From Stieleria varia (GTDB taxonomy: Bacteria > Planctomycetota > Planctomycetia > Pirellulales > Pirellulaceae), in assembly GCF_038443385.1 (NCBI RefSeq), contig NZ_CP151726.1, positions 8,246,001 through 8,310,000 on the forward strand: 64,000 nt of DNA, in the 5' to 3' direction. The notes under the pieces were generated by a model, which saw only the letters and a list, made by a program, of their open reading frames with translations, had not been told where the DNA came from and ran no database searches. The position numbers were made by a program, and so were the translations under genes. Each line of letters opens with the position of its first letter. Position 1 is the stretch's first letter. Of the stretch, positions 1 to 64,000 are shown one piece after another.

Positions 1-208
1 AATCGCCCTGTTGACGCTCACTGGAGGAAGGCAGCCTGCACCATTTACAAACTATTGGGCAGTACCCAACGCATTTTCTTTCCGTCTACTGCCCGATACT
101 CCTAACGGATCTACAAATCAATTATTGCGAATATTCTGCGTGATACCCGCATCCATACTACGTGTTCGGCAGGGACTTCTAGCAGTATTCGACCAGTGGC
201 TTGAAAAG

Positions 209-637
209 CTACCCAAAACACTGAACGCCAGAGAGCTCATAAACGTCCTTTTCCTCTACCCAATTCTCGTTTTGACCTCCTTGGCATTGCCAAAAGGTAT
301 CTTCCCACTCGCACTCGCAATCACCTTCTTTCCAGCACTCATAGTGATCGGGATTGGCTTCATCGGCTAAACGCCCCTCCTCCTCGGAGGCCGCGTTCCT
401 TTGCTCTTTCACAGTGGCGTTGTAGTCATCATCGTACCAGCGCCAATCTTTGTTTACGCAAATCGCTGACGTTTCTGGATTCCCACACTGTGATGTCTGG
501 CCAGTTAAGCAACCAGAATAGCTCGCGGTACCGCATACGCGAACATAATTGTACGGAACAACATACCGTACGCAATCTTGAGCAGCCAGCGTGCCTGCAG
601 CAACTACTAAAAGACTACAAGTAAATGCAAATCTCAT
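209..637 (-). CDS. secreted cysteine-rich hypothetical protein
   Basis: The reading frame is open further upstream, but the ATG at 637 is preceded by a good ribosome site (GAGGTGAGA) and begins a clear signal peptide (MRFAFTCSLLVVAAGTLAAQ). The 142-residue product would therefore be exported. The mature part is small, acidic and carries ten cysteines plus several Trp/Tyr, so it is probably disulfide-stabilised. I do not recognise a family. It lies 22 bases downstream of the DUF1573 gene on the same strand and is most likely co-transcribed with it. Function unknown. Confidence 0.7.
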   Translation of the reverse strand: MRFAFTCSLLVVAAGTLAAQDCVRYVVPYNYVRVCGTASYSGCLTGQTSQCGNPETSAICVNKDWRWYDDDYNATVKEQRNAASEEEGRLADEANPDHYECWKEGDCECEWEDTFWQCQGGQNENWVEEKDVYELSGVQCFG

Positions 638-659
638 TCTTCTCACCTCAGTAAAGCGT

Positions 660-1802
660 TTAGGAATCAAGAAACCGGAATCGAGCCGTAAACCCAATCT
701 CGCCACACGAGATCTTTGCTTCCACATCCGTGGACAAGCTTGCATCACGAATCCAATCGGACAAATCACTGCTAAATGATAGCGAGACACCTTGCTTTAA
801 GACTGTCATCTTCGCTTCAACCGTCTTGCTTGCCGTCCCTCCCTCTTTCAACTTCAGCTCTATAAATACATCTATTCTTGAATTCTCTTTTGGAATAATT
901 GACGATACGTCGCCAAACAAAAAAAATCGCAAATCTCTTGCTGCTGCAATGTACAAAGTTTTTGGCACTGCCCGAATGACGCCCTCATATTTGACGCGGA
1001 TTGAGACTGGCTCAAACTTCCGATCGCCTTCAACCCGGGGCTGCAAATGAATGGCTTCGTAAAACTGGCCGCTGTCATTTCGTGCAATCTTCAGCCACAC
1101 TTCGTCATCAAGAACCCTCTTCTCAAGGATCTTAAATTGGTCACTATCAGGTTCGAAGCTAATCGAATCTAGAGCGATAGTCCCATCACGGATCTCCAAC
1201 GTAACCTCTCCTTCTCCGTCCTCACCAATCACCAACTCACTCTGGGGCCATACAGGAGCCTGGATTCGCCCTTTCAATTCGATAGTATGCTGGCGCCCAG
1301 AGATAATTACATCAACTGATTCCGCAAACGCCCCCAGCCCCTTTCTTGACACTTGAATAAGAACGCTTTGACTTCCCTCCGGCGAAATCTCTCTCTCACT
1401 TGATTGAGCAATCGTACACCCGCAGGAGCTTTTTATCCGTTCAATACGGATACCGTGCTCCCCACTATTGATGACAACAACACGCCCCTGGAAAACCGAC
1501 CCAAGAAAGGCAGTACCAAGCTCTAGCCGATGCCTGGACTGCTCACCGTTGGACATTATCCGGCCGTAGACAGGAAGCTTCTCAACAGCCTCGCTGGAGA
1601 GAACAATCTCACTTTTATGAATTGCCTCATCACCGAGCACGTGATTTCGAGAGAGACCAACGATCGCAGCGAAGCACGAGAAGACAAGAAGACAAGAAGA
1701 TGCCTGTTCATCAGAAGCCCCAGTGTTGTACGAACCAAAGTCGAACGTCCTTAACGCTATGAATTTCAACAAGAGAGTCAAGCAAAATGTTTGGAAAATC
1801 AC
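660..1802 (-). CDS. DUF1573-type periplasmic protein
   Basis: This 380-residue protein has a hydrophobic N-terminus (around residues 37-52) that could be a signal peptide. An Ig-like segment at about 95-180 contains the hallmark ERIKSSCGCT (Cys127, Cys129) of DUF1573 proteins, which are common in Planctomycetes and Bacteroidetes. The remaining 200 residues look like further beta-rich domains and end just after FRFLDS. The start is uncertain: codons 1-35 look poor, and an internal start nearer the signal peptide is possible. Downstream lies the Cys-rich secreted protein, suggesting a two-gene operon of exported proteins. DUF1573 function is not established. Confidence 0.7.
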   Translation of the reverse strand: MIFQTFCLTLLLKFIALRTFDFGSYNTGASDEQASSCLLVFSCFAAIVGLSRNHVLGDEAIHKSEIVLSSEAVEKLPVYGRIMSNGEQSRHRLELGTAFLGSVFQGRVVVINSGEHGIRIERIKSSCGCTIAQSSEREISPEGSQSVLIQVSRKGLGAFAESVDVIISGRQHTIELKGRIQAPVWPQSELVIGEDGEGEVTLEIRDGTIALDSISFEPDSDQFKILEKRVLDDEVWLKIARNDSGQFYEAIHLQPRVEGDRKFEPVSIRVKYEGVIRAVPKTLYIAAARDLRFFLFGDVSSIIPKENSRIDVFIELKLKEGGTASKTVEAKMTVLKQGVSLSFSSDLSDWIRDASLSTDVEAKISCGEIGFTARFRFLDS

Positions 1803-2050
1803 ACATTAGTTTCACGCTTGGTTTAAAGCCTCATGTTTTGTAGTGAAACTGAGAGAGAGGCACTGCCAGGGGCTATTGTTTTGTTTTGGGAGGGCAAAAG
1901 GCTCGCCTCGACGAAGATTCCTGAGTTTTCAAAGGGCGTTTTTTTCGGAGGAAGGGCTTAAGTTTTTAGTTCATCCGCAGATTCAGTTGTTGTAAGTTGC
2001 AGGGTTCCCGACGCAACGAATCGCGGGAAAGAGCTTCCCTGGGGATTGCG

Positions 2051-2118
2051 GTTGGGACGGCTGTCACCAGCCTCCACCCCGCACAGATCCGTACGCGAAG
2101 TACTACCTCATACGGCTC
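2051..2118 (-). mobile_element. possible group II intron 3' end remnant (domains V-VI)
   Basis: Read on the minus strand, 2118-2086 begins GAGCCGTATG and ends GCGTACGGATC, close in sequence and fold to the 34-nt catalytic domain V of group II introns: an outer GAGCCGTA helix, a small inner helix and an AGC triad. It is followed, as domain VI would be, by a second hairpin at about 2080-2051 with a GGCTG/CAGCC stem. No reverse-transcriptase ORF is nearby, so at most this is a 3' fragment. One pair of the outer helix is lost (G-A instead of G-U). A covariance-model search would decide. Confidence 0.4.
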
Positions 2119-2202
2119 CTGCTGCTAGTCGAGCGCGAAATCGATCTTCCGGATAGGGATGAAGGATTTTCGGCTGAGGAAGGTAACGTATTCAGCTTTT
2201 CT

Positions 2203-2408
2203 GGGGTCAGGCCTTGCATTGGGGTTTCGACGGCAATAGATTCAGCAGCCGCGTGATCGTTCTCCGCTCCGAAGTTGACCATGCCTCGCCCTCACCCCGC
2301 TGGTCCGCCGTGCCGAGCGACAACATACCCAGTCGCCGCCGTGGCTACGACGGGCAACTTCGATTGAAGACAGGTTGCAATTGAAAACCCAACGCAAAGC
2401 CTGACCCC
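2203..2408 (+). mobile_element. MITE-like derivative of the RAYT element
   Basis: Bounded by inverted 25-base ends, GGGGTCAGGCCTTGCATTGG... at 2203-2227 and ...CAAAGCCTGACCCC at 2384-2408 (22 of 25 positions complementary). The same ends flank the degenerate transposase at 47538-47954. The 160-base interior from about 2256 matches the C-terminal coding end of that transposase and the copy at 3224-3377, without an intact ORF. It appears to be an internally deleted, non-autonomous copy. Confidence 0.6.
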
Positions 2409-2452
2409 GGACACGGTAACCCTAAAATCCATCAAGCAGGCAGTATCGCAAA

Positions 2453-3022
2453 ATGCGATTTTTCATACGACATGTTTTGATACTAATTTCCGTGACTTCC
2501 ATTGCTTTCTGGTCGAGTCATCGTGGAATGGTGCTATACGGAACGAATGGGGCGATTATATTTCTGTCGATTTTTTCAGTGTTTGCTATCGGGTTGAGTT
2601 TGGCGGCGTTAAATTGGCGAACTTCCTCGGCAATGCAGCGAATATGCTATATGGGTATTTTGGGGCTTGCTCTATCATTTTTATTCTTCCCACAATCTCT
2701 TATTTCCGGGCATGACAGAATGCGTCAGGATGCGATTGTCGATGCTAGGATAAAGCAAATACGAAATGCCCTTTCGTCAGATGATCGATTTCGACATATT
2801 GATGTTGCTTACGCTAGAAGTGGCTCGCCAGGTCATTCTCCTATGCTAGGGACTCTATATTTAACAGGGGAAGTTGCCGAGCCATTTCTTGTTGATCTGC
2901 GAACCACGATTACGAATGACCCGATGGGTTTCCAGCTAGATGTTGAAGGAGACAATTACGTGTTTATTACTTGGAATGTCGTAGTGCGTAAAAATGACAA
3001 TATAAAGTCGGGCGTTCGCTAG
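2453..3022 (+). CDS. hypothetical membrane protein
   Basis: A 189-residue protein with three predicted transmembrane stretches in its first half (about 6-22, 31-52 and 64-84) and a soluble C-terminal half from about residue 90. That half reads like a small alpha/beta domain, with beta segments around GTLYLTGEV and YVFITWNVVV. The gene is visibly richer in A and T than its neighbours and sits alone between repeats, which fits recent acquisition or relaxed selection. No family recognised. A perfect-looking hairpin follows 90 bases after the stop. Confidence 0.6.
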   Translation: MRFFIRHVLILISVTSIAFWSSHRGMVLYGTNGAIIFLSIFSVFAIGLSLAALNWRTSSAMQRICYMGILGLALSFLFFPQSLISGHDRMRQDAIVDARIKQIRNALSSDDRFRHIDVAYARSGSPGHSPMLGTLYLTGEVAEPFLVDLRTTITNDPMGFQLDVEGDNYVFITWNVVVRKNDNIKSGVR

Positions 3023-3111
3023 ATGTTACTGTTTTGGTCCAGCGTGAATTGGAGTCGAGCGTGATCTTTGCTAATTGGACACGTGGAACTTAAGAGTCGG
3101 AAATGGTTGGA

Positions 3112-3141
3112 AGTACCTGGGGGACCAGTCCCCCAAGTACT
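3112..3141. repeat. hairpin downstream of membrane protein gene
   Basis: AGTACCTGGGGGAC and GTCCCCCAAGTACT pair at 13 of 14 positions around a 2-base gap. There is no T-run after it, so it is not a standard intrinsic terminator, though it could act as an RNA 3'-end hairpin. Confidence 0.6.
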
Positions 3142-3223
3142 CCACGTCTTTCCTGTTTTCAAACCTTACTCTTGCGAATAGCAACGGTCAGTTTCGACTC
3201 CAGTTCACGCTGAACCAAAACAT

Positions 3224-3377
3224 GATCGTTCTCCGCTCCGAAGTTGACCATGCCTCGTCCTCACCGCGCTGGTCCGCCGTGCCGAGCGACAACATACCCA
3301 GTCGCCGTCGTGGCGACGACGGGCAACTTCGATTGAAGACAGGCTGCAATTGAAAACCCAAAGCAAAGCCTGACCCC
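3224..3377 (+). mobile_element. truncated RAYT-element copy (right end only)
   Basis: This stretch is nearly identical to 2256-2408 and clearly related to the minus strand of 47538-47660. It keeps the right-hand inverted end (AAAACCC...GCCTGACCCC at 3353-3377), but no matching left end was found upstream. It contains the decayed C-terminal coding part of an IS200/RAYT-like transposase and no intact frame. Confidence 0.6.
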
Positions 3378-3440
3378 GGACACGGTCGTCGCTGCGGACA
3401 CGGTCGTCGCACAAAGCCTGACCCCGGACACGGTCGTCGC
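3377..3440 (+). repeat. three copies of a 16-mer at the element edge
   Basis: CGGACACGGTCGTCGC occurs exactly at 3377-3392, 3395-3410 and 3425-3440. The third copy is preceded by a second CAAAGCCTGACCCC element end, so element edge and 16-mer were duplicated together. Confidence 0.75.
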
Positions 3441-3553
3441 ACCTCAAAAAAACAACCCCACCTCCAAACCATCGCGATGAGCGTCGGCAAACCGGTCAAC
3501 CACGTCTCATTGAGTGAGCTGAATTGGAATCGAATCATTCCGCAGCAAAAGAA

Positions 3554-3700
3554 GAACCACTAATCTTCACTAATGAAACACTAATCGGAGAGAGTCTTTC
3601 GCGAGATCCCGAGCTGAAACTTCACCCACCGCCAACTGCACGTGTCCATCCCGTGAGCGCTCTTGCTGATTAGTGTTCTATTAGTGCCGATTAGTGTTCC
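3554..3700. repeat. inverted repeat made of ATTAGTG units
   Basis: The arms 3554-3586 and 3668-3700 are inverted copies of each other, each holding three spaced ATTAGTG/CACTAAT units (for example GATTAGTGTTCTATTAGTG on the right arm). About 80 bases separate them. No ORF lies between. The symmetry would support a long cruciform or RNA hairpin in front of the sulfatase gene. Confidence 0.65.
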
Positions 3701-3827
3701 CCAAAAAACTCACCCACCTATGAATCAGCGAGACACCCTTCGACTATCCTTTCAACGATTGCTCATCGGTTAAGCTGGCGAGGAGTCGTTCGTCAGGAGG
3801 ATCGCTAACCACTTCGATCTTGCTGCG

Positions 3828-5345
3828 TTGGAGACTCGCCATCATCGTTCAATAACCATTGCCAAGCGAATGCCTGAGAGATCACCAAGAATGCACCGAA
3901 ATGATAGAACGGCTCGCCTCAACCTCTACTCGCTCGATTTGCCGAAACGCCTGACCGCATTTGCGTTTTTGTCGCTGACTGTGTCCTGTGTGTCTTTGCT
4001 GGCGAGCCGCTCAGCCAAGGCCGAGTCAACGTCTCGCCCCAATGTCGTGATGTTGCTGGCCGATGACCTCGGTTATCAAGACGTCGGTTGCTACGACGGG
4101 CCGGTGCTGACACCGACCATCGATTCTTTGGCTACAGACGGCACACGCTTTTCAGATTTTTATTCCGGATGCGCGGTGTGCTCGCCGTCGCGTGCCACGT
4201 TGCTGACCGGCCGTCATCACATCCGTGCCGGCGTTTACAGTTGGATCAACGACGCGTCACAGCAATCTCATTTGCTGCTCCGCGAAGTCACTCTCGCTGA
4301 GATCCTGCACGACGCGGGCTACTCGACCGCGCACATCGGCAAGTGGCACCTTGGGCTGCCCACCGATGATCGTGACAAGCCGACACCGAGCGACCATGGA
4401 TTTGATCACTGGTTTGCAACCTTCAACAACGCCAGCCCCAGTCACCACAACCCGGACAACTTCATCCGTAACGGTGAGCCGGTGGGAAAATTAGAAGGTT
4501 ACTCCTGTCAGATCGTTGCCGACGAAGCCACACGTTGGTTGGACTCGAAACGAGACCCTGGTAAACCGTTTTTCTTGAACGTCTGGTTTCATGAACCGCA
4601 CGCACCGATCGCCGCACCGAAGGATTTGGTCACGCGATACGGCAAGCCCAATGACAAGGCCGCCGTCTACTCCGGAACGATCGACAACACCGACACGGCG
4701 ATTGCTCGTTTACTCGACAAGCTCAAGGCGATGCAGTGCCTGGAGAACACGCTGATCATCTACGCCTCGGACAACGGCAGCTACCGTGATGACAGAACCG
4801 GTGGCTTGCGAGGCCGCAAGGGAATGAACTGGGATGGTGGCATCCGTGTGCCGGGAATCTTTCACTGGCCCGGCAAGATCTCAGCCGGAGTGGTTGCCCG
4901 TCAGCCCGCCGGTTTGGTCGACGTGCTGCCCACGGTTTGTGGCTTGCTGGGACTGCCCAAGCCCGCCGGCGTGCACCTCGACGGCAGTGACCTGTCGCCG
5001 ATCTTGACCGGCAACGCGGATGGGTTCACCCGTCATCAGCCACTTTTCTGGCATTTGCAAAAATCTCGACCGATCGTCGCCATGCGAGACGGGGACTACT
5101 CCCTGGTCGCCGATCCCGACTACGAGCTATCGACCAGTAATATGTTCGACGAAACCTGGATTCCAGCCATCAAAAACGGCAGCTATACCCACTTTCAGCT
5201 GTTCAATCTCGCGGACGACCCGGCTCAGACCACCGACATCGCCGAGCAACACCCCGAAATCGTTGCCCGAATGCGTGAAAAACTGCTGTCGATCAACGCC
5301 AGCGTGATGGCCGATGGACCGGATTGGCACCTGCAATCGAATTGA
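3828..5345 (+). CDS. type I sulfatase
   Basis: A 505-residue arylsulfatase-family hydrolase. After an N-terminal extension and signal-like segment (about 41-66), RPNVVMLLADDLGYQDVG supplies the metal-binding Asp pair (79-80). The formylglycine motif is CSPSR with Cys118, followed by TLLTGR. HIGKWHLG, WFHEPHAP and ASDNG are further family landmarks in the right order. It probably removes sulfate esters from polysaccharides in the periplasm or outside the cell, after Cys118 is converted to formylglycine by an FGE. In-frame ATGs at 3870 and 3891 are alternative starts nearer the signal peptide, and no strong ribosome site chooses between them. Confidence 0.93.
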   Translation: METRHHRSITIAKRMPERSPRMHRNDRTARLNLYSLDLPKRLTAFAFLSLTVSCVSLLASRSAKAESTSRPNVVMLLADDLGYQDVGCYDGPVLTPTIDSLATDGTRFSDFYSGCAVCSPSRATLLTGRHHIRAGVYSWINDASQQSHLLLREVTLAEILHDAGYSTAHIGKWHLGLPTDDRDKPTPSDHGFDHWFATFNNASPSHHNPDNFIRNGEPVGKLEGYSCQIVADEATRWLDSKRDPGKPFFLNVWFHEPHAPIAAPKDLVTRYGKPNDKAAVYSGTIDNTDTAIARLLDKLKAMQCLENTLIIYASDNGSYRDDRTGGLRGRKGMNWDGGIRVPGIFHWPGKISAGVVARQPAGLVDVLPTVCGLLGLPKPAGVHLDGSDLSPILTGNADGFTRHQPLFWHLQKSRPIVAMRDGDYSLVADPDYELSTSNMFDETWIPAIKNGSYTHFQLFNLADDPAQTTDIAEQHPEIVARMREKLLSINASVMADGPDWHLQSN

Positions 5346-5514
5346 CACGGCATACGAATTGCTGAGAAATTGGTTTCAGTACTGCCGTCTGCCGTGTCGA
5401 CAGGCATCTGGCGGGGCAGGGTGTTAGAAAGCAATTACATCCCTGCCAGCGTGAACGTGCCCAACGTGAACGTGCCGCCACCATTTCCCACCCACCAAGT
5501 TCGCAGAGCCGCCG

Positions 5515-5958
5515 ATGTCCAATCAATCCGGGTTCATGACCGCATTTGCCGTGCTCGTCATCGCAGCGGCGGGCATCGCCATTTGGAATCGATCACACAC
5601 ACCGTCGTTGCCGGCATCGGCCGAGTCGCTGGTGGAGTACTCTGCGGACGCGGACGCACCCACACAGCCCAACCTGCGGCTGATCAAATTCGGTGCAACT
5701 TGGTGCCCGCCGTGCCGAGCGTTGGACTCCGAATTGGAACAACTGAATTTGACTCACAGTGACATGGTGTCCGTGATCAAAGTCGACGTGGATGAGCACC
5801 CGGAATTGGCAGAGGAGTACAACGTCAACGGCATTCCGCGGCTCCTGCTGGTCCAAGGAAACCAAATCATCGGCGACCAAATCGGCTACTACACACACGA
5901 CGAACTCACAAGGTGGATTCGCGAAACGGCAGCGGCGAATCCCGTAAAAAGCGAGTAG
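5515..5958 (+). CDS. membrane-anchored thioredoxin-like protein
   Basis: A 147-residue protein with an N-terminal membrane anchor or signal (about 7-24) and a thioredoxin domain from about 45 to 140. The active-site motif is WCPPC and the cis-proline loop is NGIPRLLL. The CPPC dipeptide is more typical of extracytoplasmic redox proteins than the CGPC of cytoplasmic thioredoxin, so a role in disulfide exchange outside the cytoplasm is likely. It follows the sulfatase by 170 bases on the same strand. Co-transcription is possible but not shown. Confidence 0.85.
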   Translation: MSNQSGFMTAFAVLVIAAAGIAIWNRSHTPSLPASAESLVEYSADADAPTQPNLRLIKFGATWCPPCRALDSELEQLNLTHSDMVSVIKVDVDEHPELAEEYNVNGIPRLLLVQGNQIIGDQIGYYTHDELTRWIRETAAANPVKSE

Positions 5959-5961
5959 CGC

Positions 5962-6015
5962 GTAGACGCGTCTCTCCGAGACGCGAAACTGCGAGTCTCG
6001 GAGAGACTCGCCTAC
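5962..6015. repeat. intergenic hairpin
   Basis: Arms 5962-5982 (ending TCTCTCCGAGAC) and 5995-6015 (starting GTCTCGGAGAGA) pair at 19 of 21 positions with a 12-base loop. It starts just after the thioredoxin stop and has no T-run, so it belongs with the other intergenic palindromes in this window rather than with classic terminators. Confidence 0.7.
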
Positions 6016-6289
6016 GTGTCCAGCACCCCGGTCGAGGGGCGAGCCCGATCGGGACGCTGTGTCGCACCTTTTCTGACATCAAACCGCCCCTCTGGCGGGA
6101 GTTTGCGGCCTGGGGGAATTGGGCGGCGAACTATCGATCCGGTAGGCAGAGCGTTAAACTGTTTCTCCATAGTGTGCGTTTCGTCCTGCGAGCCACGATG
6201 GTCCACCAGATTCCAGCGTTTCGGAGACAGATCCCGTGATCCGCCTGAGCAACCCATGCTCCCAGATGCCCGGCTCCCCAAAGTCATCC

Positions 6290-9200
6290 ATGATCCCTCA
6301 AAAAATCTTTGTCGCGGCATTCACGTTGTTTCTCGTCTCCGGACTGAATCTCCGTCTGCCGGCGGCCGAAAGCACGGAAGAATCACTCGCCGCTTACGCT
6401 GATGCTGCCAACTTTCAAACCAACGGCGCGATCGATCTGGCGATTCAGGCTTGGAAGAAATTCTTGGACCAGTACCCCGACGACGACATGGCGTCCAAGG
6501 CAGCCCACTACCTGGGCGTTTGCTACATGCAGCGTGAAAACCCAGACTACGCGGCCGCCGCCAACGCCTTCGAAACGGCTTTGCAGGACAAGAAATACGA
6601 ACTGCGTGAAGAAAGTTTGGCCAACCAAGGCTGGTGCCACTACGCCTCGGCCGGTGACGGTCCCCAACGCGACGAGAATCGCCTCAAGAAAACCATCGCA
6701 ACCTTTGAAACGCTGAGGAAGGAAAAGCCGAAGAGCGAGTTCTTGGATCGCGCTTTGTTCTACAGCGGTGAAGCAGCCTACGGTTTGGGCGACCGCAAAA
6801 AGGCCATCGAGTTCTACAACGACATGTTGGCGTTACCGCAAGCCAACGAGTCGCCACTACGGTGCGACGCACTTTATGCACGTGGGATCGCTTACGAAGA
6901 AATCGACCAGTTCGATCAAGCAGTGGCGTCCTACAAACAATTGCTAACCAGTTGCGAGAATCAAGAACTGGCGACCGACGTTCATCTCCGCATGGGCGAC
7001 GTGATGATCAGCCGCAAAGAATTTGACGCGGCAGTTCAGTCATTCGAGTCCGCGTTCAAAACGAGCGAGTCCGATGACGACAAGAGCTATGCCGTCTTCC
7101 GCGAAGCCTACGCACTGGTGCAGGCGGGTAAGCCTGATCAAGCGGCGTTGCAATACGAACGGCTGCTCAAAGAGTTTCCCGACTCCGTTTACGCGGCCAA
7201 CGCGACGATGGCTGCGGCACAAAGCCTGTATCGCGCCGGAAAAACGGACGAAGCCGCCGAGCGATTCCGCGCGGTGCTGGGCCAAAACAATCCTGCCGCC
7301 GCCACCGAGTCGGCGCACTGGCTGGCTCGCATCGAGTTGGCGAAGAACAATTCCACAGCAGCCGTCGAGATCGCCCGAAAGCAGCTCGCCGCCGGTGCAC
7401 AAGGCGAATACGCGGTGGACTTGAAATTGGATTTGGCGGAAGCCCTGGCGGTCGACCCGAAAACGATCGCCGAAAGTGTGACGGTTGCCGAGGAAGTCTA
7501 CCGGGAGTCGCCCGACGATCCGCTTGCCGCCCGCGCCCTGTACAACGCTGCTTTCTCGGCTCTACAGACGAGTCAGCAAGAGAAATCGCTGAAGCTGGCC
7601 AACGAATTCTTGCAGCGGTTTCCCAAGGACGAATTGCTGCCCGATGTTCGCTTCATCGCCGCGGAAAGTCAGTTGATGACCGGTGACGTGGCTGGCGCCG
7701 CGGAGAGCTACCAAAAGCTGATCGCGGAAGTCCCTGCGAACGCCAGCGTCCAGCGACCGCTGTGGGTCTTGCGGGCCGGGACAACACTGAACGCCGCCAA
7801 GAAATACGACGACACGATCGCATTGTTGAAACAAGAATACGCGACGATCTCGGATGCGAACCAGAAAGCGGAAGCACAGTTCTTGGTCGGCCAAGCTCAT
7901 TTGATGTCCGGTCGGGCCAACGATGCAGCATTGAGTTTTCAGCGATGCGTCGATGCCAGTCCGCAATGGCAACGTGCCGGCGAAGCGATGCTGTTGCAGG
8001 GAACGGCTTTGTTCTCCGCTGGAAAACGTGACGAAGCCAAGGCGGCTTGGGAGAAACTTGTTTCATCCAACGGTGACACCCCGATGGGCGATCAAGCCCG
8101 ATACAAGTTGGCCCAATTGGCCAGCACTTCGGGTGACTACGCAAACGCAGTGAAACTGTACGATCAGATCTTGGCCAATGACAAAGACAAAGGGTTGATT
8201 CCGTACACACTCTACGGTCGCGCATGGTCACTGATGCAAGCCGGGGATCACAAATCCGCCGTTCCATCACTGCAAAGGATCCTGAAAGAGACTCCTCAGC
8301 ATCCGGTCGCAGACGACGCTCTGTTGGCCAGAGGCATCTCCAATCGCAACTTGGAACAACTCGGTGATGCCCGCTCGGACTTGGAGAAATACCTCGCCCT
8401 CAAACCAACCGGTACGAATCTCGGCCACGCTCTCTACGAACTGGCTTTGATCGAACAGAAGGAAAATAAACCGGGCGAGGCCGCCAAGCGACTGGAGGAA
8501 CTGGTCGACAAGGTGCCCAAGTATCCGTCGATGGAGAAAGTACTCTACGAATTGGGTTGGTCGTTTCGCGAAGCGGGCGATTTGGACAAGGCCGAGCAGC
8601 GATTCACCCAGCTGGTCAGCCAGTACCCAGAAGCGTCGGTGACTCCTGAGGCAGCGTACTTCATCGGACAACAAAACTACGCCGCCGAGAAATGGCAAAA
8701 GGCGGCGGAGAGCTTTGGTGTCGCGGCCGAGAAAACCAAGGATCCGACTTTGGCGGAAAAGTCCCTGTACCGGCTCGGTTGGTCCCGCTTCAAACTCGAT
8801 GATTTCGACGGATCGCAATCCGCGTTTCAAAAACAGGCCAGCGAGCACCCCGATGGTTCACTGGCCATCGACGCGTTGATGATGGTCGGCGAATGCGAGT
8901 TCAAAAAACCCGCCTATGAGAAAGCCCTGGAGTCGTACACCCAAGCACGCGAGCGGATTCGCAAGAATGACGATAACTCCAAGACGATTCGCGATACCGC
9001 TGAACGCCAAGTTCGTGAACTGGTCTTGTTGCATGGAGGACAAAGTGCAGCTCAGTTGAAAAAGTGGGACGAAGCGATCGGCTGGTACACCGAGTTAAAG
9101 GAACGCTTTCCCGCGACGACTTATTTGTCCCAGGTGTTCTACGAAACCGGATTCGCTTACCAACAAAAGGGTGAACTTTCCGAGGCGCTGAAGTTCTTTT

Positions 9201-9547
9201 CACAGGTCGCGGACAACTATCGCAATGAAGTCGCTGCAAGGGCGCGATTCATGATGGGCGAAATCCACTTCGGCGAGAAACAATTCGACAAGGCAATCCC
9301 GGAATTCCAACGCGTGATGTACGGGTTCGGCGCCGAGAAAGCGCCTGATGAAATTAAGAACTGGCAGGCCAAGAGCGGATTCGAAGCCGGTCGCTGTAGC
9401 GAGTTGCTGATGCAGACGGCCAAGACAGATAAGGCGAGAGATCAATCCAAAGAATTTGCGGTCCGATTCTTTGAATACGTCACGCAGAAACATCCTAGCC
9501 ATGAATTGGCAACCAAATCAGCAGAGCGACTGGAGGCTCTAAAGTAA
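6290..9547 (+). CDS. large secreted TPR protein
   Basis: The ATG at 6290 is preferred to the upstream one at 6236 because it directly begins a signal peptide (MIPQKIFVAAFTLFLVSG...AAES). The product, about 1085 residues, is almost entirely tetratricopeptide-like helix pairs of 34-38 residues, with recurrent patterns such as A..FRAVL and A..YDQIL, and repeats to the C-terminus. Such proteins act as periplasmic scaffolds. It opens a four-gene run (TPR, ExbB-like, ExbD-like, TonB-shaped toroid protein) with only 2 bases to the next gene. It probably serves that energised envelope complex, as TolA-associated TPR proteins such as YbgF/CpoB serve the Tol system. That role is inference. Confidence 0.85.
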   Translation: MIPQKIFVAAFTLFLVSGLNLRLPAAESTEESLAAYADAANFQTNGAIDLAIQAWKKFLDQYPDDDMASKAAHYLGVCYMQRENPDYAAAANAFETALQDKKYELREESLANQGWCHYASAGDGPQRDENRLKKTIATFETLRKEKPKSEFLDRALFYSGEAAYGLGDRKKAIEFYNDMLALPQANESPLRCDALYARGIAYEEIDQFDQAVASYKQLLTSCENQELATDVHLRMGDVMISRKEFDAAVQSFESAFKTSESDDDKSYAVFREAYALVQAGKPDQAALQYERLLKEFPDSVYAANATMAAAQSLYRAGKTDEAAERFRAVLGQNNPAAATESAHWLARIELAKNNSTAAVEIARKQLAAGAQGEYAVDLKLDLAEALAVDPKTIAESVTVAEEVYRESPDDPLAARALYNAAFSALQTSQQEKSLKLANEFLQRFPKDELLPDVRFIAAESQLMTGDVAGAAESYQKLIAEVPANASVQRPLWVLRAGTTLNAAKKYDDTIALLKQEYATISDANQKAEAQFLVGQAHLMSGRANDAALSFQRCVDASPQWQRAGEAMLLQGTALFSAGKRDEAKAAWEKLVSSNGDTPMGDQARYKLAQLASTSGDYANAVKLYDQILANDKDKGLIPYTLYGRAWSLMQAGDHKSAVPSLQRILKETPQHPVADDALLARGISNRNLEQLGDARSDLEKYLALKPTGTNLGHALYELALIEQKENKPGEAAKRLEELVDKVPKYPSMEKVLYELGWSFREAGDLDKAEQRFTQLVSQYPEASVTPEAAYFIGQQNYAAEKWQKAAESFGVAAEKTKDPTLAEKSLYRLGWSRFKLDDFDGSQSAFQKQASEHPDGSLAIDALMMVGECEFKKPAYEKALESYTQARERIRKNDDNSKTIRDTAERQVRELVLLHGGQSAAQLKKWDEAIGWYTELKERFPATTYLSQVFYETGFAYQQKGELSEALKFFSQVADNYRNEVAARARFMMGEIHFGEKQFDKAIPEFQRVMYGFGAEKAPDEIKNWQAKSGFEAGRCSELLMQTAKTDKARDQSKEFAVRFFEYVTQKHPSHELATKSAERLEALK

Positions 9548-9549
9548 TC

Positions 9550-10533
9550 GTGATTGCGACAGAAAGAATCCGATCCGGCCGCTGGACTGCTTGGCTGTGC
9601 CTGGCAGCGATGCTGCTACTGACCACCCTCGGCAGCCTCAGCACGGGCAACCGAGCACTCGGCCAAGGTCCCGACGAGTCCGAACCCGACAATGCAGCGG
9701 CCATCGACGCGGCAGCTATCCAAGCGGTGATGAACGCAGAGGAAGAAGCCGCAACAGACGCACCGGCCCAGCCCTCCGGCATCGATTTGCTGTCGCTGAT
9801 TTCCAGTGGCGGGCGATTCATGATCCCGATCGGCCTGATGAGCCTGTTGGTGGTCACCCTGGCAACCGAGCGTGCCCTGAGCCTTCGTCGCAGCAAGGTC
9901 TTGCCCAAGCAATTGATCCGCGAATTGCACCAACTGTCCGACCCCGTCGAAAAACTTCGTCCCAAACTGGCATATCTCGCTTGCCAAGAAAATCCATCCC
10001 CGACGGCACGCGTGATCGGTTCGATGTTGCTGCGCACCGGACAACCGCTCGGTGAAATCGAACGCACGGCCAATGAAGCCGTTCAGCGTCAGGCCGATGA
10101 ATATGCCGCTCCCATCCGCTGGCTCAACTTGGCGGCTGCCGCCACGCCCTTGATGGGTTTGTTGGGCACGGTCTGGGGCATGATCGTCGCCTTTCATGAA
10201 TCGACCTCGTTGACCGCGGATCGCTCGCGCAGCGAACAACTTTCCGAAGGCATCTACACGGCGTTGGTGACCACGCTGGCGGGGCTTGCCGTCGCGATTC
10301 CAGCGGCAATCCTGGCACAGTACCTGGAGAATCGGGTTTCCAAACTGTTCCACGAGATCGAACAATTGGCATTCGACATGGCTCCCGGACTCGCCAAATT
10401 CCAAGGACGACAACGACTGGACGTCGATGGCAACTTGCACCCGATCGAACATCACCTCGGCGAAGCCACGCCACCACCGCCACCGCTGCCACCTCGTCCT
10501 GCTGCGACCGCAGGCGGAACGAACGTGAACTGA
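9550..10533 (+). CDS. MotA/TolQ/ExbB proton-channel family protein
   Basis: It starts with GTG 2 bases after the TPR gene stop. A signal-like segment (about 14-38) is followed by an ExbB/TolQ core: a membrane segment near 95-117 ending in ERALSLRR, then two long membrane helices, AAAATPLMGLLGTVWGMI and ALVTTLAGLAVAIPAAI, which carry the family's conserved Gly/Pro/Thr pattern. The C-terminus is a short proline run (PPPPPLPPRP). In the family, five such subunits surround two ExbD/TolR helices and use the proton gradient to drive a partner protein. The ExbD-like gene follows 4 bases downstream. Confidence 0.92.
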   Translation: MIATERIRSGRWTAWLCLAAMLLLTTLGSLSTGNRALGQGPDESEPDNAAAIDAAAIQAVMNAEEEAATDAPAQPSGIDLLSLISSGGRFMIPIGLMSLLVVTLATERALSLRRSKVLPKQLIRELHQLSDPVEKLRPKLAYLACQENPSPTARVIGSMLLRTGQPLGEIERTANEAVQRQADEYAAPIRWLNLAAAATPLMGLLGTVWGMIVAFHESTSLTADRSRSEQLSEGIYTALVTTLAGLAVAIPAAILAQYLENRVSKLFHEIEQLAFDMAPGLAKFQGRQRLDVDGNLHPIEHHLGEATPPPPPLPPRPAATAGGTNVN

Positions 10534-10537
10534 TCTC

Positions 10538-10960
10538 ATGGCCGTAGAAATCAAACGCTCCAGCGTTGCCGGAACCCTCAGCTTGACACCGCTGATCGAT
10601 GTCGTGTTTCTGCTGCTGATTTTCTTTCTCGTGACCAGCGAGTTCGAAGAAGAAGAGCGGCGACTGGATATCGTATTGCCCACCGCGACCAGCGCCGTGC
10701 CGATGACTGGCAAGCCACGCGAGATCGTGATCGATGTGGACGACAAGGGCGAAGTCTACCTGGGCGGACAGCCGACCAACTTGGACGATCTGGAGAAACT
10801 GCTCCGAGCCGCCGTCGCAAAAAATCCAACCAACCAATCGGCCGTGATCCGAGCCGATCGCAGCACATCGTTTCAGCCGGTCGTCTCGGTGATGGACGTG
10901 TGCAACCGTTCTGGGATCTCCGATTACTCGGTGACCACCCAAGAAGGCCCAGAGAGCTGA
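10538..10960 (+). CDS. ExbD/TolR family protein
   Basis: A 140-residue protein with one N-terminal membrane helix, LTPLIDVVFLLLIFFLV. It contains the proton-carrying Asp (residue 21) that defines ExbD/TolR. A periplasmic domain follows (about 45-138) with the usual short beta/alpha pattern. It lies 4 bases after the ExbB-like gene and 4 bases before the next start, so the three are certainly one operon. With ExbB it should form the motor that energises the following TonB-shaped protein. Confidence 0.93.
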   Translation: MAVEIKRSSVAGTLSLTPLIDVVFLLLIFFLVTSEFEEEERRLDIVLPTATSAVPMTGKPREIVIDVDDKGEVYLGGQPTNLDDLEKLLRAAVAKNPTNQSAVIRADRSTSFQPVVSVMDVCNRSGISDYSVTTQEGPES

Positions 10961-10964
10961 AACA

Positions 10965-13706
10965 TTGGCTAAGTTTCCTCCTCATCAACGATTGCCCGAA
11001 GCACAACCGACCGAAACGGGTCGCATGTGGCCGCTGGATGTTTCGTTGGTGGCGTTGTCATCGCTGGTGCTGTTTCTGGTCGTCTCGCGACTGCGACTGG
11101 ATGACGAACGCTGGCTGTTCAATGCGTGGACCTACATCATCGGCGTCCCCGCAGTGGCCTTGGCAATGGCCTTTGCACTTCGCGGACTGACCTCTCGCTA
11201 TGTTCAGAAGACGATCCAATTGGGATTCCTTTTCAGCGTCTGTGTCCACCTGCTGCTGTTGATCTTGGCGATCAACGTCGTGATCTTCACCTCATTTCAG
11301 CCCCACGCATCCAACGGGGAACAACCCAAACGTTCGCCGATTCGCAAGACCGTGCCGGAACACCTGTTCCAATCCCCCAAAGAAACCGCTCAAACGCCGG
11401 ACTGGTCCAAACCCGTCGAGGCCGCCACGACTTCGCCCGTCGTCCCCAAAGAACAACGTCAATTGCCACCTGTCGAACGTACCCAACCGCGTTTGGAGAT
11501 GCCCAAGCCACGGCAGTTGGAAAAGCAGCCGATGCAGAAGTTTCTGACCGAGCGTCAACAACCGACCTCGGCGCAACCGATGCCGGCCGACTCACCCGGC
11601 AAGTTGGCCAAACGCCCCTCTCAGAACAATGAACCCGTTCCCGCCAACACGCCGGTGGAAGCCCCCTCGGTACCGAGTGACGCGACCGCGCCGGCTAAAG
11701 CCGCTCCGACCGAACGCGCCCTCGCCGACAACCCATCCTCCAGCACCTCTCGTCGTGCACCGACCCAATTGGAACCGCTGGCCGCGATGTCGGTCCAGAC
11801 GCCCACGCCGACAAACAACACCACACCGACGGCGGCGTCACGAAGTCAACTGCAATCGATGCCAACCATCGGGGACGCCGGGATGTCCCGACAACGTCAA
11901 GCTCGCTCTCGTCCGCAACAGGTCGCCGTCGCCGGTGCCGCTCCTGCACCGATGACCGTTGCGGTCGCGCGCAGTAGTGACGACGCAAGCCTGATGCTCG
12001 CGCCAGTTGAGATCCCGATGAATCGTACGGGCAAGACCCAAGGCGCGCAAATCACAACCGGTGAAAGCCCGAGCTTCTCCGCGGAATCCAGCCCATCGAC
12101 TTCACCCGGCAGCGCCGACATCGCACGCAATGCCTTAGCCGCACGCGCCGGTGTACCCGATATCAACAGCGGCAACGCGGCGCGTGCCCCAGGTCGTTCA
12201 CGCCGAGCCAACGTTGCATCGGGATTCTCTCCGATCGGTGCCCCCACGCCCAACGATGCGTTGGCAGCAAGTTCAACCGGAACGAGCGGTCAAGGCAGCG
12301 TGGACCAGTTGGACGATCGCATGGGCACCATGGACATGATGGCGGAACGATCGGAAAACTCCGGCGGCTCCACCACACCCGAACTATCAGCCGCGGGCGC
12401 ACCCAGTTTGGCACTCGATCTGATGGCCGAACTCGGACCGGTCGGACTGTCCAACGAAATCAGCAAGACCGTCGGTGTGGTTCCCAGCGAAGATCAACCG
12501 GAGATCGCCGCACTAGAACTCAGTCGCGACGCGCGTCCCAAACGCAACGTCGGCGGACCGGCCACGCCCGCCGGTACCAAGATCGCCGCGGTCGAATCCT
12601 TCAGCCGACGCGTGATGCGAACCAGCGGCGGCGCAGCGCCCTCGCCTCCTGGCTTGGGCGGCCCGGCGACGGAGGAAGCCATCGAGCGTGGCCTAGCATT
12701 CCTCGCCAGCGTGCAAAACGAAGACGGCAGTTGGTCACTGCAAGGTCACGGCGATCCGGTTTTGCTGCGCAGCGATTCCGCCGCAACCGGCCTCTGTCTG
12801 CTGGCCTTTCAAGGAGCCGGTTACACGCATCAACAACACCAGTATGCGACGACCGTTTCTAAGGGATTGAAATTCCTGATCGACAACCAACGCACCAACG
12901 GCGACCTGTATCGCAGCGAAAACGAAGTCAGCGATCGCAACGTTGCGTTCTACAGCCACGGCATCGCCGCCTTGGCGATGAGCGAAGCCTACGGGATGAC
13001 CCAAGATCCTGAGCTTCGCCCCGCGGCACAAGCCGCGCTCAGCTACATCATCGAAACGCAACATCACAAACGGGGCGGCTGGCGGTACACACCTCAAGTC
13101 AGCAGCGACACCAGCGTGACGGGCTGGATGATGATGGCGCTCAAGAGCGGTGAACTGGCCGGACTGGAGGTACCACAAGCAACCTACGACGGGATCGACA
13201 AATGGTTGGACTTGGCCAGAGAAAGCCCCGAACGACTGGACCGATATCGGTACAACCCGTATGCACCCGACACGCCACAGCAGCGGCATGGACGTGTTCC
13301 ATCACGCACGATGACTGCCGTCGGCATGCTGATGCGAATGTACAACGGATGGAGTCGAGAGAATCCTGCGATGCAATCCGCTGCGGACTACTTGCTGCAA
13401 TACCCACCGCAACTGGGCGAGAAAACACGTCCCCGGCGCGACGGATACTACTGGTACTACGCCACGCAAGTGATGTTCCACATGGGCGGCGAACACTGGG
13501 ATCAGTGGAACCGTTATCTCAACCCACTGCTCTTGGAAACCCAGATCAAGAGCGGCCCGGAAGCAGGCAGTTGGGACCCCGAGCTACCAGTCCCCGATCG
13601 CTGGAGTGCCCACGCCGGCCGGTTGTACGTCACGACCATGAACCTGCTGAACCTGGAAGTCTACTACCGGCACCTCCCGATCTACGAAGACACCGCCGCC
13701 GAGTAA
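10965..13706 (+). CDS. TonB-shaped membrane protein with C-terminal prenyltransferase-like toroid
   Basis: It starts with TTG, preceded by AGAGAG in the ExbD stop region. The 913 residues divide in three. Three membrane helices lie at about 27-45, 56-76 and 85-110. A long Pro/Thr/Ser/Ala-rich low-complexity spacer follows (about 115-560). The C-terminal domain (about 565-905) has repeats of the squalene-cyclase/prenyltransferase alpha/alpha-toroid type, such as LAFLASVQNEDGSW, LKFLIDNQ and HHKRGGWRY. The order anchor, Pro-rich spacer, periplasmic head is that of TonB and TolA, and the gene sits directly after exbB/exbD-like genes. No DXDD-type cyclase acid motif stands out, so a binding rather than enzymatic role is plausible. 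Confidence 0.8.
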   Translation: MAKFPPHQRLPEAQPTETGRMWPLDVSLVALSSLVLFLVVSRLRLDDERWLFNAWTYIIGVPAVALAMAFALRGLTSRYVQKTIQLGFLFSVCVHLLLLILAINVVIFTSFQPHASNGEQPKRSPIRKTVPEHLFQSPKETAQTPDWSKPVEAATTSPVVPKEQRQLPPVERTQPRLEMPKPRQLEKQPMQKFLTERQQPTSAQPMPADSPGKLAKRPSQNNEPVPANTPVEAPSVPSDATAPAKAAPTERALADNPSSSTSRRAPTQLEPLAAMSVQTPTPTNNTTPTAASRSQLQSMPTIGDAGMSRQRQARSRPQQVAVAGAAPAPMTVAVARSSDDASLMLAPVEIPMNRTGKTQGAQITTGESPSFSAESSPSTSPGSADIARNALAARAGVPDINSGNAARAPGRSRRANVASGFSPIGAPTPNDALAASSTGTSGQGSVDQLDDRMGTMDMMAERSENSGGSTTPELSAAGAPSLALDLMAELGPVGLSNEISKTVGVVPSEDQPEIAALELSRDARPKRNVGGPATPAGTKIAAVESFSRRVMRTSGGAAPSPPGLGGPATEEAIERGLAFLASVQNEDGSWSLQGHGDPVLLRSDSAATGLCLLAFQGAGYTHQQHQYATTVSKGLKFLIDNQRTNGDLYRSENEVSDRNVAFYSHGIAALAMSEAYGMTQDPELRPAAQAALSYIIETQHHKRGGWRYTPQVSSDTSVTGWMMMALKSGELAGLEVPQATYDGIDKWLDLARESPERLDRYRYNPYAPDTPQQRHGRVPSRTMTAVGMLMRMYNGWSRENPAMQSAADYLLQYPPQLGEKTRPRRDGYYWYYATQVMFHMGGEHWDQWNRYLNPLLLETQIKSGPEAGSWDPELPVPDRWSAHAGRLYVTTMNLLNLEVYYRHLPIYEDTAAE

Positions 13707-13709
13707 CCC

Positions 13710-13813
13710 GTACGTCAGTCTTTCCAGACTGACATCCCCCTCATGTCAGCCTGGAAAGGCTGACGTACAAAAGGCTGACGTACAAAAGGCTGACGTACGA
13801 AAGACTAACGTAC
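13710..13813. repeat. intergenic palindrome plus tandem 15-mers
   Basis: Arms 13710-13735 and 13743-13768 (GTACGTCAGTCTTTCCAG and its complement) pair at 24 of 26 positions, and the left arm is itself a hairpin. Three copies of AAAAGGCTGACGTAC or a close variant follow at 13769, 13784 and 13799. It sits just after the toroid-protein stop. Confidence 0.75.
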
Positions 13814-13879
13814 AAAATATTTTCCGATTTCGCGGAACCGTTGACGTCGGCGGTGGTTGGATAGCTCAGCTCGATTGCG

Positions 13880-16165
13880 TTGTTGCGTTTTTTACCGCCC
13901 TGTCACCTAAAGTCTCCTTCGTTGACCCGAACCTGTTCGCGTTTTCGCGTCGCCCTCCTTTCACTCCCCGTCCTCTTCATCGCTTTTGCCCCAAACGGGC
14001 ATTGCGCCGACTCGCTCGATTGGCCCAATTGGCGTGGTCCCCATCAGAACGGCCACTCCGATGACACCGGCTTAATAGACAGCTTTGACCCCGACGGGGG
14101 TCCAGGCAGCAACGTGCTTTGGAAAAGCGAAACCGCGGCGGGAATCTCCACGCCGATCGTGATGGACGGCAGATTGTTCACGATCGTTCGCGATCAACCG
14201 GGAACGCCCAAGGACGCGGAAAAGGTGATCGCGTTGGACGCCGCGACCGGCGAGCTGCTGTGGGAAAACGTTTACAACGTGTTCCTTTCCGACTTGCCCG
14301 CTGAACGGGTCGGCTGGTCCAACGTCTGTGGCGACCCAGCCACCCAACGCGTCTTTGTCCTCGGCGCGTGCTGCTTCTTTCAATGCATGGATGCGAAAAG
14401 CGGGCAAACGGTTTGGTCCCGATCACTCAGCGAAGAGTTCGGCATGCTGAGCACCTACGGCGGCCGAACCAATACACCGGTCGTCTTCGAAAACCTCGTC
14501 ATCATCAGCGGCGTCACCACCGGGTGGGACGAGTCCGCACGTCCAGCACATCGCTTCTTTGCCTTTGACACCAGCGACGGAAAACTCGTTTGGACCAACA
14601 GCACGCGTCCCTTGCCCGAGGACACCACGTACAGCACTCCGGTGATCAAAGTCATCAACGGTCAACAAGTGATGGTCGCCGGTTCGGGCGATGGCGACGT
14701 GTACGCCTTTCAACCTCGCACGGGCAAGATCCTGTGGCACGAAGCGTTGTCGCGTCGTGGAATCAATACGACGGTGTCGGTCGATGATTTCGGCAGCGTC
14801 TACGCAACCCACGGGGAAGAAAACCCGCAGGGGACCGCGATGGGCGCCGTCGTCCGAATCGACACCGCAACCAATGATGCGACGGCACCATCGAGCGAAC
14901 GATGGCGCAGCGAAGAAATCGCGGCGGGCAAAAGCTCTCCGCTGCTGATCGGCGATCGTCTTTACGTGGTGGAAGACTCATCACGCATGCACATGCTGGA
15001 CATCGCGACGGGTGAAACAATCGGTAAACCGCTGAAACTCGGAACCGCGATGCGGGGCAGCTTGTTGTACGCCGACGGCAAAATCTATAGTGCGTCATCA
15101 CAGGGCATCATCCAAATCCTGCGTCCCACCGCGGATGGAGTCGAGCCGATTTTCAAAGTCCGCTTGCCGCGTGGCCACGACGTCGGCGGCTCGCCGATCG
15201 CATCGCATGGCAAGCTGTACTTGCCGACCACCGGTGGTTTGTTCTGTCTGGCAACCGATGCGGCATCCCCGTCGCCCAACGCAACCACGCTCGTCAACAG
15301 TCCGACGAACAGCGCACCGTCCGAAGCCGCCGTTTCGCATAACCCGGACGTTGCCCAACTGCAGATCGTTCCAGCCGAGTCGATGATTCAACCCGGCCAA
15401 AAGATTGCCTTGACCGTGCATGCCTTCAACTCATTGGGACAACGATTGCCGGTGGATCTCGATCAAGTCACCTTCACGGCAAGCGTCGGCACGATCGACG
15501 GTCAGTCGTTCACTGCCCCGATGACCGACCAACACATCGCCGGCACCTTGACGGCAACACTGGGTGATACCGAGGGAGCGGCCCGAGTGCGAATCATTCC
15601 TTCGCTGCCGTGGAGCTTTGACTTTGCCAACGGCGAAGTCCCGATCACTTGGATCGGAGCTCGTTACCGACACGAAGCTCGATCGGAGATCAAGGAACCT
15701 GTGATCGTCAAGATATCGACGATCCCCAAGGGAACTCGCAGCCAAACTTGGTTCGGACCAACCGATCTGCACGACTACACCATCACGGCGGACGTCAAAG
15801 CTCAACCCGGGACAAGCAAACTGCCCGACATGGGCGTGATCGCTCAACGTTACACCTTGGACCTGATGGGAGAATCCCAGCAGCTACAAATTCGCACATG
15901 GGCGGCACAACTACGGATGGCTCAGAGCGTTCCCATGAACTGGAACGCCGGCGTTTGGTATCGATTGAAATTCCAAGCATCCACAGAAAACGGAAAGGCG
16001 GTCTTGCGAGGAAAAGTATGGCAGCGAGACGAGCCTGAGCCCACCGACTGGACGATCACCGCCACGGATGAAGCAGCCAACCTCAATGGCAGCCCGGGCT
16101 TGTTCGGCAACGCGACCAATGCAGAAATCTTCATCGACAACGTTTCGGTGCAATCCAATCCATGA
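13880..16165 (+). CDS. secreted PQQ-type beta-propeller protein with C-terminal LamG-like domain
   Basis: A 761-residue exported protein: signal peptide to about residue 43, then DSLDWPNWRGPHQNG, the typical opening of planctomycete PQQ-like propellers. Blades with GELLWENVY, GQTVWSRSL, GKLVWTNST and GKILWHEAL follow to about residue 465. Residues near 490-570 resemble an Ig/Big-type domain and 575-760 a jelly-roll domain of the LamG/DUF1080 kind. No dehydrogenase PQQ ligands are evident, so it is more likely a scaffold or carbohydrate-binding protein than an alcohol dehydrogenase. The TTG start is tentative because no ATG precedes the signal peptide. Its stop overlaps the next gene's start (ATGA). 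Confidence 0.8.
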   Translation: MLRFLPPCHLKSPSLTRTCSRFRVALLSLPVLFIAFAPNGHCADSLDWPNWRGPHQNGHSDDTGLIDSFDPDGGPGSNVLWKSETAAGISTPIVMDGRLFTIVRDQPGTPKDAEKVIALDAATGELLWENVYNVFLSDLPAERVGWSNVCGDPATQRVFVLGACCFFQCMDAKSGQTVWSRSLSEEFGMLSTYGGRTNTPVVFENLVIISGVTTGWDESARPAHRFFAFDTSDGKLVWTNSTRPLPEDTTYSTPVIKVINGQQVMVAGSGDGDVYAFQPRTGKILWHEALSRRGINTTVSVDDFGSVYATHGEENPQGTAMGAVVRIDTATNDATAPSSERWRSEEIAAGKSSPLLIGDRLYVVEDSSRMHMLDIATGETIGKPLKLGTAMRGSLLYADGKIYSASSQGIIQILRPTADGVEPIFKVRLPRGHDVGGSPIASHGKLYLPTTGGLFCLATDAASPSPNATTLVNSPTNSAPSEAAVSHNPDVAQLQIVPAESMIQPGQKIALTVHAFNSLGQRLPVDLDQVTFTASVGTIDGQSFTAPMTDQHIAGTLTATLGDTEGAARVRIIPSLPWSFDFANGEVPITWIGARYRHEARSEIKEPVIVKISTIPKGTRSQTWFGPTDLHDYTITADVKAQPGTSKLPDMGVIAQRYTLDLMGESQQLQIRTWAAQLRMAQSVPMNWNAGVWYRLKFQASTENGKAVLRGKVWQRDEPEPTDWTITATDEAANLNGSPGLFGNATNAEIFIDNVSVQSNP

Positions 16166-17505
16166 GCACTGAATCCTATCGTCCATCACGGACTACGCTC
16201 TGGATCGTCTGCTTCATCGCAGCACTTGGTTTTGCATTCGACATCTATGAGTTGTTGATGCTACCGTTGATCTTGCGACCTGCTTTGCAAGAGCTAGGTG
16301 GCGTCGCTCCTGGAACGCCCGACTTTGAGTTTTGGCGGGGCGTGCTGTTCTTCGTGCCGGCTATGGTCGGCGGCGTATTCGGACTGCTTGGCGGTTACTT
16401 GACCGACCTGTGGGGACGACGCCGGGTGCTGACCTACAGCATCCTGTTGTACGCCTTCTCGGCACTCGCGTGCGGGTTTGTGCAATCGATCGAGATGCTG
16501 TTGGTTTTCCGCTGCCTTGTTTTTGTCGGAGTCTGCGTCGAGTTCGTTGCGGCGGTCGCATGGCTCGCCGAGTTGTTTCGTGACCCCAAATCACGCGAAG
16601 CCGTGCTGGGATACACGCAAGCGTTCTCGTCGATCGGTGGCATCCTGGTGACCGGTGCAAACCTGCTGGCGATCCGATACGCCATGTCTCTGCCGGAGAT
16701 CGCCGGCGGTCATGAAGCATGGCGATACACGGTCATCTCCGGTGTGATCCCGGCGATTCCCCTGATCATCATTCGTCCCTTCTTGCCCGAGTCCCCGGTA
16801 TGGGCAGAGAAGAAAGCGGCCGGCACGTTGCGGCGACCCAGCATCACCGAGTTGTTCGCGCCGAAGTTACGACGCACGACGATCATCACCACGTTGATGT
16901 TTGCGTGCAGCTACGGAGCGGCGTTTGGAGCGTTGCAACAAACACCGTCGATCGTTCCCAGTCTGCCGGAAGTCCAAGCGATGACCGCAGACATGCCCGT
17001 GCCGCAGAAAAAGAAAACGGAGCAGCAGATTGCAGCCACGGTCAACGGGTATCAGGAAGTCGGCGGGCTGATCGGACGCTTTGCTTTGGCGACGCTGGCC
17101 ATGGTGATTGTTAGTCGTCGACGACTGCTGAGGATCTTTCAGTGGCCGGGGTTGGTGATCGTCCCGTTGCTGTTTTTCTATCCGGCACGCGACAACCTGG
17201 AACTGCTGAAATGGGGCATCTTCGTCGCCGGATTGTTAACGGTGGCGCAGTTCAGCTTCTGGGGCAACTATTTGCCGCGAGTCTTTCCGGTGCACTTGCG
17301 AGGCACCGGCGAGAGCTTTGCCGCGAACATCGGCGGCCGAATGATCGGCACCTCGTTCGCCGCCGTGACGGCTTGGTTGACCACCATGCTGCCCTCAGGC
17401 AGCACCGCAGTCGCCGCCGCAATCGTAGCATTGATCGTCTACCTCATCGGCAGCGTGTTGTCGTTCTGGCTACCAGAACCACCACCAGAAGACACGGACG
17501 AGTGA
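16162..17505 (+). CDS. MFS transporter
   Basis: A 447-residue major facilitator with about twelve membrane helices. The loop 2-3 signature GGYLTDLWGRRRVLTY is intact, and the sugar-porter-like RPFLPESPVW closes the first half. A long cytoplasmic loop holds PQKKKTEQQ. It resembles the metabolite/proton symporter branch (sialate, benzoate or sugar-acid carriers), but the substrate cannot be read from sequence. The start overlaps the PQQ-propeller stop by four bases, so the two are translationally coupled and probably handle the same compound. Confidence 0.88.
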   Translation: MSTESYRPSRTTLWIVCFIAALGFAFDIYELLMLPLILRPALQELGGVAPGTPDFEFWRGVLFFVPAMVGGVFGLLGGYLTDLWGRRRVLTYSILLYAFSALACGFVQSIEMLLVFRCLVFVGVCVEFVAAVAWLAELFRDPKSREAVLGYTQAFSSIGGILVTGANLLAIRYAMSLPEIAGGHEAWRYTVISGVIPAIPLIIIRPFLPESPVWAEKKAAGTLRRPSITELFAPKLRRTTIITTLMFACSYGAAFGALQQTPSIVPSLPEVQAMTADMPVPQKKKTEQQIAATVNGYQEVGGLIGRFALATLAMVIVSRRRLLRIFQWPGLVIVPLLFFYPARDNLELLKWGIFVAGLLTVAQFSFWGNYLPRVFPVHLRGTGESFAANIGGRMIGTSFAAVTAWLTTMLPSGSTAVAAAIVALIVYLIGSVLSFWLPEPPPEDTDE

Positions 17506-17695
17506 TCGCTGCGGACGGAAAACCGCTTGATGCACCGCAGTGGCCTGTTTTGGGAGCTACCGGCCAAACGCACTCGCCCCCGCCGTTTGACCCGCAGCCG
17601 AAGGCGCAGGAGAGCCCCGCCGTTTGATTCGGATCAAACCCATTCGCCGCACCCACCTTCGCCTACGGCTACGGGTCAAACAGCAGGCGACCCAA

Positions 17696-18874
17696 TCACA
17701 CGCCCTGCTTCAGTAGCACGCGTAGGCCGTCGAGTACTCGGTTGAAGCGGCTTCTTGCCCTTTCGATCGCTTGGTCCTGGGTGCGGTCGCGGAGGCGTTT
17801 GGCGTGCAACTCTTTGGGTGACATTTTGACTCGCCCCGATGCAATGTCGGCGTCTTCTCGCATCAATCGCTGGCTACGTGCGGACGCATTGGCGACAAAC
17901 TTTCCGTTCAAGCTTTCAATGATCTGCAAAGCCAAATCATATTGCCCCGTACGAAACTCTTTGTCGCGGACATAGGCGATCTGGTCCGCTCCGGGAACAA
18001 TCCCGCAGCGCTGCGCGGAATCCATCAGTTGGCTCAGCGCCCCCATGTCCAGCACGCGGTCACGTACTTCGTCCGTCGCTCCTTCGTCGTCGCTCAGTTG
18101 CCGGACTTCTGCAGGGGAACGCAGCAGCACGACGACCTTGCGTTCTTGGCCAAATTCCACCAGTACATTCAGCGGAACATGAAACGTGCCGCCGGTCGCC
18201 AAGTTCACCATCTCGACCGGCTCGCGTCCGTCGACTTTCGAGAGACATACCAGCAAGCTTTCATCGTCTCCCTTGAGGAAACAAACCGTGCCGGCGACGA
18301 CATCTTGATCGGTTTGGATCGGTTGAAACCCGAAACGCTGTCCGATCAGTTCGATCTGTTCTTGAGTTGTCGATTGCATGAACTGATCGACAAAATCGGG
18401 GCTCACTTCATCGGCCGTCAAGGTGTCAGCGTCCAATCCGCTTTCGCTGGGACTCTCATCGTTCGTTGCCGACTCACTATCGGCGACATCACTTGAGGCA
18501 TCGTCCGTCGGTGGTGCGGATTCTGCCTGCGCAGCTTCCTTTGCCTTCTTCGTCTTTTCTTTGTCACTCAGCTTTTTTAGTTCAGGCAGCACTTCATCGA
18601 TCATCGCCAGAATCTCTTCGGCTTTCTCGCGTTTCCGCACTAGGCGGCGGATCTGTCGATCGGCATCCTTGGCTTTCGGATCGACTTGTTTGACGGGATC
18701 CTGTTTCAGAATCCGGAATCGGCTCTCCTGATACTTTTCCTGCGCCTCGGTCATTTTCCCCAAGGCAGCCGTGTACTGCTGATCCAAGAATAGTGAGCGA
18801 GCGTCCATGACCAGAGGGGCAGATCGGCTGCCACGCAATTCGTCGTAGATACTTTGCAGGTCTTCGGCATTCAT
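17696..18874 (-). CDS. hypothetical coiled-coil protein
   Basis: A 392-residue soluble protein without signal peptide. Residues 25-125 are charged and helical with a probable coiled coil (RRLVRKREKAEEILAMIDEV). An acidic Ser/Asp-rich linker spans about 120-160. The C-terminal 230 residues form an alpha/beta domain ending in a basic helix. No family recognised. It lies between the MFS gene (convergent, 190 bases away) and the pectate-lyase-like gene upstream on the same strand (82 bases), in front of which a small GGCTCCG/CGGAGCT palindrome occurs. Confidence 0.65.
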   Translation of the reverse strand: MNAEDLQSIYDELRGSRSAPLVMDARSLFLDQQYTAALGKMTEAQEKYQESRFRILKQDPVKQVDPKAKDADRQIRRLVRKREKAEEILAMIDEVLPELKKLSDKEKTKKAKEAAQAESAPPTDDASSDVADSESATNDESPSESGLDADTLTADEVSPDFVDQFMQSTTQEQIELIGQRFGFQPIQTDQDVVAGTVCFLKGDDESLLVCLSKVDGREPVEMVNLATGGTFHVPLNVLVEFGQERKVVVLLRSPAEVRQLSDDEGATDEVRDRVLDMGALSQLMDSAQRCGIVPGADQIAYVRDKEFRTGQYDLALQIIESLNGKFVANASARSQRLMREDADIASGRVKMSPKELHAKRLRDRTQDQAIERARSRFNRVLDGLRVLLKQGV

Positions 18875-18956
18875 GAACGCAGTTTAGAAAGATGAGGAAA
18901 ATGGGGCTCCGCCGGAGCTCAGTATAGCGTCTCAGAGCAGCGAGCCCGAACCTCCA

Positions 18957-20459
18957 TCATCGAACGCGTTTTGCCGCCGCCAACCAATCGGCCAGCACCC
19001 TCATGTTCTTGATGAACACGGCGGACTCAACCACTCCCTCAGCGGGGGTTACTTTCTTTCCATCTCCGTCGCGAACAAACGTGGGCGTTAGCCAAGCACC
19101 ATCGCTTCGCTGGGCCGCAAGCACCGGTGCCACCGCTTTGGCCAGAGTCTTGAGTGATTTCGACTTCGGTTCCGGACCAGCGTTGATCAAACGCTGATAC
19201 TCGCGGTCCAATGGTTCGAGCTTGGACTCGACGATGAATCCATAGTGATCGGGCACATTCGAGTCGTCGCTGGTCAGTTGGTATTCCTTGTCGAAGTACA
19301 ATGGTCGATTCGTTTGCAGCTCGTAGTATCGCGCCAACTGGCCGTCCTTGCGCAGAGAGTTGCGAAGGTATTTCAGTGCAGGACCGATCGGCTGCAAAAA
19401 ACGCTCTTGCCCGGTTTCTCGATACAATTTCAGCAGCGTCGCGATCACGTCCTGGGACTCACCACCGGTAATCGCCGGCGGCTCAAACTTGCGTTCCCAG
19501 ACCGGATGCATGTTTTCGTCGTACTGCTGAGCCCAAGCCGGTTGGGGCATCGGCATCTGAGCATTGACCAAGAAGTCTCCGCCGCGAATGGCACTTTGCC
19601 GATACCGATCGTCGTCGTAAACGTCTGCCGCCAGCAACATCGTCTCGATCATGTTGGTGGTGATCCGGTCGTTGAGACCGTAACACCCGTTCCATGCATT
19701 GGGCCACTTGCGAGGCCAATCTTTGGGATAGCTGGCCCTCAAGATGGGATAAAAGGATTCGCTAGGTGGCGAAGGTTGAAAGCGGTCATAGTTGTGCCCC
19801 CATGCGCCGATCGGATACTGCGCGTTCAGAGTCGATTGCAAAGCATACAATGCCGCGTCGTGAATCTCTTGATGCTTGAAACCGAGTTCTTGGTCCAACT
19901 TTGCCAAGAACCGAATGCTGGCTGGCGTCGTGTCGTCGTCGATCAACGTCTTGTTGGCCTTGTTCTTGCCCTGTCGCCAAACAGTCCATCCACCGGGTGA
20001 TGGCGTTGGCGTGATCTGGTCCTTTCCGCCGTGTGGACCAACTCGATACGGAATTTTTTTCCGAAGCGACGGATCGAACTCGATCGAGTAGCCCCAACCG
20101 CCGCTGCGCAACTGTCCGGCGACCAACGCGTTTCCGGCATCGATCGCGGCGTCAAGATGAACTTTGTCGCCGCTGGCCTGGTAGGCTTGCAACATCGCCA
20201 TGCCGACTGCGGGCGTCCCCGGTGGTTGCACCCAGATGCGATCGGGTCCGGCGATGCCTTCGCCGTTGGAGTACTTGCCGTCAGCGCTCGACACATAAGC
20301 ATAACCCCCGTGGTCAGCGATTTGATCTCGCATGAACGAGGTCGCCGAAACCATGGCTTGACGAACGGACTGCTGGGTGAAGGACGGATCCTGTGCCGTT
20401 CCCATCCGCACAGAAATCAAAAGAAACGCAAGGGCAGGGCAGAGCAGGGCAATACGCAT
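18957..20459 (-). CDS. secreted pectate-lyase-like (PL10-type) protein
   Basis: The ATG at 20459 begins a signal peptide (MRIALLCPALAFLLISVRMG). The mature protein is an alpha/alpha-barrel with motifs of the pectic-acid lyase family PF09492/PL10: repeated GGWGYS and GGWTVWRQ, a DDDTTPASIRFLAKL stretch and paired Ala/Gly helices. It would cleave polygalacturonate or a related uronic-acid polymer outside the cytoplasm. Some planctomycete homologues are only annotated as pectate lyases by fold, and I cannot confirm catalytic residues. An in-frame ATG at 20492 is less likely because it places 11 polar residues before the signal peptide. Confidence 0.7.
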   Translation of the reverse strand: MRIALLCPALAFLLISVRMGTAQDPSFTQQSVRQAMVSATSFMRDQIADHGGYAYVSSADGKYSNGEGIAGPDRIWVQPPGTPAVGMAMLQAYQASGDKVHLDAAIDAGNALVAGQLRSGGWGYSIEFDPSLRKKIPYRVGPHGGKDQITPTPSPGGWTVWRQGKNKANKTLIDDDTTPASIRFLAKLDQELGFKHQEIHDAALYALQSTLNAQYPIGAWGHNYDRFQPSPPSESFYPILRASYPKDWPRKWPNAWNGCYGLNDRITTNMIETMLLAADVYDDDRYRQSAIRGGDFLVNAQMPMPQPAWAQQYDENMHPVWERKFEPPAITGGESQDVIATLLKLYRETGQERFLQPIGPALKYLRNSLRKDGQLARYYELQTNRPLYFDKEYQLTSDDSNVPDHYGFIVESKLEPLDREYQRLINAGPEPKSKSLKTLAKAVAPVLAAQRSDGAWLTPTFVRDGDGKKVTPAEGVVESAVFIKNMRVLADWLAAAKRVR

Positions 20460-20564
20460 GGACCGATCCCGACAGGAAGGACTGATTGACACAGTCAGTT
20501 TAGTCGAGATTGATCTTGCAAGGTGCTTGCGTCCATGAAATCAAGAAACCGTCGCCGGTTTGTG

Positions 20565-22052
20565 TCACTTCAGGTGCTGATCGATCAAGTTGATCATCGC
20601 CTGAGGTGATTCGACGGCGCCAACCGTCGAGGTTTTTGGAAAGAGTAGTTTCGGGATCGTTCCTGCGCCTGCACGCTGATAGAGAGTGACGTGTTTCTTG
20701 ATGTAGTCGGTAGGCAACTGCCCCTGCATGGTCTGCTGGAGCTTTCCGGCATCGACCACGCTCTTGGCATGTTGCATCGCCTGAGCATAACTAGGCCTTG
20801 TTTCGAATAGATAGTCGTGGAACTCTGCAAACTGATTTCGGTCGACTCGCCAGACCGCGACCGCCAGCTTTGCCAAGTCACACGCTTCGCTGTGGCTGGC
20901 ATTGGTGGACCGAACTGTCGAGTTGCACTTGCTATCCAACGGCACCGGCAACATGACGACCGCCAGTCGATCTCCGTACGACTTCATCGCCGCTTTGAGC
21001 GACTGGTGCGTTCGCTGGCAGTGCGGGCACGTGTAGTCAAACATCTCGACGAATACCATTTCCGCGTCTGGCTTTCCAATCAACGGCCAGTCACTGGTTG
21101 ACAACTTGACGCCCCCCAACACCGTCACCATCTTGGATGCCGCTTTCGAGGTCGCCGAGACCTGTCCACTGAGCAGCATCACAGGATTTGCCATGGCCAC
21201 GATGAACGGTGACCAATGTTGTTCTGTCTCCATGCGATCATTGTGCTGCTGCATTGAGTATCGCCCCGTTGAGTCCTGACTCGTTGACGACTGTGCCGTC
21301 GTCGCATCTGGCGCTGCAAAGAAAAGGGCATCGGAGTCTTCCGTTGCACTAGAATTATCACTGGGCTTATCACCGGGCTTATCAAGGGCGGCAGGAACTT
21401 CGGCATGATCGATCACCTCATAGGACTCCGTTGGCGGGGTCAAGAACTGCATGCCCATCAATACTGACAACCCAGCAACCGCCGCACCGCCGACCCATTT
21501 CAACTGACCAGACGCGACCGGGCGCTGCCAAAGAAAGGTGACAGCTAGGATCAGGCCGGCGGCATGAGCGACGAGACAGTACGGACACAGGTGCCCCAAC
21601 GCGAACACCTGCAGACCGGTAAACCAGAACGCCGCCGCCCCTGCGGACAGGCTCACGAAACCCAGCGCTAGCCAGCGAAGGTTTTGTCGACGCTGATCCG
21701 ATGGTTTGGCAAGCAGTAATCCTAATGTCGTCACGTGTAGTCCCACCGCAAAAACACTCACAGGAATTGCAAACACAGTCGACCATCGACTGTGTAAGAC
21801 GTGACTGCAATCAAAGGTATCTCCTCCGCTGCAACCGGCGATGGGAGACGACGTCAGTGAGGACCAAGCTAAGTAGCTGCTGACGATGATGGCAGTCACG
21901 CTACAGGCCGCCATCGTCCACCAGGCAATCGCCGTGATCTGCCCGGCATCGTGAGCCCATGGCAGCGGCTTGACGTGAGATTTGACGTGTGAATGGGAGT
22001 GCGACTGCAGCATCAGCGGACGAGACTGCCCACGAAGTTCGATCAAGGACAT
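20565..22052 (-). CDS. VKOR-DsbA fusion (disulfide-bond formation)
   Basis: The N-terminal half (about 40-205 from the chosen start) is a vitamin K epoxide reductase domain with four to five membrane helices. Its loop cysteines are in CSGGDTFDCSHVL and its active-site pair is CPYC. A linker leads to a DsbA/thioredoxin-like domain (about 315-490) with motif CPHC in FDYTCPHCQRTHQSL. Such fusions oxidise cysteines in exported proteins and pass electrons to quinone. The start at 22052 is a choice: the frame stays open to 22136, but those residues look non-coding. Cys-rich exported proteins in the neighbourhood are possible clients. Confidence 0.85.
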   Translation of the reverse strand: MSLIELRGQSRPLMLQSHSHSHVKSHVKPLPWAHDAGQITAIAWWTMAACSVTAIIVSSYLAWSSLTSSPIAGCSGGDTFDCSHVLHSRWSTVFAIPVSVFAVGLHVTTLGLLLAKPSDQRRQNLRWLALGFVSLSAGAAAFWFTGLQVFALGHLCPYCLVAHAAGLILAVTFLWQRPVASGQLKWVGGAAVAGLSVLMGMQFLTPPTESYEVIDHAEVPAALDKPGDKPSDNSSATEDSDALFFAAPDATTAQSSTSQDSTGRYSMQQHNDRMETEQHWSPFIVAMANPVMLLSGQVSATSKAASKMVTVLGGVKLSTSDWPLIGKPDAEMVFVEMFDYTCPHCQRTHQSLKAAMKSYGDRLAVVMLPVPLDSKCNSTVRSTNASHSEACDLAKLAVAVWRVDRNQFAEFHDYLFETRPSYAQAMQHAKSVVDAGKLQQTMQGQLPTDYIKKHVTLYQRAGAGTIPKLLFPKTSTVGAVESPQAMINLIDQHLK

Positions 22053-22250
22053 GACTGGATTCCAAAGACAAAGGTGAATTTTCGAGGTGCTGAGACTAGC
22101 GATGAGCAGTTTTCGTTCCAATTGACGAAGCAGCATTACCCTGCCGGTTTCTGCCCCCTATACGACGAATCGAGAGCACAAAATGATGTGTTTTCAACCA
22201 AAGTGAAAGACAATAAACCAACCAAGGTTTTGCCACGGGCCCGTGACGTA

Positions 22251-22865
22251 CTATTTCGGCGAATACGCCTCCAACGAGCGAGCCACCATTTCGCCGTTCT
22301 CAGGCTCCATTTCGGCAAACACCAACAGCCCCGCACTCAGCATTTCATGCGAAACAACTTCTCCGTCGAGCGTGACCATGGCATCGTCACTGATCGTCGC
22401 TGAAACTCGACCGCCACGAAAACCGCGAATGACGATCAAATCGTCCACTTTGGACGCAAGCAACCCACGTACCATCTCAGTCCCCGGTGGTTTCGAGGTT
22501 GTATTGAAAGACGACGCACGCCCCCGTCGACTCCCGTTGAGTTGATGGTGTCGTATTTCGATCGGAACACGTTCCACTTGAATTCGATTGTTCACGTAGC
22601 GAACACCCTCAATCTCGGCTACGCGACGTTCGATCCGAGATCGCTCGCGATAGCTCGTTACTGCCCCAGCCAACGTGACTTTGCCAGCGACTACCCGAGC
22701 ATCAATCTCGGAATGAACCAACGGGAATATGTCGCGTATCTCCTGATTCACTTCCGCTTTGATACGATGATCGAATACTCGTGCTTGCTGGTCCGTCTCG
22801 GCTCTCAGCGTTGCAGACAGGCAGATCGTCAGGCAAAAGACAACGGTGGGGCTTAGACGAGACAT
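22251..22865 (-). CDS. exported BON-domain protein
   Basis: Start ATG at 22865 is favoured by GAGG eight bases upstream; the in-frame ATG at 22871 is too close to it. After a signal peptide (MSRLSPTVVFCLTICLSATLRA) the protein carries a BON domain: VHSEIDARVVAGKVTLAGAVTSYRERSRIERRVAEIEGVRYVNNRI, about residues 45-100. A second, divergent unit near 140-190 contains VTLDGEVVSHEM. BON domains bind membranes or phospholipids in periplasmic stress proteins such as OsmY. It lies upstream of the VKOR-DsbA gene on the same strand, about 200 bases away. Confidence 0.8.
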   Translation of the reverse strand: MSRLSPTVVFCLTICLSATLRAETDQQARVFDHRIKAEVNQEIRDIFPLVHSEIDARVVAGKVTLAGAVTSYRERSRIERRVAEIEGVRYVNNRIQVERVPIEIRHHQLNGSRRGRASSFNTTSKPPGTEMVRGLLASKVDDLIVIRGFRGGRVSATISDDAMVTLDGEVVSHEMLSAGLLVFAEMEPENGEMVARSLEAYSPK

Positions 22866-22871
22866 GTTCAT

Positions 22872-23298
22872 TACCTCAAGATTCGAGATAGATCGCTCCG
22901 AGACGTGAATGCTATCGGGGCGTCAGCAATCGTAGGCTCATGGCCTGAAGCTCATAGCATGCAATCCGAAGCTCATAGCGTGCCAATCAGCTTGGGCGAG
23001 CTAATTCATCAATTTCACTCTCATCACTGCCCCGGTGATGACACCGACGTGACCATCACGACACGATCGCTACCATCACTTGATACCAGTCGTTGCAGCA
23101 ATCGACGAAAAAGCCACACCTCGGCCTCTCGGTCATCAGACGCAATTCGCTACGCTACGCTTAACGCGGGACCGAGGGTAGAATGAGTCAGTGAAGGCGA
23201 TGAACTGCGGTCGGAACGATCCGAAAGGCAATCCAGATCGATGAATCCCGCCATACACCGGCCTGGAATTCACACCCGGAACTCTCCCGAGAACGCAA
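22872..23298. other. intergenic region before sigma-54 activator gene
   Basis: Divergent promoter region between the BON gene and the signalling cluster. A 93-codon ORF on the plus strand lacks any sign of being a protein. The only structure seen is a short repeat, GGCTCATGGCCTGAAGCTCATAGCATG, continued as GAAGCTCATAGCGTGCC, at about 22938-22984. No sigma-54 promoter was recognised by eye. Confidence 0.4.
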
Positions 23299-24786
23299 AT
23301 GTCGAAAGTCGTGGTAATCGATGACGATCCCATGGTGCAAGAATTGATTGCCGCAGCACTGAGGGACTTACCGGTCGAAGTCTCATTTGCGGATTCAGCT
23401 GAGTCAGGACTGGCAGCCATCAGGACGCAAGAACCTGACACACTGTTCTTGGACATTCGGCTGCCTGACCTATCAGGAATCGAGCTGACGGAAACAATCC
23501 ACGCGTTGGATCCCAAGCTTCCGATCATCTTCATCACCGCGTCGGACGATAGTAACACGGCGATCGAAGCAATGACGGTGGGCGCCTATGAGTTATTACT
23601 CAAGCCGTTGGATATCGGCCAGATTCAAGAAGTCGCATCGCGCGCGATTTCGGCACGTCGGATGATGCAGATCCCCGTGCGACTGAGCAACGACGAGGAT
23701 ACCTCCTCCAACGTCATGAGTGACCAGGACTCCATGATCGGACGCAGCGCGGCCATGCTGGAAGTTTACAAGGACATCGGTCGAGTCGCAAAACAAGAGG
23801 TGACGGTTCTGATCTGCGGCGAGAGTGGAACGGGCAAGGAATTGGTTGCTCGCGCCGTCTATCAACATAGTCTTCGATCGGAGAAGCCGTTCCTGGCTGT
23901 CAATTGCGCGGCGCTCTCGGAGACTTTGTTGGAGAGCGAACTGTTCGGACATGAAAAGGGAGCGTTCACCGGTGCCGATCGTCGACGCATCGGAAAATTC
24001 GAACAGTGCGACGGTGGAACGATCTTCCTGGACGAGGTTGGTGACATGTCGCCTTCTGTTCAAGGCAAAGTCTTGCGTTTGCTGCAAGAACAACGCTTTG
24101 AACGCGTCGGCGGTCGCGACACCATTCAAACGGATGTTCGAATCATCTCGGCGACCAATCGAGATTTTGAACAAATGATCCAGGACGGCGACTTTCGACT
24201 GGATCTCTATCATCGCCTCAATGGCTATCGCATCGACCTACCTCCACTGCGAGATCGCGGCGACGACATCGTCAAACTACTCGACTTCCTGCTGACAAAA
24301 TATGCCAACGAGGCGGCAAAAGACATTCAAGGAATTGCCGCCGAGACACTCGAATTGCTCAAGAGCTACGATTGGCCTGGAAACATTCGTGAGATGCAGT
24401 CCGTCATTCGCAAAGCGATTCTCAAATCGACTGGCCCCGTCTTGGTGCCTGATTGCCTCCCCAGCGAGATCTGCGGTCAAGTTAACACGACAACCCAGGA
24501 CTCTCGTGACGCCCAGTCACCGCTTCAAGAATCCGCTTCTCGCCCAAACACAGAGATCAACGACGCCGTCGATCTGGTTGCCTTTGTCGACCAATGTCGC
24601 AATGCCAAATCCACGTCTCTGTACGCCGACGCACTTGAGTTCATGGAGCGATATCTGATCGCCCGTGTGCTAGAGGAATCAGCCGGTAATCAATCCAAAG
24701 CAGCCGCAGACCTCGGAATCAGCCGAGGCAGTTTGAGAAAAAAGGTCCGTGAATTGGGATTGTCAATTGAACATCATGTCGAGTAG
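23299..24786 (+). CDS. NtrC-family sigma-54-dependent response regulator
   Basis: A 495-residue activator with all three domains. The receiver (1-120) has acidic residues D8-D10, phospho-acceptor Asp52 in LFLDIRLPDLSG and Lys in LLLKPLD. The AAA+ domain (about 150-385) has Walker A GESGTGKE, the sigma-54-contacting loop GAFTGA and Walker B GGTIFLDEVGD. The Fis-type helix-turn-helix (about 450-490) is NQSKAAADLGISRGSLRKKV. Phosphorylation should trigger oligomerisation and ATP-driven opening of sigma-54 promoters. The hybrid and plain histidine kinases directly downstream are the obvious phosphodonors. Confidence 0.95.
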   Translation: MSKVVVIDDDPMVQELIAAALRDLPVEVSFADSAESGLAAIRTQEPDTLFLDIRLPDLSGIELTETIHALDPKLPIIFITASDDSNTAIEAMTVGAYELLLKPLDIGQIQEVASRAISARRMMQIPVRLSNDEDTSSNVMSDQDSMIGRSAAMLEVYKDIGRVAKQEVTVLICGESGTGKELVARAVYQHSLRSEKPFLAVNCAALSETLLESELFGHEKGAFTGADRRRIGKFEQCDGGTIFLDEVGDMSPSVQGKVLRLLQEQRFERVGGRDTIQTDVRIISATNRDFEQMIQDGDFRLDLYHRLNGYRIDLPPLRDRGDDIVKLLDFLLTKYANEAAKDIQGIAAETLELLKSYDWPGNIREMQSVIRKAILKSTGPVLVPDCLPSEICGQVNTTTQDSRDAQSPLQESASRPNTEINDAVDLVAFVDQCRNAKSTSLYADALEFMERYLIARVLEESAGNQSKAAADLGISRGSLRKKVRELGLSIEHHVE

Positions 24787-24849
24787 CCCCCCGATCACTA
24801 CAAACAACGTTCTTTCTGTTCAGCCGCAATGCCAAGGAAGCTCATTGCG

Positions 24850-26751
24850 ATGAGGACGGACCAGAGCGATCAGAGTGATCAGAAAACACGTTTCGCGATT
24901 CCGATTCGATGGAAATTGCTAGCCACGACGGCAGCGATTGGGCTGGTGGCCGCTCTGATCGCAATCAGTGGATTGTCCAGGATGCAAGCGCTCAATGATC
25001 GCATGAACCGAATCGTTGATGTCGCGGCGGCGAAATCCAAGCTGGCTTCCTTGACCAAACAAGAGTTGGTCGCCGCGACGCGTGCTGAGAAAAACATGAT
25101 CCTTGCGAAAAGCCAAGAGGAGATGGAGCGGCACATGAACACGATCGATCGGACATTGGACGAATTGCAAAAAAACGAAACAGCACTTCGTGCATTGGTA
25201 TCTGACGAGACCCGGGAACAACTCGATCAATTTCGATCCAAGTGGGACCAATGGCAGTTCAATCATGCTGAACTGCGGCAAATGACCCGACTCAACTCCG
25301 ATGTGACTGCTCGCATGCTGTCTGTCGGAGACGCGAGAAATCAAATCGACGCCTTGGAGGGCCAACTTGTTCTCATCGGTTCTCAGTCGGACGATCCCGA
25401 AGTTCAGCGTATGGTCTTCGAACTTAGCCTTTCCGCCTTGAAACTCCAGCGATTTGAGAAAAACCTGATCCTTGCGTCGACCGCCGAGGCGGTCGACGAC
25501 TTCAGCGAACACGTTCGTCCTTTGCGACTATCGATCAGCGAGGGACTACAGCGGTTGGCAGAGATCAGCGACGCTCGATTTGACGAGCAGATCACAGCCG
25601 CCCAAATGGCGTTGGACAAATACATTGCCCTGACAGAATCGATTCGCAACTACATGGGCGACAGTGGTGACTTCCTCGTTTTTCAGCTCGCATACGGAGT
25701 CGGTGAACCGTTGGCCGACGAATCGGAAGAACTATTGAATGCAATCATCGACAGCAGCGAGATGGAAATGACGGAGTTGCAAACGGAGAGCGGAAAAGCA
25801 TACCGAACAGCTCGCAACGGATTGATCGTGCTCAGTGCGATAGGAATTGCTGTGGGCGTGTTGATTTCGTTTGTGATCGGTGGACGAATCGCCAACGATC
25901 TTGGCAAGTTAGCGGCGTACGCACAGGCAGTTCACGATGCACGTGACTTGTCGCGTCCTATTCCGGTCGTCGGTAATGACGAAGTCGGACAGGTTGCCAA
26001 AGCATTTGACGGAATGCGAAAAACCGTTTACGCGCAGAACGCCGAAATGGCCTCGCTCAACAGTGCACTGGTTGACAAATCACAGGAGATGGAACAGTTC
26101 GTTTATACCGTGTCGCACGACTTGAAATCGCCATTGGTCTCGTGCAAAGGCTTACTCGGATTACTCAAGGAAGACCTTGAGGACGAAGCCTACGATGATG
26201 TCATCGACTCGGCAAATCGACTGGAAGCAGCGACCGATCAGTTGAGCAGAATCATTGATGACTTGCTGGAACTGAGTCGTATCGGACGAAAACCTCTTGA
26301 GCTCGTCGAGGTGAACGTCCATGCCCTGATGACTCAGTTGGTGCAGGACTTGACTGAGCGTCTTGAGGTCGCAGGCGTCTCGATCTCCGTCGCAGCGAAT
26401 TTACCCGCGATCCGTGCTGACGAAAGCGATCTTCGCCGAGCGTTTGATAACCTGATCACCAACGCCATCAAATATGCAGCCGACGTGCAGGACCCTAAGA
26501 TCGAAGTCGGTGGGCTGCAATCCAAGCACGCTGTCAGGTACTTCGTTCGGGACAACGGACCCGGAATCGAACCAGGCTATCAAGAAAAGATTTTTGGTTT
26601 GTTCCAGCGACTGGACAACAAAAAAGAAGGAACCGGACTGGGACTTGCATCAGTGCGAAAGATTGCCCGGATGCACGGCGGTCGAGCTTGGGTCGAATCC
26701 AAACCGACCGAAGGTGCTACGTTCTGGATCGAGATCCCCGTAAAAGTGTGA
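24850..26751 (+). CDS. membrane sensor histidine kinase with HAMP
   Basis: One membrane helix (about 23-43 from the first ATG at 24829) leads to a long all-helical periplasmic sensor (about 45-335). A second helix, a HAMP linker and a coiled coil follow, then HisKA with the phospho-acceptor in VYTVSHDLKSPLV and an HATPase domain with N box DNLITNAIKYA, G1 DNGPGIE and G2 GTGLGLAS. The ATG at 24850 is favoured by AAGGAA ten bases upstream. The last codons overlap the GTG/TTG start region of the next response regulator, so kinase and regulator are one operon. The ligand cannot be read from sequence. Confidence 0.92.
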   Translation: MRTDQSDQSDQKTRFAIPIRWKLLATTAAIGLVAALIAISGLSRMQALNDRMNRIVDVAAAKSKLASLTKQELVAATRAEKNMILAKSQEEMERHMNTIDRTLDELQKNETALRALVSDETREQLDQFRSKWDQWQFNHAELRQMTRLNSDVTARMLSVGDARNQIDALEGQLVLIGSQSDDPEVQRMVFELSLSALKLQRFEKNLILASTAEAVDDFSEHVRPLRLSISEGLQRLAEISDARFDEQITAAQMALDKYIALTESIRNYMGDSGDFLVFQLAYGVGEPLADESEELLNAIIDSSEMEMTELQTESGKAYRTARNGLIVLSAIGIAVGVLISFVIGGRIANDLGKLAAYAQAVHDARDLSRPIPVVGNDEVGQVAKAFDGMRKTVYAQNAEMASLNSALVDKSQEMEQFVYTVSHDLKSPLVSCKGLLGLLKEDLEDEAYDDVIDSANRLEAATDQLSRIIDDLLELSRIGRKPLELVEVNVHALMTQLVQDLTERLEVAGVSISVAANLPAIRADESDLRRAFDNLITNAIKYAADVQDPKIEVGGLQSKHAVRYFVRDNGPGIEPGYQEKIFGLFQRLDNKKEGTGLGLASVRKIARMHGGRAWVESKPTEGATFWIEIPVKV

Positions 26752-26786
26752 GCGAAAAACAAGTGCCTGAACCCAAGGAGAGAATA

Positions 26787-27224
26787 TTGTCCCCCCATTT
26801 ACTCACGTTCCTGCTGGTGGAAGACGACGACAATCATGCCCACTTGGTGATGCGAAGTCTGCAAAAAGCACGCGTACAGAATCGCGTTTTTCGAGTGTCC
26901 GACGGGGCAGAAGCCTTGGCGTTTTTGCGAAGTGAGGGCGATTTCGCAGACACGCCTCACCCAGATGTGGTGCTGCTGGATCTCAATCTGCCAAAACTCA
27001 GTGGGCATGAAGTCCTGGCGATCATCAAACAAGACGAACACTTGAAAACCATCCCTGTTGTCGTGATGACGACCTCGGATGCCGAATCCGATCGTGTCAA
27101 GGCGTACGAGCATCACGCAAACAGCTACGTCGTCAAACCGCTTGATTTTGACCGCTTTCGCGAATTGGTAAGAGATCTTTGCCTGTACTGGGGTGTCTGG
27201 AACGAGCCACCGGAAGGAGAATGA
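26787..27224 (+). CDS. stand-alone receiver (Rcp1/CheY-like)
   Basis: A single receiver domain. VEDDDNHAHLVMRSL supplies the acidic pocket, VVLLDLNLPKLSG the phospho-acceptor Asp, VVMTTSD the Thr and YVVKPLD the Lys. The pattern (long alpha-4 insert, Asn-His after the Asp triplet) is that of Rcp1-type regulators paired with phytochrome-like kinases. Two starts compete. TTG at 26787 has a near-perfect AAGGAG six bases upstream. GTG at 26748 overlaps the kinase stop (GTGA) and would add 13 residues. I prefer 26787. A phosphotransfer intermediate role is likely, since there is no output domain. Confidence 0.88.
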   Translation: MSPHLLTFLLVEDDDNHAHLVMRSLQKARVQNRVFRVSDGAEALAFLRSEGDFADTPHPDVVLLDLNLPKLSGHEVLAIIKQDEHLKTIPVVVMTTSDAESDRVKAYEHHANSYVVKPLDFDRFRELVRDLCLYWGVWNEPPEGE

Positions 27225-27228
27225 GCGC

Positions 27229-28338
27229 ATGCCACTGGGTAAACATCTGCGTGTCCTGCTCGTAGAGGACAACGAAACTCACGCTCACTTGGTACGTCGA
27301 CATCTCCAAAAAGCTCAACTGTCCACCATTGATGTCCAACGTGTGGGCACGCTTCGTGACGCCATCGATGCGATTCACACCGACAAATATGATGCCGTGC
27401 TACTGGACCTGAGCTTGCCGGACAGCGACATCACGGAAACGCTCGGACGCTTCATCGATACAACTCCCAACGCTGCCATTATCGTATTGACTTCTCTAAA
27501 CGACCTGGATTTTGCCAGCAAACTGGTTTTGCAAGGTGCCGATGACTTCCTTGTCAAATCGGATATCGATAGCCAAGTCCTCGTGCGGTCGATTCGCTAC
27601 GCCATCGAACGCAGAAAGAACAAGGTTCAACTTGCTCAGTACGCGAACCAATTGGAAAAGAGAAACGAAGAACTGAAAACGTTCGCTCACACCGTCGCTC
27701 ACGAAGTCCGGTCGCCGCTGAACATCGTGTCGTGCTGTCTGACCTTGATCGACGAAGACCACCATGATGCTTTGGGCCCTGATAGTGTCGAAGCGATTGC
27801 GGACGCCAAGGAAGCCATTGTGGGAATGACCGAGTTGGTCACCGATCTGCTGGAATATTCCCAAGTGGAAAACACGCCATCCGAGCTTTGTAGTGTTGAC
27901 ATGAACGTCGCTTTCCAAGAAGCAATCAGCACACTAAAACACGAAGTGATCGATGCGTCAGCGACAGTCGACTGTGCAACGCTGCCGACCGTCAACGGCA
28001 ACCCGATTCGACTAAGACAACTGCTAAGAAATCTGCTCTCCAACGCATTGAAATACCGAGATCCTCATCGAAATCCGCAGATCAACGTTGCCGTTCGAGA
28101 ACAGGAATCGAGCTGGGAATTCTCCGTTTCCGATAACGGACTGGGCATGAGCCCTCAATCAACCCAACAGGTGTTTGCTCCCTTTGTCAGGGCGCACGAG
28201 TCGACGGGAATTCCAGGGACAGGAATCGGCCTATCCTTTTGCCAACGTGTGGTCGAAGGCCACGGCGGACGAATTTGGGTAGAATCCGCTGAGGGATCTG
28301 GCAGTCGCTTTTGCTTCACACTACCGCGACCGAAATGA
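27229..28338 (+). CDS. receiver-histidine kinase hybrid
   Basis: The ATG at 27229 follows AAGGAG nine bases upstream, while the longer frame from 27193 runs through the preceding gene. The order is inverted relative to classical hybrids. An N-terminal receiver (about 5-125; VEDNETHAHLVRRHL, phospho-Asp in AVLLDLSLPDSD, Lys in FLVKSDI) precedes a short coiled coil, HisKA (TVAHEVRSPLNIV) and HATPase (LLSNALKYRDP, DNGLGM, GTGIGLSF). It has no membrane segment, so it is a cytoplasmic kinase controlled by phosphorylation of its own receiver. It starts 4 bases after the stand-alone receiver. Confidence 0.93.
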   Translation: MPLGKHLRVLLVEDNETHAHLVRRHLQKAQLSTIDVQRVGTLRDAIDAIHTDKYDAVLLDLSLPDSDITETLGRFIDTTPNAAIIVLTSLNDLDFASKLVLQGADDFLVKSDIDSQVLVRSIRYAIERRKNKVQLAQYANQLEKRNEELKTFAHTVAHEVRSPLNIVSCCLTLIDEDHHDALGPDSVEAIADAKEAIVGMTELVTDLLEYSQVENTPSELCSVDMNVAFQEAISTLKHEVIDASATVDCATLPTVNGNPIRLRQLLRNLLSNALKYRDPHRNPQINVAVREQESSWEFSVSDNGLGMSPQSTQQVFAPFVRAHESTGIPGTGIGLSFCQRVVEGHGGRIWVESAEGSGSRFCFTLPRPK

Positions 28339-28367
28339 CTGAACGGACGAGACGAAACAAACTGCGA

Positions 28368-29288
28368 TCACCCAACCGTATTGATCGAATTCGATGCTCC
28401 GAAACTTGCCAGCAGTCGAGCCCAAATCGACTCATTCGTTGCTTTCGCCGGCACCGGAGTAACAGATTGAATCTTGAGCGATGCTTCGACAACCTCAGGC
28501 TCATTTCGAACGATCACCACGGCAATGTTGTCTCGCCCTCCGCGTTCATTTGCCTTGCCGACCAGGTCGTTAAGCACCGAAACGGTGAACGTGTCCGACC
28601 GTAATGCCTCAACGATTTCCGTTTCGTCAACGTGTCTCAATAAACCATCCGTGGTCAGAACAAGCGTATCCCCCTCACTCAGTTCACACTCAGTGAAATC
28701 GATCATCATCTCGCCGGGATGGTACCCACCAATGCAGTTATAGAGCAGGTGCGATGTCGACAAGGACACTCGTCGGCTATTCTTGATCAGCTCGGCCATC
28801 GTGTGATCATTGGTCAGTTGCTTAAGACTCGAACCACTGTGCAGATAACACCTGCTATCGCCGACGTGTGCGATAAAAACTTTGCCATTCTCAATCAGTG
28901 CTACGGTCAATGTGGTTGCCATGCCGTACAAATCGGGGTCCTCGAAACTCCGATCGCTAATGTTGCGATTGCATTGAATGACCGCTCGTCTCAAATCATC
29001 TTCAGGAGTCAACTTAATCGACGCTGTTCTGGAACTCTTATCGAACTCGTTACGAAGCGTTTCCACAGCGATTCGTGAGGCAACCTCTCCACCCCGGTGC
29101 CCGCCAACACCGTCTGCGACGGCAAGCAATAGTTGATCACCGCCACGCACATTGACGACCGACGAATCGGTTGCCGTGTAACTACGTGGACTGCTGCGAA
29201 AACGACTTGCAACCAAAAACTGATCCTCGTTTTTCTTTCTTGCCGCACCTCGGTCAGTAATCGCGAACGTGTTGTATTGAGTTGCCAT
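28368..29288 (-). CDS. PP2C-type protein phosphatase
   Basis: The ATG at 29288 has a strong site (AGGAAACGGAG) upstream; the frame continuing to 29642 is not coding-like. The 306-residue product is a PPM/PP2C Ser/Thr phosphatase. Metal-binding motifs are present in order: GAARKKNEDQF, AVADGVGGHRGGEVAS, HVGDSRCYL, TTDGL and GGRDNIAVV. The C-terminal 45 residues are a disordered tail. It is convergent with the hybrid kinase gene. In a cluster with an RsbW-like ATPase and many kinases, it may reverse Ser/Thr phosphorylation in a partner-switching pathway or by the Hanks-type kinases. Confidence 0.93.
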   Translation of the reverse strand: MATQYNTFAITDRGAARKKNEDQFLVASRFRSSPRSYTATDSSVVNVRGGDQLLLAVADGVGGHRGGEVASRIAVETLRNEFDKSSRTASIKLTPEDDLRRAVIQCNRNISDRSFEDPDLYGMATTLTVALIENGKVFIAHVGDSRCYLHSGSSLKQLTNDHTMAELIKNSRRVSLSTSHLLYNCIGGYHPGEMMIDFTECELSEGDTLVLTTDGLLRHVDETEIVEALRSDTFTVSVLNDLVGKANERGGRDNIAVVIVRNEPEVVEASLKIQSVTPVPAKATNESIWARLLASFGASNSINTVG

Positions 29289-29688
29289 GACTCCGTTTCC
29301 TAATGCATTTTGATCGAACACTGTTTGGCATTTCTGAGAAGCACACATCATGCCAAAGCCCGAAAGACCACAAACGGGGTTGTTTTCATTGACTTTTCTG
29401 TTTCCAAGATTCGCTTTCCTGACTGCGAAAGATGTGAGACTTGGAGCCGATGGTATCAACATGGCCAAGATCAGACCGCTGAAGAATCGGAGACGAACGA
29501 GCATTGGGAGAACACACTCATCGACGCAAGCCTTTGACAGACAAGGACTTACCACAAGTGATCTAGAACGAGGAACGATTTGGCATGCCGTCTGCCTCTT
29601 GATCAAGGGCAGACGTGATCTCCACGATATCGAACGGAACATTCCATTCGGATGGGTGCGTCACAACCATTATCGGAGAGCTGTTCCC
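29289..29688. other. divergent intergenic region
   Basis: It separates the PP2C gene (minus) from the receiver-ATPase gene (plus). Open frames cross it on both strands, but neither has a ribosome site or coding character before the annotated starts. No repeat or recognised operator was seen. Confidence 0.4.
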
Positions 29689-30594
29689 ATGAATCCCACC
29701 ATACTGATTGTCGATGACTTGGCCGTTGAACGTGAAATCGTTGCGCGACTGATCAGATCGAACTCTCGGTTTGACGTTGAATTTGCTCGTGATGGGAACG
29801 ACGCGATGAATGTGCTAAGAGATTCTCGTATCGATGTCATCGTCACCGATCTGATCATGCCCGGAATGGATGGAATGGAACTCACTCTGGCGGCCAACGA
29901 TGCGTATCCCAGCATCCCAATTCTATTGATGACTGCGTACGACACCGGTCACATTGCCAAGGAAGCTCTCACGAAAGGCGCGGCTAGCTTTGTTCCCAAG
30001 ACGCAACTCAACGAGCGATTGGTCGGCATCGTCAAGCGACTTGTCAATCGCGGCATTATTGATCGATGCCGAAACTTTGCGGGAAAATGTTTGTCTGAGG
30101 GATATTCTTGCTACGAGCTCAGCAATGATCTCTCCATGATTGAACCAGTCGTCAATGCGATACACAGAACCATGACCAGTATGGAAATAGCAAACCCATC
30201 GTCGAGAATTCGAACCTGTACCGCGGTGGAGGAAGCGATCCTCAATGCGATTGTCCATGGGAACCTCGAGATAGGCCAGTCGAATTTCATCACGGTTCGC
30301 GATCAAGGTAAGATCACCCTCCATCGCACGGTTGATCGCCGCGGCAGAATGCTGAAGTTCCGCGATCGCAAGGTCATCGTGAAAGCAAGCTTTTGTCGGG
30401 AGGCAGCAGAGATCAGCATCCAAGATTCCGGAGACGGCTTTGATGTCAACGCGATCGTGGAGGCAAATTCGAGTGATCATTTTCACGATGGTCGGTCGCA
30501 CGGCTTGGCTTTAATGCACTCACTGGTCGGTCGTGTTCGCTTCAACGATGTCGCCAACGAAGTCACCTTGTCAACTGCGACGGTGGACTTCTAA
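29689..30594 (+). CDS. receiver fused to RsbW/SpoIIAB-like ATPase
   Basis: The ATG at 29689 has GGAGAG eight bases upstream. Residues 1-120 form a complete receiver: D9/D10, phospho-Asp54 in VIVTDLIMPGMDG, Thr in LLMTAYD and Lys in FVPKTQ. Residues about 150-300 are an HATPase_c_2 domain of the anti-sigma-factor kinase type, with N box EEAILNAIVHGNLE and G box DSGDGFD. There is no PP2C-type output and no HisKA helix. The protein may switch an anti-sigma or anti-anti-sigma partner according to aspartate phosphorylation. No STAS-domain partner is encoded nearby. Confidence 0.88.
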   Translation: MNPTILIVDDLAVEREIVARLIRSNSRFDVEFARDGNDAMNVLRDSRIDVIVTDLIMPGMDGMELTLAANDAYPSIPILLMTAYDTGHIAKEALTKGAASFVPKTQLNERLVGIVKRLVNRGIIDRCRNFAGKCLSEGYSCYELSNDLSMIEPVVNAIHRTMTSMEIANPSSRIRTCTAVEEAILNAIVHGNLEIGQSNFITVRDQGKITLHRTVDRRGRMLKFRDRKVIVKASFCREAAEISIQDSGDGFDVNAIVEANSSDHFHDGRSHGLALMHSLVGRVRFNDVANEVTLSTATVDF

Positions 30595-30688
30595 TGTTGA
30601 CATCGCTAGGATTGCTTGCTCATTCATGCCAGATGTCCCTGCAAGAATCAGCGGCTTCAACGTTCAGCTTTCCGATGAGCGAGTGACC

Positions 30689-31489
30689 ATGTCCAGACCC
30701 AAAATTCGAATCTTGCTCGCGGACGATGTGCCAGCAAATCTGAGGGCGATGCAACGACTGTTGGTCAGACGCGGATGCGAAGTGACCACGGCGGCTAACG
30801 GGCAAGAGGCGGTCACGATATTTGCCGACGGACACTTTGATGCCGTCCTACTCGATCTACAGATGCCGGTGATGGATGGTTACCAAGCTGCCAATGAAAT
30901 TCGGAACCATGCACAATCCAATGGTCAGCAGCTCACTCTGATCGCAATGAGCGCTCGCGGGTCAGAATCGGATCGACGAGATTGCGCGAAAGCTGGATTC
31001 ACTGACTGCGTTCCCAAACCGGTTGACCTGGATTACCTCTTTCGCATCATCGCTCCGACGCCAGCGGATGAATCGCTGGAAAATCTGTCGGACGACATCG
31101 AGAACGATGATATCGAGAACATAGCAACAAACCCCGCAGCGCACTCCAGTCATCTTGTGCTCAACAAACCTGCGGCAATGAAACGTTTGCAGGATGACGA
31201 AACACTCTACACCCTGTTTGTGAGCCAATTCAAATCTGACGCAGCCTCCATTGCCGCAGAGATCGATGCACAAACGGAGCAAGAGCAGTGGGATCGAACA
31301 GCTCATGCAGCACATCGTTTGAGAGGTATCGCTGCGAATTTGGCTGCGGAGCAATTGGAGCAACTGACAGGACAGATTGAGCAGTCTGCGAAACTGCATC
31401 ATGAAGCCGAAACGAATTCACTGGTCAGCAAACTGCCCATGGCCATGGACAGAGTACGTCGCCGTCTCGACGAACTCGACGTCCCGTAA
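30689..31489 (+). CDS. receiver-HPt phosphotransfer protein
   Basis: The start is ATG at 30689. The frame upstream overlaps the previous gene. A receiver (1-125; LLADDVPANLRAMQRLL, phospho-Asp in AVLLDLQMPVMDG, Ser in AMSARG, Lys in VPKPVD) is joined by an acidic linker to a C-terminal HPt four-helix domain (about 160-265) with the phospho-histidine in HAAHRLRGIAANL. Receivers joined to HPt normally shuttle phosphate between hybrid kinases and final regulators. It lies about 95 bases after the receiver-ATPase gene. Confidence 0.88.
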   Translation: MSRPKIRILLADDVPANLRAMQRLLVRRGCEVTTAANGQEAVTIFADGHFDAVLLDLQMPVMDGYQAANEIRNHAQSNGQQLTLIAMSARGSESDRRDCAKAGFTDCVPKPVDLDYLFRIIAPTPADESLENLSDDIENDDIENIATNPAAHSSHLVLNKPAAMKRLQDDETLYTLFVSQFKSDAASIAAEIDAQTEQEQWDRTAHAAHRLRGIAANLAAEQLEQLTGQIEQSAKLHHEAETNSLVSKLPMAMDRVRRRLDELDVP

Positions 31490-31514
31490 GCAACCTGCAA
31501 ACAACCATCCGCGT

Positions 31515-31934
31515 TTAGCGGGAAATCAACTTCCGTGCACAGTTGGCGATCGCGATGCGTAGCTCGCTGGGCCTGATAGGTTTAGTCACGTACGCATCGG
31601 CCCCAAGTTCGATCGCGTGATCGGCGTAGATTCGATCGGATCGGGTGCTGCAAACAATGATCGGAATATCGCCGATCCGGCGATCGCCGACTTGGCGTAC
31701 GGAACGAATGAGCTCGAATCCACTCCAAACTGGCATTTCGAGGTCTGTGATGATCAAGTCAGGATGGCAAGTGCGTGCCAGTTGCCAACCTGCGTAACCA
31801 TCTTGTGCGGTGATGCACCTGCATCCCAAACGCTCAAGTAGATTGGAAAGCAACCAGCGAAAGACACGAGTATCGTCAATCGCCAAGACATTGGGGCGGT
31901 AGTTCGGTTTGGTCAAGTTTTCCTGCAGGATCAT
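31515..31934 (-). CDS. single-domain response regulator
   Basis: A 139-residue receiver. The ATG at 31934 has CGGAGAAG upstream; longer frames are not supported. Key residues are present: AIDDTRVFRWLLSNLL, phospho-Asp in LIITDLEMPVWSG, VCSTRSD and Lys in YVTKPIRP. An N-terminal extension of about 15 residues precedes the domain and there is no output domain. It is convergent with the receiver-HPt gene, 25 bases apart, and marks the end of the signalling cluster. Confidence 0.88.
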   Translation of the reverse strand: MILQENLTKPNYRPNVLAIDDTRVFRWLLSNLLERLGCRCITAQDGYAGWQLARTCHPDLIITDLEMPVWSGFELIRSVRQVGDRRIGDIPIIVCSTRSDRIYADHAIELGADAYVTKPIRPSELRIAIANCARKLISR

Positions 31935-32139
31935 TTCATCTTCTCCGTAGCATTTTCTACTGCCGCAAACTCCGTGCCATTGGTGTCTTGCAGTTGACCG
32001 CTGGCACCAAGGGCTACAGACAGCTTGCTGCAGATTGGGCGTTCTGGCATACAAGTTGCTTCCCTTCCTCTAACAAACCGGATGCTTTGGCAGACGCTGG
32101 TCTGACGTTCCGGGTAGTCGATAGGGATCGGAGATCAAC

Positions 32140-33114
32140 ATGTTTTGTCGAATCAGCAACTGCATCGTATCCATTGCAACACTTGCATTTGTTTTCCTTC
32201 TGCCCGTCGGCGCATCCGCGGAGATTCGTCACTGGGAGGATGCGAGTGGCTTGTATTCAGTCGACGCCGACTTTGTAACGTCAGACGACAAACTAGTCGT
32301 GCTTGCCAAGGAAGATGGCGAATTGGTAGTGCTGCGCCGCGACGAGCTTTCCACGGCGGACCGAGAGTTCCTGACGGAACTGTTGGCGCGACGAACGAAA
32401 GCTGCCGAATCCTCCGAGCTCGCCGGCGAAGGCATCTCGAGATGGAAACTTCTCGATGGCTCCATCATTCAAGGGGAACTGGTGGGATTCGGTGACCAGA
32501 AGCTCATCGTAAAACGCGAAAGAGGCGATCTCTATGTCAATGAATACAAACTCGACGCGTTGCCAATGGCGTACGAGAAAGTCGTGCCGCATGTCGTTTC
32601 CGCTATCGACGGCAAGCCACTTGAGAACTTGAATGAACTGGAGAAGCACCTCGCCGATGGCGGTGGAGGTCCATTCGAGTACGACATCGAAGGTGTGCAA
32701 CTGAAGCTCGCCGAAGGCGGCGCGATCACGATTCCATTACCGTTGCTGGCCTCGGAAGAGGCAAAAGCCATCATGCCTGGTTTCACACGCTGGAAAGCCG
32801 CCCGAGCGGAGGAAGTTGCTGAAGAGGACCGGTACGAAGCGGAGACCCGTGAACGTCTTGCTCTGGATAGCTATCAGCGTCTCCGACAAAGAGAATCCAT
32901 TCGCGATCGCCAATTCAAAATGATGGAACTGGGACTGCTACAAGTCGGAACGGGCATCGTGGATGTTTGGGAGGTCGCACTGTTTCCCAATAATGCCTAC
33001 GGTTATCCACGGTCCGTTGTGGTCTCTGCACGCGACAGTTTGGCCGCGCAGCAAATGGCCCATCAGCGATATCCCCGTTGGCGTGTGGGAGCGGTTCGCA
33101 AACTGAGTCGTTGA
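32140..33114 (+). CDS. exported SHD1-domain protein
   Basis: A signal peptide (MFCRISNCIVSIATLAFVFLLPVGASA) is followed at about 29-80 by an SLA1 homology domain 1 (HWEDASGLYSVDADF, LRRDELSTADREFL), a module strikingly common in planctomycete secreted proteins. The middle is beta-rich (about 95-215). A charged helical segment (about 225-275) contains YEAETRERLALDSYQRL. GGAG lies just before the ATG. The role is unknown; SHD1 is thought of as a protein-interaction domain. It is divergent from the response regulator upstream. Confidence 0.75.
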   Translation: MFCRISNCIVSIATLAFVFLLPVGASAEIRHWEDASGLYSVDADFVTSDDKLVVLAKEDGELVVLRRDELSTADREFLTELLARRTKAAESSELAGEGISRWKLLDGSIIQGELVGFGDQKLIVKRERGDLYVNEYKLDALPMAYEKVVPHVVSAIDGKPLENLNELEKHLADGGGGPFEYDIEGVQLKLAEGGAITIPLPLLASEEAKAIMPGFTRWKAARAEEVAEEDRYEAETRERLALDSYQRLRQRESIRDRQFKMMELGLLQVGTGIVDVWEVALFPNNAYGYPRSVVVSARDSLAAQQMAHQRYPRWRVGAVRKLSR

Positions 33115-33130
33115 AGATCGAGTGCGAAAC

Positions 33131-34420
33131 TTAGAGATTGAACGCGGACCGAAGCTCTTCGATCACATTATCGTCCATCGCCACGACGTTGCCGATCGCC
33201 TTGGCGTTGATCACGGCCTCAGCGGTCGATTCCAGCACTTCCAATCGATCGAAAACGTCCAAAACATTGCTGCCGGTGACGATCACTCCATCGTTTTCCA
33301 GCATCGCAGCGGGAGATTCGACGGACAGATAGTCCGCTATCTTGCCGTCGGATCGATACTGAACGCCGTAGGGAACTCGCTTGACGTCACGCAGAAAAAC
33401 GTAGCTTTCGGGGATCGTGCGGACATCAAAATTGGAATCCGTCACGCTGAAAGCGGTAGCATTCACCGGATGTGCAAAAACGATCGCGTGGACATTGGGG
33501 TGGCGTTGGTAGATCGCTTGGTGGGCGTTTGCAGCGCGACTTGCCAGTTTTCCCGCCTCGCGTTTTTCTCCATCGACGAGAACCAAGTCCTCGACGTCCA
33601 ATAACTCACGATCGCATCGAGTGGGAGTGATCAAGAAACTCTCGCGATCGACACGCGCGGAAAAGCTGCCTTCGGTACTGATCAACAAACGTTGGCGACA
33701 GCCTCGTCGAATGAACAAGCAGAGCTGCCGCCGCAATTCCCGTTCGGTCGCGGTGGCAACCGGGGGATCAAATGACTCAAAGTCCACGCTGCGTTGAGCG
33801 GCCTGATTCAATTGGCTATCCGTCAGGTAGCGAACGTCGCCAAGCTGGCCTGCTTTGACCAAGGTTTTTCCCGCAAACTCGAACGCCTCGAAACGCTGAA
33901 AAGCATGAGCCAAGCTGTCGCCGCCAACAACGACACCGTGGTTTTCTAGAATCACGCTGTCGGCACCTTGGGCAAAGGTTGCCGCAATGTTCGCCCCCAG
34001 TTGCTCGCTGCCTGGACATGCGTATGGCGCAAACCCCAGGTTGCCGCAGACACTGTGGGCTTGATGAAACAGCTTTGTGTTGGGTGTCTCTCGGCAAATA
34101 CTGAACGCGACCAGGGCAACCGGATGGGCATGAACGATCGCGCGAATGTCCGGGCGAGCCTCATAAATCGCACGGTGAAAGGGGAACTCCGAGGACGGCC
34201 GATGTAGCCCGTCGATCGATCCATCGCTGAGTACCCGAACGACGTCGGCACGAGTCAAGTTTCCTTTGTCGACCCGCGCGGGCGAAATCCATACGTCACC
34301 GTTCTCATCTCGAATGGACAGGTTCCCTCCCGACGTGGTGGTCATGCGGTAACGATAGATGCGATCCATCGTTTGCATGATTTCATCACGCGGGTGAATC
34401 AGACTGCGAGTAGAGTTCAT
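33131..34420 (-). CDS. tandem class II aldolase/adducin protein (probable rhamnulose/fuculose-1-phosphate aldolase)
   Basis: Two class II aldolase domains in one chain. The first (about 5-200) keeps the landmarks SGGNLS, the zinc-binding HAHP (in [13 protein letters not shown]) and ENHGVVV. The second (about 215-428) is clearly homologous but altered: HAHP becomes FAHP and ENHG becomes ENDG, so at least two metal ligands are lost and it is probably structural or regulatory. By context (aldehyde dehydrogenase, rhamnose isomerase, alpha-rhamnosidase on the same strand) the substrate should be L-rhamnulose 1-phosphate, giving dihydroxyacetone phosphate and L-lactaldehyde. The start is taken at ATG 34420; 34444 is also in frame. 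Confidence 0.82.
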
Positions 34421-34456
34421 GTGATTCTTTCGGAACCTGTTCACAAGAGAGTATGC

Positions 34457-35947
34457 TCAGCCCAACGGTCGGACGATCGACGTGCTGCGATAATAATCCA
34501 TCAGAGTTTCGATCGACAGTACGCCGCCACCCATGCCGCTCTTGTTCACCCCGCCGTAGGGCACGCCGTGAGCAAAGACGTTGTGGGCGTTGATCCAACT
34601 GTTGCCCGCGACCATCGACTCAGCGACGCGAGCGGCACGCCGGGAATCCTTTGTCCATACACTGTTGGCCAGACCGTAGTCAGTGTCGTTGACCATCTCG
34701 ATGGCTTGCTCCTCCGTTTCAAACGTAGCCAAGTAAGCGACGGGGCCAAAGATTTCCTCGCGTGCGGCCACGTTGTCGAGCGTTCCGGCCAGCAACGCAG
34801 GCTGAACATAGTTGCCCTCGTAGCCCTCGACCGTGGCCGCGCCACCGCCGACGAGACACTCGGCTCCCTCGGCGATCCCCTTTTCTTGGTAACCCAAAAC
34901 GCGGGCACATTGTTTGGCGTTCACGACCGGCCCCATCTGGCTGTTGGGATCCAGGGGGTGTCCGATGCGGACGTTGGATAAATGCTTTTTGCATTCGTCG
35001 ACAAACTCATCGTAGATGTCTCGATGGATCAACCAACGCGTTGCATCACAGCAAACCTGGCCTGTGTGAAAAGTGATCGCGCCGACAAGTTTTTGCGCCG
35101 TGTCGGCAACGTCCACATCGTCAAACACCACGGCTGCTCCCTTGCCGCCCAGCTCCAACTTGACCGGTACCAGGTTTCGCCCGCAGGCTTCTCCCACCAA
35201 TCGGCCGACTTCCGGTGAACCGGTGAACGACATGCGTTTGATCTTGGTGTTGTTGGTCAATGCGGCTCCGGCCGTCGCACCGGCGCCAGTCACGACGTTG
35301 ATGACGCCATCAGGCACCCCGACTTCTTTGGCAAGCTGAGCGAGATACAGGGCCGAAAGCGATGTGTCTTCTGCCGGTTTGATCACCACGGTGTTTCCCG
35401 CTGCCAGTGCCGGAGATATCCCCCAACCGATCAGCAGAAAGGGAAAGTTCCACGGAAAGATGAACGCACACGCTCCCCAAGGTTGCTTGTGCGTCCACGC
35501 GTCATAGCCGTCGACGTCCAGCTTGTTGCGTACTTGCACGTCACCGGCAAGTTTGACGAAATATCTCAGAGTATCGATGAAATTCTGGACATCGCCTTGA
35601 GCCTGGGCTTCGATCTTGCCCGCATCAAGAGCTTCGATTTGTGCGATGATCGGCTTGTGTTCTGACACGGCATCGGCCAAACGCAATAGGATCGCCGATC
35701 GATCGGCGACCGACAGACCCGCCCATGCCGGGAATGCGGCGGCGGCGACATCGACTGCCTCGTCGATCGCGGCAGCGTCCAGGTCATGGATCTCCGCAAG
35801 CTTTTCGCCCGAGCCCGGATCGATCGTCGCGATGGTTGCGCCGCTGGCAGACTCGATATCTTTGCCACCAACAAACGCCGGAAAGACACCTCGTTTGAGA
35901 AACGCTTCGACTTCCGGCAGCATTCGGGTTTCAGTAACGGTGCTCAT
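34457..35947 (-). CDS. aldehyde dehydrogenase (probable lactaldehyde dehydrogenase)
   Basis: A 496-residue NAD(P)-dependent aldehyde dehydrogenase of normal length. It shows WNFPFLLIGW, the cofactor motif FTGSPEVG, the general-base Glu in LELGGKG, the catalytic Cys in TGQVCCDAT and EEIFGPV. It ends 36 bases before the aldolase start, so the two are co-transcribed. The aldolase releases L-lactaldehyde from 6-deoxysugars, and this enzyme most likely oxidises it to lactate. Sequence alone cannot exclude betaine- or other aldehyde specificity. Confidence 0.88.
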   Translation of the reverse strand: MSTVTETRMLPEVEAFLKRGVFPAFVGGKDIESASGATIATIDPGSGEKLAEIHDLDAAAIDEAVDVAAAAFPAWAGLSVADRSAILLRLADAVSEHKPIIAQIEALDAGKIEAQAQGDVQNFIDTLRYFVKLAGDVQVRNKLDVDGYDAWTHKQPWGACAFIFPWNFPFLLIGWGISPALAAGNTVVIKPAEDTSLSALYLAQLAKEVGVPDGVINVVTGAGATAGAALTNNTKIKRMSFTGSPEVGRLVGEACGRNLVPVKLELGGKGAAVVFDDVDVADTAQKLVGAITFHTGQVCCDATRWLIHRDIYDEFVDECKKHLSNVRIGHPLDPNSQMGPVVNAKQCARVLGYQEKGIAEGAECLVGGGAATVEGYEGNYVQPALLAGTLDNVAAREEIFGPVAYLATFETEEQAIEMVNDTDYGLANSVWTKDSRRAARVAESMVAGNSWINAHNVFAHGVPYGGVNKSGMGGGVLSIETLMDYYRSTSIVRPLG

Positions 35948-36014
35948 GGCATGGTCCTCAATCAGTTGGAAAGGGCAGGGGAGGGCAGCTTCACAGCGGA
36001 TTTCTATGTATCAA

Positions 36015-36111
36015 GGGACGTGCGGAAAATAAGTGTCGCGAAATCCACGGAGCAATCATCGCTCCGCGTGATTTTGGCAAACAGACAGGACACTTATTTT
36101 TCGCACGTCCC
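36015..36111. repeat. nested hairpin after sulfatase fragment
   Basis: Outer arms 36015-36037 (GGGACGTGCGGAAAATAAG...) and 36089-36111 pair at 22 of 23 positions. An inner imperfect arm pair around CGGAGC/GCTCCG lies between them. It abuts the truncated sulfatase end and separates it from the aldehyde dehydrogenase gene. Confidence 0.7.
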
Positions 36112-36299
36112 ACGATGCATTGTCGCAAAGCTGAAACGAGTTGTTCTTGTCTCGGTAGGTAATCTGCCTGCCCGATCGTGTTCCTCATCTCATCGGGATC
36201 GGACTGCAGGCCATACAATTCTATCGTAGCAGCGCGGCCACCGTGGTTCTGTGGATTCATTTCCGCCAGGTCTTGGTCTTCCGTCATGACAAACATCAC
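36112..36299 (-). pseudogene. C-terminal sulfatase fragment
   Basis: The minus strand reads FVMTEDQDLAEMNPQNHGG and then IELYGLQSDPDEMRNTI, the classic end of a type I sulfatase (ELYDL..DP.E..NL). About 60 codons remain. No sulfatase N-terminus or formylglycine motif lies upstream, and the frame then runs into the hairpin at 36111. It is a remnant of a lost sulfatase gene within the rhamnose locus. Confidence 0.75.
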
Positions 36300-36361
36300 G
36301 TCTGGGTGTTTTCCTTTCCCCGCCCCCCCATCATTGTCGCCCGCATTCCGTTTCGCCGGTG

Positions 36362-36513
36362 CCTAGCCCGGATTATTCATAACCCGACGCGTAAGCGAGG
36401 GATACTCGGTAAATCCCTCGCTGACGCGTCGGGTTATGAAAACGATGTCACCACTCATTGTCAACAATCTGTTTGCGCTAAAATCAATCATCCGCATGAA
36501 TAATCCCGGCTAG
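36362..36513. repeat. palindrome nested inside a palindrome
   Basis: Inner arms 36378-36403 and 36413-36438 (CATAACCCGACGCGT...) pair at 25 of 26 positions with a 9-base loop. Outer arms 36362-36380 and 36495-36513 (CCTAGCCCGGATTATTCAT and its near complement) pair at 17 of 19. The outer right arm includes the stop codon of the rhamnosidase gene. Confidence 0.8.
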
Positions 36514-39500
36514 CGATCGGGCAGCTCAAACACCGCGATCGATTCGATCATCATCTCGCCCGCCTTGGCGTATTTGTCGTAGGTCGCAAACGGATCGAAG
36601 CGGATTTTCGTCACGGGACCCTTTTCTGTGATCAAAAACAAATACGCGTTGACTTGCTCCGTCGCCATCAACATTCGCTTGGTCTGCTGGGTGGCGTTGA
36701 ATCCGTTGTTCGGACCCGCCCAGAAAAACTGACTGGTCGCACCGTTGGCTGGCAAAGCTCTCAACTCGATCACCAAGCGTCCCGTCGCGGGCGTTGGCAA
36801 TCTGACCGCCATCTGTGAGTCGTCGCCGGTGGCAACCAAATAAGACAGCCCATCACGCTGTTCGATCTCCACGTTCTTGCGATCAAACCATTTGTCCAAG
36901 TCCGTCGTCTTGGTGAAATCCCAACGGGCGAGTTCTTTGGCCCCCGTCAAATCGATCTTCAGCGGATTGATCGAGTTGTCCTTCGGCTTGGAGGTTTTCA
37001 ATGCAACCGCTGCCGCCTTGGGTGCTCCGGTGGAACGAAACGTGTAACTGCCGGATCCCACGGCCAACGCAGCCAGTGAGTCCTGGATCTGGATCAATCG
37101 AACATTCGAATTGCCCTCGATCGGCATTCCGCCTTCGGTAATCTCCGACGCCTGTGTCGCGGGCAGGTAGACCGTTGCGTTGGTGTTCGCGGGGATCGTG
37201 ACATTCAGTTCAAACGTTCCTGCGGCGAGTTTCCATTCACTACGAATCGGCCCACGAATCGAATCGTAGGACGCACGCACCCAATCAATCGAATCGTGCA
37301 TGGCATTGCTGCCTAGCGTCGGCGGATGGGGATGAATCGTAATGTGTTTGTACCCCGGTCCATCAGACGAGATCCCTGCCAGCGTTTCAAACATCCATTC
37401 ACAAACGGCACCGAACGCGTAGTGAGAGAACGAGTTCATCGCCGCGTTGTGACGACCAAACGCGTCTTCTTTGGTGTAGCTGTCCCAGCGTTCCCAAATC
37501 GTGGTGGCTCCATTCTGGATCTCGTAACCCCAGGATGGAAACTCTCGCGACTGCAGCAGGAAGGTGGCCAAGTCATGCTGTCCGGCACTGGAAAGCACCG
37601 GCAGCAAAGGTCGCGTGCCGAGAAACCCCGTGGCCATGTGATTGCCGTTCTCCGATAACATCTCGGCCAACCGACGGCCGGTGGCTTCGCGTTGATCCTC
37701 CGGTATCAAATCGGCAAACAGCGCCAACGCCTGTGCGGTTTGCGTGTTCACGTTGATGCTGCCATCAGCTTGCAAGTACTTTGCTTGAAACGCTTTCTTG
37801 GTTCGCTGAAACTGATCGCGGTACGCCGCGGCTTCGTCCTCTCGTCCGATCGCCGCGGCCATCTCCGACATCATCTTGGCCGAAATGGCAAAGTAAACCG
37901 AGTCGACATAGTCCAACGGCGTCTCAGCACCTTGAGCCAACCAGTCGCCCCACGCGTTTCCGTGCGCGACGCCCAAGTCGTTGACGCTTGTCGCGGCACG
38001 CCACTTCATGAAATCCGTCATCGGCTGCCAACACGTTTCGATCACTCGCGTGTCCCCGTAGGCTTGCCACAACGTCCAAGGACAAATCACGCCGGCGTCA
38101 GCCCACGCGGTTCCAAAATCCCAACCGTGCTGAAAAGGAAACGGCGCGTAGCCCGGAAACGCGCCACTGGGTCGTTGCGATTCCATCAACTCACGCAGCC
38201 ACTTCGTATAAAACGCACCGATGTCCGCGTTGTAGGCCGCCGTCGCCACGTAGGCTTGGGCGTCGCCCGTCCACCCCATCCGCTCGTCTCGTTGCGGACA
38301 GTCGGTGGGCAGGTCCAAGAAATTTGATCGCTGTGTCCAAAGGACGTTTTGAAAAAGCTGATTGACCATCGGATCACTGCATGCGAACTCGCTGGTCATC
38401 GGCGTGTCACTGTGCATCACCAGTCCGGTGACAGTTTCCAAAGTGGGTTCACCGGGGAAATTCTGCAACTCCACGAATTGGAATCCGTGGAACGTAAACC
38501 GCGGCTGATAGACTTCGCCCTCCGGGTCACCCTTGAGCGTATAAAAATCCGTCGCCCGAGCCTTGCGGAGGTTCTCCGTCATCAATCGACCATCGGGATG
38601 CAACATTTCGCCGTAGCGGATTTGCACGTGTGTCCCGGCGGGTCCCTTGAGCTTCAAGCGAATGACGCCGGCAAAGTTTTGCCCGAGATCAAACACATAG
38701 GTTCCAGGTTCGCGAGCCGTCATCTTTCGCGCGGGCAACTCTTGTGTGATACGGACCGGTACTCCAGGAAAGGACTCCAGTTTGGGGCGTTTGAATCCGA
38801 GATCGATCGGCTCACCGAGAATGCGTGGACCGCCCCCGGCACGTTCTGGGTTTCGTCCTTGATAAAAAGTGGCCGCAATCTTGCCGGTAGACTCAGCCGC
38901 GATCGCCGAGGACCATTTCGAATCATCAAAACCGGGTGCCGACCATCCGGGCATTTCGGCGCGTGCGTCGTATGCCTCGCCCATCAACAAGTCGGCTTCC
39001 TGGATCGGACCGTCGCCGGTGACCCGCCATGACGGATCGGTTCCGATCGTTTGACGCGATCCGTCCGTGTATTCGATCTCCAGTTGAGCCATCCACGCCG
39101 GTGTCTTGCCGTAGGTGGCGCGGCCCGTTTTCTCCGTTCCCATCCCCGTCAACAATCCGAAACCGACGTATCCGCTGTACCAACCATCTGCCACCCAGGC
39201 CCCCAAGGCATTCTCGCCGCCGCGGACCAAGCCGGTAACATCGTAGGTGTTGTAGTACGCACGTTGATCGTAGTCCGTCCACCCCGGTGCAAAGTAAGCA
39301 TCACCGACACGTTGCCCATTGAGATGTAGTTCATAGATTCCCAACGCTGTCGAATAAATCGTCGCTCGGGCGATCTGTTTTGACTCACCATTCTGCGTCG
39401 CAAACTCCTTGCGATACTGCCTCGCCGAAGGCAAATGCAACTCATTCACGTCCGTATGAACGGAAACCGTATCTGAGTAACTGATGTACTGAGCAGACCA

Positions 39501-39929
39501 ATCCGATTCAGCCAACAGCCCCATCGACCACGAGGCCGATTCACTCCAAACCGGAGCAGGTAAATCATTGCACCAGACTTGCACCTTCCAGAAACACTGT
39601 TGACGAGATTGCAACGGCAGACCGGCATACTCGATAAACAATGTTTGATCCGACTCGACTTTTCCCGAGTCCCAGATGTCCGCCACCTCGGCATCAAGCC
39701 TTTCCTGAGTCGACGCCACAAGGACTCGATAGGCGGTTTGGCGAACGCCGCGTCCGTCAGACTCTATTCGATAGCTGAGCCGTGGCTTGATCGAGTCAAT
39801 GCCGATGGGGTCTTGCAAGTACTCGCAACGCAGACGCGTCGGCCGCGTGGAGTCGGCACGCGCCGCCCCGGCGATCGAAACCAAACCCAAAAGCAAAGTG
39901 AGACAAATGGAGGTGAAGACAGAGTGCAT
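36510..39929 (-). CDS. secreted alpha-L-rhamnosidase (GH78) with extra C-terminal domain
   Basis: A 1139-residue glycoside hydrolase. Signal peptide (about 1-25), then the GH78 order: N-terminal Ig-like domain (PRLSYRIESDGRGVRQTAYRVLVAS), beta-sandwich (ELHLNGQRVGDAYFAPGWTDYD, the usual rhamnosidase N-domain), CBM67-type region, and the (alpha/alpha)6 catalytic barrel with the signature DCPQRDERMGWTGDAQAY near residue 540, whose acidic residues include the general acid. HYAFGAVCEWMFETLAGI and the C-terminal beta domain follow to about 930. The last 130 residues form an additional beta-sandwich of unknown role. It releases terminal L-rhamnose from polysaccharides, feeding RhaA encoded upstream. 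Confidence 0.93.
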   Translation of the reverse strand: MHSVFTSICLTLLLGLVSIAGAARADSTRPTRLRCEYLQDPIGIDSIKPRLSYRIESDGRGVRQTAYRVLVASTQERLDAEVADIWDSGKVESDQTLFIEYAGLPLQSRQQCFWKVQVWCNDLPAPVWSESASWSMGLLAESDWSAQYISYSDTVSVHTDVNELHLPSARQYRKEFATQNGESKQIARATIYSTALGIYELHLNGQRVGDAYFAPGWTDYDQRAYYNTYDVTGLVRGGENALGAWVADGWYSGYVGFGLLTGMGTEKTGRATYGKTPAWMAQLEIEYTDGSRQTIGTDPSWRVTGDGPIQEADLLMGEAYDARAEMPGWSAPGFDDSKWSSAIAAESTGKIAATFYQGRNPERAGGGPRILGEPIDLGFKRPKLESFPGVPVRITQELPARKMTAREPGTYVFDLGQNFAGVIRLKLKGPAGTHVQIRYGEMLHPDGRLMTENLRKARATDFYTLKGDPEGEVYQPRFTFHGFQFVELQNFPGEPTLETVTGLVMHSDTPMTSEFACSDPMVNQLFQNVLWTQRSNFLDLPTDCPQRDERMGWTGDAQAYVATAAYNADIGAFYTKWLRELMESQRPSGAFPGYAPFPFQHGWDFGTAWADAGVICPWTLWQAYGDTRVIETCWQPMTDFMKWRAATSVNDLGVAHGNAWGDWLAQGAETPLDYVDSVYFAISAKMMSEMAAAIGREDEAAAYRDQFQRTKKAFQAKYLQADGSINVNTQTAQALALFADLIPEDQREATGRRLAEMLSENGNHMATGFLGTRPLLPVLSSAGQHDLATFLLQSREFPSWGYEIQNGATTIWERWDSYTKEDAFGRHNAAMNSFSHYAFGAVCEWMFETLAGISSDGPGYKHITIHPHPPTLGSNAMHDSIDWVRASYDSIRGPIRSEWKLAAGTFELNVTIPANTNATVYLPATQASEITEGGMPIEGNSNVRLIQIQDSLAALAVGSGSYTFRSTGAPKAAAVALKTSKPKDNSINPLKIDLTGAKELARWDFTKTTDLDKWFDRKNVEIEQRDGLSYLVATGDDSQMAVRLPTPATGRLVIELRALPANGATSQFFWAGPNNGFNATQQTKRMLMATEQVNAYLFLITEKGPVTKIRFDPFATYDKYAKAGEMMIESIAVFELPDR

Positions 39930-40022
39930 GTTGAGCGTCTGAAGGAGAAGGAAAACGAATGGCGATTTACTGGAACGCGAGGGTGAACCGTGGCTTGACC
40001 TTGATTGGGAACGATGCCAATA

Positions 40023-40085
40023 CCAGCACGAACCGCAAGCGAGTGAATAAAACGCCGCGAATCACTCGCTTGCGCGTCGTGCTGG
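40023..40085. repeat. intergenic hairpin within rhamnose operon
   Basis: Arms 40023-40046 (CCAGCACGAACCGCAAGCGA...) and 40062-40085 pair at 22 of 24 positions with a 15-base loop. It stands between the small membrane protein gene and the rhamnosidase start, so it could set the ratio of upstream to downstream expression. Confidence 0.7.
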
Positions 40086-40121
40086 CATGCAGGCTCAAAG
40101 TCGCGATTCTGGAACTACCAT

Positions 40122-40319
40122 TTAGATCTCGACTTCTCCTGCGTCGACAGGCAAATCTCGACTCATCCACATCGGCGTCGCGATGAACCAAACGATCGTG
40201 CCGGCAAGCGCCGTCCATTTCACGGCATCAAGCCCGACAAGACCGAGAAAATACCCCAAGCAGGGCAACATCACGGCGGCCAAGGACACCAAGGAAATCA
40301 GTTTTACGATGGGAGTCAT
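40122..40319 (-). CDS. small membrane protein
   Basis: A 65-residue protein with two predicted membrane helices (about 5-27 and 34-51) and a short charged tail. It lies 15 bases after the permease stop on the same strand. It has the look of an accessory subunit for the permease, but no family is recognised. ATG start. Confidence 0.65.
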   Translation of the reverse strand: MTPIVKLISLVSLAAVMLPCLGYFLGLVGLDAVKWTALAGTIVWFIATPMWMSRDLPVDAGEVEI

Positions 40320-40334
40320 GTGGCTTTCCTGGGT

Positions 40335-41783
40335 TCAAATTTGTGCGTTGGACGCGGCTTCGTTCGACGGTTTCTGCATCACCTTGCTGAGCAGCAAGTA
40401 CAGCACGCCACACGCGAGCCAGCAGGGGACGACGGCATAGGCTGCGAACAATCCTTGCCAAAAGATCAAGTACAACCCGACGGCGACGGGCAACAGCCAA
40501 GCCAACATCACAGCGACGTTGACGGATTGCCCATGGCGCGCTGCGTACTCGTCACGCATGCCAAACCTTTTCAACAAGTAGAAATCCACGCAGATGACCG
40601 CGCCCATCGGACCCAAGACTGTCCCATATGTTCCCACAAACCCGAGCAACTGCGCCGAGAGATTGGGGAAAGCGCCTGCGAGCGTCGCAACCGCTCCAGC
40701 GACCAACGTCATCGTCGTTCGCGAACTCTTGGGCAAGATGCCTTGGAAAGCCAAACCGGCACGATAGATCGTCGGATTCGCCGTCGTCCATCCCGCGATC
40801 ACCACGCAGATGATGCCCGTCCAACCGAGTGATTGAAATGCCAACAGACCTGGATTGGCGACAACCTTGCCATCGTCTCCCAGAGCCATCGCAGACTGAG
40901 TCTTGATCAGCGCTGCCAACAGCAGGGCTGCTGCGATCCAGGCCATGTAGTGTCCCAAAAACATGCCGATCGATGGTGCCCATCCCGACGCCTTGCTCTT
41001 GGCAAAACGAAAGATCGACAAGTCCGCCATGCCGAAATGCATCGCGCCGTTGCACAGCCAAGCAAAAACGACAATCTTCCAAAAGCCGAACGTTTCCGTG
41101 CCATTCTTTTCCTGCACAAAAGCAACCGCATCCGTCCAGAATTTTCCTTCCGTGATGGACGACCAATTCGTCGCGCCCATCTGACCCATGGCCACGATTC
41201 CGCACGCGGCGAATACGGCGATCATCCAGGGCGCAGCAATGTTGGCCACGCGAGCCACTCGCTGATAACCACCCGCGGCGACCAATGCGATGACCACCCC
41301 GACGATGAACACCAACGCGGTGAAAGCTGGATTGCTGAGCCCAAACATTGATTCGGGCACATCGAACTTGATGTCAAACGGCACGCCGACTGCCGAAGCG
41401 GAGACGGTGACCATCGCGCCGGCCAAAAAACAGAACAGCAAGCCGTTGACCAAGTTGTAAAACTTGACCAAAGAACCACCAGCGATGCGTTCGAGCTGGT
41501 AGTACAACGTGTACCGTTTGGCCATCGCGATCGGGGTGACCAAGAATCGCCATGTCAGCACCGCCAACAGGTTTCCCAGCAACAAACCGAGGATCAAATC
41601 CTGCAAGCTCGCACCGGCGGCCAGAAACAACGGGCCGATCATGAACTCGGTGCCCGCCGCATGCTCGCCCGCGTACATACCCCAGAACTTGCCCGAGCCC
41701 AACAACGCCGAATCTGGCACGCGTTCGCGTTCAAACTCACCGCCTGAATCCGATCCGCTCGGATCCGAGTTTTCTTCACTCAT
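40335..41783 (-). CDS. NCS1-type (purine-cytosine permease family) transporter
   Basis: A 482-residue carrier with about twelve membrane helices. The early GKFWGMYAGEHAAGTEFMIGPLFLAAG and the later AGWTTANPTIYRAGLAFQG and LGPMGAVICVDFYLL match the nucleobase:cation symporter-1 family (cytosine, allantoin and hydantoin carriers), although that family is not known mainly for sugars. It lies between rhaA (38 bases upstream) and a small membrane protein, inside a rhamnose operon that otherwise shows no sugar permease. It is therefore a candidate L-rhamnose or rhamnoside importer. This substrate is inferred from context only. Confidence 0.8.
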   Translation of the reverse strand: MSEENSDPSGSDSGGEFERERVPDSALLGSGKFWGMYAGEHAAGTEFMIGPLFLAAGASLQDLILGLLLGNLLAVLTWRFLVTPIAMAKRYTLYYQLERIAGGSLVKFYNLVNGLLFCFLAGAMVTVSASAVGVPFDIKFDVPESMFGLSNPAFTALVFIVGVVIALVAAGGYQRVARVANIAAPWMIAVFAACGIVAMGQMGATNWSSITEGKFWTDAVAFVQEKNGTETFGFWKIVVFAWLCNGAMHFGMADLSIFRFAKSKASGWAPSIGMFLGHYMAWIAAALLLAALIKTQSAMALGDDGKVVANPGLLAFQSLGWTGIICVVIAGWTTANPTIYRAGLAFQGILPKSSRTTMTLVAGAVATLAGAFPNLSAQLLGFVGTYGTVLGPMGAVICVDFYLLKRFGMRDEYAARHGQSVNVAVMLAWLLPVAVGLYLIFWQGLFAAYAVVPCWLACGVLYLLLSKVMQKPSNEAASNAQI

Positions 41784-41820
41784 CCAACGACTCTCCTAAG
41801 CCACCTGTGAGAAACCGAAA

Positions 41821-43104
41821 TCAAACCACCGCCGACTGGTCATTACGTTGGGACAGCACATCCGACTCGTACTGGCGAACGTTCTGCAACCAATCCGCGC
41901 CGACAGGCACATCCGACATCAGACAAAACTGATCCCAAACGGCCCCCAGCGGCATCATCTTTTGTTCTTCCATCAGTGCCAAGCGAGTGGTGTAGTCACC
42001 TTCACGCTCGGCCCGCTGCAACGTCTCGGTCGGCTCCAACAACGCCGCCAACAACGCCTTCAACGCGTTGCGTGTTCCGATCACCCAAGCCGCAACGCGG
42101 TTGATCGAGGCGTCAAAGAAATCCAGTCCGATGTGGACACGGTCCAGATACTGCCCCCGAACAATCTCCTGCATGATGGCCTGCAGCTCGTCGCTGAACG
42201 TCACGACGTGGTCACTGTCCCAGCGGACACCACGGCTGACATGCAGCAACAGCTCGGGTACGTACATCAACACCGAAGAAATCTTGTCCGAGATGACCTC
42301 AGTGGGATGAAAATGCCCAGCGTCCAGGCACAACGTCTTGTTTCTTGAGATCGCGTAGCCCAAATAAAACTCGTGTGATCCGACGACGTAGCTTTCCGAT
42401 CCGATACCGAACAACTTGCACTCGACGGCATCGAGCAACTTGTCCGTGTCGATCACCTCGTCAAAGATTTCGTCCAGTGATGCGGCAAGTCTCTCCCGAG
42501 GTGCCTTGCGACACGCGGGCGAGTCCTTGTAGCCATCGGGCACCCAAAAGTTGTTCACGCAGGGAGTGCCTTGAGCCCCGCCCATCGCGGCAGCGATTTT
42601 TCGACAAGCGATGCCGTGGTCGATCCAGAACTGCCGAACGCCAGAATCGGAATGGGAAAGCGTGAATCCATCGTCGGCTTTCTCATGCGAGAAGTAACTC
42701 GGATTGAAATCCAGCTTTACCTCTTCGCTACGAGCCCAATCAATCCAACCTTGAAAATGAGTGACATCGATTTCATCGCGATCGACTTGACCAGAGAACT
42801 CACCGTACAGGGCGTGCAGATTCAAACGATGACGACCTGGGATTAGCGAGTACGCCAACTGGAGATCGCTCCGCAACTCATCCGCGTTTCTGGCGCGACC
42901 GGGATAGTTTCCTGTCACAGCCAACCCGCTGCCGAGCGCGACATCGGTGGCTTCGAACCCGGCCACGTCATCGCCCTGCCAACAATGGACCGAGATCGCG
43001 ACTTGACGCAGACTTTGGATCGCCCGATCAACGTCCACGCCGATCGACGCATAACGTTCCTTGGCAAGAGCAAAGGCCTTTTCGATTTGCTCCACTTTCG
43101 TCAT
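41821..43104 (-). CDS. rhaA: L-rhamnose isomerase
   Basis: A 427-residue protein of normal RhaA length that converts L-rhamnose to L-rhamnulose. Family landmarks run throughout: [15 protein letters not shown] near the start, [30 protein letters not shown], the metal-binding [25 protein letters not shown] and [17 protein letters not shown]. It is the first gene of the minus-strand rhamnose operon and faces the AraC-type regulator gene 370 bases away, the usual place of a rhamnose-responsive activator. Confidence 0.96.
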
Positions 43105-43475
43105 CTCAAATACTTTCGTGGAAAAAAAGGGTGTTCACGAGTGCCCCACAAGATAGCCGACCCACCGTTGCCGCGTGAGCGCGGCGTCTGCGGTCTTAGC
43201 ACAATGGGAACCTTATTCGCATCGCTCGCCTTTCGCCTTGACGATATCGCCATGCAAAAGCACGAAAGTGCCAGATCGCCCAACTAACTGAACAAACAGG
43301 GCTTTTCACCCGCCCTAAAGTTTATTCGTGATGCTCTGATGGTCTATCTTGCCGAAAACTCAGACTCCCATTCTGAGCCCCAAGAGTCTTCTGTGTGGGC
43401 AGGAACTAGCACTGAGTTGCGGCGACAGACCTGCGCATCGCCGAACAACGAAGCGACCGTCCCTTCCCTTCCTTG
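43105..43475. promoter_or_regulatory. divergent rhaA/regulator control region
   Basis: This 371-base spacer must hold the promoters of both the rhaA operon and the AraC-type regulator. A small dyad, CTCAGA and TCTGAG at 43359-43377, lies in it and could be part of an operator, although AraC proteins more often use direct repeats. No coding potential seen. Confidence 0.5.
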
Positions 43476-44363
43476 ATGCAACAAGCCACCGTGCGAAAAC
43501 TGCGTAAAGAAGACTGGTTTCACGAAGACGGTTTTCCGATTGTCGTGGAACGTCGTGACCCCCAAGAACCGTTCGGCCTGCACAGCCACGAGTTCTGTGA
43601 AATCGTCGTGATCACCGGCGGCAAAGGCCTGCACTTCACCACCGAAGACACGTACGAACTGTCCATCGGCGACGCTTTCGTCATCGGAGGTGATCGCCCA
43701 CACGACTACTTGAACATGGAACGATTGAGCTTGATCAACATCCTGTTCGAGCCGGAACACTTGCCGATGGAGTTCTGCGACCTGCCGCAGTTGTCGGGCT
43801 ATCACGCACTGTTCAAACTCGAGCCCGCTTTCCGAAAACAGCATCAGTTCAGTAGCCGACTGCAACTCACGCCAGTGGAGTTGGCACACACCACGCAGTT
43901 GATCGATCAACTGCAAGCCGAGTTGGCCGAACGCGGTGACGGCTTTCGTGTCATGGCCACGACCTTGTTCCTGCAACTGGTCGCCTACCTGTCCCGCTGT
44001 TACAGCCGAGCACGTGACCCCGGCGGCCGATCCCTGTTGGCCATTGCCGCCGCGATCTCACACCTGGAACGCAACTACTCTCAGCAAATCACGCTGGACG
44101 AATTGGTGGAGATGTCGGGGATGTCCCGCCGCAATTTTCTGCGGATCTTTGAATCGACGATGGGGCTGCCACCGATCAAATACCTCATTCGCCTGAGGAT
44201 TCGTCGCGCCTGCGAACTGCTGCAACAAGGCGAATTGGGGATTTCCGAGATCGCACTGCGTGTCGGATTCCCTGACAGCAATTACTTTAGTCGACAGTTT
44301 CGGGCGGTGACCGGATCGTCCCCCAGCCAATACCGAGGCGCGATGGGTAATAATGGACGTTGA
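43476..44363 (+). CDS. AraC-family transcriptional regulator (RhaS/RhaR-like)
   Basis: A 295-residue protein with an N-terminal cupin sensor domain (about 20-110; [37 protein letters not shown]) and a C-terminal double helix-turn-helix (about 195-290; [19 protein letters not shown] and [25 protein letters not shown]). The layout and its place opposite rhaA make it the likely L-rhamnose-sensing activator of the operon. A TTG codon directly precedes the ATG at 43476 and is an alternative start. Confidence 0.9.
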
Positions 44364-44415
44364 ACCAATTTGATCACCAGCCTTTCGCGCCAAACCACCC
44401 AACCACCGATCTGAC

Positions 44416-45918
44416 ATGACTGGAACGTTCCCAAAACTCACCGATGCTCGTTTACGGACGGCCGCTTTCTTCGCCATTGCAATCACTCTCTCCGCCGATT
44501 TCGCATTGCACGCGGAGTCCGCTCGTCAGCCCAACATCGTTTTCTTCCTCGTCGATGATCTGGGATATCGAGACATCGGGGCAAACAACGCGGAGACCTT
44601 TTATGAAACACCCAATGTCGATCGCTTGGCAGCCAGCGGCACGAACTTCACCAACGGCTACGCCGCCAATCCGGTCTGTTCGCCCACTCGCTACAGCATT
44701 CTGACTGGACGTTACCCGACACGCGCCGGTACCACGAACTTCTTTTCCGGAACACGCGGCGGACGATTCAAACCGGCTCCTTTGAACGACCGCATGCCGC
44801 TGCAGGACGTGACATTGGCCGAAGCACTCAAGGAACACGGTTACCACACGTTCTTTGCCGGCAAATGGCACCTGGGTCCGGACGAATCTTTTTGGCCCGA
44901 GCATCAAGGATTCGATGTCAACCGTGGCGGGTTCAGCCGCGGCGGTCCCTACGGAGGCAAACGCTACTTTTCGCCCTACGGTAACCCACGTCTGACGGAC
45001 GGCCCCGATGGCGAACACTTGCCGATTCGCTTGGCGAGAGAAACGTCGGACTTCATCCGACAGCATCGCGGCGAACCGTTCTTTGCCTACCTCGCGTTCT
45101 ACAGCGTACACACACCGTTGATGGGACCAAAGGAGTTGGTGGACAAGTACACCGAGAAAGCCAAACGACTGGGACTGACTGAACAAGAAGCGTTCGCACC
45201 CGAGGAACAAGTCTGGCCAGATGCCAAACAAGAACGCAAGGTACGTACGCTGCAAGCTCACGCGACTTATGCGGCCATGGTCGAGTCGATGGACACGGCG
45301 GTCGGCAATGTGCTGTCAACGATTAAGGAGCTGAACCTGGAAAACGACACCATCGTTTGTTTCACCAGCGACAACGGAGGCCTGTCGACATCCGAAGGCT
45401 CACCGACGAGCAATCTACCGCTGCGAGGCGGCAAGGGCTGGGTGTACGAGGGCGGAATCCGTGAAGCCTACATCATTCGTGCTCCCATGATCAAAGATCA
45501 AGTCGCGACTTGTGACACCCCCGTGATCAGCACCGACTTTTACCCGACGCTATTGGATCTCGCTGGCCTGCCGCCACGCGCAGAAGCCGTTGACGGCGTC
45601 TCGCTGAAACCCTTGCTCGACGGACAACCCTCTATCGACCGCGACGCACTCTTTTGGCACTACCCGCACTACAGCAACCAAGGCGGATTCCCCGGCGGCG
45701 CCGTTCGCATGGGCGACTGGAAACTGGTCGAACGATACGAGGACGGACACGTCCACCTGTACAACTTGCGCGAAGACATCGGAGAGCGAAACGACGTGGC
45801 CGACCGTCATCCAGACCGCGTCAAGCAAATGCGAAACCGCCTACACGCTTGGTACCAAGACGTGGACGCCAAATTCTTGATGCCGCATAAGGACGGGAAA
45901 ACTCCTTGGCGACCATGA
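44416..45918 (+). CDS. type I sulfatase
   Basis: A 500-residue sulfatase with signal peptide (about 13-34), the metal pair in NIVFFLVDDLGYRDIG (Asp47-48), formylglycine motif CSPTR (Cys88), then FAGKWHLG, HTPLMGPKEL and FTSDNGGLS. The C-terminus (VHLYNLREDIGERND) is complete. It follows the regulator gene by 52 bases on the same strand and may belong to the same regulon. Sulfated rhamnose-rich polysaccharides such as ulvan would be a sensible target, but this is inference. Its 3' end reappears about 5 kb downstream. Confidence 0.93.
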   Translation: MTGTFPKLTDARLRTAAFFAIAITLSADFALHAESARQPNIVFFLVDDLGYRDIGANNAETFYETPNVDRLAASGTNFTNGYAANPVCSPTRYSILTGRYPTRAGTTNFFSGTRGGRFKPAPLNDRMPLQDVTLAEALKEHGYHTFFAGKWHLGPDESFWPEHQGFDVNRGGFSRGGPYGGKRYFSPYGNPRLTDGPDGEHLPIRLARETSDFIRQHRGEPFFAYLAFYSVHTPLMGPKELVDKYTEKAKRLGLTEQEAFAPEEQVWPDAKQERKVRTLQAHATYAAMVESMDTAVGNVLSTIKELNLENDTIVCFTSDNGGLSTSEGSPTSNLPLRGGKGWVYEGGIREAYIIRAPMIKDQVATCDTPVISTDFYPTLLDLAGLPPRAEAVDGVSLKPLLDGQPSIDRDALFWHYPHYSNQGGFPGGAVRMGDWKLVERYEDGHVHLYNLREDIGERNDVADRHPDRVKQMRNRLHAWYQDVDAKFLMPHKDGKTPWRP

Positions 45919-45925
45919 GAAACGT

Positions 45926-46034
45926 CGTCCCGAAGGGCAATTGTCGTTCGACTCTCCGAGTCGACAACGTACAGCGAAGAACGCTATCGACTTGGAAAGT
46001 CGAGCGACAATTGTTTACCGCACGTCCCGAAGGG
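45926..46034. repeat. palindrome flanked by a 12-bp direct repeat
   Basis: Arms 45938-45965 and 45986-46013 (CAATTGTCGTTCGACTC...) pair at 24 of 28 positions. CGTCCCGAAGGG stands directly on both sides (45926-45937 and 46023-46034), like a target duplication. It lies just after the sulfatase stop, at the left edge of the accessory island. Confidence 0.75.
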
Positions 46035-46234
46035 AAATGACATGAAAGCCCAGGGCAAAGCGCAGCGTCGCCCTGGGTTACTGTCGGCAGTTCCCCCCTT
46101 AGCCCCGAAGTGGGCATAACAATGCTGTTGGGTGACACCATTTGGCTCAGCGAAGCTTTCCCAAGGCGAGCAAAATCAGGTTCGGCCATGACAGTGCTTT
46201 GATTTTTCTGACCCCTTTGATTTTTCCTTTCCTG
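46035..46234. repeat. island-edge short repeats
   Basis: No gene. TCAGCGAAGCTTTCCC (from about 46147) and TGACCCCTTTGATTTTTC (46209-46226) are close relatives of CAGCGAAGCTCTCCC and TGACCCGTTTGATTTCTC near 47952-48027, in the same order. They look like shared border sequences. Confidence 0.5.
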
Positions 46235-46651
46235 CTATTCTCGAAACAAGAACCAGAATCCCACCAACGAAAAGATCAAACCGGAAAGTATCAGTATCAA
46301 GAATTCATCGCGAATACCCAGTAACACTGGATAGGCCTCCTCAAGTGTTGCAACAAGCAGGACAAAGGCGAACCCGTTCACGACGTAGCTACTAACCACC
46401 CACAAAGGTCTCCTCGTAAAGCAAGCAACTGCAACCGCTAACGGAATTCCGAACATCAACGGTATCAGTGGTATTACCATTGTTTCTCCATATGGAAAAA
46501 CTTGTTTTACGACCAAAGATGCAAAAAGGACACCCACGAAATAAGACGCGCAAGCAGCGATCAACCATGCTCCGACACGGAACAACCAGGAACGCTGTTT
46601 GGTGGCGGTCGGAACCTTCAATTCTCTTGCAGGCTGATACGGGTTCGGCAT
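46235..46651 (-). CDS. small multispanning membrane protein (candidate immunity protein)
   Basis: About 138 residues with four predicted membrane helices. It begins MPNPYQPA, a short N-terminal pattern seen in many planctomycete membrane proteins; an ATG at 46660 is also in frame. It lies only 3-12 bases after the toxin-like gene, in the position expected for an immunity protein. A membrane immunity protein would fit a partner acting on the envelope. That role is an inference from position, and no family was recognised. Confidence 0.55.
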   Translation of the reverse strand: MPNPYQPARELKVPTATKQRSWLFRVGAWLIAACASYFVGVLFASLVVKQVFPYGETMVIPLIPLMFGIPLAVAVACFTRRPLWVVSSYVVNGFAFVLLVATLEEAYPVLLGIRDEFLILILSGLIFSLVGFWFLFRE

Positions 46652-46663
46652 TACATCCAATTG

Positions 46664-47383
46664 CTATCTGTTAGCTGCGTTTGGAACATGAGGCGCATCG
46701 CCGCTTGGTGTCTGTCGATTCTGATTCCGCGGAAAGTACTCCGGCGGAAGTGTCGTTGCATTTTGTATGTCGAATGTAGTTTCGAAGGGCTGGACTCCGA
46801 AGGGCAGCGTGACTCCGTGGTCGCCGAAGTCGTATGTTCCTGGTAAACCTAAAGAAATCAAGAACGAATTCATGAATCGGTTGCAATTAGTGCTCATCGC
46901 TCCATACGGAATCGGATTTGCAGCTTCCGCATTACGATAGAACTGTGCGGAATCAAGTAGTGCTCCTATGAAATCCAGTTCTGACATTCCATTTGGAGAT
47001 GTTACCGGATGATCTTGATAGCTGAAGTCTCCAGAAAACGTATCCATGACTGCGACGAATGCACCGAAAAAACCGTCATGCCCCCGGTGCCGGCCTTCCT
47101 GTGTCGCTCTCACATCGGCTCGCTGATTAAGCAACACTTGCAATCGTCCATCGACTTGATGTCCAGCTATTATAAACCCACCGGCCGGATCGTTTGGGTC
47201 ACACAACGTTGTCAAGGGCCAGTTTCCTTGGAAGAACTCTTGACGGTGGAATCGGTCCAAAAGAACATTTTGGTGCCACCCACCCTGTCGTAGCCAGTCA
47301 GCCGGATTCACCACCGGCAAGAGTCTGGTTAAATGGAGCGAATAGCGCCAGCCCCATGAATGACATACTTCCAAGCTCTCCAC
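46664..47383 (-). CDS. hypothetical protein with papain/NlpC-like Cys motif (candidate toxin)
   Basis: A 239-residue frame. The last 130 residues look like a folded domain. AMSTNCNRFMNSFLISLGL, with a Cys-Asn pair at a helix start, resembles the nucleophile region of papain-like or NlpC/LRAT-type folds used by many polymorphic toxins. The first half, around WLRQGGWHQNVLL, has weaker coding character and may include decayed sequence, so the start is uncertain. It is followed by a membrane protein gene. No export signal is seen, consistent with an orphan toxin C-terminus cut off from its carrier. Confidence 0.45.
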   Translation of the reverse strand: MESLEVCHSWGWRYSLHLTRLLPVVNPADWLRQGGWHQNVLLDRFHRQEFFQGNWPLTTLCDPNDPAGGFIIAGHQVDGRLQVLLNQRADVRATQEGRHRGHDGFFGAFVAVMDTFSGDFSYQDHPVTSPNGMSELDFIGALLDSAQFYRNAEAANPIPYGAMSTNCNRFMNSFLISLGLPGTYDFGDHGVTLPFGVQPFETTFDIQNATTLPPEYFPRNQNRQTPSGDAPHVPNAANR

Positions 47384-47537
47384 CGGGCTTGCCCCGGTGG
47401 AAGCAAGACTGACGAGCTACAAAGTAGCGGGCGATTCTCTCGGCTCCCCTCCGGCCTCGTGCCGGTGGAAGCAAGGGCCGAATTTGGTGGGTGGCACCAT
47501 TCGGCCAATGGAACACGTGTGCGAGAAGGGCTTCGCC
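47384..47537. repeat. short repeated GC-rich units
   Basis: The phrase GCCGGTGGAAGCAAG or CCCCGGTGGAAGCAAG occurs twice (about 47391 and 47459). GGTGGGTGGCACCA occurs at about 47488, again at about 48089 and inverted near 47272. Such small palindromic units (the last resembles REP sequences) are expected near RAYT genes. Confidence 0.5.
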
Positions 47538-47954
47538 GGGGTCAGGCTTTGCATTGGGTTTTCAGCTTTAGCCTGTCCTCAATCGAAGCCGCCCGTCGCC
47601 GCCACGACGGCGACTGGGCATGCCGTTGCTCGGCACGGCGGACCAGACCCGAGACGCTGCCAATTGACCTTGACACCGAACGCCTCGCCTAGTTCTGCCA
47701 AAGTCGCTCCGGTCCAACGACGGCACAGCCACGCGGCCATGTCCCGACCGGGAGCCGAAGAACGAAACCCGGCATAGTACGAAGCGGTCACGCCATGATC
47801 TACGGCGACCGCTTAAACCCCGTGTGATCAGGTGATTGATAGCTCCGGGGAACTGGACGCAGCGAGCACGAGGCATCGTCAACCTTGCAGCGGAGGACGA
47901 TCAAACGGCTCCTGAATCAAACACCGCCGAAAACCCAATGCAAGGCCTGACCCC
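47538..47954 (-). mobile_element. RAYT/IS200-type element with inverted ends
   Basis: A 417-base unit bounded by GGGGTCAGGCTTTGCATT... (47538-47562) and its inverted copy (47930-47954), matching at 24 of 25 positions. Inside, on the minus strand, lies a broken transposase gene. The same ends bound or mark the shorter copies at 2203-2408 and 3224-3377, so this is the largest member of the family in the window. Confidence 0.7.
47580..47882 (-). pseudogene. degenerate REP-associated transposase (RAYT, Y1 type)
   Basis: It starts like a RAYT: residues VQFPGAINHLITRG correspond to the FPGA.YHV..RG opening of the family. It soon loses frame, and a second minus-strand frame carries the family's C-terminal helix region GRDMAAWLCRRWTGATLAEL followed by GEAFGV. 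The catalytic middle, with the Y1 tyrosine, is missing. The gene is therefore both internally deleted and frameshifted. Confidence 0.75.
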
Positions 47955-47991
47955 AGCGAAGCTCTCCCTGCCCAGCGAAGCTCTCCCCAAC

Positions 47992-48027
47992 TGACCCGTT
48001 TGATTTCTCTGACCCGTTTGATTTCTC
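47992..48027 (+). repeat. exact tandem 18-mer
   Basis: TGACCCGTTTGATTTCTC occurs twice in immediate succession (47992-48009 and 48010-48027). It is preceded by a doubled CCCAGCGAAGCTCTCC (from 47952 and 47971) and followed by the GGTGGGTGGCACCA unit. No gene lies between the RAYT element and 48124. Confidence 0.75.
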
Positions 48028-48123
48028 CTCACTCCCGAATTAGATGGCCAGTACAGAACATACCGCTGCCCAAACCCAGCCGTCAATATTGGTGGGTGGC
48101 ACCAATTGACCCTGCCGCAACAT

Positions 48124-48885
48124 CTATGGAGTCGTTTTACCAAGAGGTTTACGAAACGACAGATCAATATCGGGCCGCAGACTAGATAGAGTTGAGTGGA
48201 TCTGTTCGCTATTCTGATTAGTTACGACTGTAAGCTTCTTTAAGTGCTTCATTTCTGCAAAAAGCTTCAGTTGATCTGTGGAAAGCTGCGTCACCTGAAC
48301 GGTTGCTTCAAGAATGTTCTGCGACTTTGCGATATCCGTAAGCTGCGTGGCATCAAGATCCGTGTGAGCACAGTAAAAATACGCAACGCGAGTTTTCCGC
48401 AGTGATTGAAACGCACGCTCTGATAGCTCGCATCCCGACAATGACAAGAACTTCAACCGGTTTGCATGCTCTGAAGACACAAGCAAGTCTCCTTCAATCC
48501 GTGAATCGACGAAGTAAACCCGATTCAATGTTTTCGCGATAGATTTACGGTTTAGAAGAGTCGACAAATCAGTTAGCTCGCATCGCCGAAACTCCAAAGT
48601 CGAAACTGAGCTGAAGTCTGGAACGAGTTTGAAGAACTGGTGTGTGTGTAGGTCCCAAAACGCCAGCGTATCAACTGGAACGTGCTTGGCAGAGGCAGTA
48701 ATCTGTTTCAAATAGGACTTTGTCTCCTCGCCGTAACTCTTGATTCGCAGTTCCCCGACACCGGCATCGAAACTCGCATCAAGAATCTCAATGCCTTCGT
48801 CCCCCTTTGCCTCCCCCAGTCCAATTGGGAAAAACATGCACACTACAAGCACTAGAAAAACTCGCGATCGAGAGACGATTTTCAC
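48124..48885 (-). CDS. exported leucine-rich-repeat-like protein (candidate immunity protein)
   Basis: The GTG start at 48885 follows the Rhs-type gene's stop codon with no gap, and a GGGGG run in the end of that gene can serve as ribosome site, so it is translationally coupled. The 253-residue product has a signal peptide (VFLVLVVCMFFPIGLGEA) and degenerate leucine-rich repeats (STLEFRRCELTDLSTLL, LKFLSLSGCELSERAFQSL, LKKLTVVTNQNSEQI). The tight coupling to a toxin-like gene suggests an immunity or partner protein acting outside the cytoplasm. That is inference; LRR proteins of other roles are common in these bacteria. Confidence 0.65.
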   Translation of the reverse strand: MKIVSRSRVFLVLVVCMFFPIGLGEAKGDEGIEILDASFDAGVGELRIKSYGEETKSYLKQITASAKHVPVDTLAFWDLHTHQFFKLVPDFSSVSTLEFRRCELTDLSTLLNRKSIAKTLNRVYFVDSRIEGDLLVSSEHANRLKFLSLSGCELSERAFQSLRKTRVAYFYCAHTDLDATQLTDIAKSQNILEATVQVTQLSTDQLKLFAEMKHLKKLTVVTNQNSEQIHSTLSSLRPDIDLSFRKPLGKTTP

Positions 48886-51012
48886 CTACTGCCCCCTTTG
48901 TGCCTCTATGAGGAAGCTGATGGAATCCTTACCGGGATAAACAGCACCAAATATGTTGTCCATGTACCCCTCGACCTGGGACTGGCTGGGCGCCTGAAAC
49001 GCTGGAACGATTTGGCGGAATTTGAGATGAGGCAGGAATTCACTTCCGTCATCGCCGATGAGGTGCGGCAGGTGTTTTTCTTTCGCGATTTTGAACATCT
49101 CGTCTCTCAAGAACTTGCCGTTGTTGCCAAGTGCTTGTCGATCAGCCGCAAGTCCTTTGACGTTGCCTAGGAATTCATCGATTTCTGCTCGCATTTCTTT
49201 GGTGATCGGTTTTCCAACGTATCCACTGAGGGCAGGTGCCAAAGAGTCTACATACGCCTCATAGTTCTTATAGTCGTACGCAATGATGTCCGGTACGTGC
49301 CCAGTGTCCTTAGCGATTTCCAAACCGCTCATGTCGTTGTTGTCGATAACGCTAAGCGGCGGCGTAACGCTGCCGTGTCCGATCCACCATCCGTAGGCTT
49401 CACGGTTGCCATTGCCACTGATGAAGGTGTGAGCAAACGTGTCGCCGAACGTATGAATTGCGTAGCCTACCTCTTGAATCGAGCGATTTCCTCCCGCAGC
49501 AACAAAACGTTCCAACGACGTGCGCCATTTTTGCACATCATCGGTTCCGTGGAGGGCATGTAGAATTCCGTTGATTTGACGTGCGTAAGCAATCGTCGAA
49601 TCCTCCTCATACGCCAACATTCCTGCTTGCCCGGTAATGGTAGGCCTTCCCGTCGCCGCATTCCACCAGTCTTTCGCCATAGTCTTGGTGACACTCATCG
49701 ATCGAGTCGCGTTCGCCTTGCCGGCATTCATTACCTGTGGTACGGCTTCGTGGTCCTTGATGATATCCGGAAGTTGGGAATAGTATGCGAGTTTTGCTGA
49801 TGCGAGTGAGTCCCCGGAAATTATTTGGGAAATGATGTACGTGGTCAGAAAGTGTCCGCCAGCATCATAGAGACCTGTCGGATCAGTCGCTCCGGTCACC
49901 CCGTTCCCCACATACCGATACAAGTTCGCATCACCGGCGGCGAAGCCAATCGGGTCTTGGCTGATCCAACTGCCGGTTCGGGCGTCATAGTAACGGGCGC
50001 GGTTGTACTGCAAGTCCGTTTCCGGGTCGCGGTCACGACCGGTGTAGCCGAATCGAGATCGCCAGTCCTCGGGAGTCGGCGATATCGGTTGAATTTCGTT
50101 GCCGAAGGCATCGAACTCCGTGTGGATGCGACGCACCACTTGGTCCACCCCGTCCTGCCACGTCAGTGCATCGCGCACCGTGCCCAGGTGATCCGCCGCA
50201 GAAAACATGACGGTCCTGGCGCCGGCTTCGTCGAATCGCTCTTCCGCAAGGATCTGGTCCACCATCGGTCCGTGTACGAGTTGCTCCGTGACACGTCCTT
50301 GCCCATTGATCACCGCCAGCAAGTGACCACCATCGTGAACAAATTTCTCGATGGTCGTTACACCTTCAGCCGAATTGAAAGTCTGCGTCTCAGTGCCTGA
50401 TTCTGAACCCTGGGGTGTGTAGTCGGTGATTCGCTTGGCGACCCGACGGTTCAATCCATCGTACAGATAGTGTACCTCCTGCAACACGTCGTCGCCGTCA
50501 AACTCCGAGACTTTGATCAAACGACTGCGGTTGTCCCAATCGTACGTCGTGTAGTCATCCAGCGGATCATTGACGGGTGCATCAGGTGACGATGAACCCG
50601 AGCCAGATCCGCCTGACCCCGAGCCACCAGTCGTCACAGTTCCGCTGGAAATCGATCCCGACGTGGAACCGGGATACCCGCCATCGGATCCTGATGTCGA
50701 GCCATCGAGAAGGGCTTCGCCGGGGTCCCACGTCCCGCGGGGAACAAAATGACCTGGCACGGGTAAATCCCGGTCGCGTCGACCAAATGCGAAACCGCCT
50801 GCACGCATGATACCAAGACGTGGACGCCAAATTCTTGATGCCCTAAGGCGATGGAGTTCAACCTTGGCACCCCTAGTGCCACAGCTCCAAACGTTGAATG
50901 GACTCTTTTCACCGTCGGCGAATCCCGTTGGAGTCCAAGCTTCAGCCGCCTCCCCCTGGCTCGCTCGCCGAAAGACTCCTGCTGGAGCCAAAGCCCCAAC
51001 CGAGCAAGCCAA
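48886..51012 (-). CDS. 5'-truncated Rhs/YD-repeat protein with metallohydrolase-like C-terminal domain
   Basis: From about residue 103 this reads as the end of an Rhs protein: Gly/Ser-rich stretch, YTTYDWDNRSRLIKVSEFDG, YLYDGLNRRVAKRI, and the core terminus RYYDARTGSWISQDPIGFAA with DPTGLYD (to about 383). The variable 325-residue C-terminus contains AIHTFGDTFAH (His520, Asp524, His528), a zinc-ligand pattern like that of phospholipase C/S1-P1 hydrolases and DUF6765-type proteins, plus GGHF and further His. The first 100 residues come from repeats and the antisense of a sulfatase fragment, so the true N-terminus is lost and expression is uncertain. Confidence 0.7.
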   Translation of the reverse strand: MACSVGALAPAGVFRRASQGEAAEAWTPTGFADGEKSPFNVWSCGTRGAKVELHRLRASRIWRPRLGIMRAGGFAFGRRDRDLPVPGHFVPRGTWDPGEALLDGSTSGSDGGYPGSTSGSISSGTVTTGGSGSGGSGSGSSSPDAPVNDPLDDYTTYDWDNRSRLIKVSEFDGDDVLQEVHYLYDGLNRRVAKRITDYTPQGSESGTETQTFNSAEGVTTIEKFVHDGGHLLAVINGQGRVTEQLVHGPMVDQILAEERFDEAGARTVMFSAADHLGTVRDALTWQDGVDQVVRRIHTEFDAFGNEIQPISPTPEDWRSRFGYTGRDRDPETDLQYNRARYYDARTGSWISQDPIGFAAGDANLYRYVGNGVTGATDPTGLYDAGGHFLTTYIISQIISGDSLASAKLAYYSQLPDIIKDHEAVPQVMNAGKANATRSMSVTKTMAKDWWNAATGRPTITGQAGMLAYEEDSTIAYARQINGILHALHGTDDVQKWRTSLERFVAAGGNRSIQEVGYAIHTFGDTFAHTFISGNGNREAYGWWIGHGSVTPPLSVIDNNDMSGLEIAKDTGHVPDIIAYDYKNYEAYVDSLAPALSGYVGKPITKEMRAEIDEFLGNVKGLAADRQALGNNGKFLRDEMFKIAKEKHLPHLIGDDGSEFLPHLKFRQIVPAFQAPSQSQVEGYMDNIFGAVYPGKDSISFLIEAQRGQ
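50769..50842 (+). pseudogene. sulfatase 3'-end fragment
   Basis: It matches 45811-45884, the end of the sulfatase gene at 44416, at 66 of 74 positions and in the same orientation. Both copies encode MRNRLHA, then a Trp/Tyr-containing segment and DAKFLMP. Here it has a stop and a frameshift and nothing upstream of it, so only a scar of a sulfatase gene remains. It lies antisense within the long Rhs frame. Confidence 0.8.
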
Positions 51013-51103
51013 GTTTTACTCAGTTCCCAGATCGGCTAAAGCCTACCACTCCAACGGTTTTCGTTCAGTACTCGGATCGGCTGAAGCCTAACACTCCAAC
51101 GGT
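50927..51103. repeat. dispersed 29-mer repeat units
   Basis: GATCGGCTAAAGCCTACC... at 51030-51058 and GATCGGCTGAAGCCTAAC... at 51075-51103 match at 27 of 29 positions. An inverted relative, GTTGGAGTCCAAGCTTCAG, lies at 50927. The interval from 51104 to 51364 shows no gene or further repeat. Confidence 0.7.
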
Positions 51104-51364
51104 GTTGTTCGTCGGGGGCAGGCATTGTTTTTCACGTTCAAAGCGGCCGCATGCCAGAGAGCGAAAGATGGGGGGCTAGCTGACATTGTGCATTCGCGTC
51201 TCTAGGGGATGCGAATATCGAGACTGCCGCGTGAAAACATTGCGTGAAACTCGTGCGGCTGATTTTCTGATCGATCTTTCGACATTCGCCGGATTTTCTC
51301 TAAAGTCCGACTGAGGTGAGCAAAGGAATGCTCCCAACCAGCCCAAGGATCAGGCCCTGTAACG

Positions 51365-52297
51365 TTGTCCCGTCACTGCATTTCGCAATTGAACTCGACC
51401 ATTTTCCGATGGCTCTGCGCCGCCGGGCTGGTGATCTTGCTCGGGCTGACCGGAGTATCCGACGCCCATGCCGAATCGAAGGGGGGCGTTGATTCAAACA
51501 CCGACTTGGTCAGCCGCTTGATCCCTCGATCATCGGTTTCCGTTGCTCCAGTCGATCACTCAGCCCAATCCCCCAGCGCAGATGCAACCGAGCCCGCGGC
51601 GTCCTGGCCGGGCACCGATCGGCTGACCAGCCCACAAGGATTGGGAGGCAGCTTGCAAGTCATGCTGTTGATCTCGGTGCTGAGTTTGGCTCCGGCGATC
51701 CTACTGATGACGACGTGCTACGTAAGAATCATCATCGTCCTCAGCTTGCTCCGACAAGCCATCGGACTGCAATCGTTGCCGCCCACTCAAGTCCTGACCA
51801 GTGTCGCATTGTTCATGACGCTACTGGTGATGACCCCCGTCTGGACCCGCGTATACGACGACGCAATCGCTCCCTATTCGGATCCTGAAACGGAGATGAC
51901 GCTCGCGCAAGCCTACGAGAAGGGTAGCGTTCCGATTCGCCAATTCATGTCACAGCAAATCGACTCCGCTGAGAACCATGACGATGTCAGATTGTTCTAT
52001 CAATACGCGGAACCGGACAGCCCCATGCCCAGCTCTTTCGCGGATGTGCCGATCCGTGTGCTGTTGCCAGCCTACATCCTGAGCGAATTGAAGATCGCTT
52101 TTTTGATGGGATTCAAAATCTACCTGCCTTTCCTGATCGTCGATCTGGTCGTCGCCAGCGTCACGATGTCGATGGGCATGATGATGTTGCCGCCGCACGT
52201 GATCGCATTGCCGCTGAAATTGTTGCTATTTGTATTGGTCGATGGATGGCGTTTGGTGGTTCAGATGCTGATGAACAGTTTCATGGTGGCGGGATAG
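51365..52297 (+). CDS. fliP: flagellar export-gate protein FliP
   Basis: A 310-residue protein starting at TTG 51365 with a cleavable signal peptide (about 14-36). FliP is unusual among export-gate subunits in having one. The family core follows: LSLAPAILLMTTCYVRIIIVLSLLRQAIGLQSLPPTQVLTSVALFMT, MTPVWTRVYDDAI, ILSELKIAFLMGFKIYLPFLIVDLVVASVTMSMGMMMLPP and the last helix. It builds the FliPQR pore of the flagellar type III secretion system. An extra Ser/Pro-rich stretch separates signal peptide and core. It is first of a fliP-fliQ-fliR-flhB run. Confidence 0.95.
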   Translation: MSRHCISQLNSTIFRWLCAAGLVILLGLTGVSDAHAESKGGVDSNTDLVSRLIPRSSVSVAPVDHSAQSPSADATEPAASWPGTDRLTSPQGLGGSLQVMLLISVLSLAPAILLMTTCYVRIIIVLSLLRQAIGLQSLPPTQVLTSVALFMTLLVMTPVWTRVYDDAIAPYSDPETEMTLAQAYEKGSVPIRQFMSQQIDSAENHDDVRLFYQYAEPDSPMPSSFADVPIRVLLPAYILSELKIAFLMGFKIYLPFLIVDLVVASVTMSMGMMMLPPHVIALPLKLLLFVLVDGWRLVVQMLMNSFMVAG

Positions 52298-52342
52298 CCG
52301 AAAAAGAGTCCTGACACCTTTTTACTCAGAGTGACGCTTTTC

Positions 52343-52606
52343 ATGATTGATCAATCCAGTGCCATCGACCTTTGCCGCAGCGTGATGATGATCGCGATCC
52401 TGTTGGCCGCGCCCGTGATGATTGTGGCGACGGTGGTTGGATTGCTCACCGGGATTCTGCAGACCTTGTTCCAAGTTCAAGATCAGAGCATTTCGTTTGT
52501 CCCCAAGTTGATCGCATGCACGATCGTCGTTGTCGCGTGCATGCCGTGGATGTTTTCTCGTTTGATCGAGTTCACCCAGCAAACGTTTCTGGGCAGCGGA
52601 TTCTGA
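52343..52606 (+). CDS. fliQ: flagellar export-gate protein FliQ
   Basis: An 87-residue protein with two membrane helices: AIDLCRSVMMIAILLAAPVMIVATVVGLLTGILQTLFQVQDQSISFVPKLIA is highly typical of FliQ, including the QTLFQVQDQ loop. The ATG at 52343 gives the usual length; a GTG at 52331 is in frame but would add four residues. Its stop overlaps the FliR start (TGATG). It forms the export gate with FliP and FliR. Confidence 0.95.
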   Translation: MIDQSSAIDLCRSVMMIAILLAAPVMIVATVVGLLTGILQTLFQVQDQSISFVPKLIACTIVVVACMPWMFSRLIEFTQQTFLGSGF

Positions 52607-53409
52607 TGCAACCACTTCTTTCACTCCTGCAACTCGATCTTTCCGATCTACTGATCGCATTGCTCGTGTTCTCACGCATCGGCGGCATGGTGTTGGCGAT
52701 GCCCGGGATCACAACACACGTTTCCTGGCGACTCCGGATCGTGATCACTTTGTCAATCACCGCGGTACTCGTTCCCGGACTTGTTGACACCGAATCCGCG
52801 TCCGTTGCTGGTTTGCTCGGCGAATCGAGCTGGACCATGTTGATCGTCAACATGGCTGCAGCCGCCGGACGAGAATTGATCCTGGGAATGATCATCGGCG
52901 GCGTTGTTCAGCTTTTGGTGTCGGGCGTTCAGTTGGCCGGTGAAATGATCGCGACCGTTTCGGGAATTCCATTGGGAGGTATCGAGGGTTCTGGAGAGCA
53001 GGGAACGCCGGCGCTTTCGCGTCTGATCGGCCTGCTTGCCGTGGCCGTCATGATGCTTGCCGGTGGGCACCGTGCACTGGTGTCTGCCCTGTTGGATAGT
53101 TTTTCGGGTGTTGCGCCGGGCGATGCATCGATCAACCAGCCGTTGATCGAACTGATCATCGATCAATTGACAAAGGGCATGGGCGCGGGCCTCCGAGTTG
53201 CCGCGCCGGTTTGCTTGACCCTGATCGCGACGCAATTGCTGGTGGGCTTGATCAGTCGAACCATGCCCCAGATCAACATTTTTGCCGTCGGTTTGAATCT
53301 AAATGTACTGGCCATGCTGGTGGTGACCGCGCTGACGATCGGCTCCGCTGGACTGATCTTTCAAGAAGAACTCAGTCTCGCGACCGAGCAACTCCATGGG
53401 CTTTGGTGA
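52606..53409 (+). CDS. fliR: flagellar export-gate protein FliR
   Basis: 267 residues, starting at an ATG that shares one base with the FliQ stop. Six or so membrane helices are seen, with family landmarks FSRIGGMVLAMPGI, RELILGMIIGGVVQLLVSGVQLAGEMIATVSGI and LNLNVLAMLVVTALTIG. It is the third subunit of the FliPQR secretion pore and contacts FlhB, whose gene begins 3 bases downstream. Confidence 0.95.
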   Translation: MQPLLSLLQLDLSDLLIALLVFSRIGGMVLAMPGITTHVSWRLRIVITLSITAVLVPGLVDTESASVAGLLGESSWTMLIVNMAAAAGRELILGMIIGGVVQLLVSGVQLAGEMIATVSGIPLGGIEGSGEQGTPALSRLIGLLAVAVMMLAGGHRALVSALLDSFSGVAPGDASINQPLIELIIDQLTKGMGAGLRVAAPVCLTLIATQLLVGLISRTMPQINIFAVGLNLNVLAMLVVTALTIGSAGLIFQEELSLATEQLHGLW

Positions 53410-53412
53410 TCC

Positions 53413-54174
53413 ATGTCCGATAATGATGCACCCAAGATACATCCACCGACACCGCGAAAACGAAAGCGAGCGCGCGACGAAGGACGTGTCGCGCGCAGTG
53501 GTGAACTGGTCACCGCCCTGCTGTTGCTGTCAGCCTCAGGCGTTCTCTCGCTATGGGGGCAAGACGTTCTGACAAACATGATGCAGATGATCCGCGAGGG
53601 TTTGGCATCACCAACCAACCTGACGCTGAACTCAGTCGATGCCATTGGATTGCTGACACGATCGGCCATGGCGTTTGCCATCCTGCTGGCGCCCATCTTG
53701 TTGGTTTACATGGCTGTCAGCATCGCTGCTCAAGTGCTACAGACCGGGCTGCTGTGGACACCAGGTAGACTTGCTGCGTCGGGCAACCATCTCAATCCCG
53801 CCAACAACGCTCAAAAACTCTTTTCAATGAAGCAATGGACGGCAACTGGCTTGGTGATGATCAAGCTGGCAATTTTGTCGGCAGCCGTGGTCTGGATTGC
53901 TCGCAATGAAGGTCGCGCGGTCCTCTATCTGGGTCAGTATCAGCCGATCGCCATGATTGGGGAGGTCTTTCGCTGCCTGAACCAAGCCTGTTTTCGTCTT
54001 GCATTGGCCATGATCGTCCTGGGCGGGCTGGAATACGGTGTCCGATGGTGGCAGTTGGAACAAAGCCTTCGCATGACGGACCAGGAACTCAAGGACGAAC
54101 TGCGCGACGATGAGCCCAAGCGACCGCGACGACGCGTTTCCAGCACTCGGGCCGTTACCCCAGCAGAACTCTGA
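53413..54174 (+). CDS. flhB: FlhB lacking the self-cleaving cytoplasmic domain
   Basis: The N-terminal 220 residues match FlhB well: PTPRKRKRARDEGRVARSGELV, four membrane helices, and the end of the membrane domain with WWQLEQSLRMTDQELKDELRDDEP. A normal FlhB continues for about 140 residues, including the NPTH autocleavage site that switches export from rod/hook to filament subunits. Here the protein ends after a short basic/Ser/Thr tail at residue 253. No NPTH was found in any frame of the following 340 bases. It can still guard the FliPQR gate but cannot perform the classical switch unless the missing part is encoded elsewhere. Confidence 0.9.
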   Translation: MSDNDAPKIHPPTPRKRKRARDEGRVARSGELVTALLLLSASGVLSLWGQDVLTNMMQMIREGLASPTNLTLNSVDAIGLLTRSAMAFAILLAPILLVYMAVSIAAQVLQTGLLWTPGRLAASGNHLNPANNAQKLFSMKQWTATGLVMIKLAILSAAVVWIARNEGRAVLYLGQYQPIAMIGEVFRCLNQACFRLALAMIVLGGLEYGVRWWQLEQSLRMTDQELKDELRDDEPKRPRRRVSSTRAVTPAEL

Positions 54175-54512
54175 TTCCGGCAGGGGGGGGAGATCGCATC
54201 AGCAATTTTGCGTAACGCGGTTGCGAATGACATCACGCGGGGCAAATGTGAAAAGTGTGATGTGTTTCCTGAATTCGTTTGATGGCCCCCCAACCTGCGT
54301 GTAGCATCCGTTTTGAATTAGCGTTCCGGTTTACTCCCCGTGCCTGCCCCGGACTCCGACCAGTGCCGAAGATTGCGTCTGCTCAGATGTTCACTTAGGA
54401 GCGATTCCTCAATCAATGGCGTAGTGGATTTCGCCGGAAATCCCGTGCGAAAGGAATTCTGGTGAATCCCACGACCAAGTGCGCCAGTAATTGTATCGTT
54501 GTTCCTTGGCCA
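54175..54512. other. intergenic region after flhB
   Basis: No gene found. An eight-G run lies at 54183-54190, just past the flhB stop, and is too late to restore its reading frame. A short hairpin-free AT-richer stretch follows. Convergent with the small ORF at 54513. Confidence 0.4.
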
Positions 54513-54707
54513 TTAGGGTTTGCCCGTTGCCTGCTGGATGATGGATGTGACTTCATGGATCAATTGTTGGACCAATTCAAGGTCTTCCTGCGATTCTTGG
54601 GAATAGATTCGCAGCAGCAGCGTTTCAATATCAGATAACCGATGGTCAGCAGATTGGACCGATTGATCGTCCTCGTTGACCGGCGGACCGGTTGGTCGTT
54701 GTTTCAT
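54513..54707 (-). CDS. small acidic hypothetical protein
   Basis: A 64-residue frame from ATG 54707 (longer from 54770). It is helical and acidic, with SDIETLLLRIYSQESQEDLELVQQLIHEVTSII suggesting two amphipathic helices. It is divergent from the ECF sigma gene. It could be a small regulator, but there is no family match and no strong ribosome site, so it may be spurious. Confidence 0.35.
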   Translation of the reverse strand: MKQRPTGPPVNEDDQSVQSADHRLSDIETLLLRIYSQESQEDLELVQQLIHEVTSIIQQATGKP

Positions 54708-54840
54708 TGGATAGCCCCTACTCGGTTCCGTGTGACCTTTCACTTGTGTTTTCGGGATCGCGCCACGCAAAGCCTGTTGATTGCCTCATCCAGAAGAAAA
54801 TTCTTGCCTGCCCTACCTGTAGCCTCAGGCCGTCTTTGCA

Positions 54841-55434
54841 ATGACTGACGTTCAACCCGCCGAATCGACTTCCACCAACCTGCTGGAGCGGTTGATCGTA
54901 CGAGACTCCCAGGCATGGGGTCGGTTCGCGGCGATCTACACGCCGCTGGTGTTTCGCTGGGCCAAAGGAAGCGGGCTGCAGTCGGCGGATGTCGCGGATG
55001 TCACTCAAGACGTTTTTCGCGTGGTTGCGACCAAGTTGCAATCTTTTGAGCGGACCACATCCAAACAGGGATCGTTCCGCAGATGGCTATGGGGAATCAC
55101 GCGAAACATCCTGCGTCAACACTTTGATGCCAACTCCAAGACCGCGCAAGGCACCGGCGGTACGACAGCCCACCGATTGATCACTGCTGTCCCCGACTAC
55201 CTGGAATCCGACGAACCGCCACACGATGCAGATGCGGAAAAGAGCTTGGTTCATCGAGCCCTCAAAGCGATCGAAGGTGACTTTCAGCCGCACACCTGGA
55301 AAGCCTTTTGGCGAATGACGGTTGAACAGCAATCCGCCAACGAAATTGCGGATTCCTTGGGAATGACTCCTCGGGCAGTGCGACAAGCCAAGTATCGAGT
55401 GTTGAGCCGCTTGCGTGAAGAATTACTACAGTGA
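54841..55434 (+). CDS. ECF RNA polymerase sigma factor
   Basis: A 197-residue sigma-70 of the extracytoplasmic-function type. Region 2 spans about 15-90 (LVFRWAKGSGLQSADVADVTQDVFRVV, FRRWLWGITRN) and region 4 about 135-195 (TVEQQSANEIADSLGMTPRAVRQAKYRVLSRLREEL). Between them is an acidic linker. Its stop codon overlaps the GTG start of a Ser/Thr kinase. In Planctomycetes such sigma factors are often controlled by the neighbouring Hanks-type kinase rather than by a classical anti-sigma factor, and no anti-sigma gene is visible here. Confidence 0.92.
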   Translation: MTDVQPAESTSTNLLERLIVRDSQAWGRFAAIYTPLVFRWAKGSGLQSADVADVTQDVFRVVATKLQSFERTTSKQGSFRRWLWGITRNILRQHFDANSKTAQGTGGTTAHRLITAVPDYLESDEPPHDADAEKSLVHRALKAIEGDFQPHTWKAFWRMTVEQQSANEIADSLGMTPRAVRQAKYRVLSRLREELLQ

Positions 55435-58400
55435 TTTCACCGGACGATCCTATCGAACCGCCAGACCGCACGGACGATGAATTCGATTTCACCGCGTTGG
55501 ACGAACTTGATGCGATCGCTGCATACATAGGACACGATAAACCGAAACCGAATTCCCACACGGATGAGTTGGACGAGTTGATTCAGCGTGTCAAAGACAT
55601 CGCTCACGAAGCACAGTTTCCGGTCGCAGCGGATTTGCATCAGCCAGTGTCGCCACCATTGTTGATCAATGAATACGAGCTATTGGGGAAACTTGGCTGC
55701 GGAGGGATGGGGACGGTATTCAAAGCACGACACTGCCGCCTAGATCGGTTCGTCGCGCTGAAAATCCTGTCATCACATCGCTTTCATCGTGCGGATTCCG
55801 TGAATCGTTTTCGGAATGAAGTGCGTGCAGCCGGCAGGCTCAACCATCCGAACATTGTCGCCGCACTCGACGCGGGCGAATACGACGGCTTTTGTTACTT
55901 GGCGATGGAGTTGGTGGAGGGAGCTGATCTGTCGGCCATCGTAAGACATCACGGACCACTGCCTCAGAGCGATGCGTGTGAGATCATACGCCAAGCCGCC
56001 ACTGGTTTAAGTGAATCGTATGCTCAAGACATCGTGCACCGTGACATCAAGCCATCCAATCTGATGCTGACACGTGACCGAACCGGCGAGCCGATCATCA
56101 AGATCCTGGACATGGGACTAGCTCTGATGATCGATGCGGTTGCGGAAGGAGAACAACTGACGGCGACCGGACAATTGATGGGAACCGTGGACTTCATGGC
56201 CCCTGAACAGTGCGATGACAGCCACGGGGTCGACATTCGAGCAGACATCTACGCGCTCGGAGCCACATTGCACTGTCTGCTGACAGGCGTGCCTCCACAC
56301 AATCATCCATCACAGGATTCGATGGTTAAGCGATTGCTTACCATCACCAGCAAACCCGCACCATTGGTCAGTGAGTTGCGAACGGATCTATCGGATGACT
56401 TGGTCGAACTCGTTGCCCAACTGCTGAGCAATGATCCGGACAATCGTCCTGCGACTCCCGGCGAAGTGATCCGCAGGATTCAGCCGCTGTGCAACGGACA
56501 CCAGTTGCAGGCACTCCTTGCCGCTTTGCCCGACGTCGAACTGGAACCGCTGGAGAAAGCTGATCGGGCGCTGACGCACTGGGCCAGTGAGACGATCAAC
56601 TCTCAACCCTCTCACCAATTTCTAACTTCGTCAGGTTCATCAAAAGAAATTTCACACAATACGGAGCCTGTAGAAACATCGGCCGGTTCGGCGACGATAG
56701 GCCAGCCAGAACGCAGCACTCGCCGGAGTTGGAAATCGGTCGCCATTTCACTCTTCGTACTCGGCGTGTCGCTGACGGCCGCGGGTTGGTGGCAAAACAT
56801 CAACACACCTGAACGAGAGCCTGCCAGCCCATCGCCAGGATCGCACCGTGCGTCCACTGAAGAGAGCACAGCAGGCAGTTCACTTGACAGCACCGCATCG
56901 CCAAAGCTAACCCCACAGCCGCGTTCGGCGTTTGACGCACCGGCGGGCTTGGTGGCCTACTGGCCGCTGGATGACTCCCACGAAAACGCGTTCCGGGATC
57001 GTTCCGGAAATGGGCTTGATGGCGTCCCTACCGTCCCCTCAAGCGAATTGAGCGGCAGTTCAGCGCCAATGATTGGCACCCGACTGTCTGCCCAGCTTCG
57101 ATCGCCAGCACCTCTGGCCCTGATTCCGCATCACGCTTCCTTTGATACCGAAGAACTCACCGTCTCCTTTTGGCTCAAGACCCCAAGGGCCAAACTGACC
57201 GAAAACATCAAGTTGATTCAAAAGCGAAGTGAGTCAGCGGGATTTGCCATTTCGCTGTTGTCAACGGATTCATCTCAAGCAGGCAGAGTGATCGTCAATC
57301 TGTTCAGCGATGATCAGCATATCCCTGCGATTCGCTCCCGCCGCATGATTGCCGACGGCTCGTGGCACCACCTCGCCTTCACATTATCCCCATCCCAATC
57401 AAGCATTTTTGTGGATGGCGTGATCGACACGACGGCGGACACCCCGCACGCCATTCTTAGCAATTCGGATCAAATGATTGTCGGCTCCATCAACGGCACC
57501 ACGACGAAAGGCATGATCGATGAGATCTGCATTTTTTCTCGTGCGATGGGAGTCGAAGAAATCCGCGGATTGAGCCAGTGGCGAACCTCACCCCTGCCGC
57601 TGCTGGCCCCTCAATCAGCAGCACAAACCCGCAAGATCCAGACCGCATGGAGCCATCACTGCAACCTGCCGCAGGAATACGTCAATTCCCTGGGGATGAA
57701 ACTACGTCTTATTCCACCCGGTGAATTTGGAATGGGATCAACACAAGACGAGATCGATGAACTGGCGTCGTGGGACAAACGTGAAACGAAACGAGACGAT
57801 TACCAAGCCGAAGCGCCACTGCATCGCGTACGGATCAGTCAGCCATTCTATCTCGGCACCATGGAAGTCACTCGAGGTCAGTATCAAGCGGTCACCGGCA
57901 AGCGTCCTTCGCACCACGCCAACAACGATCCGTCATCAAACAATTTCGATCCCGAATCGATGCCAATCGAAAGTGTCAGCTGGTTCGACGCAGCCGCTTT
58001 CTGCAATGCACTCAGCCAAGCGGAAGGGCTCTCGCCGAGCTACGAAATCCGTGAAGAGGTGGTCTGGCCGATACCGAATAGCACCGGGTATCGACTGCCC
58101 ACCGAAGCACAGTGGGAGTACTGCTGTCGCGCGGGAACAGAAACGCCCTGGTCGCACCCGGTCGATGAATTCGAGCAATTCGATTGGTCGATCTCTGCCA
58201 CCAAACGCCCCCAACCCACTGGAAGCTTGAAACCCAATCCGTTCGGATTGTACGACATGCACGGCAACGTGTTTGAGTGGTGCCAAGACTGGTACGCCGC
58301 TGACTATTACGCCGAACTTGATGCGAACGTCACACTGGACCCGCAAGGACCGCCGACGGGCACACGCCGTGTTTATCGAGGCGGCAGTTACTGGCAACGT

Positions 58401-58523
58401 CGGACCATTTCCCGCAGCGCCTGTCGAGGAAATCACTTCCCAGCATTCACCCACAAAGAACACGGCATGCGAGTGCTGTTGCCGGTTTCCGCTCAAATCG
58501 CGCCCCTTGTCGATCATCAATAA
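55431..58523 (+). CDS. Ser/Thr protein kinase with LamG and FGE-like domains
   Basis: 1030 residues. The N-terminal kinase (about 78-345) has GCGGMGTVF, Lys in VALKIL, HRDIKPSN and the metal loop as DMG instead of DFG (KILDMGLAL). Linker and one membrane helix near 435-455 (VAISLFVLGVSLTAAGWW). A LamG-like sandwich spans about 505-715 (GLVAYWPLDDSHENAF, SWHHLAFTL). The C-terminal SUMF1/FGE-like domain is about 740-1025 (GEFGMGSTQDEIDEL, LPTEAQWEYCCRAG, GNVFEWCQDW, RGGSYW). It lacks the cysteine pair of real formylglycine-generating enzyme near its end, so it is a binding domain. A cytoplasmic kinase fused to an extracytoplasmic sensor. Overlaps the ECF sigma gene by four bases (GTGA). Confidence 0.92.
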   Translation: MISPDDPIEPPDRTDDEFDFTALDELDAIAAYIGHDKPKPNSHTDELDELIQRVKDIAHEAQFPVAADLHQPVSPPLLINEYELLGKLGCGGMGTVFKARHCRLDRFVALKILSSHRFHRADSVNRFRNEVRAAGRLNHPNIVAALDAGEYDGFCYLAMELVEGADLSAIVRHHGPLPQSDACEIIRQAATGLSESYAQDIVHRDIKPSNLMLTRDRTGEPIIKILDMGLALMIDAVAEGEQLTATGQLMGTVDFMAPEQCDDSHGVDIRADIYALGATLHCLLTGVPPHNHPSQDSMVKRLLTITSKPAPLVSELRTDLSDDLVELVAQLLSNDPDNRPATPGEVIRRIQPLCNGHQLQALLAALPDVELEPLEKADRALTHWASETINSQPSHQFLTSSGSSKEISHNTEPVETSAGSATIGQPERSTRRSWKSVAISLFVLGVSLTAAGWWQNINTPEREPASPSPGSHRASTEESTAGSSLDSTASPKLTPQPRSAFDAPAGLVAYWPLDDSHENAFRDRSGNGLDGVPTVPSSELSGSSAPMIGTRLSAQLRSPAPLALIPHHASFDTEELTVSFWLKTPRAKLTENIKLIQKRSESAGFAISLLSTDSSQAGRVIVNLFSDDQHIPAIRSRRMIADGSWHHLAFTLSPSQSSIFVDGVIDTTADTPHAILSNSDQMIVGSINGTTTKGMIDEICIFSRAMGVEEIRGLSQWRTSPLPLLAPQSAAQTRKIQTAWSHHCNLPQEYVNSLGMKLRLIPPGEFGMGSTQDEIDELASWDKRETKRDDYQAEAPLHRVRISQPFYLGTMEVTRGQYQAVTGKRPSHHANNDPSSNNFDPESMPIESVSWFDAAAFCNALSQAEGLSPSYEIREEVVWPIPNSTGYRLPTEAQWEYCCRAGTETPWSHPVDEFEQFDWSISATKRPQPTGSLKPNPFGLYDMHGNVFEWCQDWYAADYYAELDANVTLDPQGPPTGTRRVYRGGSYWQRRTISRSACRGNHFPAFTHKEHGMRVLLPVSAQIAPLVDHQ

Positions 58524-58660
58524 ACGTCGACTAAACTAAAAATCGTGAACCTTGCCAACACGAATCCACTCCTGATCGCAGCGGGGTAACCTGCGGGTGA
58601 TGTCCACCAGAGCAACATCACCCATTGACGATCTGCCCCCTATCTGCCTACGATGAAATC

Positions 58661-58732
58661 ATGACTTTCATTCTCGACATCCTACTACTCCTATTGCAAA
58701 ACGCCTCTGCGGCGGGAGATGAGGGTGTGTAG
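58661..58732 (+). CDS. leucine leader peptide (candidate leu attenuator)
   Basis: A 23-codon ORF, ATG 58661 to TAG 58730-58732, lying 101 bases before leuA. It encodes ILDILLLLL: five consecutive leucine codons (CTA CTA CTC CTA TTG) and six of 23 residues leucine, with CTA otherwise rare-looking in neighbouring genes. A terminator hairpin with T-run follows 38 bases later, before the leuA start. This is the arrangement of the enterobacterial leuL attenuator. The ribosome site is weak. No antiterminator was assigned by eye, although a GCGG at 58709 could compete for CCGC at 58736. Confidence 0.7.
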   Translation: MTFILDILLLLLQNASAAGDEGV

Positions 58733-58735
58733 AGA

Positions 58736-58750
58736 CCGCTAAAACAGCGG
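58736..58750 (+). promoter_or_regulatory. small hairpin between leader peptide and terminator
   Basis: CCGCT (58736-58740) pairs with AGCGG (58746-58750) around AAAAC. The CCGC could instead pair with GCGG at 58709-58712 inside the leader ORF, giving the mutually exclusive structures an attenuator needs. Confidence 0.5.
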
Positions 58751-58770
58751 ATTTGACCAAGACACAACAA

Positions 58771-58801
58771 ACCCGAGTCCCCGTGGACTCGGGTTTTTTT
58801 T
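58771..58801 (+). terminator. intrinsic terminator upstream of leuA
   Basis: A perfect 10-bp stem, ACCCGAGTCC with GGACTCGGGT, a 4-base loop (CCGT) and eight T residues (58794-58801). It is the best intrinsic terminator in the window. It lies between the Leu-rich leader ORF and the leuA ATG at 58834, where it would stop transcription when leucine is plentiful. It might instead simply terminate the upstream kinase transcript. Confidence 0.9.
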
Positions 58802-58833
58802 ATGCTTTTACTTCACCACCATTCACAGTTTTG

Positions 58834-60408
58834 ATGGCCATGCCGGAAACCGCCCCCGTCCCCAACGATTCCGTGACCGAAACACCTCCCCAGCCGACGC
58901 GACAAATCCGCATTTTTGACACCACGCTGCGCGACGGCGAACAATCGCCCGGTGCCAGCATGAACTTGGCCGAAAAGCTGGAGGTCGCACAGAGTCTCGC
59001 GGACTTGGGTGTGGACATCATCGAAGCCGGTTTCCCGATCGCTTCTCCGGGTGACTTTGAAGCCGTCCAGCAGATCGCTCGCACCATCAAAGGCTCAACC
59101 ATCTGTGGATTGGCCCGCTGCAACGACAAAGACATCGACGCGGCTGGTAAAGCCGTCGGGCCCGCAGAAAGCTCCCGCATCCACGTGTTCTTGGCCACCA
59201 GCGCCATCCATCGCGAGTTCAAACTCCGAATGACAACCGACGAAATCGTGCGGCGTGCCGTTGCCGGTGTTCAACGCGCGGTCTCCTTATGCGACGACGT
59301 CGAGTTTTCACCGGAAGACGCTTGTCGCACCGAACATGATTTTCTCTGCCGAGTCGTCGAAGCCGCGATCGATGCGGGGGCGACCACGATCAACGTCCCC
59401 GATACCGTGGGCTACGTCACGCCGGAGGAAGTTTTCAAGATCTTTGACATGCTCCGCAATCGCGTGCCCAATATCGACAAAGCCGTCTTGAGCACACACT
59501 GCCACGACGACTTGGGCATGGCCGTCGCCAACAGCTTGGCCGCTGTTGCCGCCGGGGCAGGGCAGATCGAATGCACGATCAACGGAATCGGCGAACGCGC
59601 GGGCAACGCGGCGTTGGAGGAAGTCGTGATGGCGATGAAAACTCGCAGCGACTTTTATCACTGCCAAACTCGCATCGATACCAAACGCTTGGTACCGATC
59701 AGCCGTTTGGTCAGTTCCACCACCGGCATCAATGTGCAACGCAATAAAGCCATCGTCGGCCGCAACGCGTTTGCGCACGAGTCCGGGATCCACCAAGACG
59801 GCATGCTGAAAGAACGCAGCACGTACGAGATCATGTCGCCAGAGGACGTCGGCGTTGCCAAGACCGATTTGGTGCTGGGAAAACACAGCGGACGCGCCGC
59901 CTTGGCCGACCGCGCCCAGTCGCTCGGCTACCACTTGGACGCCGAACAACTGCAAACCGTCTTTGACCAGTTCAAGATCTTGGCGGATAAGAAAAAAGAG
60001 ATCTACGACGGCGACATCATCGCATTGATCCGCCAAGAAATCCGCGCCGACACCGAACAGGGTTGGAAGCTGATCGATTACGTGGTCACCAGTGGCAAAA
60101 ACATCACTCCCGAAGTCCAAATGACGCTCCGCAAAGGAGACAATGAACAGTCCGTGAAAGTGGCCCAGGGCGATGGCCCCATCGACGCCGCATTTTGGGC
60201 CGTCGAAAAAATCACGGGCGTCGAAGTCGTCTGTAAAGATTTCCGAGTACATAGCGCCACGCTGGGACGCGACGCGATCGGCGAAGTCAATTTGGAAGTC
60301 GAGCACAAAGGCCAGCTGTATCGCGGAGTCGGCCTCAGCACGGATAGTGTCGAAAGCACCATCCTGGCCATGTTGAACGCGATCAACCAAATCGAGAATC
60401 GTTCGTAG
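58834..60408 (+). CDS. leuA: 2-isopropylmalate synthase
   Basis: 524 residues from ATG 58834; the frame upstream runs through the terminator and is not coding. It catalyses the first step of leucine synthesis, acetyl-CoA plus 2-oxoisovalerate to 2-isopropylmalate. The catalytic TIM barrel shows [28 protein letters not shown], the metal-binding [18 protein letters not shown] and [33 protein letters not shown] follows, and a C-terminal LeuA allosteric domain (about 395-520; [26 protein letters not shown]) binds leucine for feedback inhibition. No other leu gene follows. Confidence 0.97.
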
Positions 60409-60459
60409 CCCCCGTATCTTCCGCCAACCGCTGAACAATCAACCACGAGCGAACCCAAA

Positions 60460-60726
60460 ATGACTCAGCCCACCGATTCTCTCGACAACTCCAAATTGGT
60501 AACCGTCGCCGAACGTGCCGACGAAATGAGCGCGACCATTCTGGTGTCGGTACTGGCCGACGAAGGCATTCGGGCGATCGCGACGGGAGGATTCACCTCT
60601 GGTTTTCGAGCCGAGGCACCAGGGATGGTGCAGGTCAAAACGTTTGAAGCCGATGCCGCTCTCGCCAGAGAGATCATCGCCGAAATCAAGATGCTGCCAT
60701 CTGATGAAATGGCGGATGAAACGTGA
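60460..60726 (+). CDS. DUF2007-type small protein
   Basis: An 88-residue cytoplasmic protein 50 bases after leuA. LVTVAERADEMSATILVSVLADEGIRA, VQVKTFEADAALAREIIAEI is the pattern of DUF2007 (putative signal-transducing protein), a ferredoxin-like fold in which short proteins of about 70-90 residues are usual. Its function is unknown. It may be co-transcribed with leuA. Confidence 0.75.
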   Translation: MTQPTDSLDNSKLVTVAERADEMSATILVSVLADEGIRAIATGGFTSGFRAEAPGMVQVKTFEADAALAREIIAEIKMLPSDEMADET

Positions 60727-60809
60727 ACAGCCGATACGGCGACTGTACACGGCCGATGTGATTTCCGTTTATGCTGGTGGCTCCCTCCTCAAACCAAGGT
60801 TGCCCCACC

Positions 60810-61856
60810 ATGAACCTCAGCTACCACTTCGCGTTCAAACTTGCTCTTGCCTGCATGACCGCCCTGTCGTCGCCTTCAGTGCTGTCGGCAGTGGAACCGA
60901 CAACGGCAGAATCGCCTGACCAACCGACAAGTCAACCGCGTTTGATTTCCGTCAAACGCATCTGGGACAAAGCTCCTCACAACGCGTTCACGGACCTGCT
61001 GCATCACAAAGGAAAGTGGTACTGCGTGTTCCGCGAAGGCAGCCGACACGTTTCACCCGACGGCTCCATTCGTGTACTCGTCTCTGATGACGGTGACAAC
61101 TGGACTTCGCTCGCCTTGGTCACGGATCCGACAGAGGACCTGCGAGACGCTAAGATATGCGTGACGCCAAACGGAGAACTGATGCTCAATGGCGCAGGAA
61201 TGCAGGCTGATCAGCCGGTGCGATACCATTCCATGGTGTGGTTCTCCAAAGACGATGGCAAGACATGGAGCAAAGGTGAACGTATCGGCGACCCGGGATT
61301 CTGGCTGTGGCGTGCAACTTGGCACGAGGGTCATTGCTACACCATGGGCTACGACACCGATCGGGACCGCCAGAAACGAACGACGCGCTTCTACCGCAGT
61401 GACGACGGGCGTGACTATGTTTCATGGATCGATGAAGTGAACATCGACAAGGGTGTCGGCGAAGACACCATCCTATTCCTCCCCGATCAATCCGCGTTAT
61501 GCTTGTTTCGACATGAATCAGGCAGCCAAATGGCGTTCCTCGGCAAGTCAACGCCACCCTACCAACAGTGGACTTGGACGGAGATGAATCGGCGAATCGG
61601 TGGCCCGAACATGCTCAGGCTACCAGACAGCCGAATCCTCGCCGCGGTTCGACTTTATGATGGCCGCCAGCGAACCTCACTTTGCTGGGTCGACCCCGAT
61701 TCCGCAACGCTAGAGGAATGCTTGACGCTGCCCTCCGGTGGCGACACAAGCTATGCGGGCATGGTCTGGAAAGACGATTTGCTGTGGATCAGCTACTACT
61801 CGTCACACGAAGAAAAAACGTGCATCTATCTGGCCAAGGTCGCGTTTGACGGATGA
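60810..61856 (+). CDS. exported sialidase-like beta-propeller protein
   Basis: From ATG 60810 the protein begins with a signal peptide (FAFKLALACMTALSSPSVLSA). The rest is a six-bladed propeller with Asp-box motifs (SDDGDNWTS, SKDDGKTWSK, SDDGRDYVS) as in sialidases and related exo-hydrolases. Sialidase arginine-triad residues could not be assigned, so the actual substrate is open; many planctomycete members are of unknown activity. Length about 348 residues. It is followed by 140 bases without a gene. Confidence 0.78.
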   Translation: MNLSYHFAFKLALACMTALSSPSVLSAVEPTTAESPDQPTSQPRLISVKRIWDKAPHNAFTDLLHHKGKWYCVFREGSRHVSPDGSIRVLVSDDGDNWTSLALVTDPTEDLRDAKICVTPNGELMLNGAGMQADQPVRYHSMVWFSKDDGKTWSKGERIGDPGFWLWRATWHEGHCYTMGYDTDRDRQKRTTRFYRSDDGRDYVSWIDEVNIDKGVGEDTILFLPDQSALCLFRHESGSQMAFLGKSTPPYQQWTWTEMNRRIGGPNMLRLPDSRILAAVRLYDGRQRTSLCWVDPDSATLEECLTLPSGGDTSYAGMVWKDDLLWISYYSSHEEKTCIYLAKVAFDG

Positions 61857-62000
61857 GGGTCGCTGGTCGTCAAGTATCCGAAATCGCTGTGGGACAGATA
61901 GGACGAAGACGACAAAGGGGACCTACGGCATTCACTTTGACGCTGGCCCAAACTAAGCTTCCTACTTGGCGACACTCCGGACAACAAGGCATCTGTGCCG

Positions 62001-63887
62001 ATGGCGAACGATCAACGACACCCTGATGCCAAGACGCTCAAAGCGTTCGCGATCGGAAAGCTCGATGAACGAGAAATGCTGGTTGTCGGGCGTCACGTTT
62101 CCCAATGCGAACAGTGCGCCCAAGCCCTGGACACTCCCGTCCACGAGCGACTCGTCGACCAATTGAGGAATATCTCCTACGAATCATCGGTAGACAAAAA
62201 AGAGACACCCCCCGAGGCCTCACCGCCACGTTCTGCACAGGACTTGGCCGCATTGTTTGCCAAGCATTCCAACTATCGGCTGGAGAAACAGCTCGGCAGC
62301 GGTGGCATGGGCGCCGTCTATCTTGCCACTCATAAAAAGATGGGGCGATCGGTCGCCATCAAAGTCATCCGTGGGGATCTGGTCGCCGACAAACAAGCCA
62401 TCGCTCGATTTCATCAGGAAGTCCAATCCGCTGCACGGCTTTCTCATCGCAATGTTGTCACCGCGTACGATGCCGACCAAGTGGATGACATCCACTTTTT
62501 GGCAATGGAGTACATCGAAGGCGAATCGCTGGCCCAAACGATCGATCGAAAAGGTGCGTTGGGCGTAACACACAGTTGCAATTACATCTTGCAAGCCGCA
62601 CTTGGGATTCAGCACGCGTTTGAACAAGGCATGGTGCATCGTGACATCAAGCCAGCCAACCTGATGAAATCGACCAAGGGCGTGATCAAGGTCATGGACT
62701 TCGGCTTGGCTCGTGTCAACGATGGAAAGCATCAGTCCGAATTGACAGCCTCCGGTGTCGTGATGGGCACCGCCAGCTTCATTGCCCCCGAGCAAGCACG
62801 TGACTCACGTTTGGCAGACGTCCGCAGCGATCTGTACAGCCTAGGCTGCACCCTCTATTACCTACTCGCCGCACAACCACCCTTTGTCCGTGACGGCTAT
62901 GTGGAAACCGTCATCGCACATTGCACCGATCCCTTCCCAAGCATTCAACAGCAACGCCATGACGTTCCCGACGAAGTCGCCAGGATCATCAGCAAGTTGA
63001 CGGCCAAAGATCCAGATGCTCGCTATCAAACTCCCTCGGAATTAATGGCTGATCTGGCTCCTTTTGCCAAACCGACCAAATCAAACACTACGGAGACAAT
63101 CGCAGACGCTCAGCCTGTGTCGACTCCCATTTCGATCGTGACGCACGACACCGCGACTCCTCAATCGACGTCCAGACCTAATCGCCGCGCGGCGATGTTT
63201 GGCATTGCGGGTGTTCTTGCAGCGTCGCTCTTGGCAGCAGGCTACTTTGTCGTCGGCGGGGCAGGGCAGGGGAGCCATGATTCGCAAGGTGAGCGTCGCG
63301 CTGGAGAAAACCGTATCCACCCTGGGTCTGACGTCGCCCCCAACTCGACGAAGGTCCTGTTGGTGATCAGCGCTGATCGATTCTGGTACAGCGATTTGGG
63401 ACCGATTCGCGCACACCTGCAACAATCTGGGGTCCCGTTCACCATCACTGCCGATCGAGTTGGGATCGCCAACTTCAACCCCGATGATCGTGCCCCCGAT
63501 CGCACGACCGTCAACGTGCAACGCGACATCATCGACATCGTGGAAAACGACCTCGATGACTACACGGCCGTGGTGTTCATGGGAGACGGATACGATTCCT
63601 TTATCGCAACGGATGCGGTGGGCGCAGCGGTCAACAGACTGCTCCAATCCTTTCGCGCTCGAAAATGGATCGCTGCTATCGGAAAGGGAATGAACATCCC
63701 GATCTACCACGGCGCCTTTGACGGAGCCACTATCGCAGACTCACGCTGGATCGAGGTGAGCAACGCATCGCAACACCGAACCACAAGTGAACCCGTTGTG
63801 GTGGACAACAACGCCAAAGTCATTACGGGCAGCAGTTGGAACGATGTCGATGCTTTTTCCGATGCATTGATCACCAACTTGCGATGA
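62001..63887 (+). CDS. Ser/Thr kinase with zinc-finger N-terminus and degenerate DJ-1/PfpI domain
   Basis: A short zinc-finger-like start (about 5-45; GRHVSQCEQC, H-x3-C-x2-C, as in anti-sigma factors) leads into a Hanks-type kinase (about 90-350). It shows GSGGMGAVYLA, Lys in VAIKVI, HRDIKPANL, DFGLARV and APEQARDS, all intact. A membrane helix near 395-415 (MFGIAGVLAASLLAAGYFVVGG) places the C-terminal domain (about 445-628) outside the cytoplasm. That domain has a DJ-1/PfpI fold pattern (KVLLVISADRFWYSD, YTAVVFMGDGYDSF), but the nucleophile-elbow Cys is replaced (AAIGKGMNIPIYHG instead of A.CHG). It is likely a ligand-binding sensor. GTG at 61995 is an alternative start. Confidence 0.9.
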   Translation: MANDQRHPDAKTLKAFAIGKLDEREMLVVGRHVSQCEQCAQALDTPVHERLVDQLRNISYESSVDKKETPPEASPPRSAQDLAALFAKHSNYRLEKQLGSGGMGAVYLATHKKMGRSVAIKVIRGDLVADKQAIARFHQEVQSAARLSHRNVVTAYDADQVDDIHFLAMEYIEGESLAQTIDRKGALGVTHSCNYILQAALGIQHAFEQGMVHRDIKPANLMKSTKGVIKVMDFGLARVNDGKHQSELTASGVVMGTASFIAPEQARDSRLADVRSDLYSLGCTLYYLLAAQPPFVRDGYVETVIAHCTDPFPSIQQQRHDVPDEVARIISKLTAKDPDARYQTPSELMADLAPFAKPTKSNTTETIADAQPVSTPISIVTHDTATPQSTSRPNRRAAMFGIAGVLAASLLAAGYFVVGGAGQGSHDSQGERRAGENRIHPGSDVAPNSTKVLLVISADRFWYSDLGPIRAHLQQSGVPFTITADRVGIANFNPDDRAPDRTTVNVQRDIIDIVENDLDDYTAVVFMGDGYDSFIATDAVGAAVNRLLQSFRARKWIAAIGKGMNIPIYHGAFDGATIADSRWIEVSNASQHRTTSEPVVVDNNAKVITGSSWNDVDAFSDALITNLR

Positions 63888-64000
63888 AGGTGCTCAGGTG
63901 ACGGACCGCGGCGAGCTAGAGAAAGCGCCCACCAGAGACTTATCGCCCAGAGTCGTTGCAACCTTCGGCTAGCGGACGCTCAGAATTCGACGATTTGCGA

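Follow-up and report, generated by a model that had tools for sequence, protein, structure and literature searches.

The leader region upstream of leuA in the window (the whole 64,000-nucleotide stretch of DNA analyzed here) very probably constitutes a leucine-responsive, ribosome-mediated transcription attenuator. The features computed in favor of this proposal are a short leader ORF, its conservation across planctomycete leuA loci, a bias towards a rare leucine codon, an intrinsic terminator, an alternative fold, and the co-evolution of the two strands of that fold. The initial annotation of this DNA had likewise favored ribosome-mediated attenuation, and the antiterminator, its co-evolution with the terminator arm and the conserved leader all lend support to that reading.

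All the elements lie on the + strand. The leader peptide ORF (58661..58732, defined by its translation) comprises 23 codons, encoding MTFILDILLLLLQNASAAGDEGV and then a stop, and contains five consecutive regulatory Leu codons, CTA CTA CTC CTA TTG (58682..58696), read directly from the sequence. It is followed by a small hairpin, CCGCU/AGCGG (58736..58750), which in the computed fold is enclosed by the antiterminator, and by an intrinsic terminator (58769..58801), which could be aligned in relatives. The presumed regulated gene at 58834..60408 has a second possible ATG at 58840, and is taken, as in the initial annotation, to be leuA, coding for 2-isopropylmalate synthase. The same succession of a 23-codon ORF with five Leu codons in a row, a small hairpin, a terminator and eight T before the leuA ATG had been laid out in the initial annotation and is borne out in each part, except that the terminator stem, described there as a perfect 10-bp helix, has 12 pairs (58769-58796) when A-T pairs are counted, with the T8 tract at 58794-58801. 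The RNA from 58661 to 58803 folds at -51.2 kcal/mol against -33.4 ± 3.5 for its shuffles (z -5.0; 0/200 as stable), and a scan of the + strand from 58400 to 58950 returned a single terminator-like site. Directly past the T run begins a further ORF of 10 codons, MLLLHHHSQF (58802-58834), whose TGA overlaps the leuA ATG by one base (TGATG); both chance and translation coupling are possible explanations for it, and the spacing at this position is longer in relatives from the genus.

A promoter scan identified a sigma-70-like promoter, TTGACG-18-TACGAT (58625..58654), with a predicted start at about 58661, the A of the leader ATG. As the -10 element ends 6 nt before this ATG, the transcript probably starts at the leader ATG itself. 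The same arrangement recurs in a hand-chosen clade, where for 25 of 26 loci the best promoter-like site ends 6 nt (18 loci) or 7 nt (7 loci) ahead of the leader ATG; the other 52 loci show no such spacing preference, and 24 of them have no promoter-like site by the rule applied. Judging by this spacing, the leader peptide of the hand-chosen clade is likely to be translated from a leaderless message. Another promoter-like site, TTGACA-18-AACAAT (58916-58945), lies within the leuA coding sequence and possibly occurs there by chance.

The layout of leader ORF and terminator exceeds chance. We applied a fixed rule that calls for an ATG ORF, 10-50 codons long and with 4 or more Leu within 7 codons, and a terminator within ~130 nt downstream: 75 of 105 planctomycete leuA upstream regions, drawn from two locus sets that are both biased to near relatives, satisfy it. 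Of 1020 dinucleotide shuffles, 10 from each of the 102 regions free of N, only 2 do so, and of the 90 regions lying before ilvB, trpE and hisG, none does. The two sets, i.e. 30 of 58 genomes with a match and the best 80 loci from a scan of named genome contigs, gave 110 leuA loci, of which five with identical upstream ends were dropped. The leader ORF, Leu run and terminator are kept in all 13 genus loci examined, the 14th genus genome (85% complete) being without a leuA match. A covariance model built from the window element itself (R1) finds one strong copy, located at the leuA element, in 13 of the 14 genus genomes and no strong copy in the remaining one (G008), its further rows including the palindrome matched on the opposite strand as well as low-scoring matches. 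The 30 of 105 loci that fail the rule include some with leaders visible by eye (L044, and L031 with a GTG start), and others in which inspection by eye revealed no leader plus terminator (L018, L034, L047-L049, L072, L073, L079 and L093). The latter are relatives of the window, and the absence of the element from them suggests losses. The loss in close relatives that the initial annotation had named as a refutation is partly borne out: the element is kept in the genus loci examined and missing from some loci outside the genus (e.g. L034, Rubripirellula obstinata, L018 and L047-L049).

In a set of 82 loci (83 chosen by hand plus L044, minus two near-identical ones), a stem and then a T run lie downstream of the leader in 78, and 4 have no terminator. 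In a phylum-wide sample, 47 of 118 genomes have a leuA match, and upstream regions were taken from 40 of these, L257 being represented by 235 bases only; those left out were the window, G031 (the same as L025), G052, G062, G107, G141 and G147. Of the sampled genomes from the window's class, 6 of 7 conform to the rule, and in the seventh the Leu-rich ORF begins with GTG, while 4 of 33 conform outside this class. Four further loci outside the class (L250, L253, L254 and L259) have a Leu-rich short ATG ORF before leuA with no terminator by the fixed rule. A distinct group of Gemmata- and Singulisphaera-type loci (L095, L097, L101, L104, L105 and L106) shows a different leader (e.g. MTVLPLLLDIRLLGPPRGRSSSRFDPK), an invariant CGGGGC before a hairpin beginning CGGCCCCGGA, and a weak T tract; this leader is possibly a variant with another output.

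No leader plus terminator was found upstream of ilvB, trpE and hisG in 30 loci each, taken from 40 genomes searched per family, with L152 and L186 contributing 573 and 500 nt of upstream sequence only. Rules for other amino acids, applied to the same control loci, gave two rows with matches, one a Ser-rich frame that begins with TTG and the other a Cys-rich frame that begins with GTG; for these rules the gene start is misplaced in L152, L186 and partly in L175, where the contigs end near the gene. The result for ilvB, trpE and hisG is a limited negative, as other genes may precede them in their operons.

The Leu codons of the leader show a rare-codon bias. Across 78 loci, CTA accounts for 156 of 579 leader Leu codons (27%), as against 51 of 2720 (1.9%) in the first ~1490 bases of leuA of the same loci; at the leuA rate, 17.7 CTA codons would be expected in the leaders. 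For the Salmonella leu leader, CUA has been described as the control codon, and its replacement by CUG as lowering sensitivity (PMC1183508).

In the initial annotation no convincing antiterminator had been discerned by eye, and folding for alternative structures was proposed; the computed folds now recover an antiterminator that competes with the terminator 5' arm. Its 5' strand, region 2 (58712..58730, GCGGG-A-GAU-GA-GGGUGUGU, ending in the blocks GGGU-GUGU), pairs with a 3' strand (58762..58784) made up of ACAC, ACCC and GUCCCCGU, which overlaps the terminator 5' arm, and the helix closes over the small hairpin. We folded 78 loci, without pseudoknots as in all folds reported here, starting immediately past the Leu run and ending with the terminator 5' arm and at most 4 loop bases, and compared each with 200 dinucleotide shuffles confined to the sequence 5' of the arm. 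The antiterminator ensemble energy of the window is -28.1 against -20.0 ± 2.7 for its shuffles, with 0/200 as low, and 52 of the 78 loci reach the best 5% of their shuffles by this energy (median z over all loci -2.46). The probability with which the terminator arm pairs upstream is a weaker support for the antiterminator than the energy: only 23 of the 78 loci reach the best 5% by this measure, and the window value of 0.74, against 0.53 for its shuffles, is matched by 10/200 of them. Only 42 of the 78 loci have an antiterminator that exceeds the lone terminator hairpin in stability. Without a ribosome, the leader codons of the window pair with region 2 in the computed fold, and in 58 of 67 loci the equivalent pairing has a probability that averages more than 0.5.

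The antiterminator strand co-evolves with the terminator arm. Column-wise covariation is weak in the close-clade alignment A1 because the block is almost invariant there, and a strand-swap test over distant loci was therefore used instead, on those 66 of the 78 loci in which both anchors were found. Cognate strands pair at -21.2 kcal/mol on average, as against -16.0 ± 0.39 for swapped strands, with 0/5,000 as low; for 39 representatives that are under 70% alike, the corresponding figures are -21.4 kcal/mol and -16.4 ± 0.50, with 0/20,000 permutations as low. These permutation counts do not equate to exact probabilities, related loci being non-independent, although thinning to the 39 representatives left the effect undiminished. 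The signal extends to the helix outside the conserved GGG/CCC (-10.8 versus -7.6 ± 0.37 swapped; 0/20,000).

The reading frame of this strand differs among relatives. Its conserved block GATGAGGG is framed as GAT GAG GG in the window, as ATG ARG G in most other members of the genus, and in the third frame as TGA GGG, with a stop codon, in L035, L038, L041, L046 and L090; being read in three frames across relatives, it is conserved as RNA and not as peptide. In many more distant relatives a UAG stop lies inside the same strand (e.g. GGCCGUAGGG). Counted on folds, the leader stop overlaps the arm-pairing strand in 46 of 67 loci, precedes it in 2 and follows it in 19; hence, a ribosome at the stop should cover the antiterminator strand directly in most loci. 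The distance from the strand to the stop that follows it is 4 nt in the window; for ten other genus loci it is 12-24 nt, and masking by a ribosome at the stop is accordingly less direct in the genus.

Together, the region presents a short leader ORF with codons for the end product, present in the sequence and predicted to be translated; an intrinsic terminator between this ORF and the gene, seen in the sequence and the computed stem; an antiterminator that excludes the terminator and is exposed on stalling, according to the computed folds and the co-evolution; and a region 2 that is masked, in the computed states, either by a ribosome that has reached the stop or because it is paired to the leader. 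From these we infer a transcription start, translation of the leader, stalling, a ribosome footprint and read-through under leucine limitation, which would be linked as follows. Transcription would start at or next to the leader ATG, and a ribosome would translate the nascent leader. If leucyl-tRNA is ample, the ribosome would pass the CUA-rich Leu run, reach the stop at 58730 and cover 58712-58730, upon which the terminator would form and leuA would remain untranscribed. If leucyl-tRNA is short, the ribosome would stall at 58682-58696, leaving 58712-58730 free to pair with 58762-58784; this pairing would sequester the terminator 5' arm and RNA polymerase would continue into leuA. In the event that no ribosome loads, region 2 would pair with the Leu-codon region and the terminator would be the default. 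The computed states of the window, for an assumed ribosome footprint of ~15 nt on either side, run parallel to this scheme: in the ribosome-free state region 2 is taken up by the leader and the terminator folds (-51.2 kcal/mol); with a ribosome in the Leu run and the terminator 3' arm yet unmade the antiterminator forms (-29.5 or -26.9 kcal/mol); and with a ribosome at the stop codon the terminator alone can form. After transcription of the complete terminator, the terminator state (-37.5 or -31.1 kcal/mol) is more stable than the antiterminator (~-27 to -30 kcal/mol) even with a stalled ribosome; thus, the switch must be kinetic, i.e. governed by the order of folding.

An alternative in which the same leader senses leucine and the control is translational or exerted via Rho, or the leader aids re-initiation at leuA, appears improbable for the window. 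It could draw on the 10-codon ORF that overlaps the leuA start, on the reported frequency of leader genes close to the next start in Planctomycetes (PMC4833913), and on the Gemmata-type relatives, where the hairpin is conserved and the T tract weak, and which translational or Rho-dependent control fits better. Against it stands the stem followed by a T run downstream of the leader, both in the window and in the 78 of 82 loci noted above. Moreover, the leader stop lies ~100 nt before leuA in the window and ~30 to ~600 nt before the LeuA match in relatives, distances that suit termination better than coupling.

Attenuation by transcription termination has also to be weighed against the possibility raised in the initial annotation that the terminator belongs to the gene upstream, with the Leu run being a product of chance. 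This long gene (55431-58523), which we take to be serine/threonine-kinase-like and which the initial annotation calls a kinase gene, is on the same strand as leuA and ends at 58523 with no other + strand terminator-like site in 58400-58950 to serve it. However, a promoter-like site and the leader ORF intervene between it and the terminator, and among 27 loci compared (over ~1 to 2.8 kb upstream of each leader) a kinase-like gene is found upstream in the window's own genome only, yet the element persists in the others. Furthermore, a terminator dedicated to this gene leaves the leader, the codon bias and the antiterminator co-evolution unexplained. We accordingly reject this alternative as very improbable. 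Several relatives in the genus share a different ORF at the position of the kinase-like gene. A T-box, riboswitch or other ligand-sensing RNA would account for the terminator/antiterminator pair but leaves the Leu ORF and the CTA bias unexplained, and merits hardly any credence: Rfam searches, permissive ones included, listed no T-box or riboswitch match in the window or in the relatives searched (10 at E<=1 and 12 at E<=10), and nothing but tRNA reached the gathering score in 10 loci.

Returning to the attenuator, its operation needs a ribosome on the nascent RNA, and its conservation therefore bears on the claimed separation of transcription and translation in planctomycetes, on which the 2014 work of Gottshall et al. 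is said to be the primary study. Such a spatial separation has been claimed for some planctomycetes (Gemmata) and is debated (PMC6212462, PMC6554331). Gemmata-type members themselves have a leader, which comes with a conserved hairpin and a putative antiterminator. On balance, we lean towards regarding the leuA attenuator as genetic evidence for coupling, at least at leuA, with ribosomes engaging nascent transcripts in the window's class. If this is true, the element would be a ready reporter of transcription-translation coupling in Planctomycetes. The separation question gains a simple single-gene test from it, and one clade adds a probably leaderless leader peptide.

The proposed mechanism is ordinary, textbook ribosome-mediated transcription attenuation, and is new for Planctomycetes as far as we could find. 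In 2010, it was stated that leader peptide systems had been demonstrated for Proteobacteria and Actinobacteria alone, with the ermC leader as an exception, and Firmicutes were then added (PMC2965389). Leader genes near gene starts have been reported in Planctomycetes, with leuA unnamed in the part of the source consulted (PMC4833913). Among the matches listed in the open-access literature, none described an attenuator for leucine or any other amino acid in Planctomycetes, and an earlier mention is possible. With respect to known families, the window scores 23.9 bits with Rfam RF00512 (Leu_leader), whose gathering score is 50, and we hence do not assign it to this family; Leu_leader is detected at E<=10 in 1 of 12 near relatives (21.0 bits), and Thr_leader in L213 at 25.3 bits versus a gathering score of 55.

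The closest likeness in layout is to the enterobacterial leu attenuator (RF00512), in which a leader with Leu codons, including CUA control codons, and an antiterminator/terminator pair likewise precede leuA; the system described here differs in that its message is probably leaderless and in that the stop falls within the antiterminator strand in 46 of 67 loci. In its predicted start, it resembles the trpL attenuator of Sinorhizobium meliloti, for which a transcript start at the leader ATG and a possible leaderless message are reported (PMC7298713); that system, however, responds to tryptophan and belongs to another phylum, and the start reported there is predicted here. Finally, as in the actinobacterial LEU element, leuA is preceded by a leader ORF that contains a run of Leu codons, but whereas the LEU element is described as a pseudoknot pairing the Leu run with the leuA Shine-Dalgarno box (PMC1262725), the planctomycete leader combines a terminator with an antiterminator.
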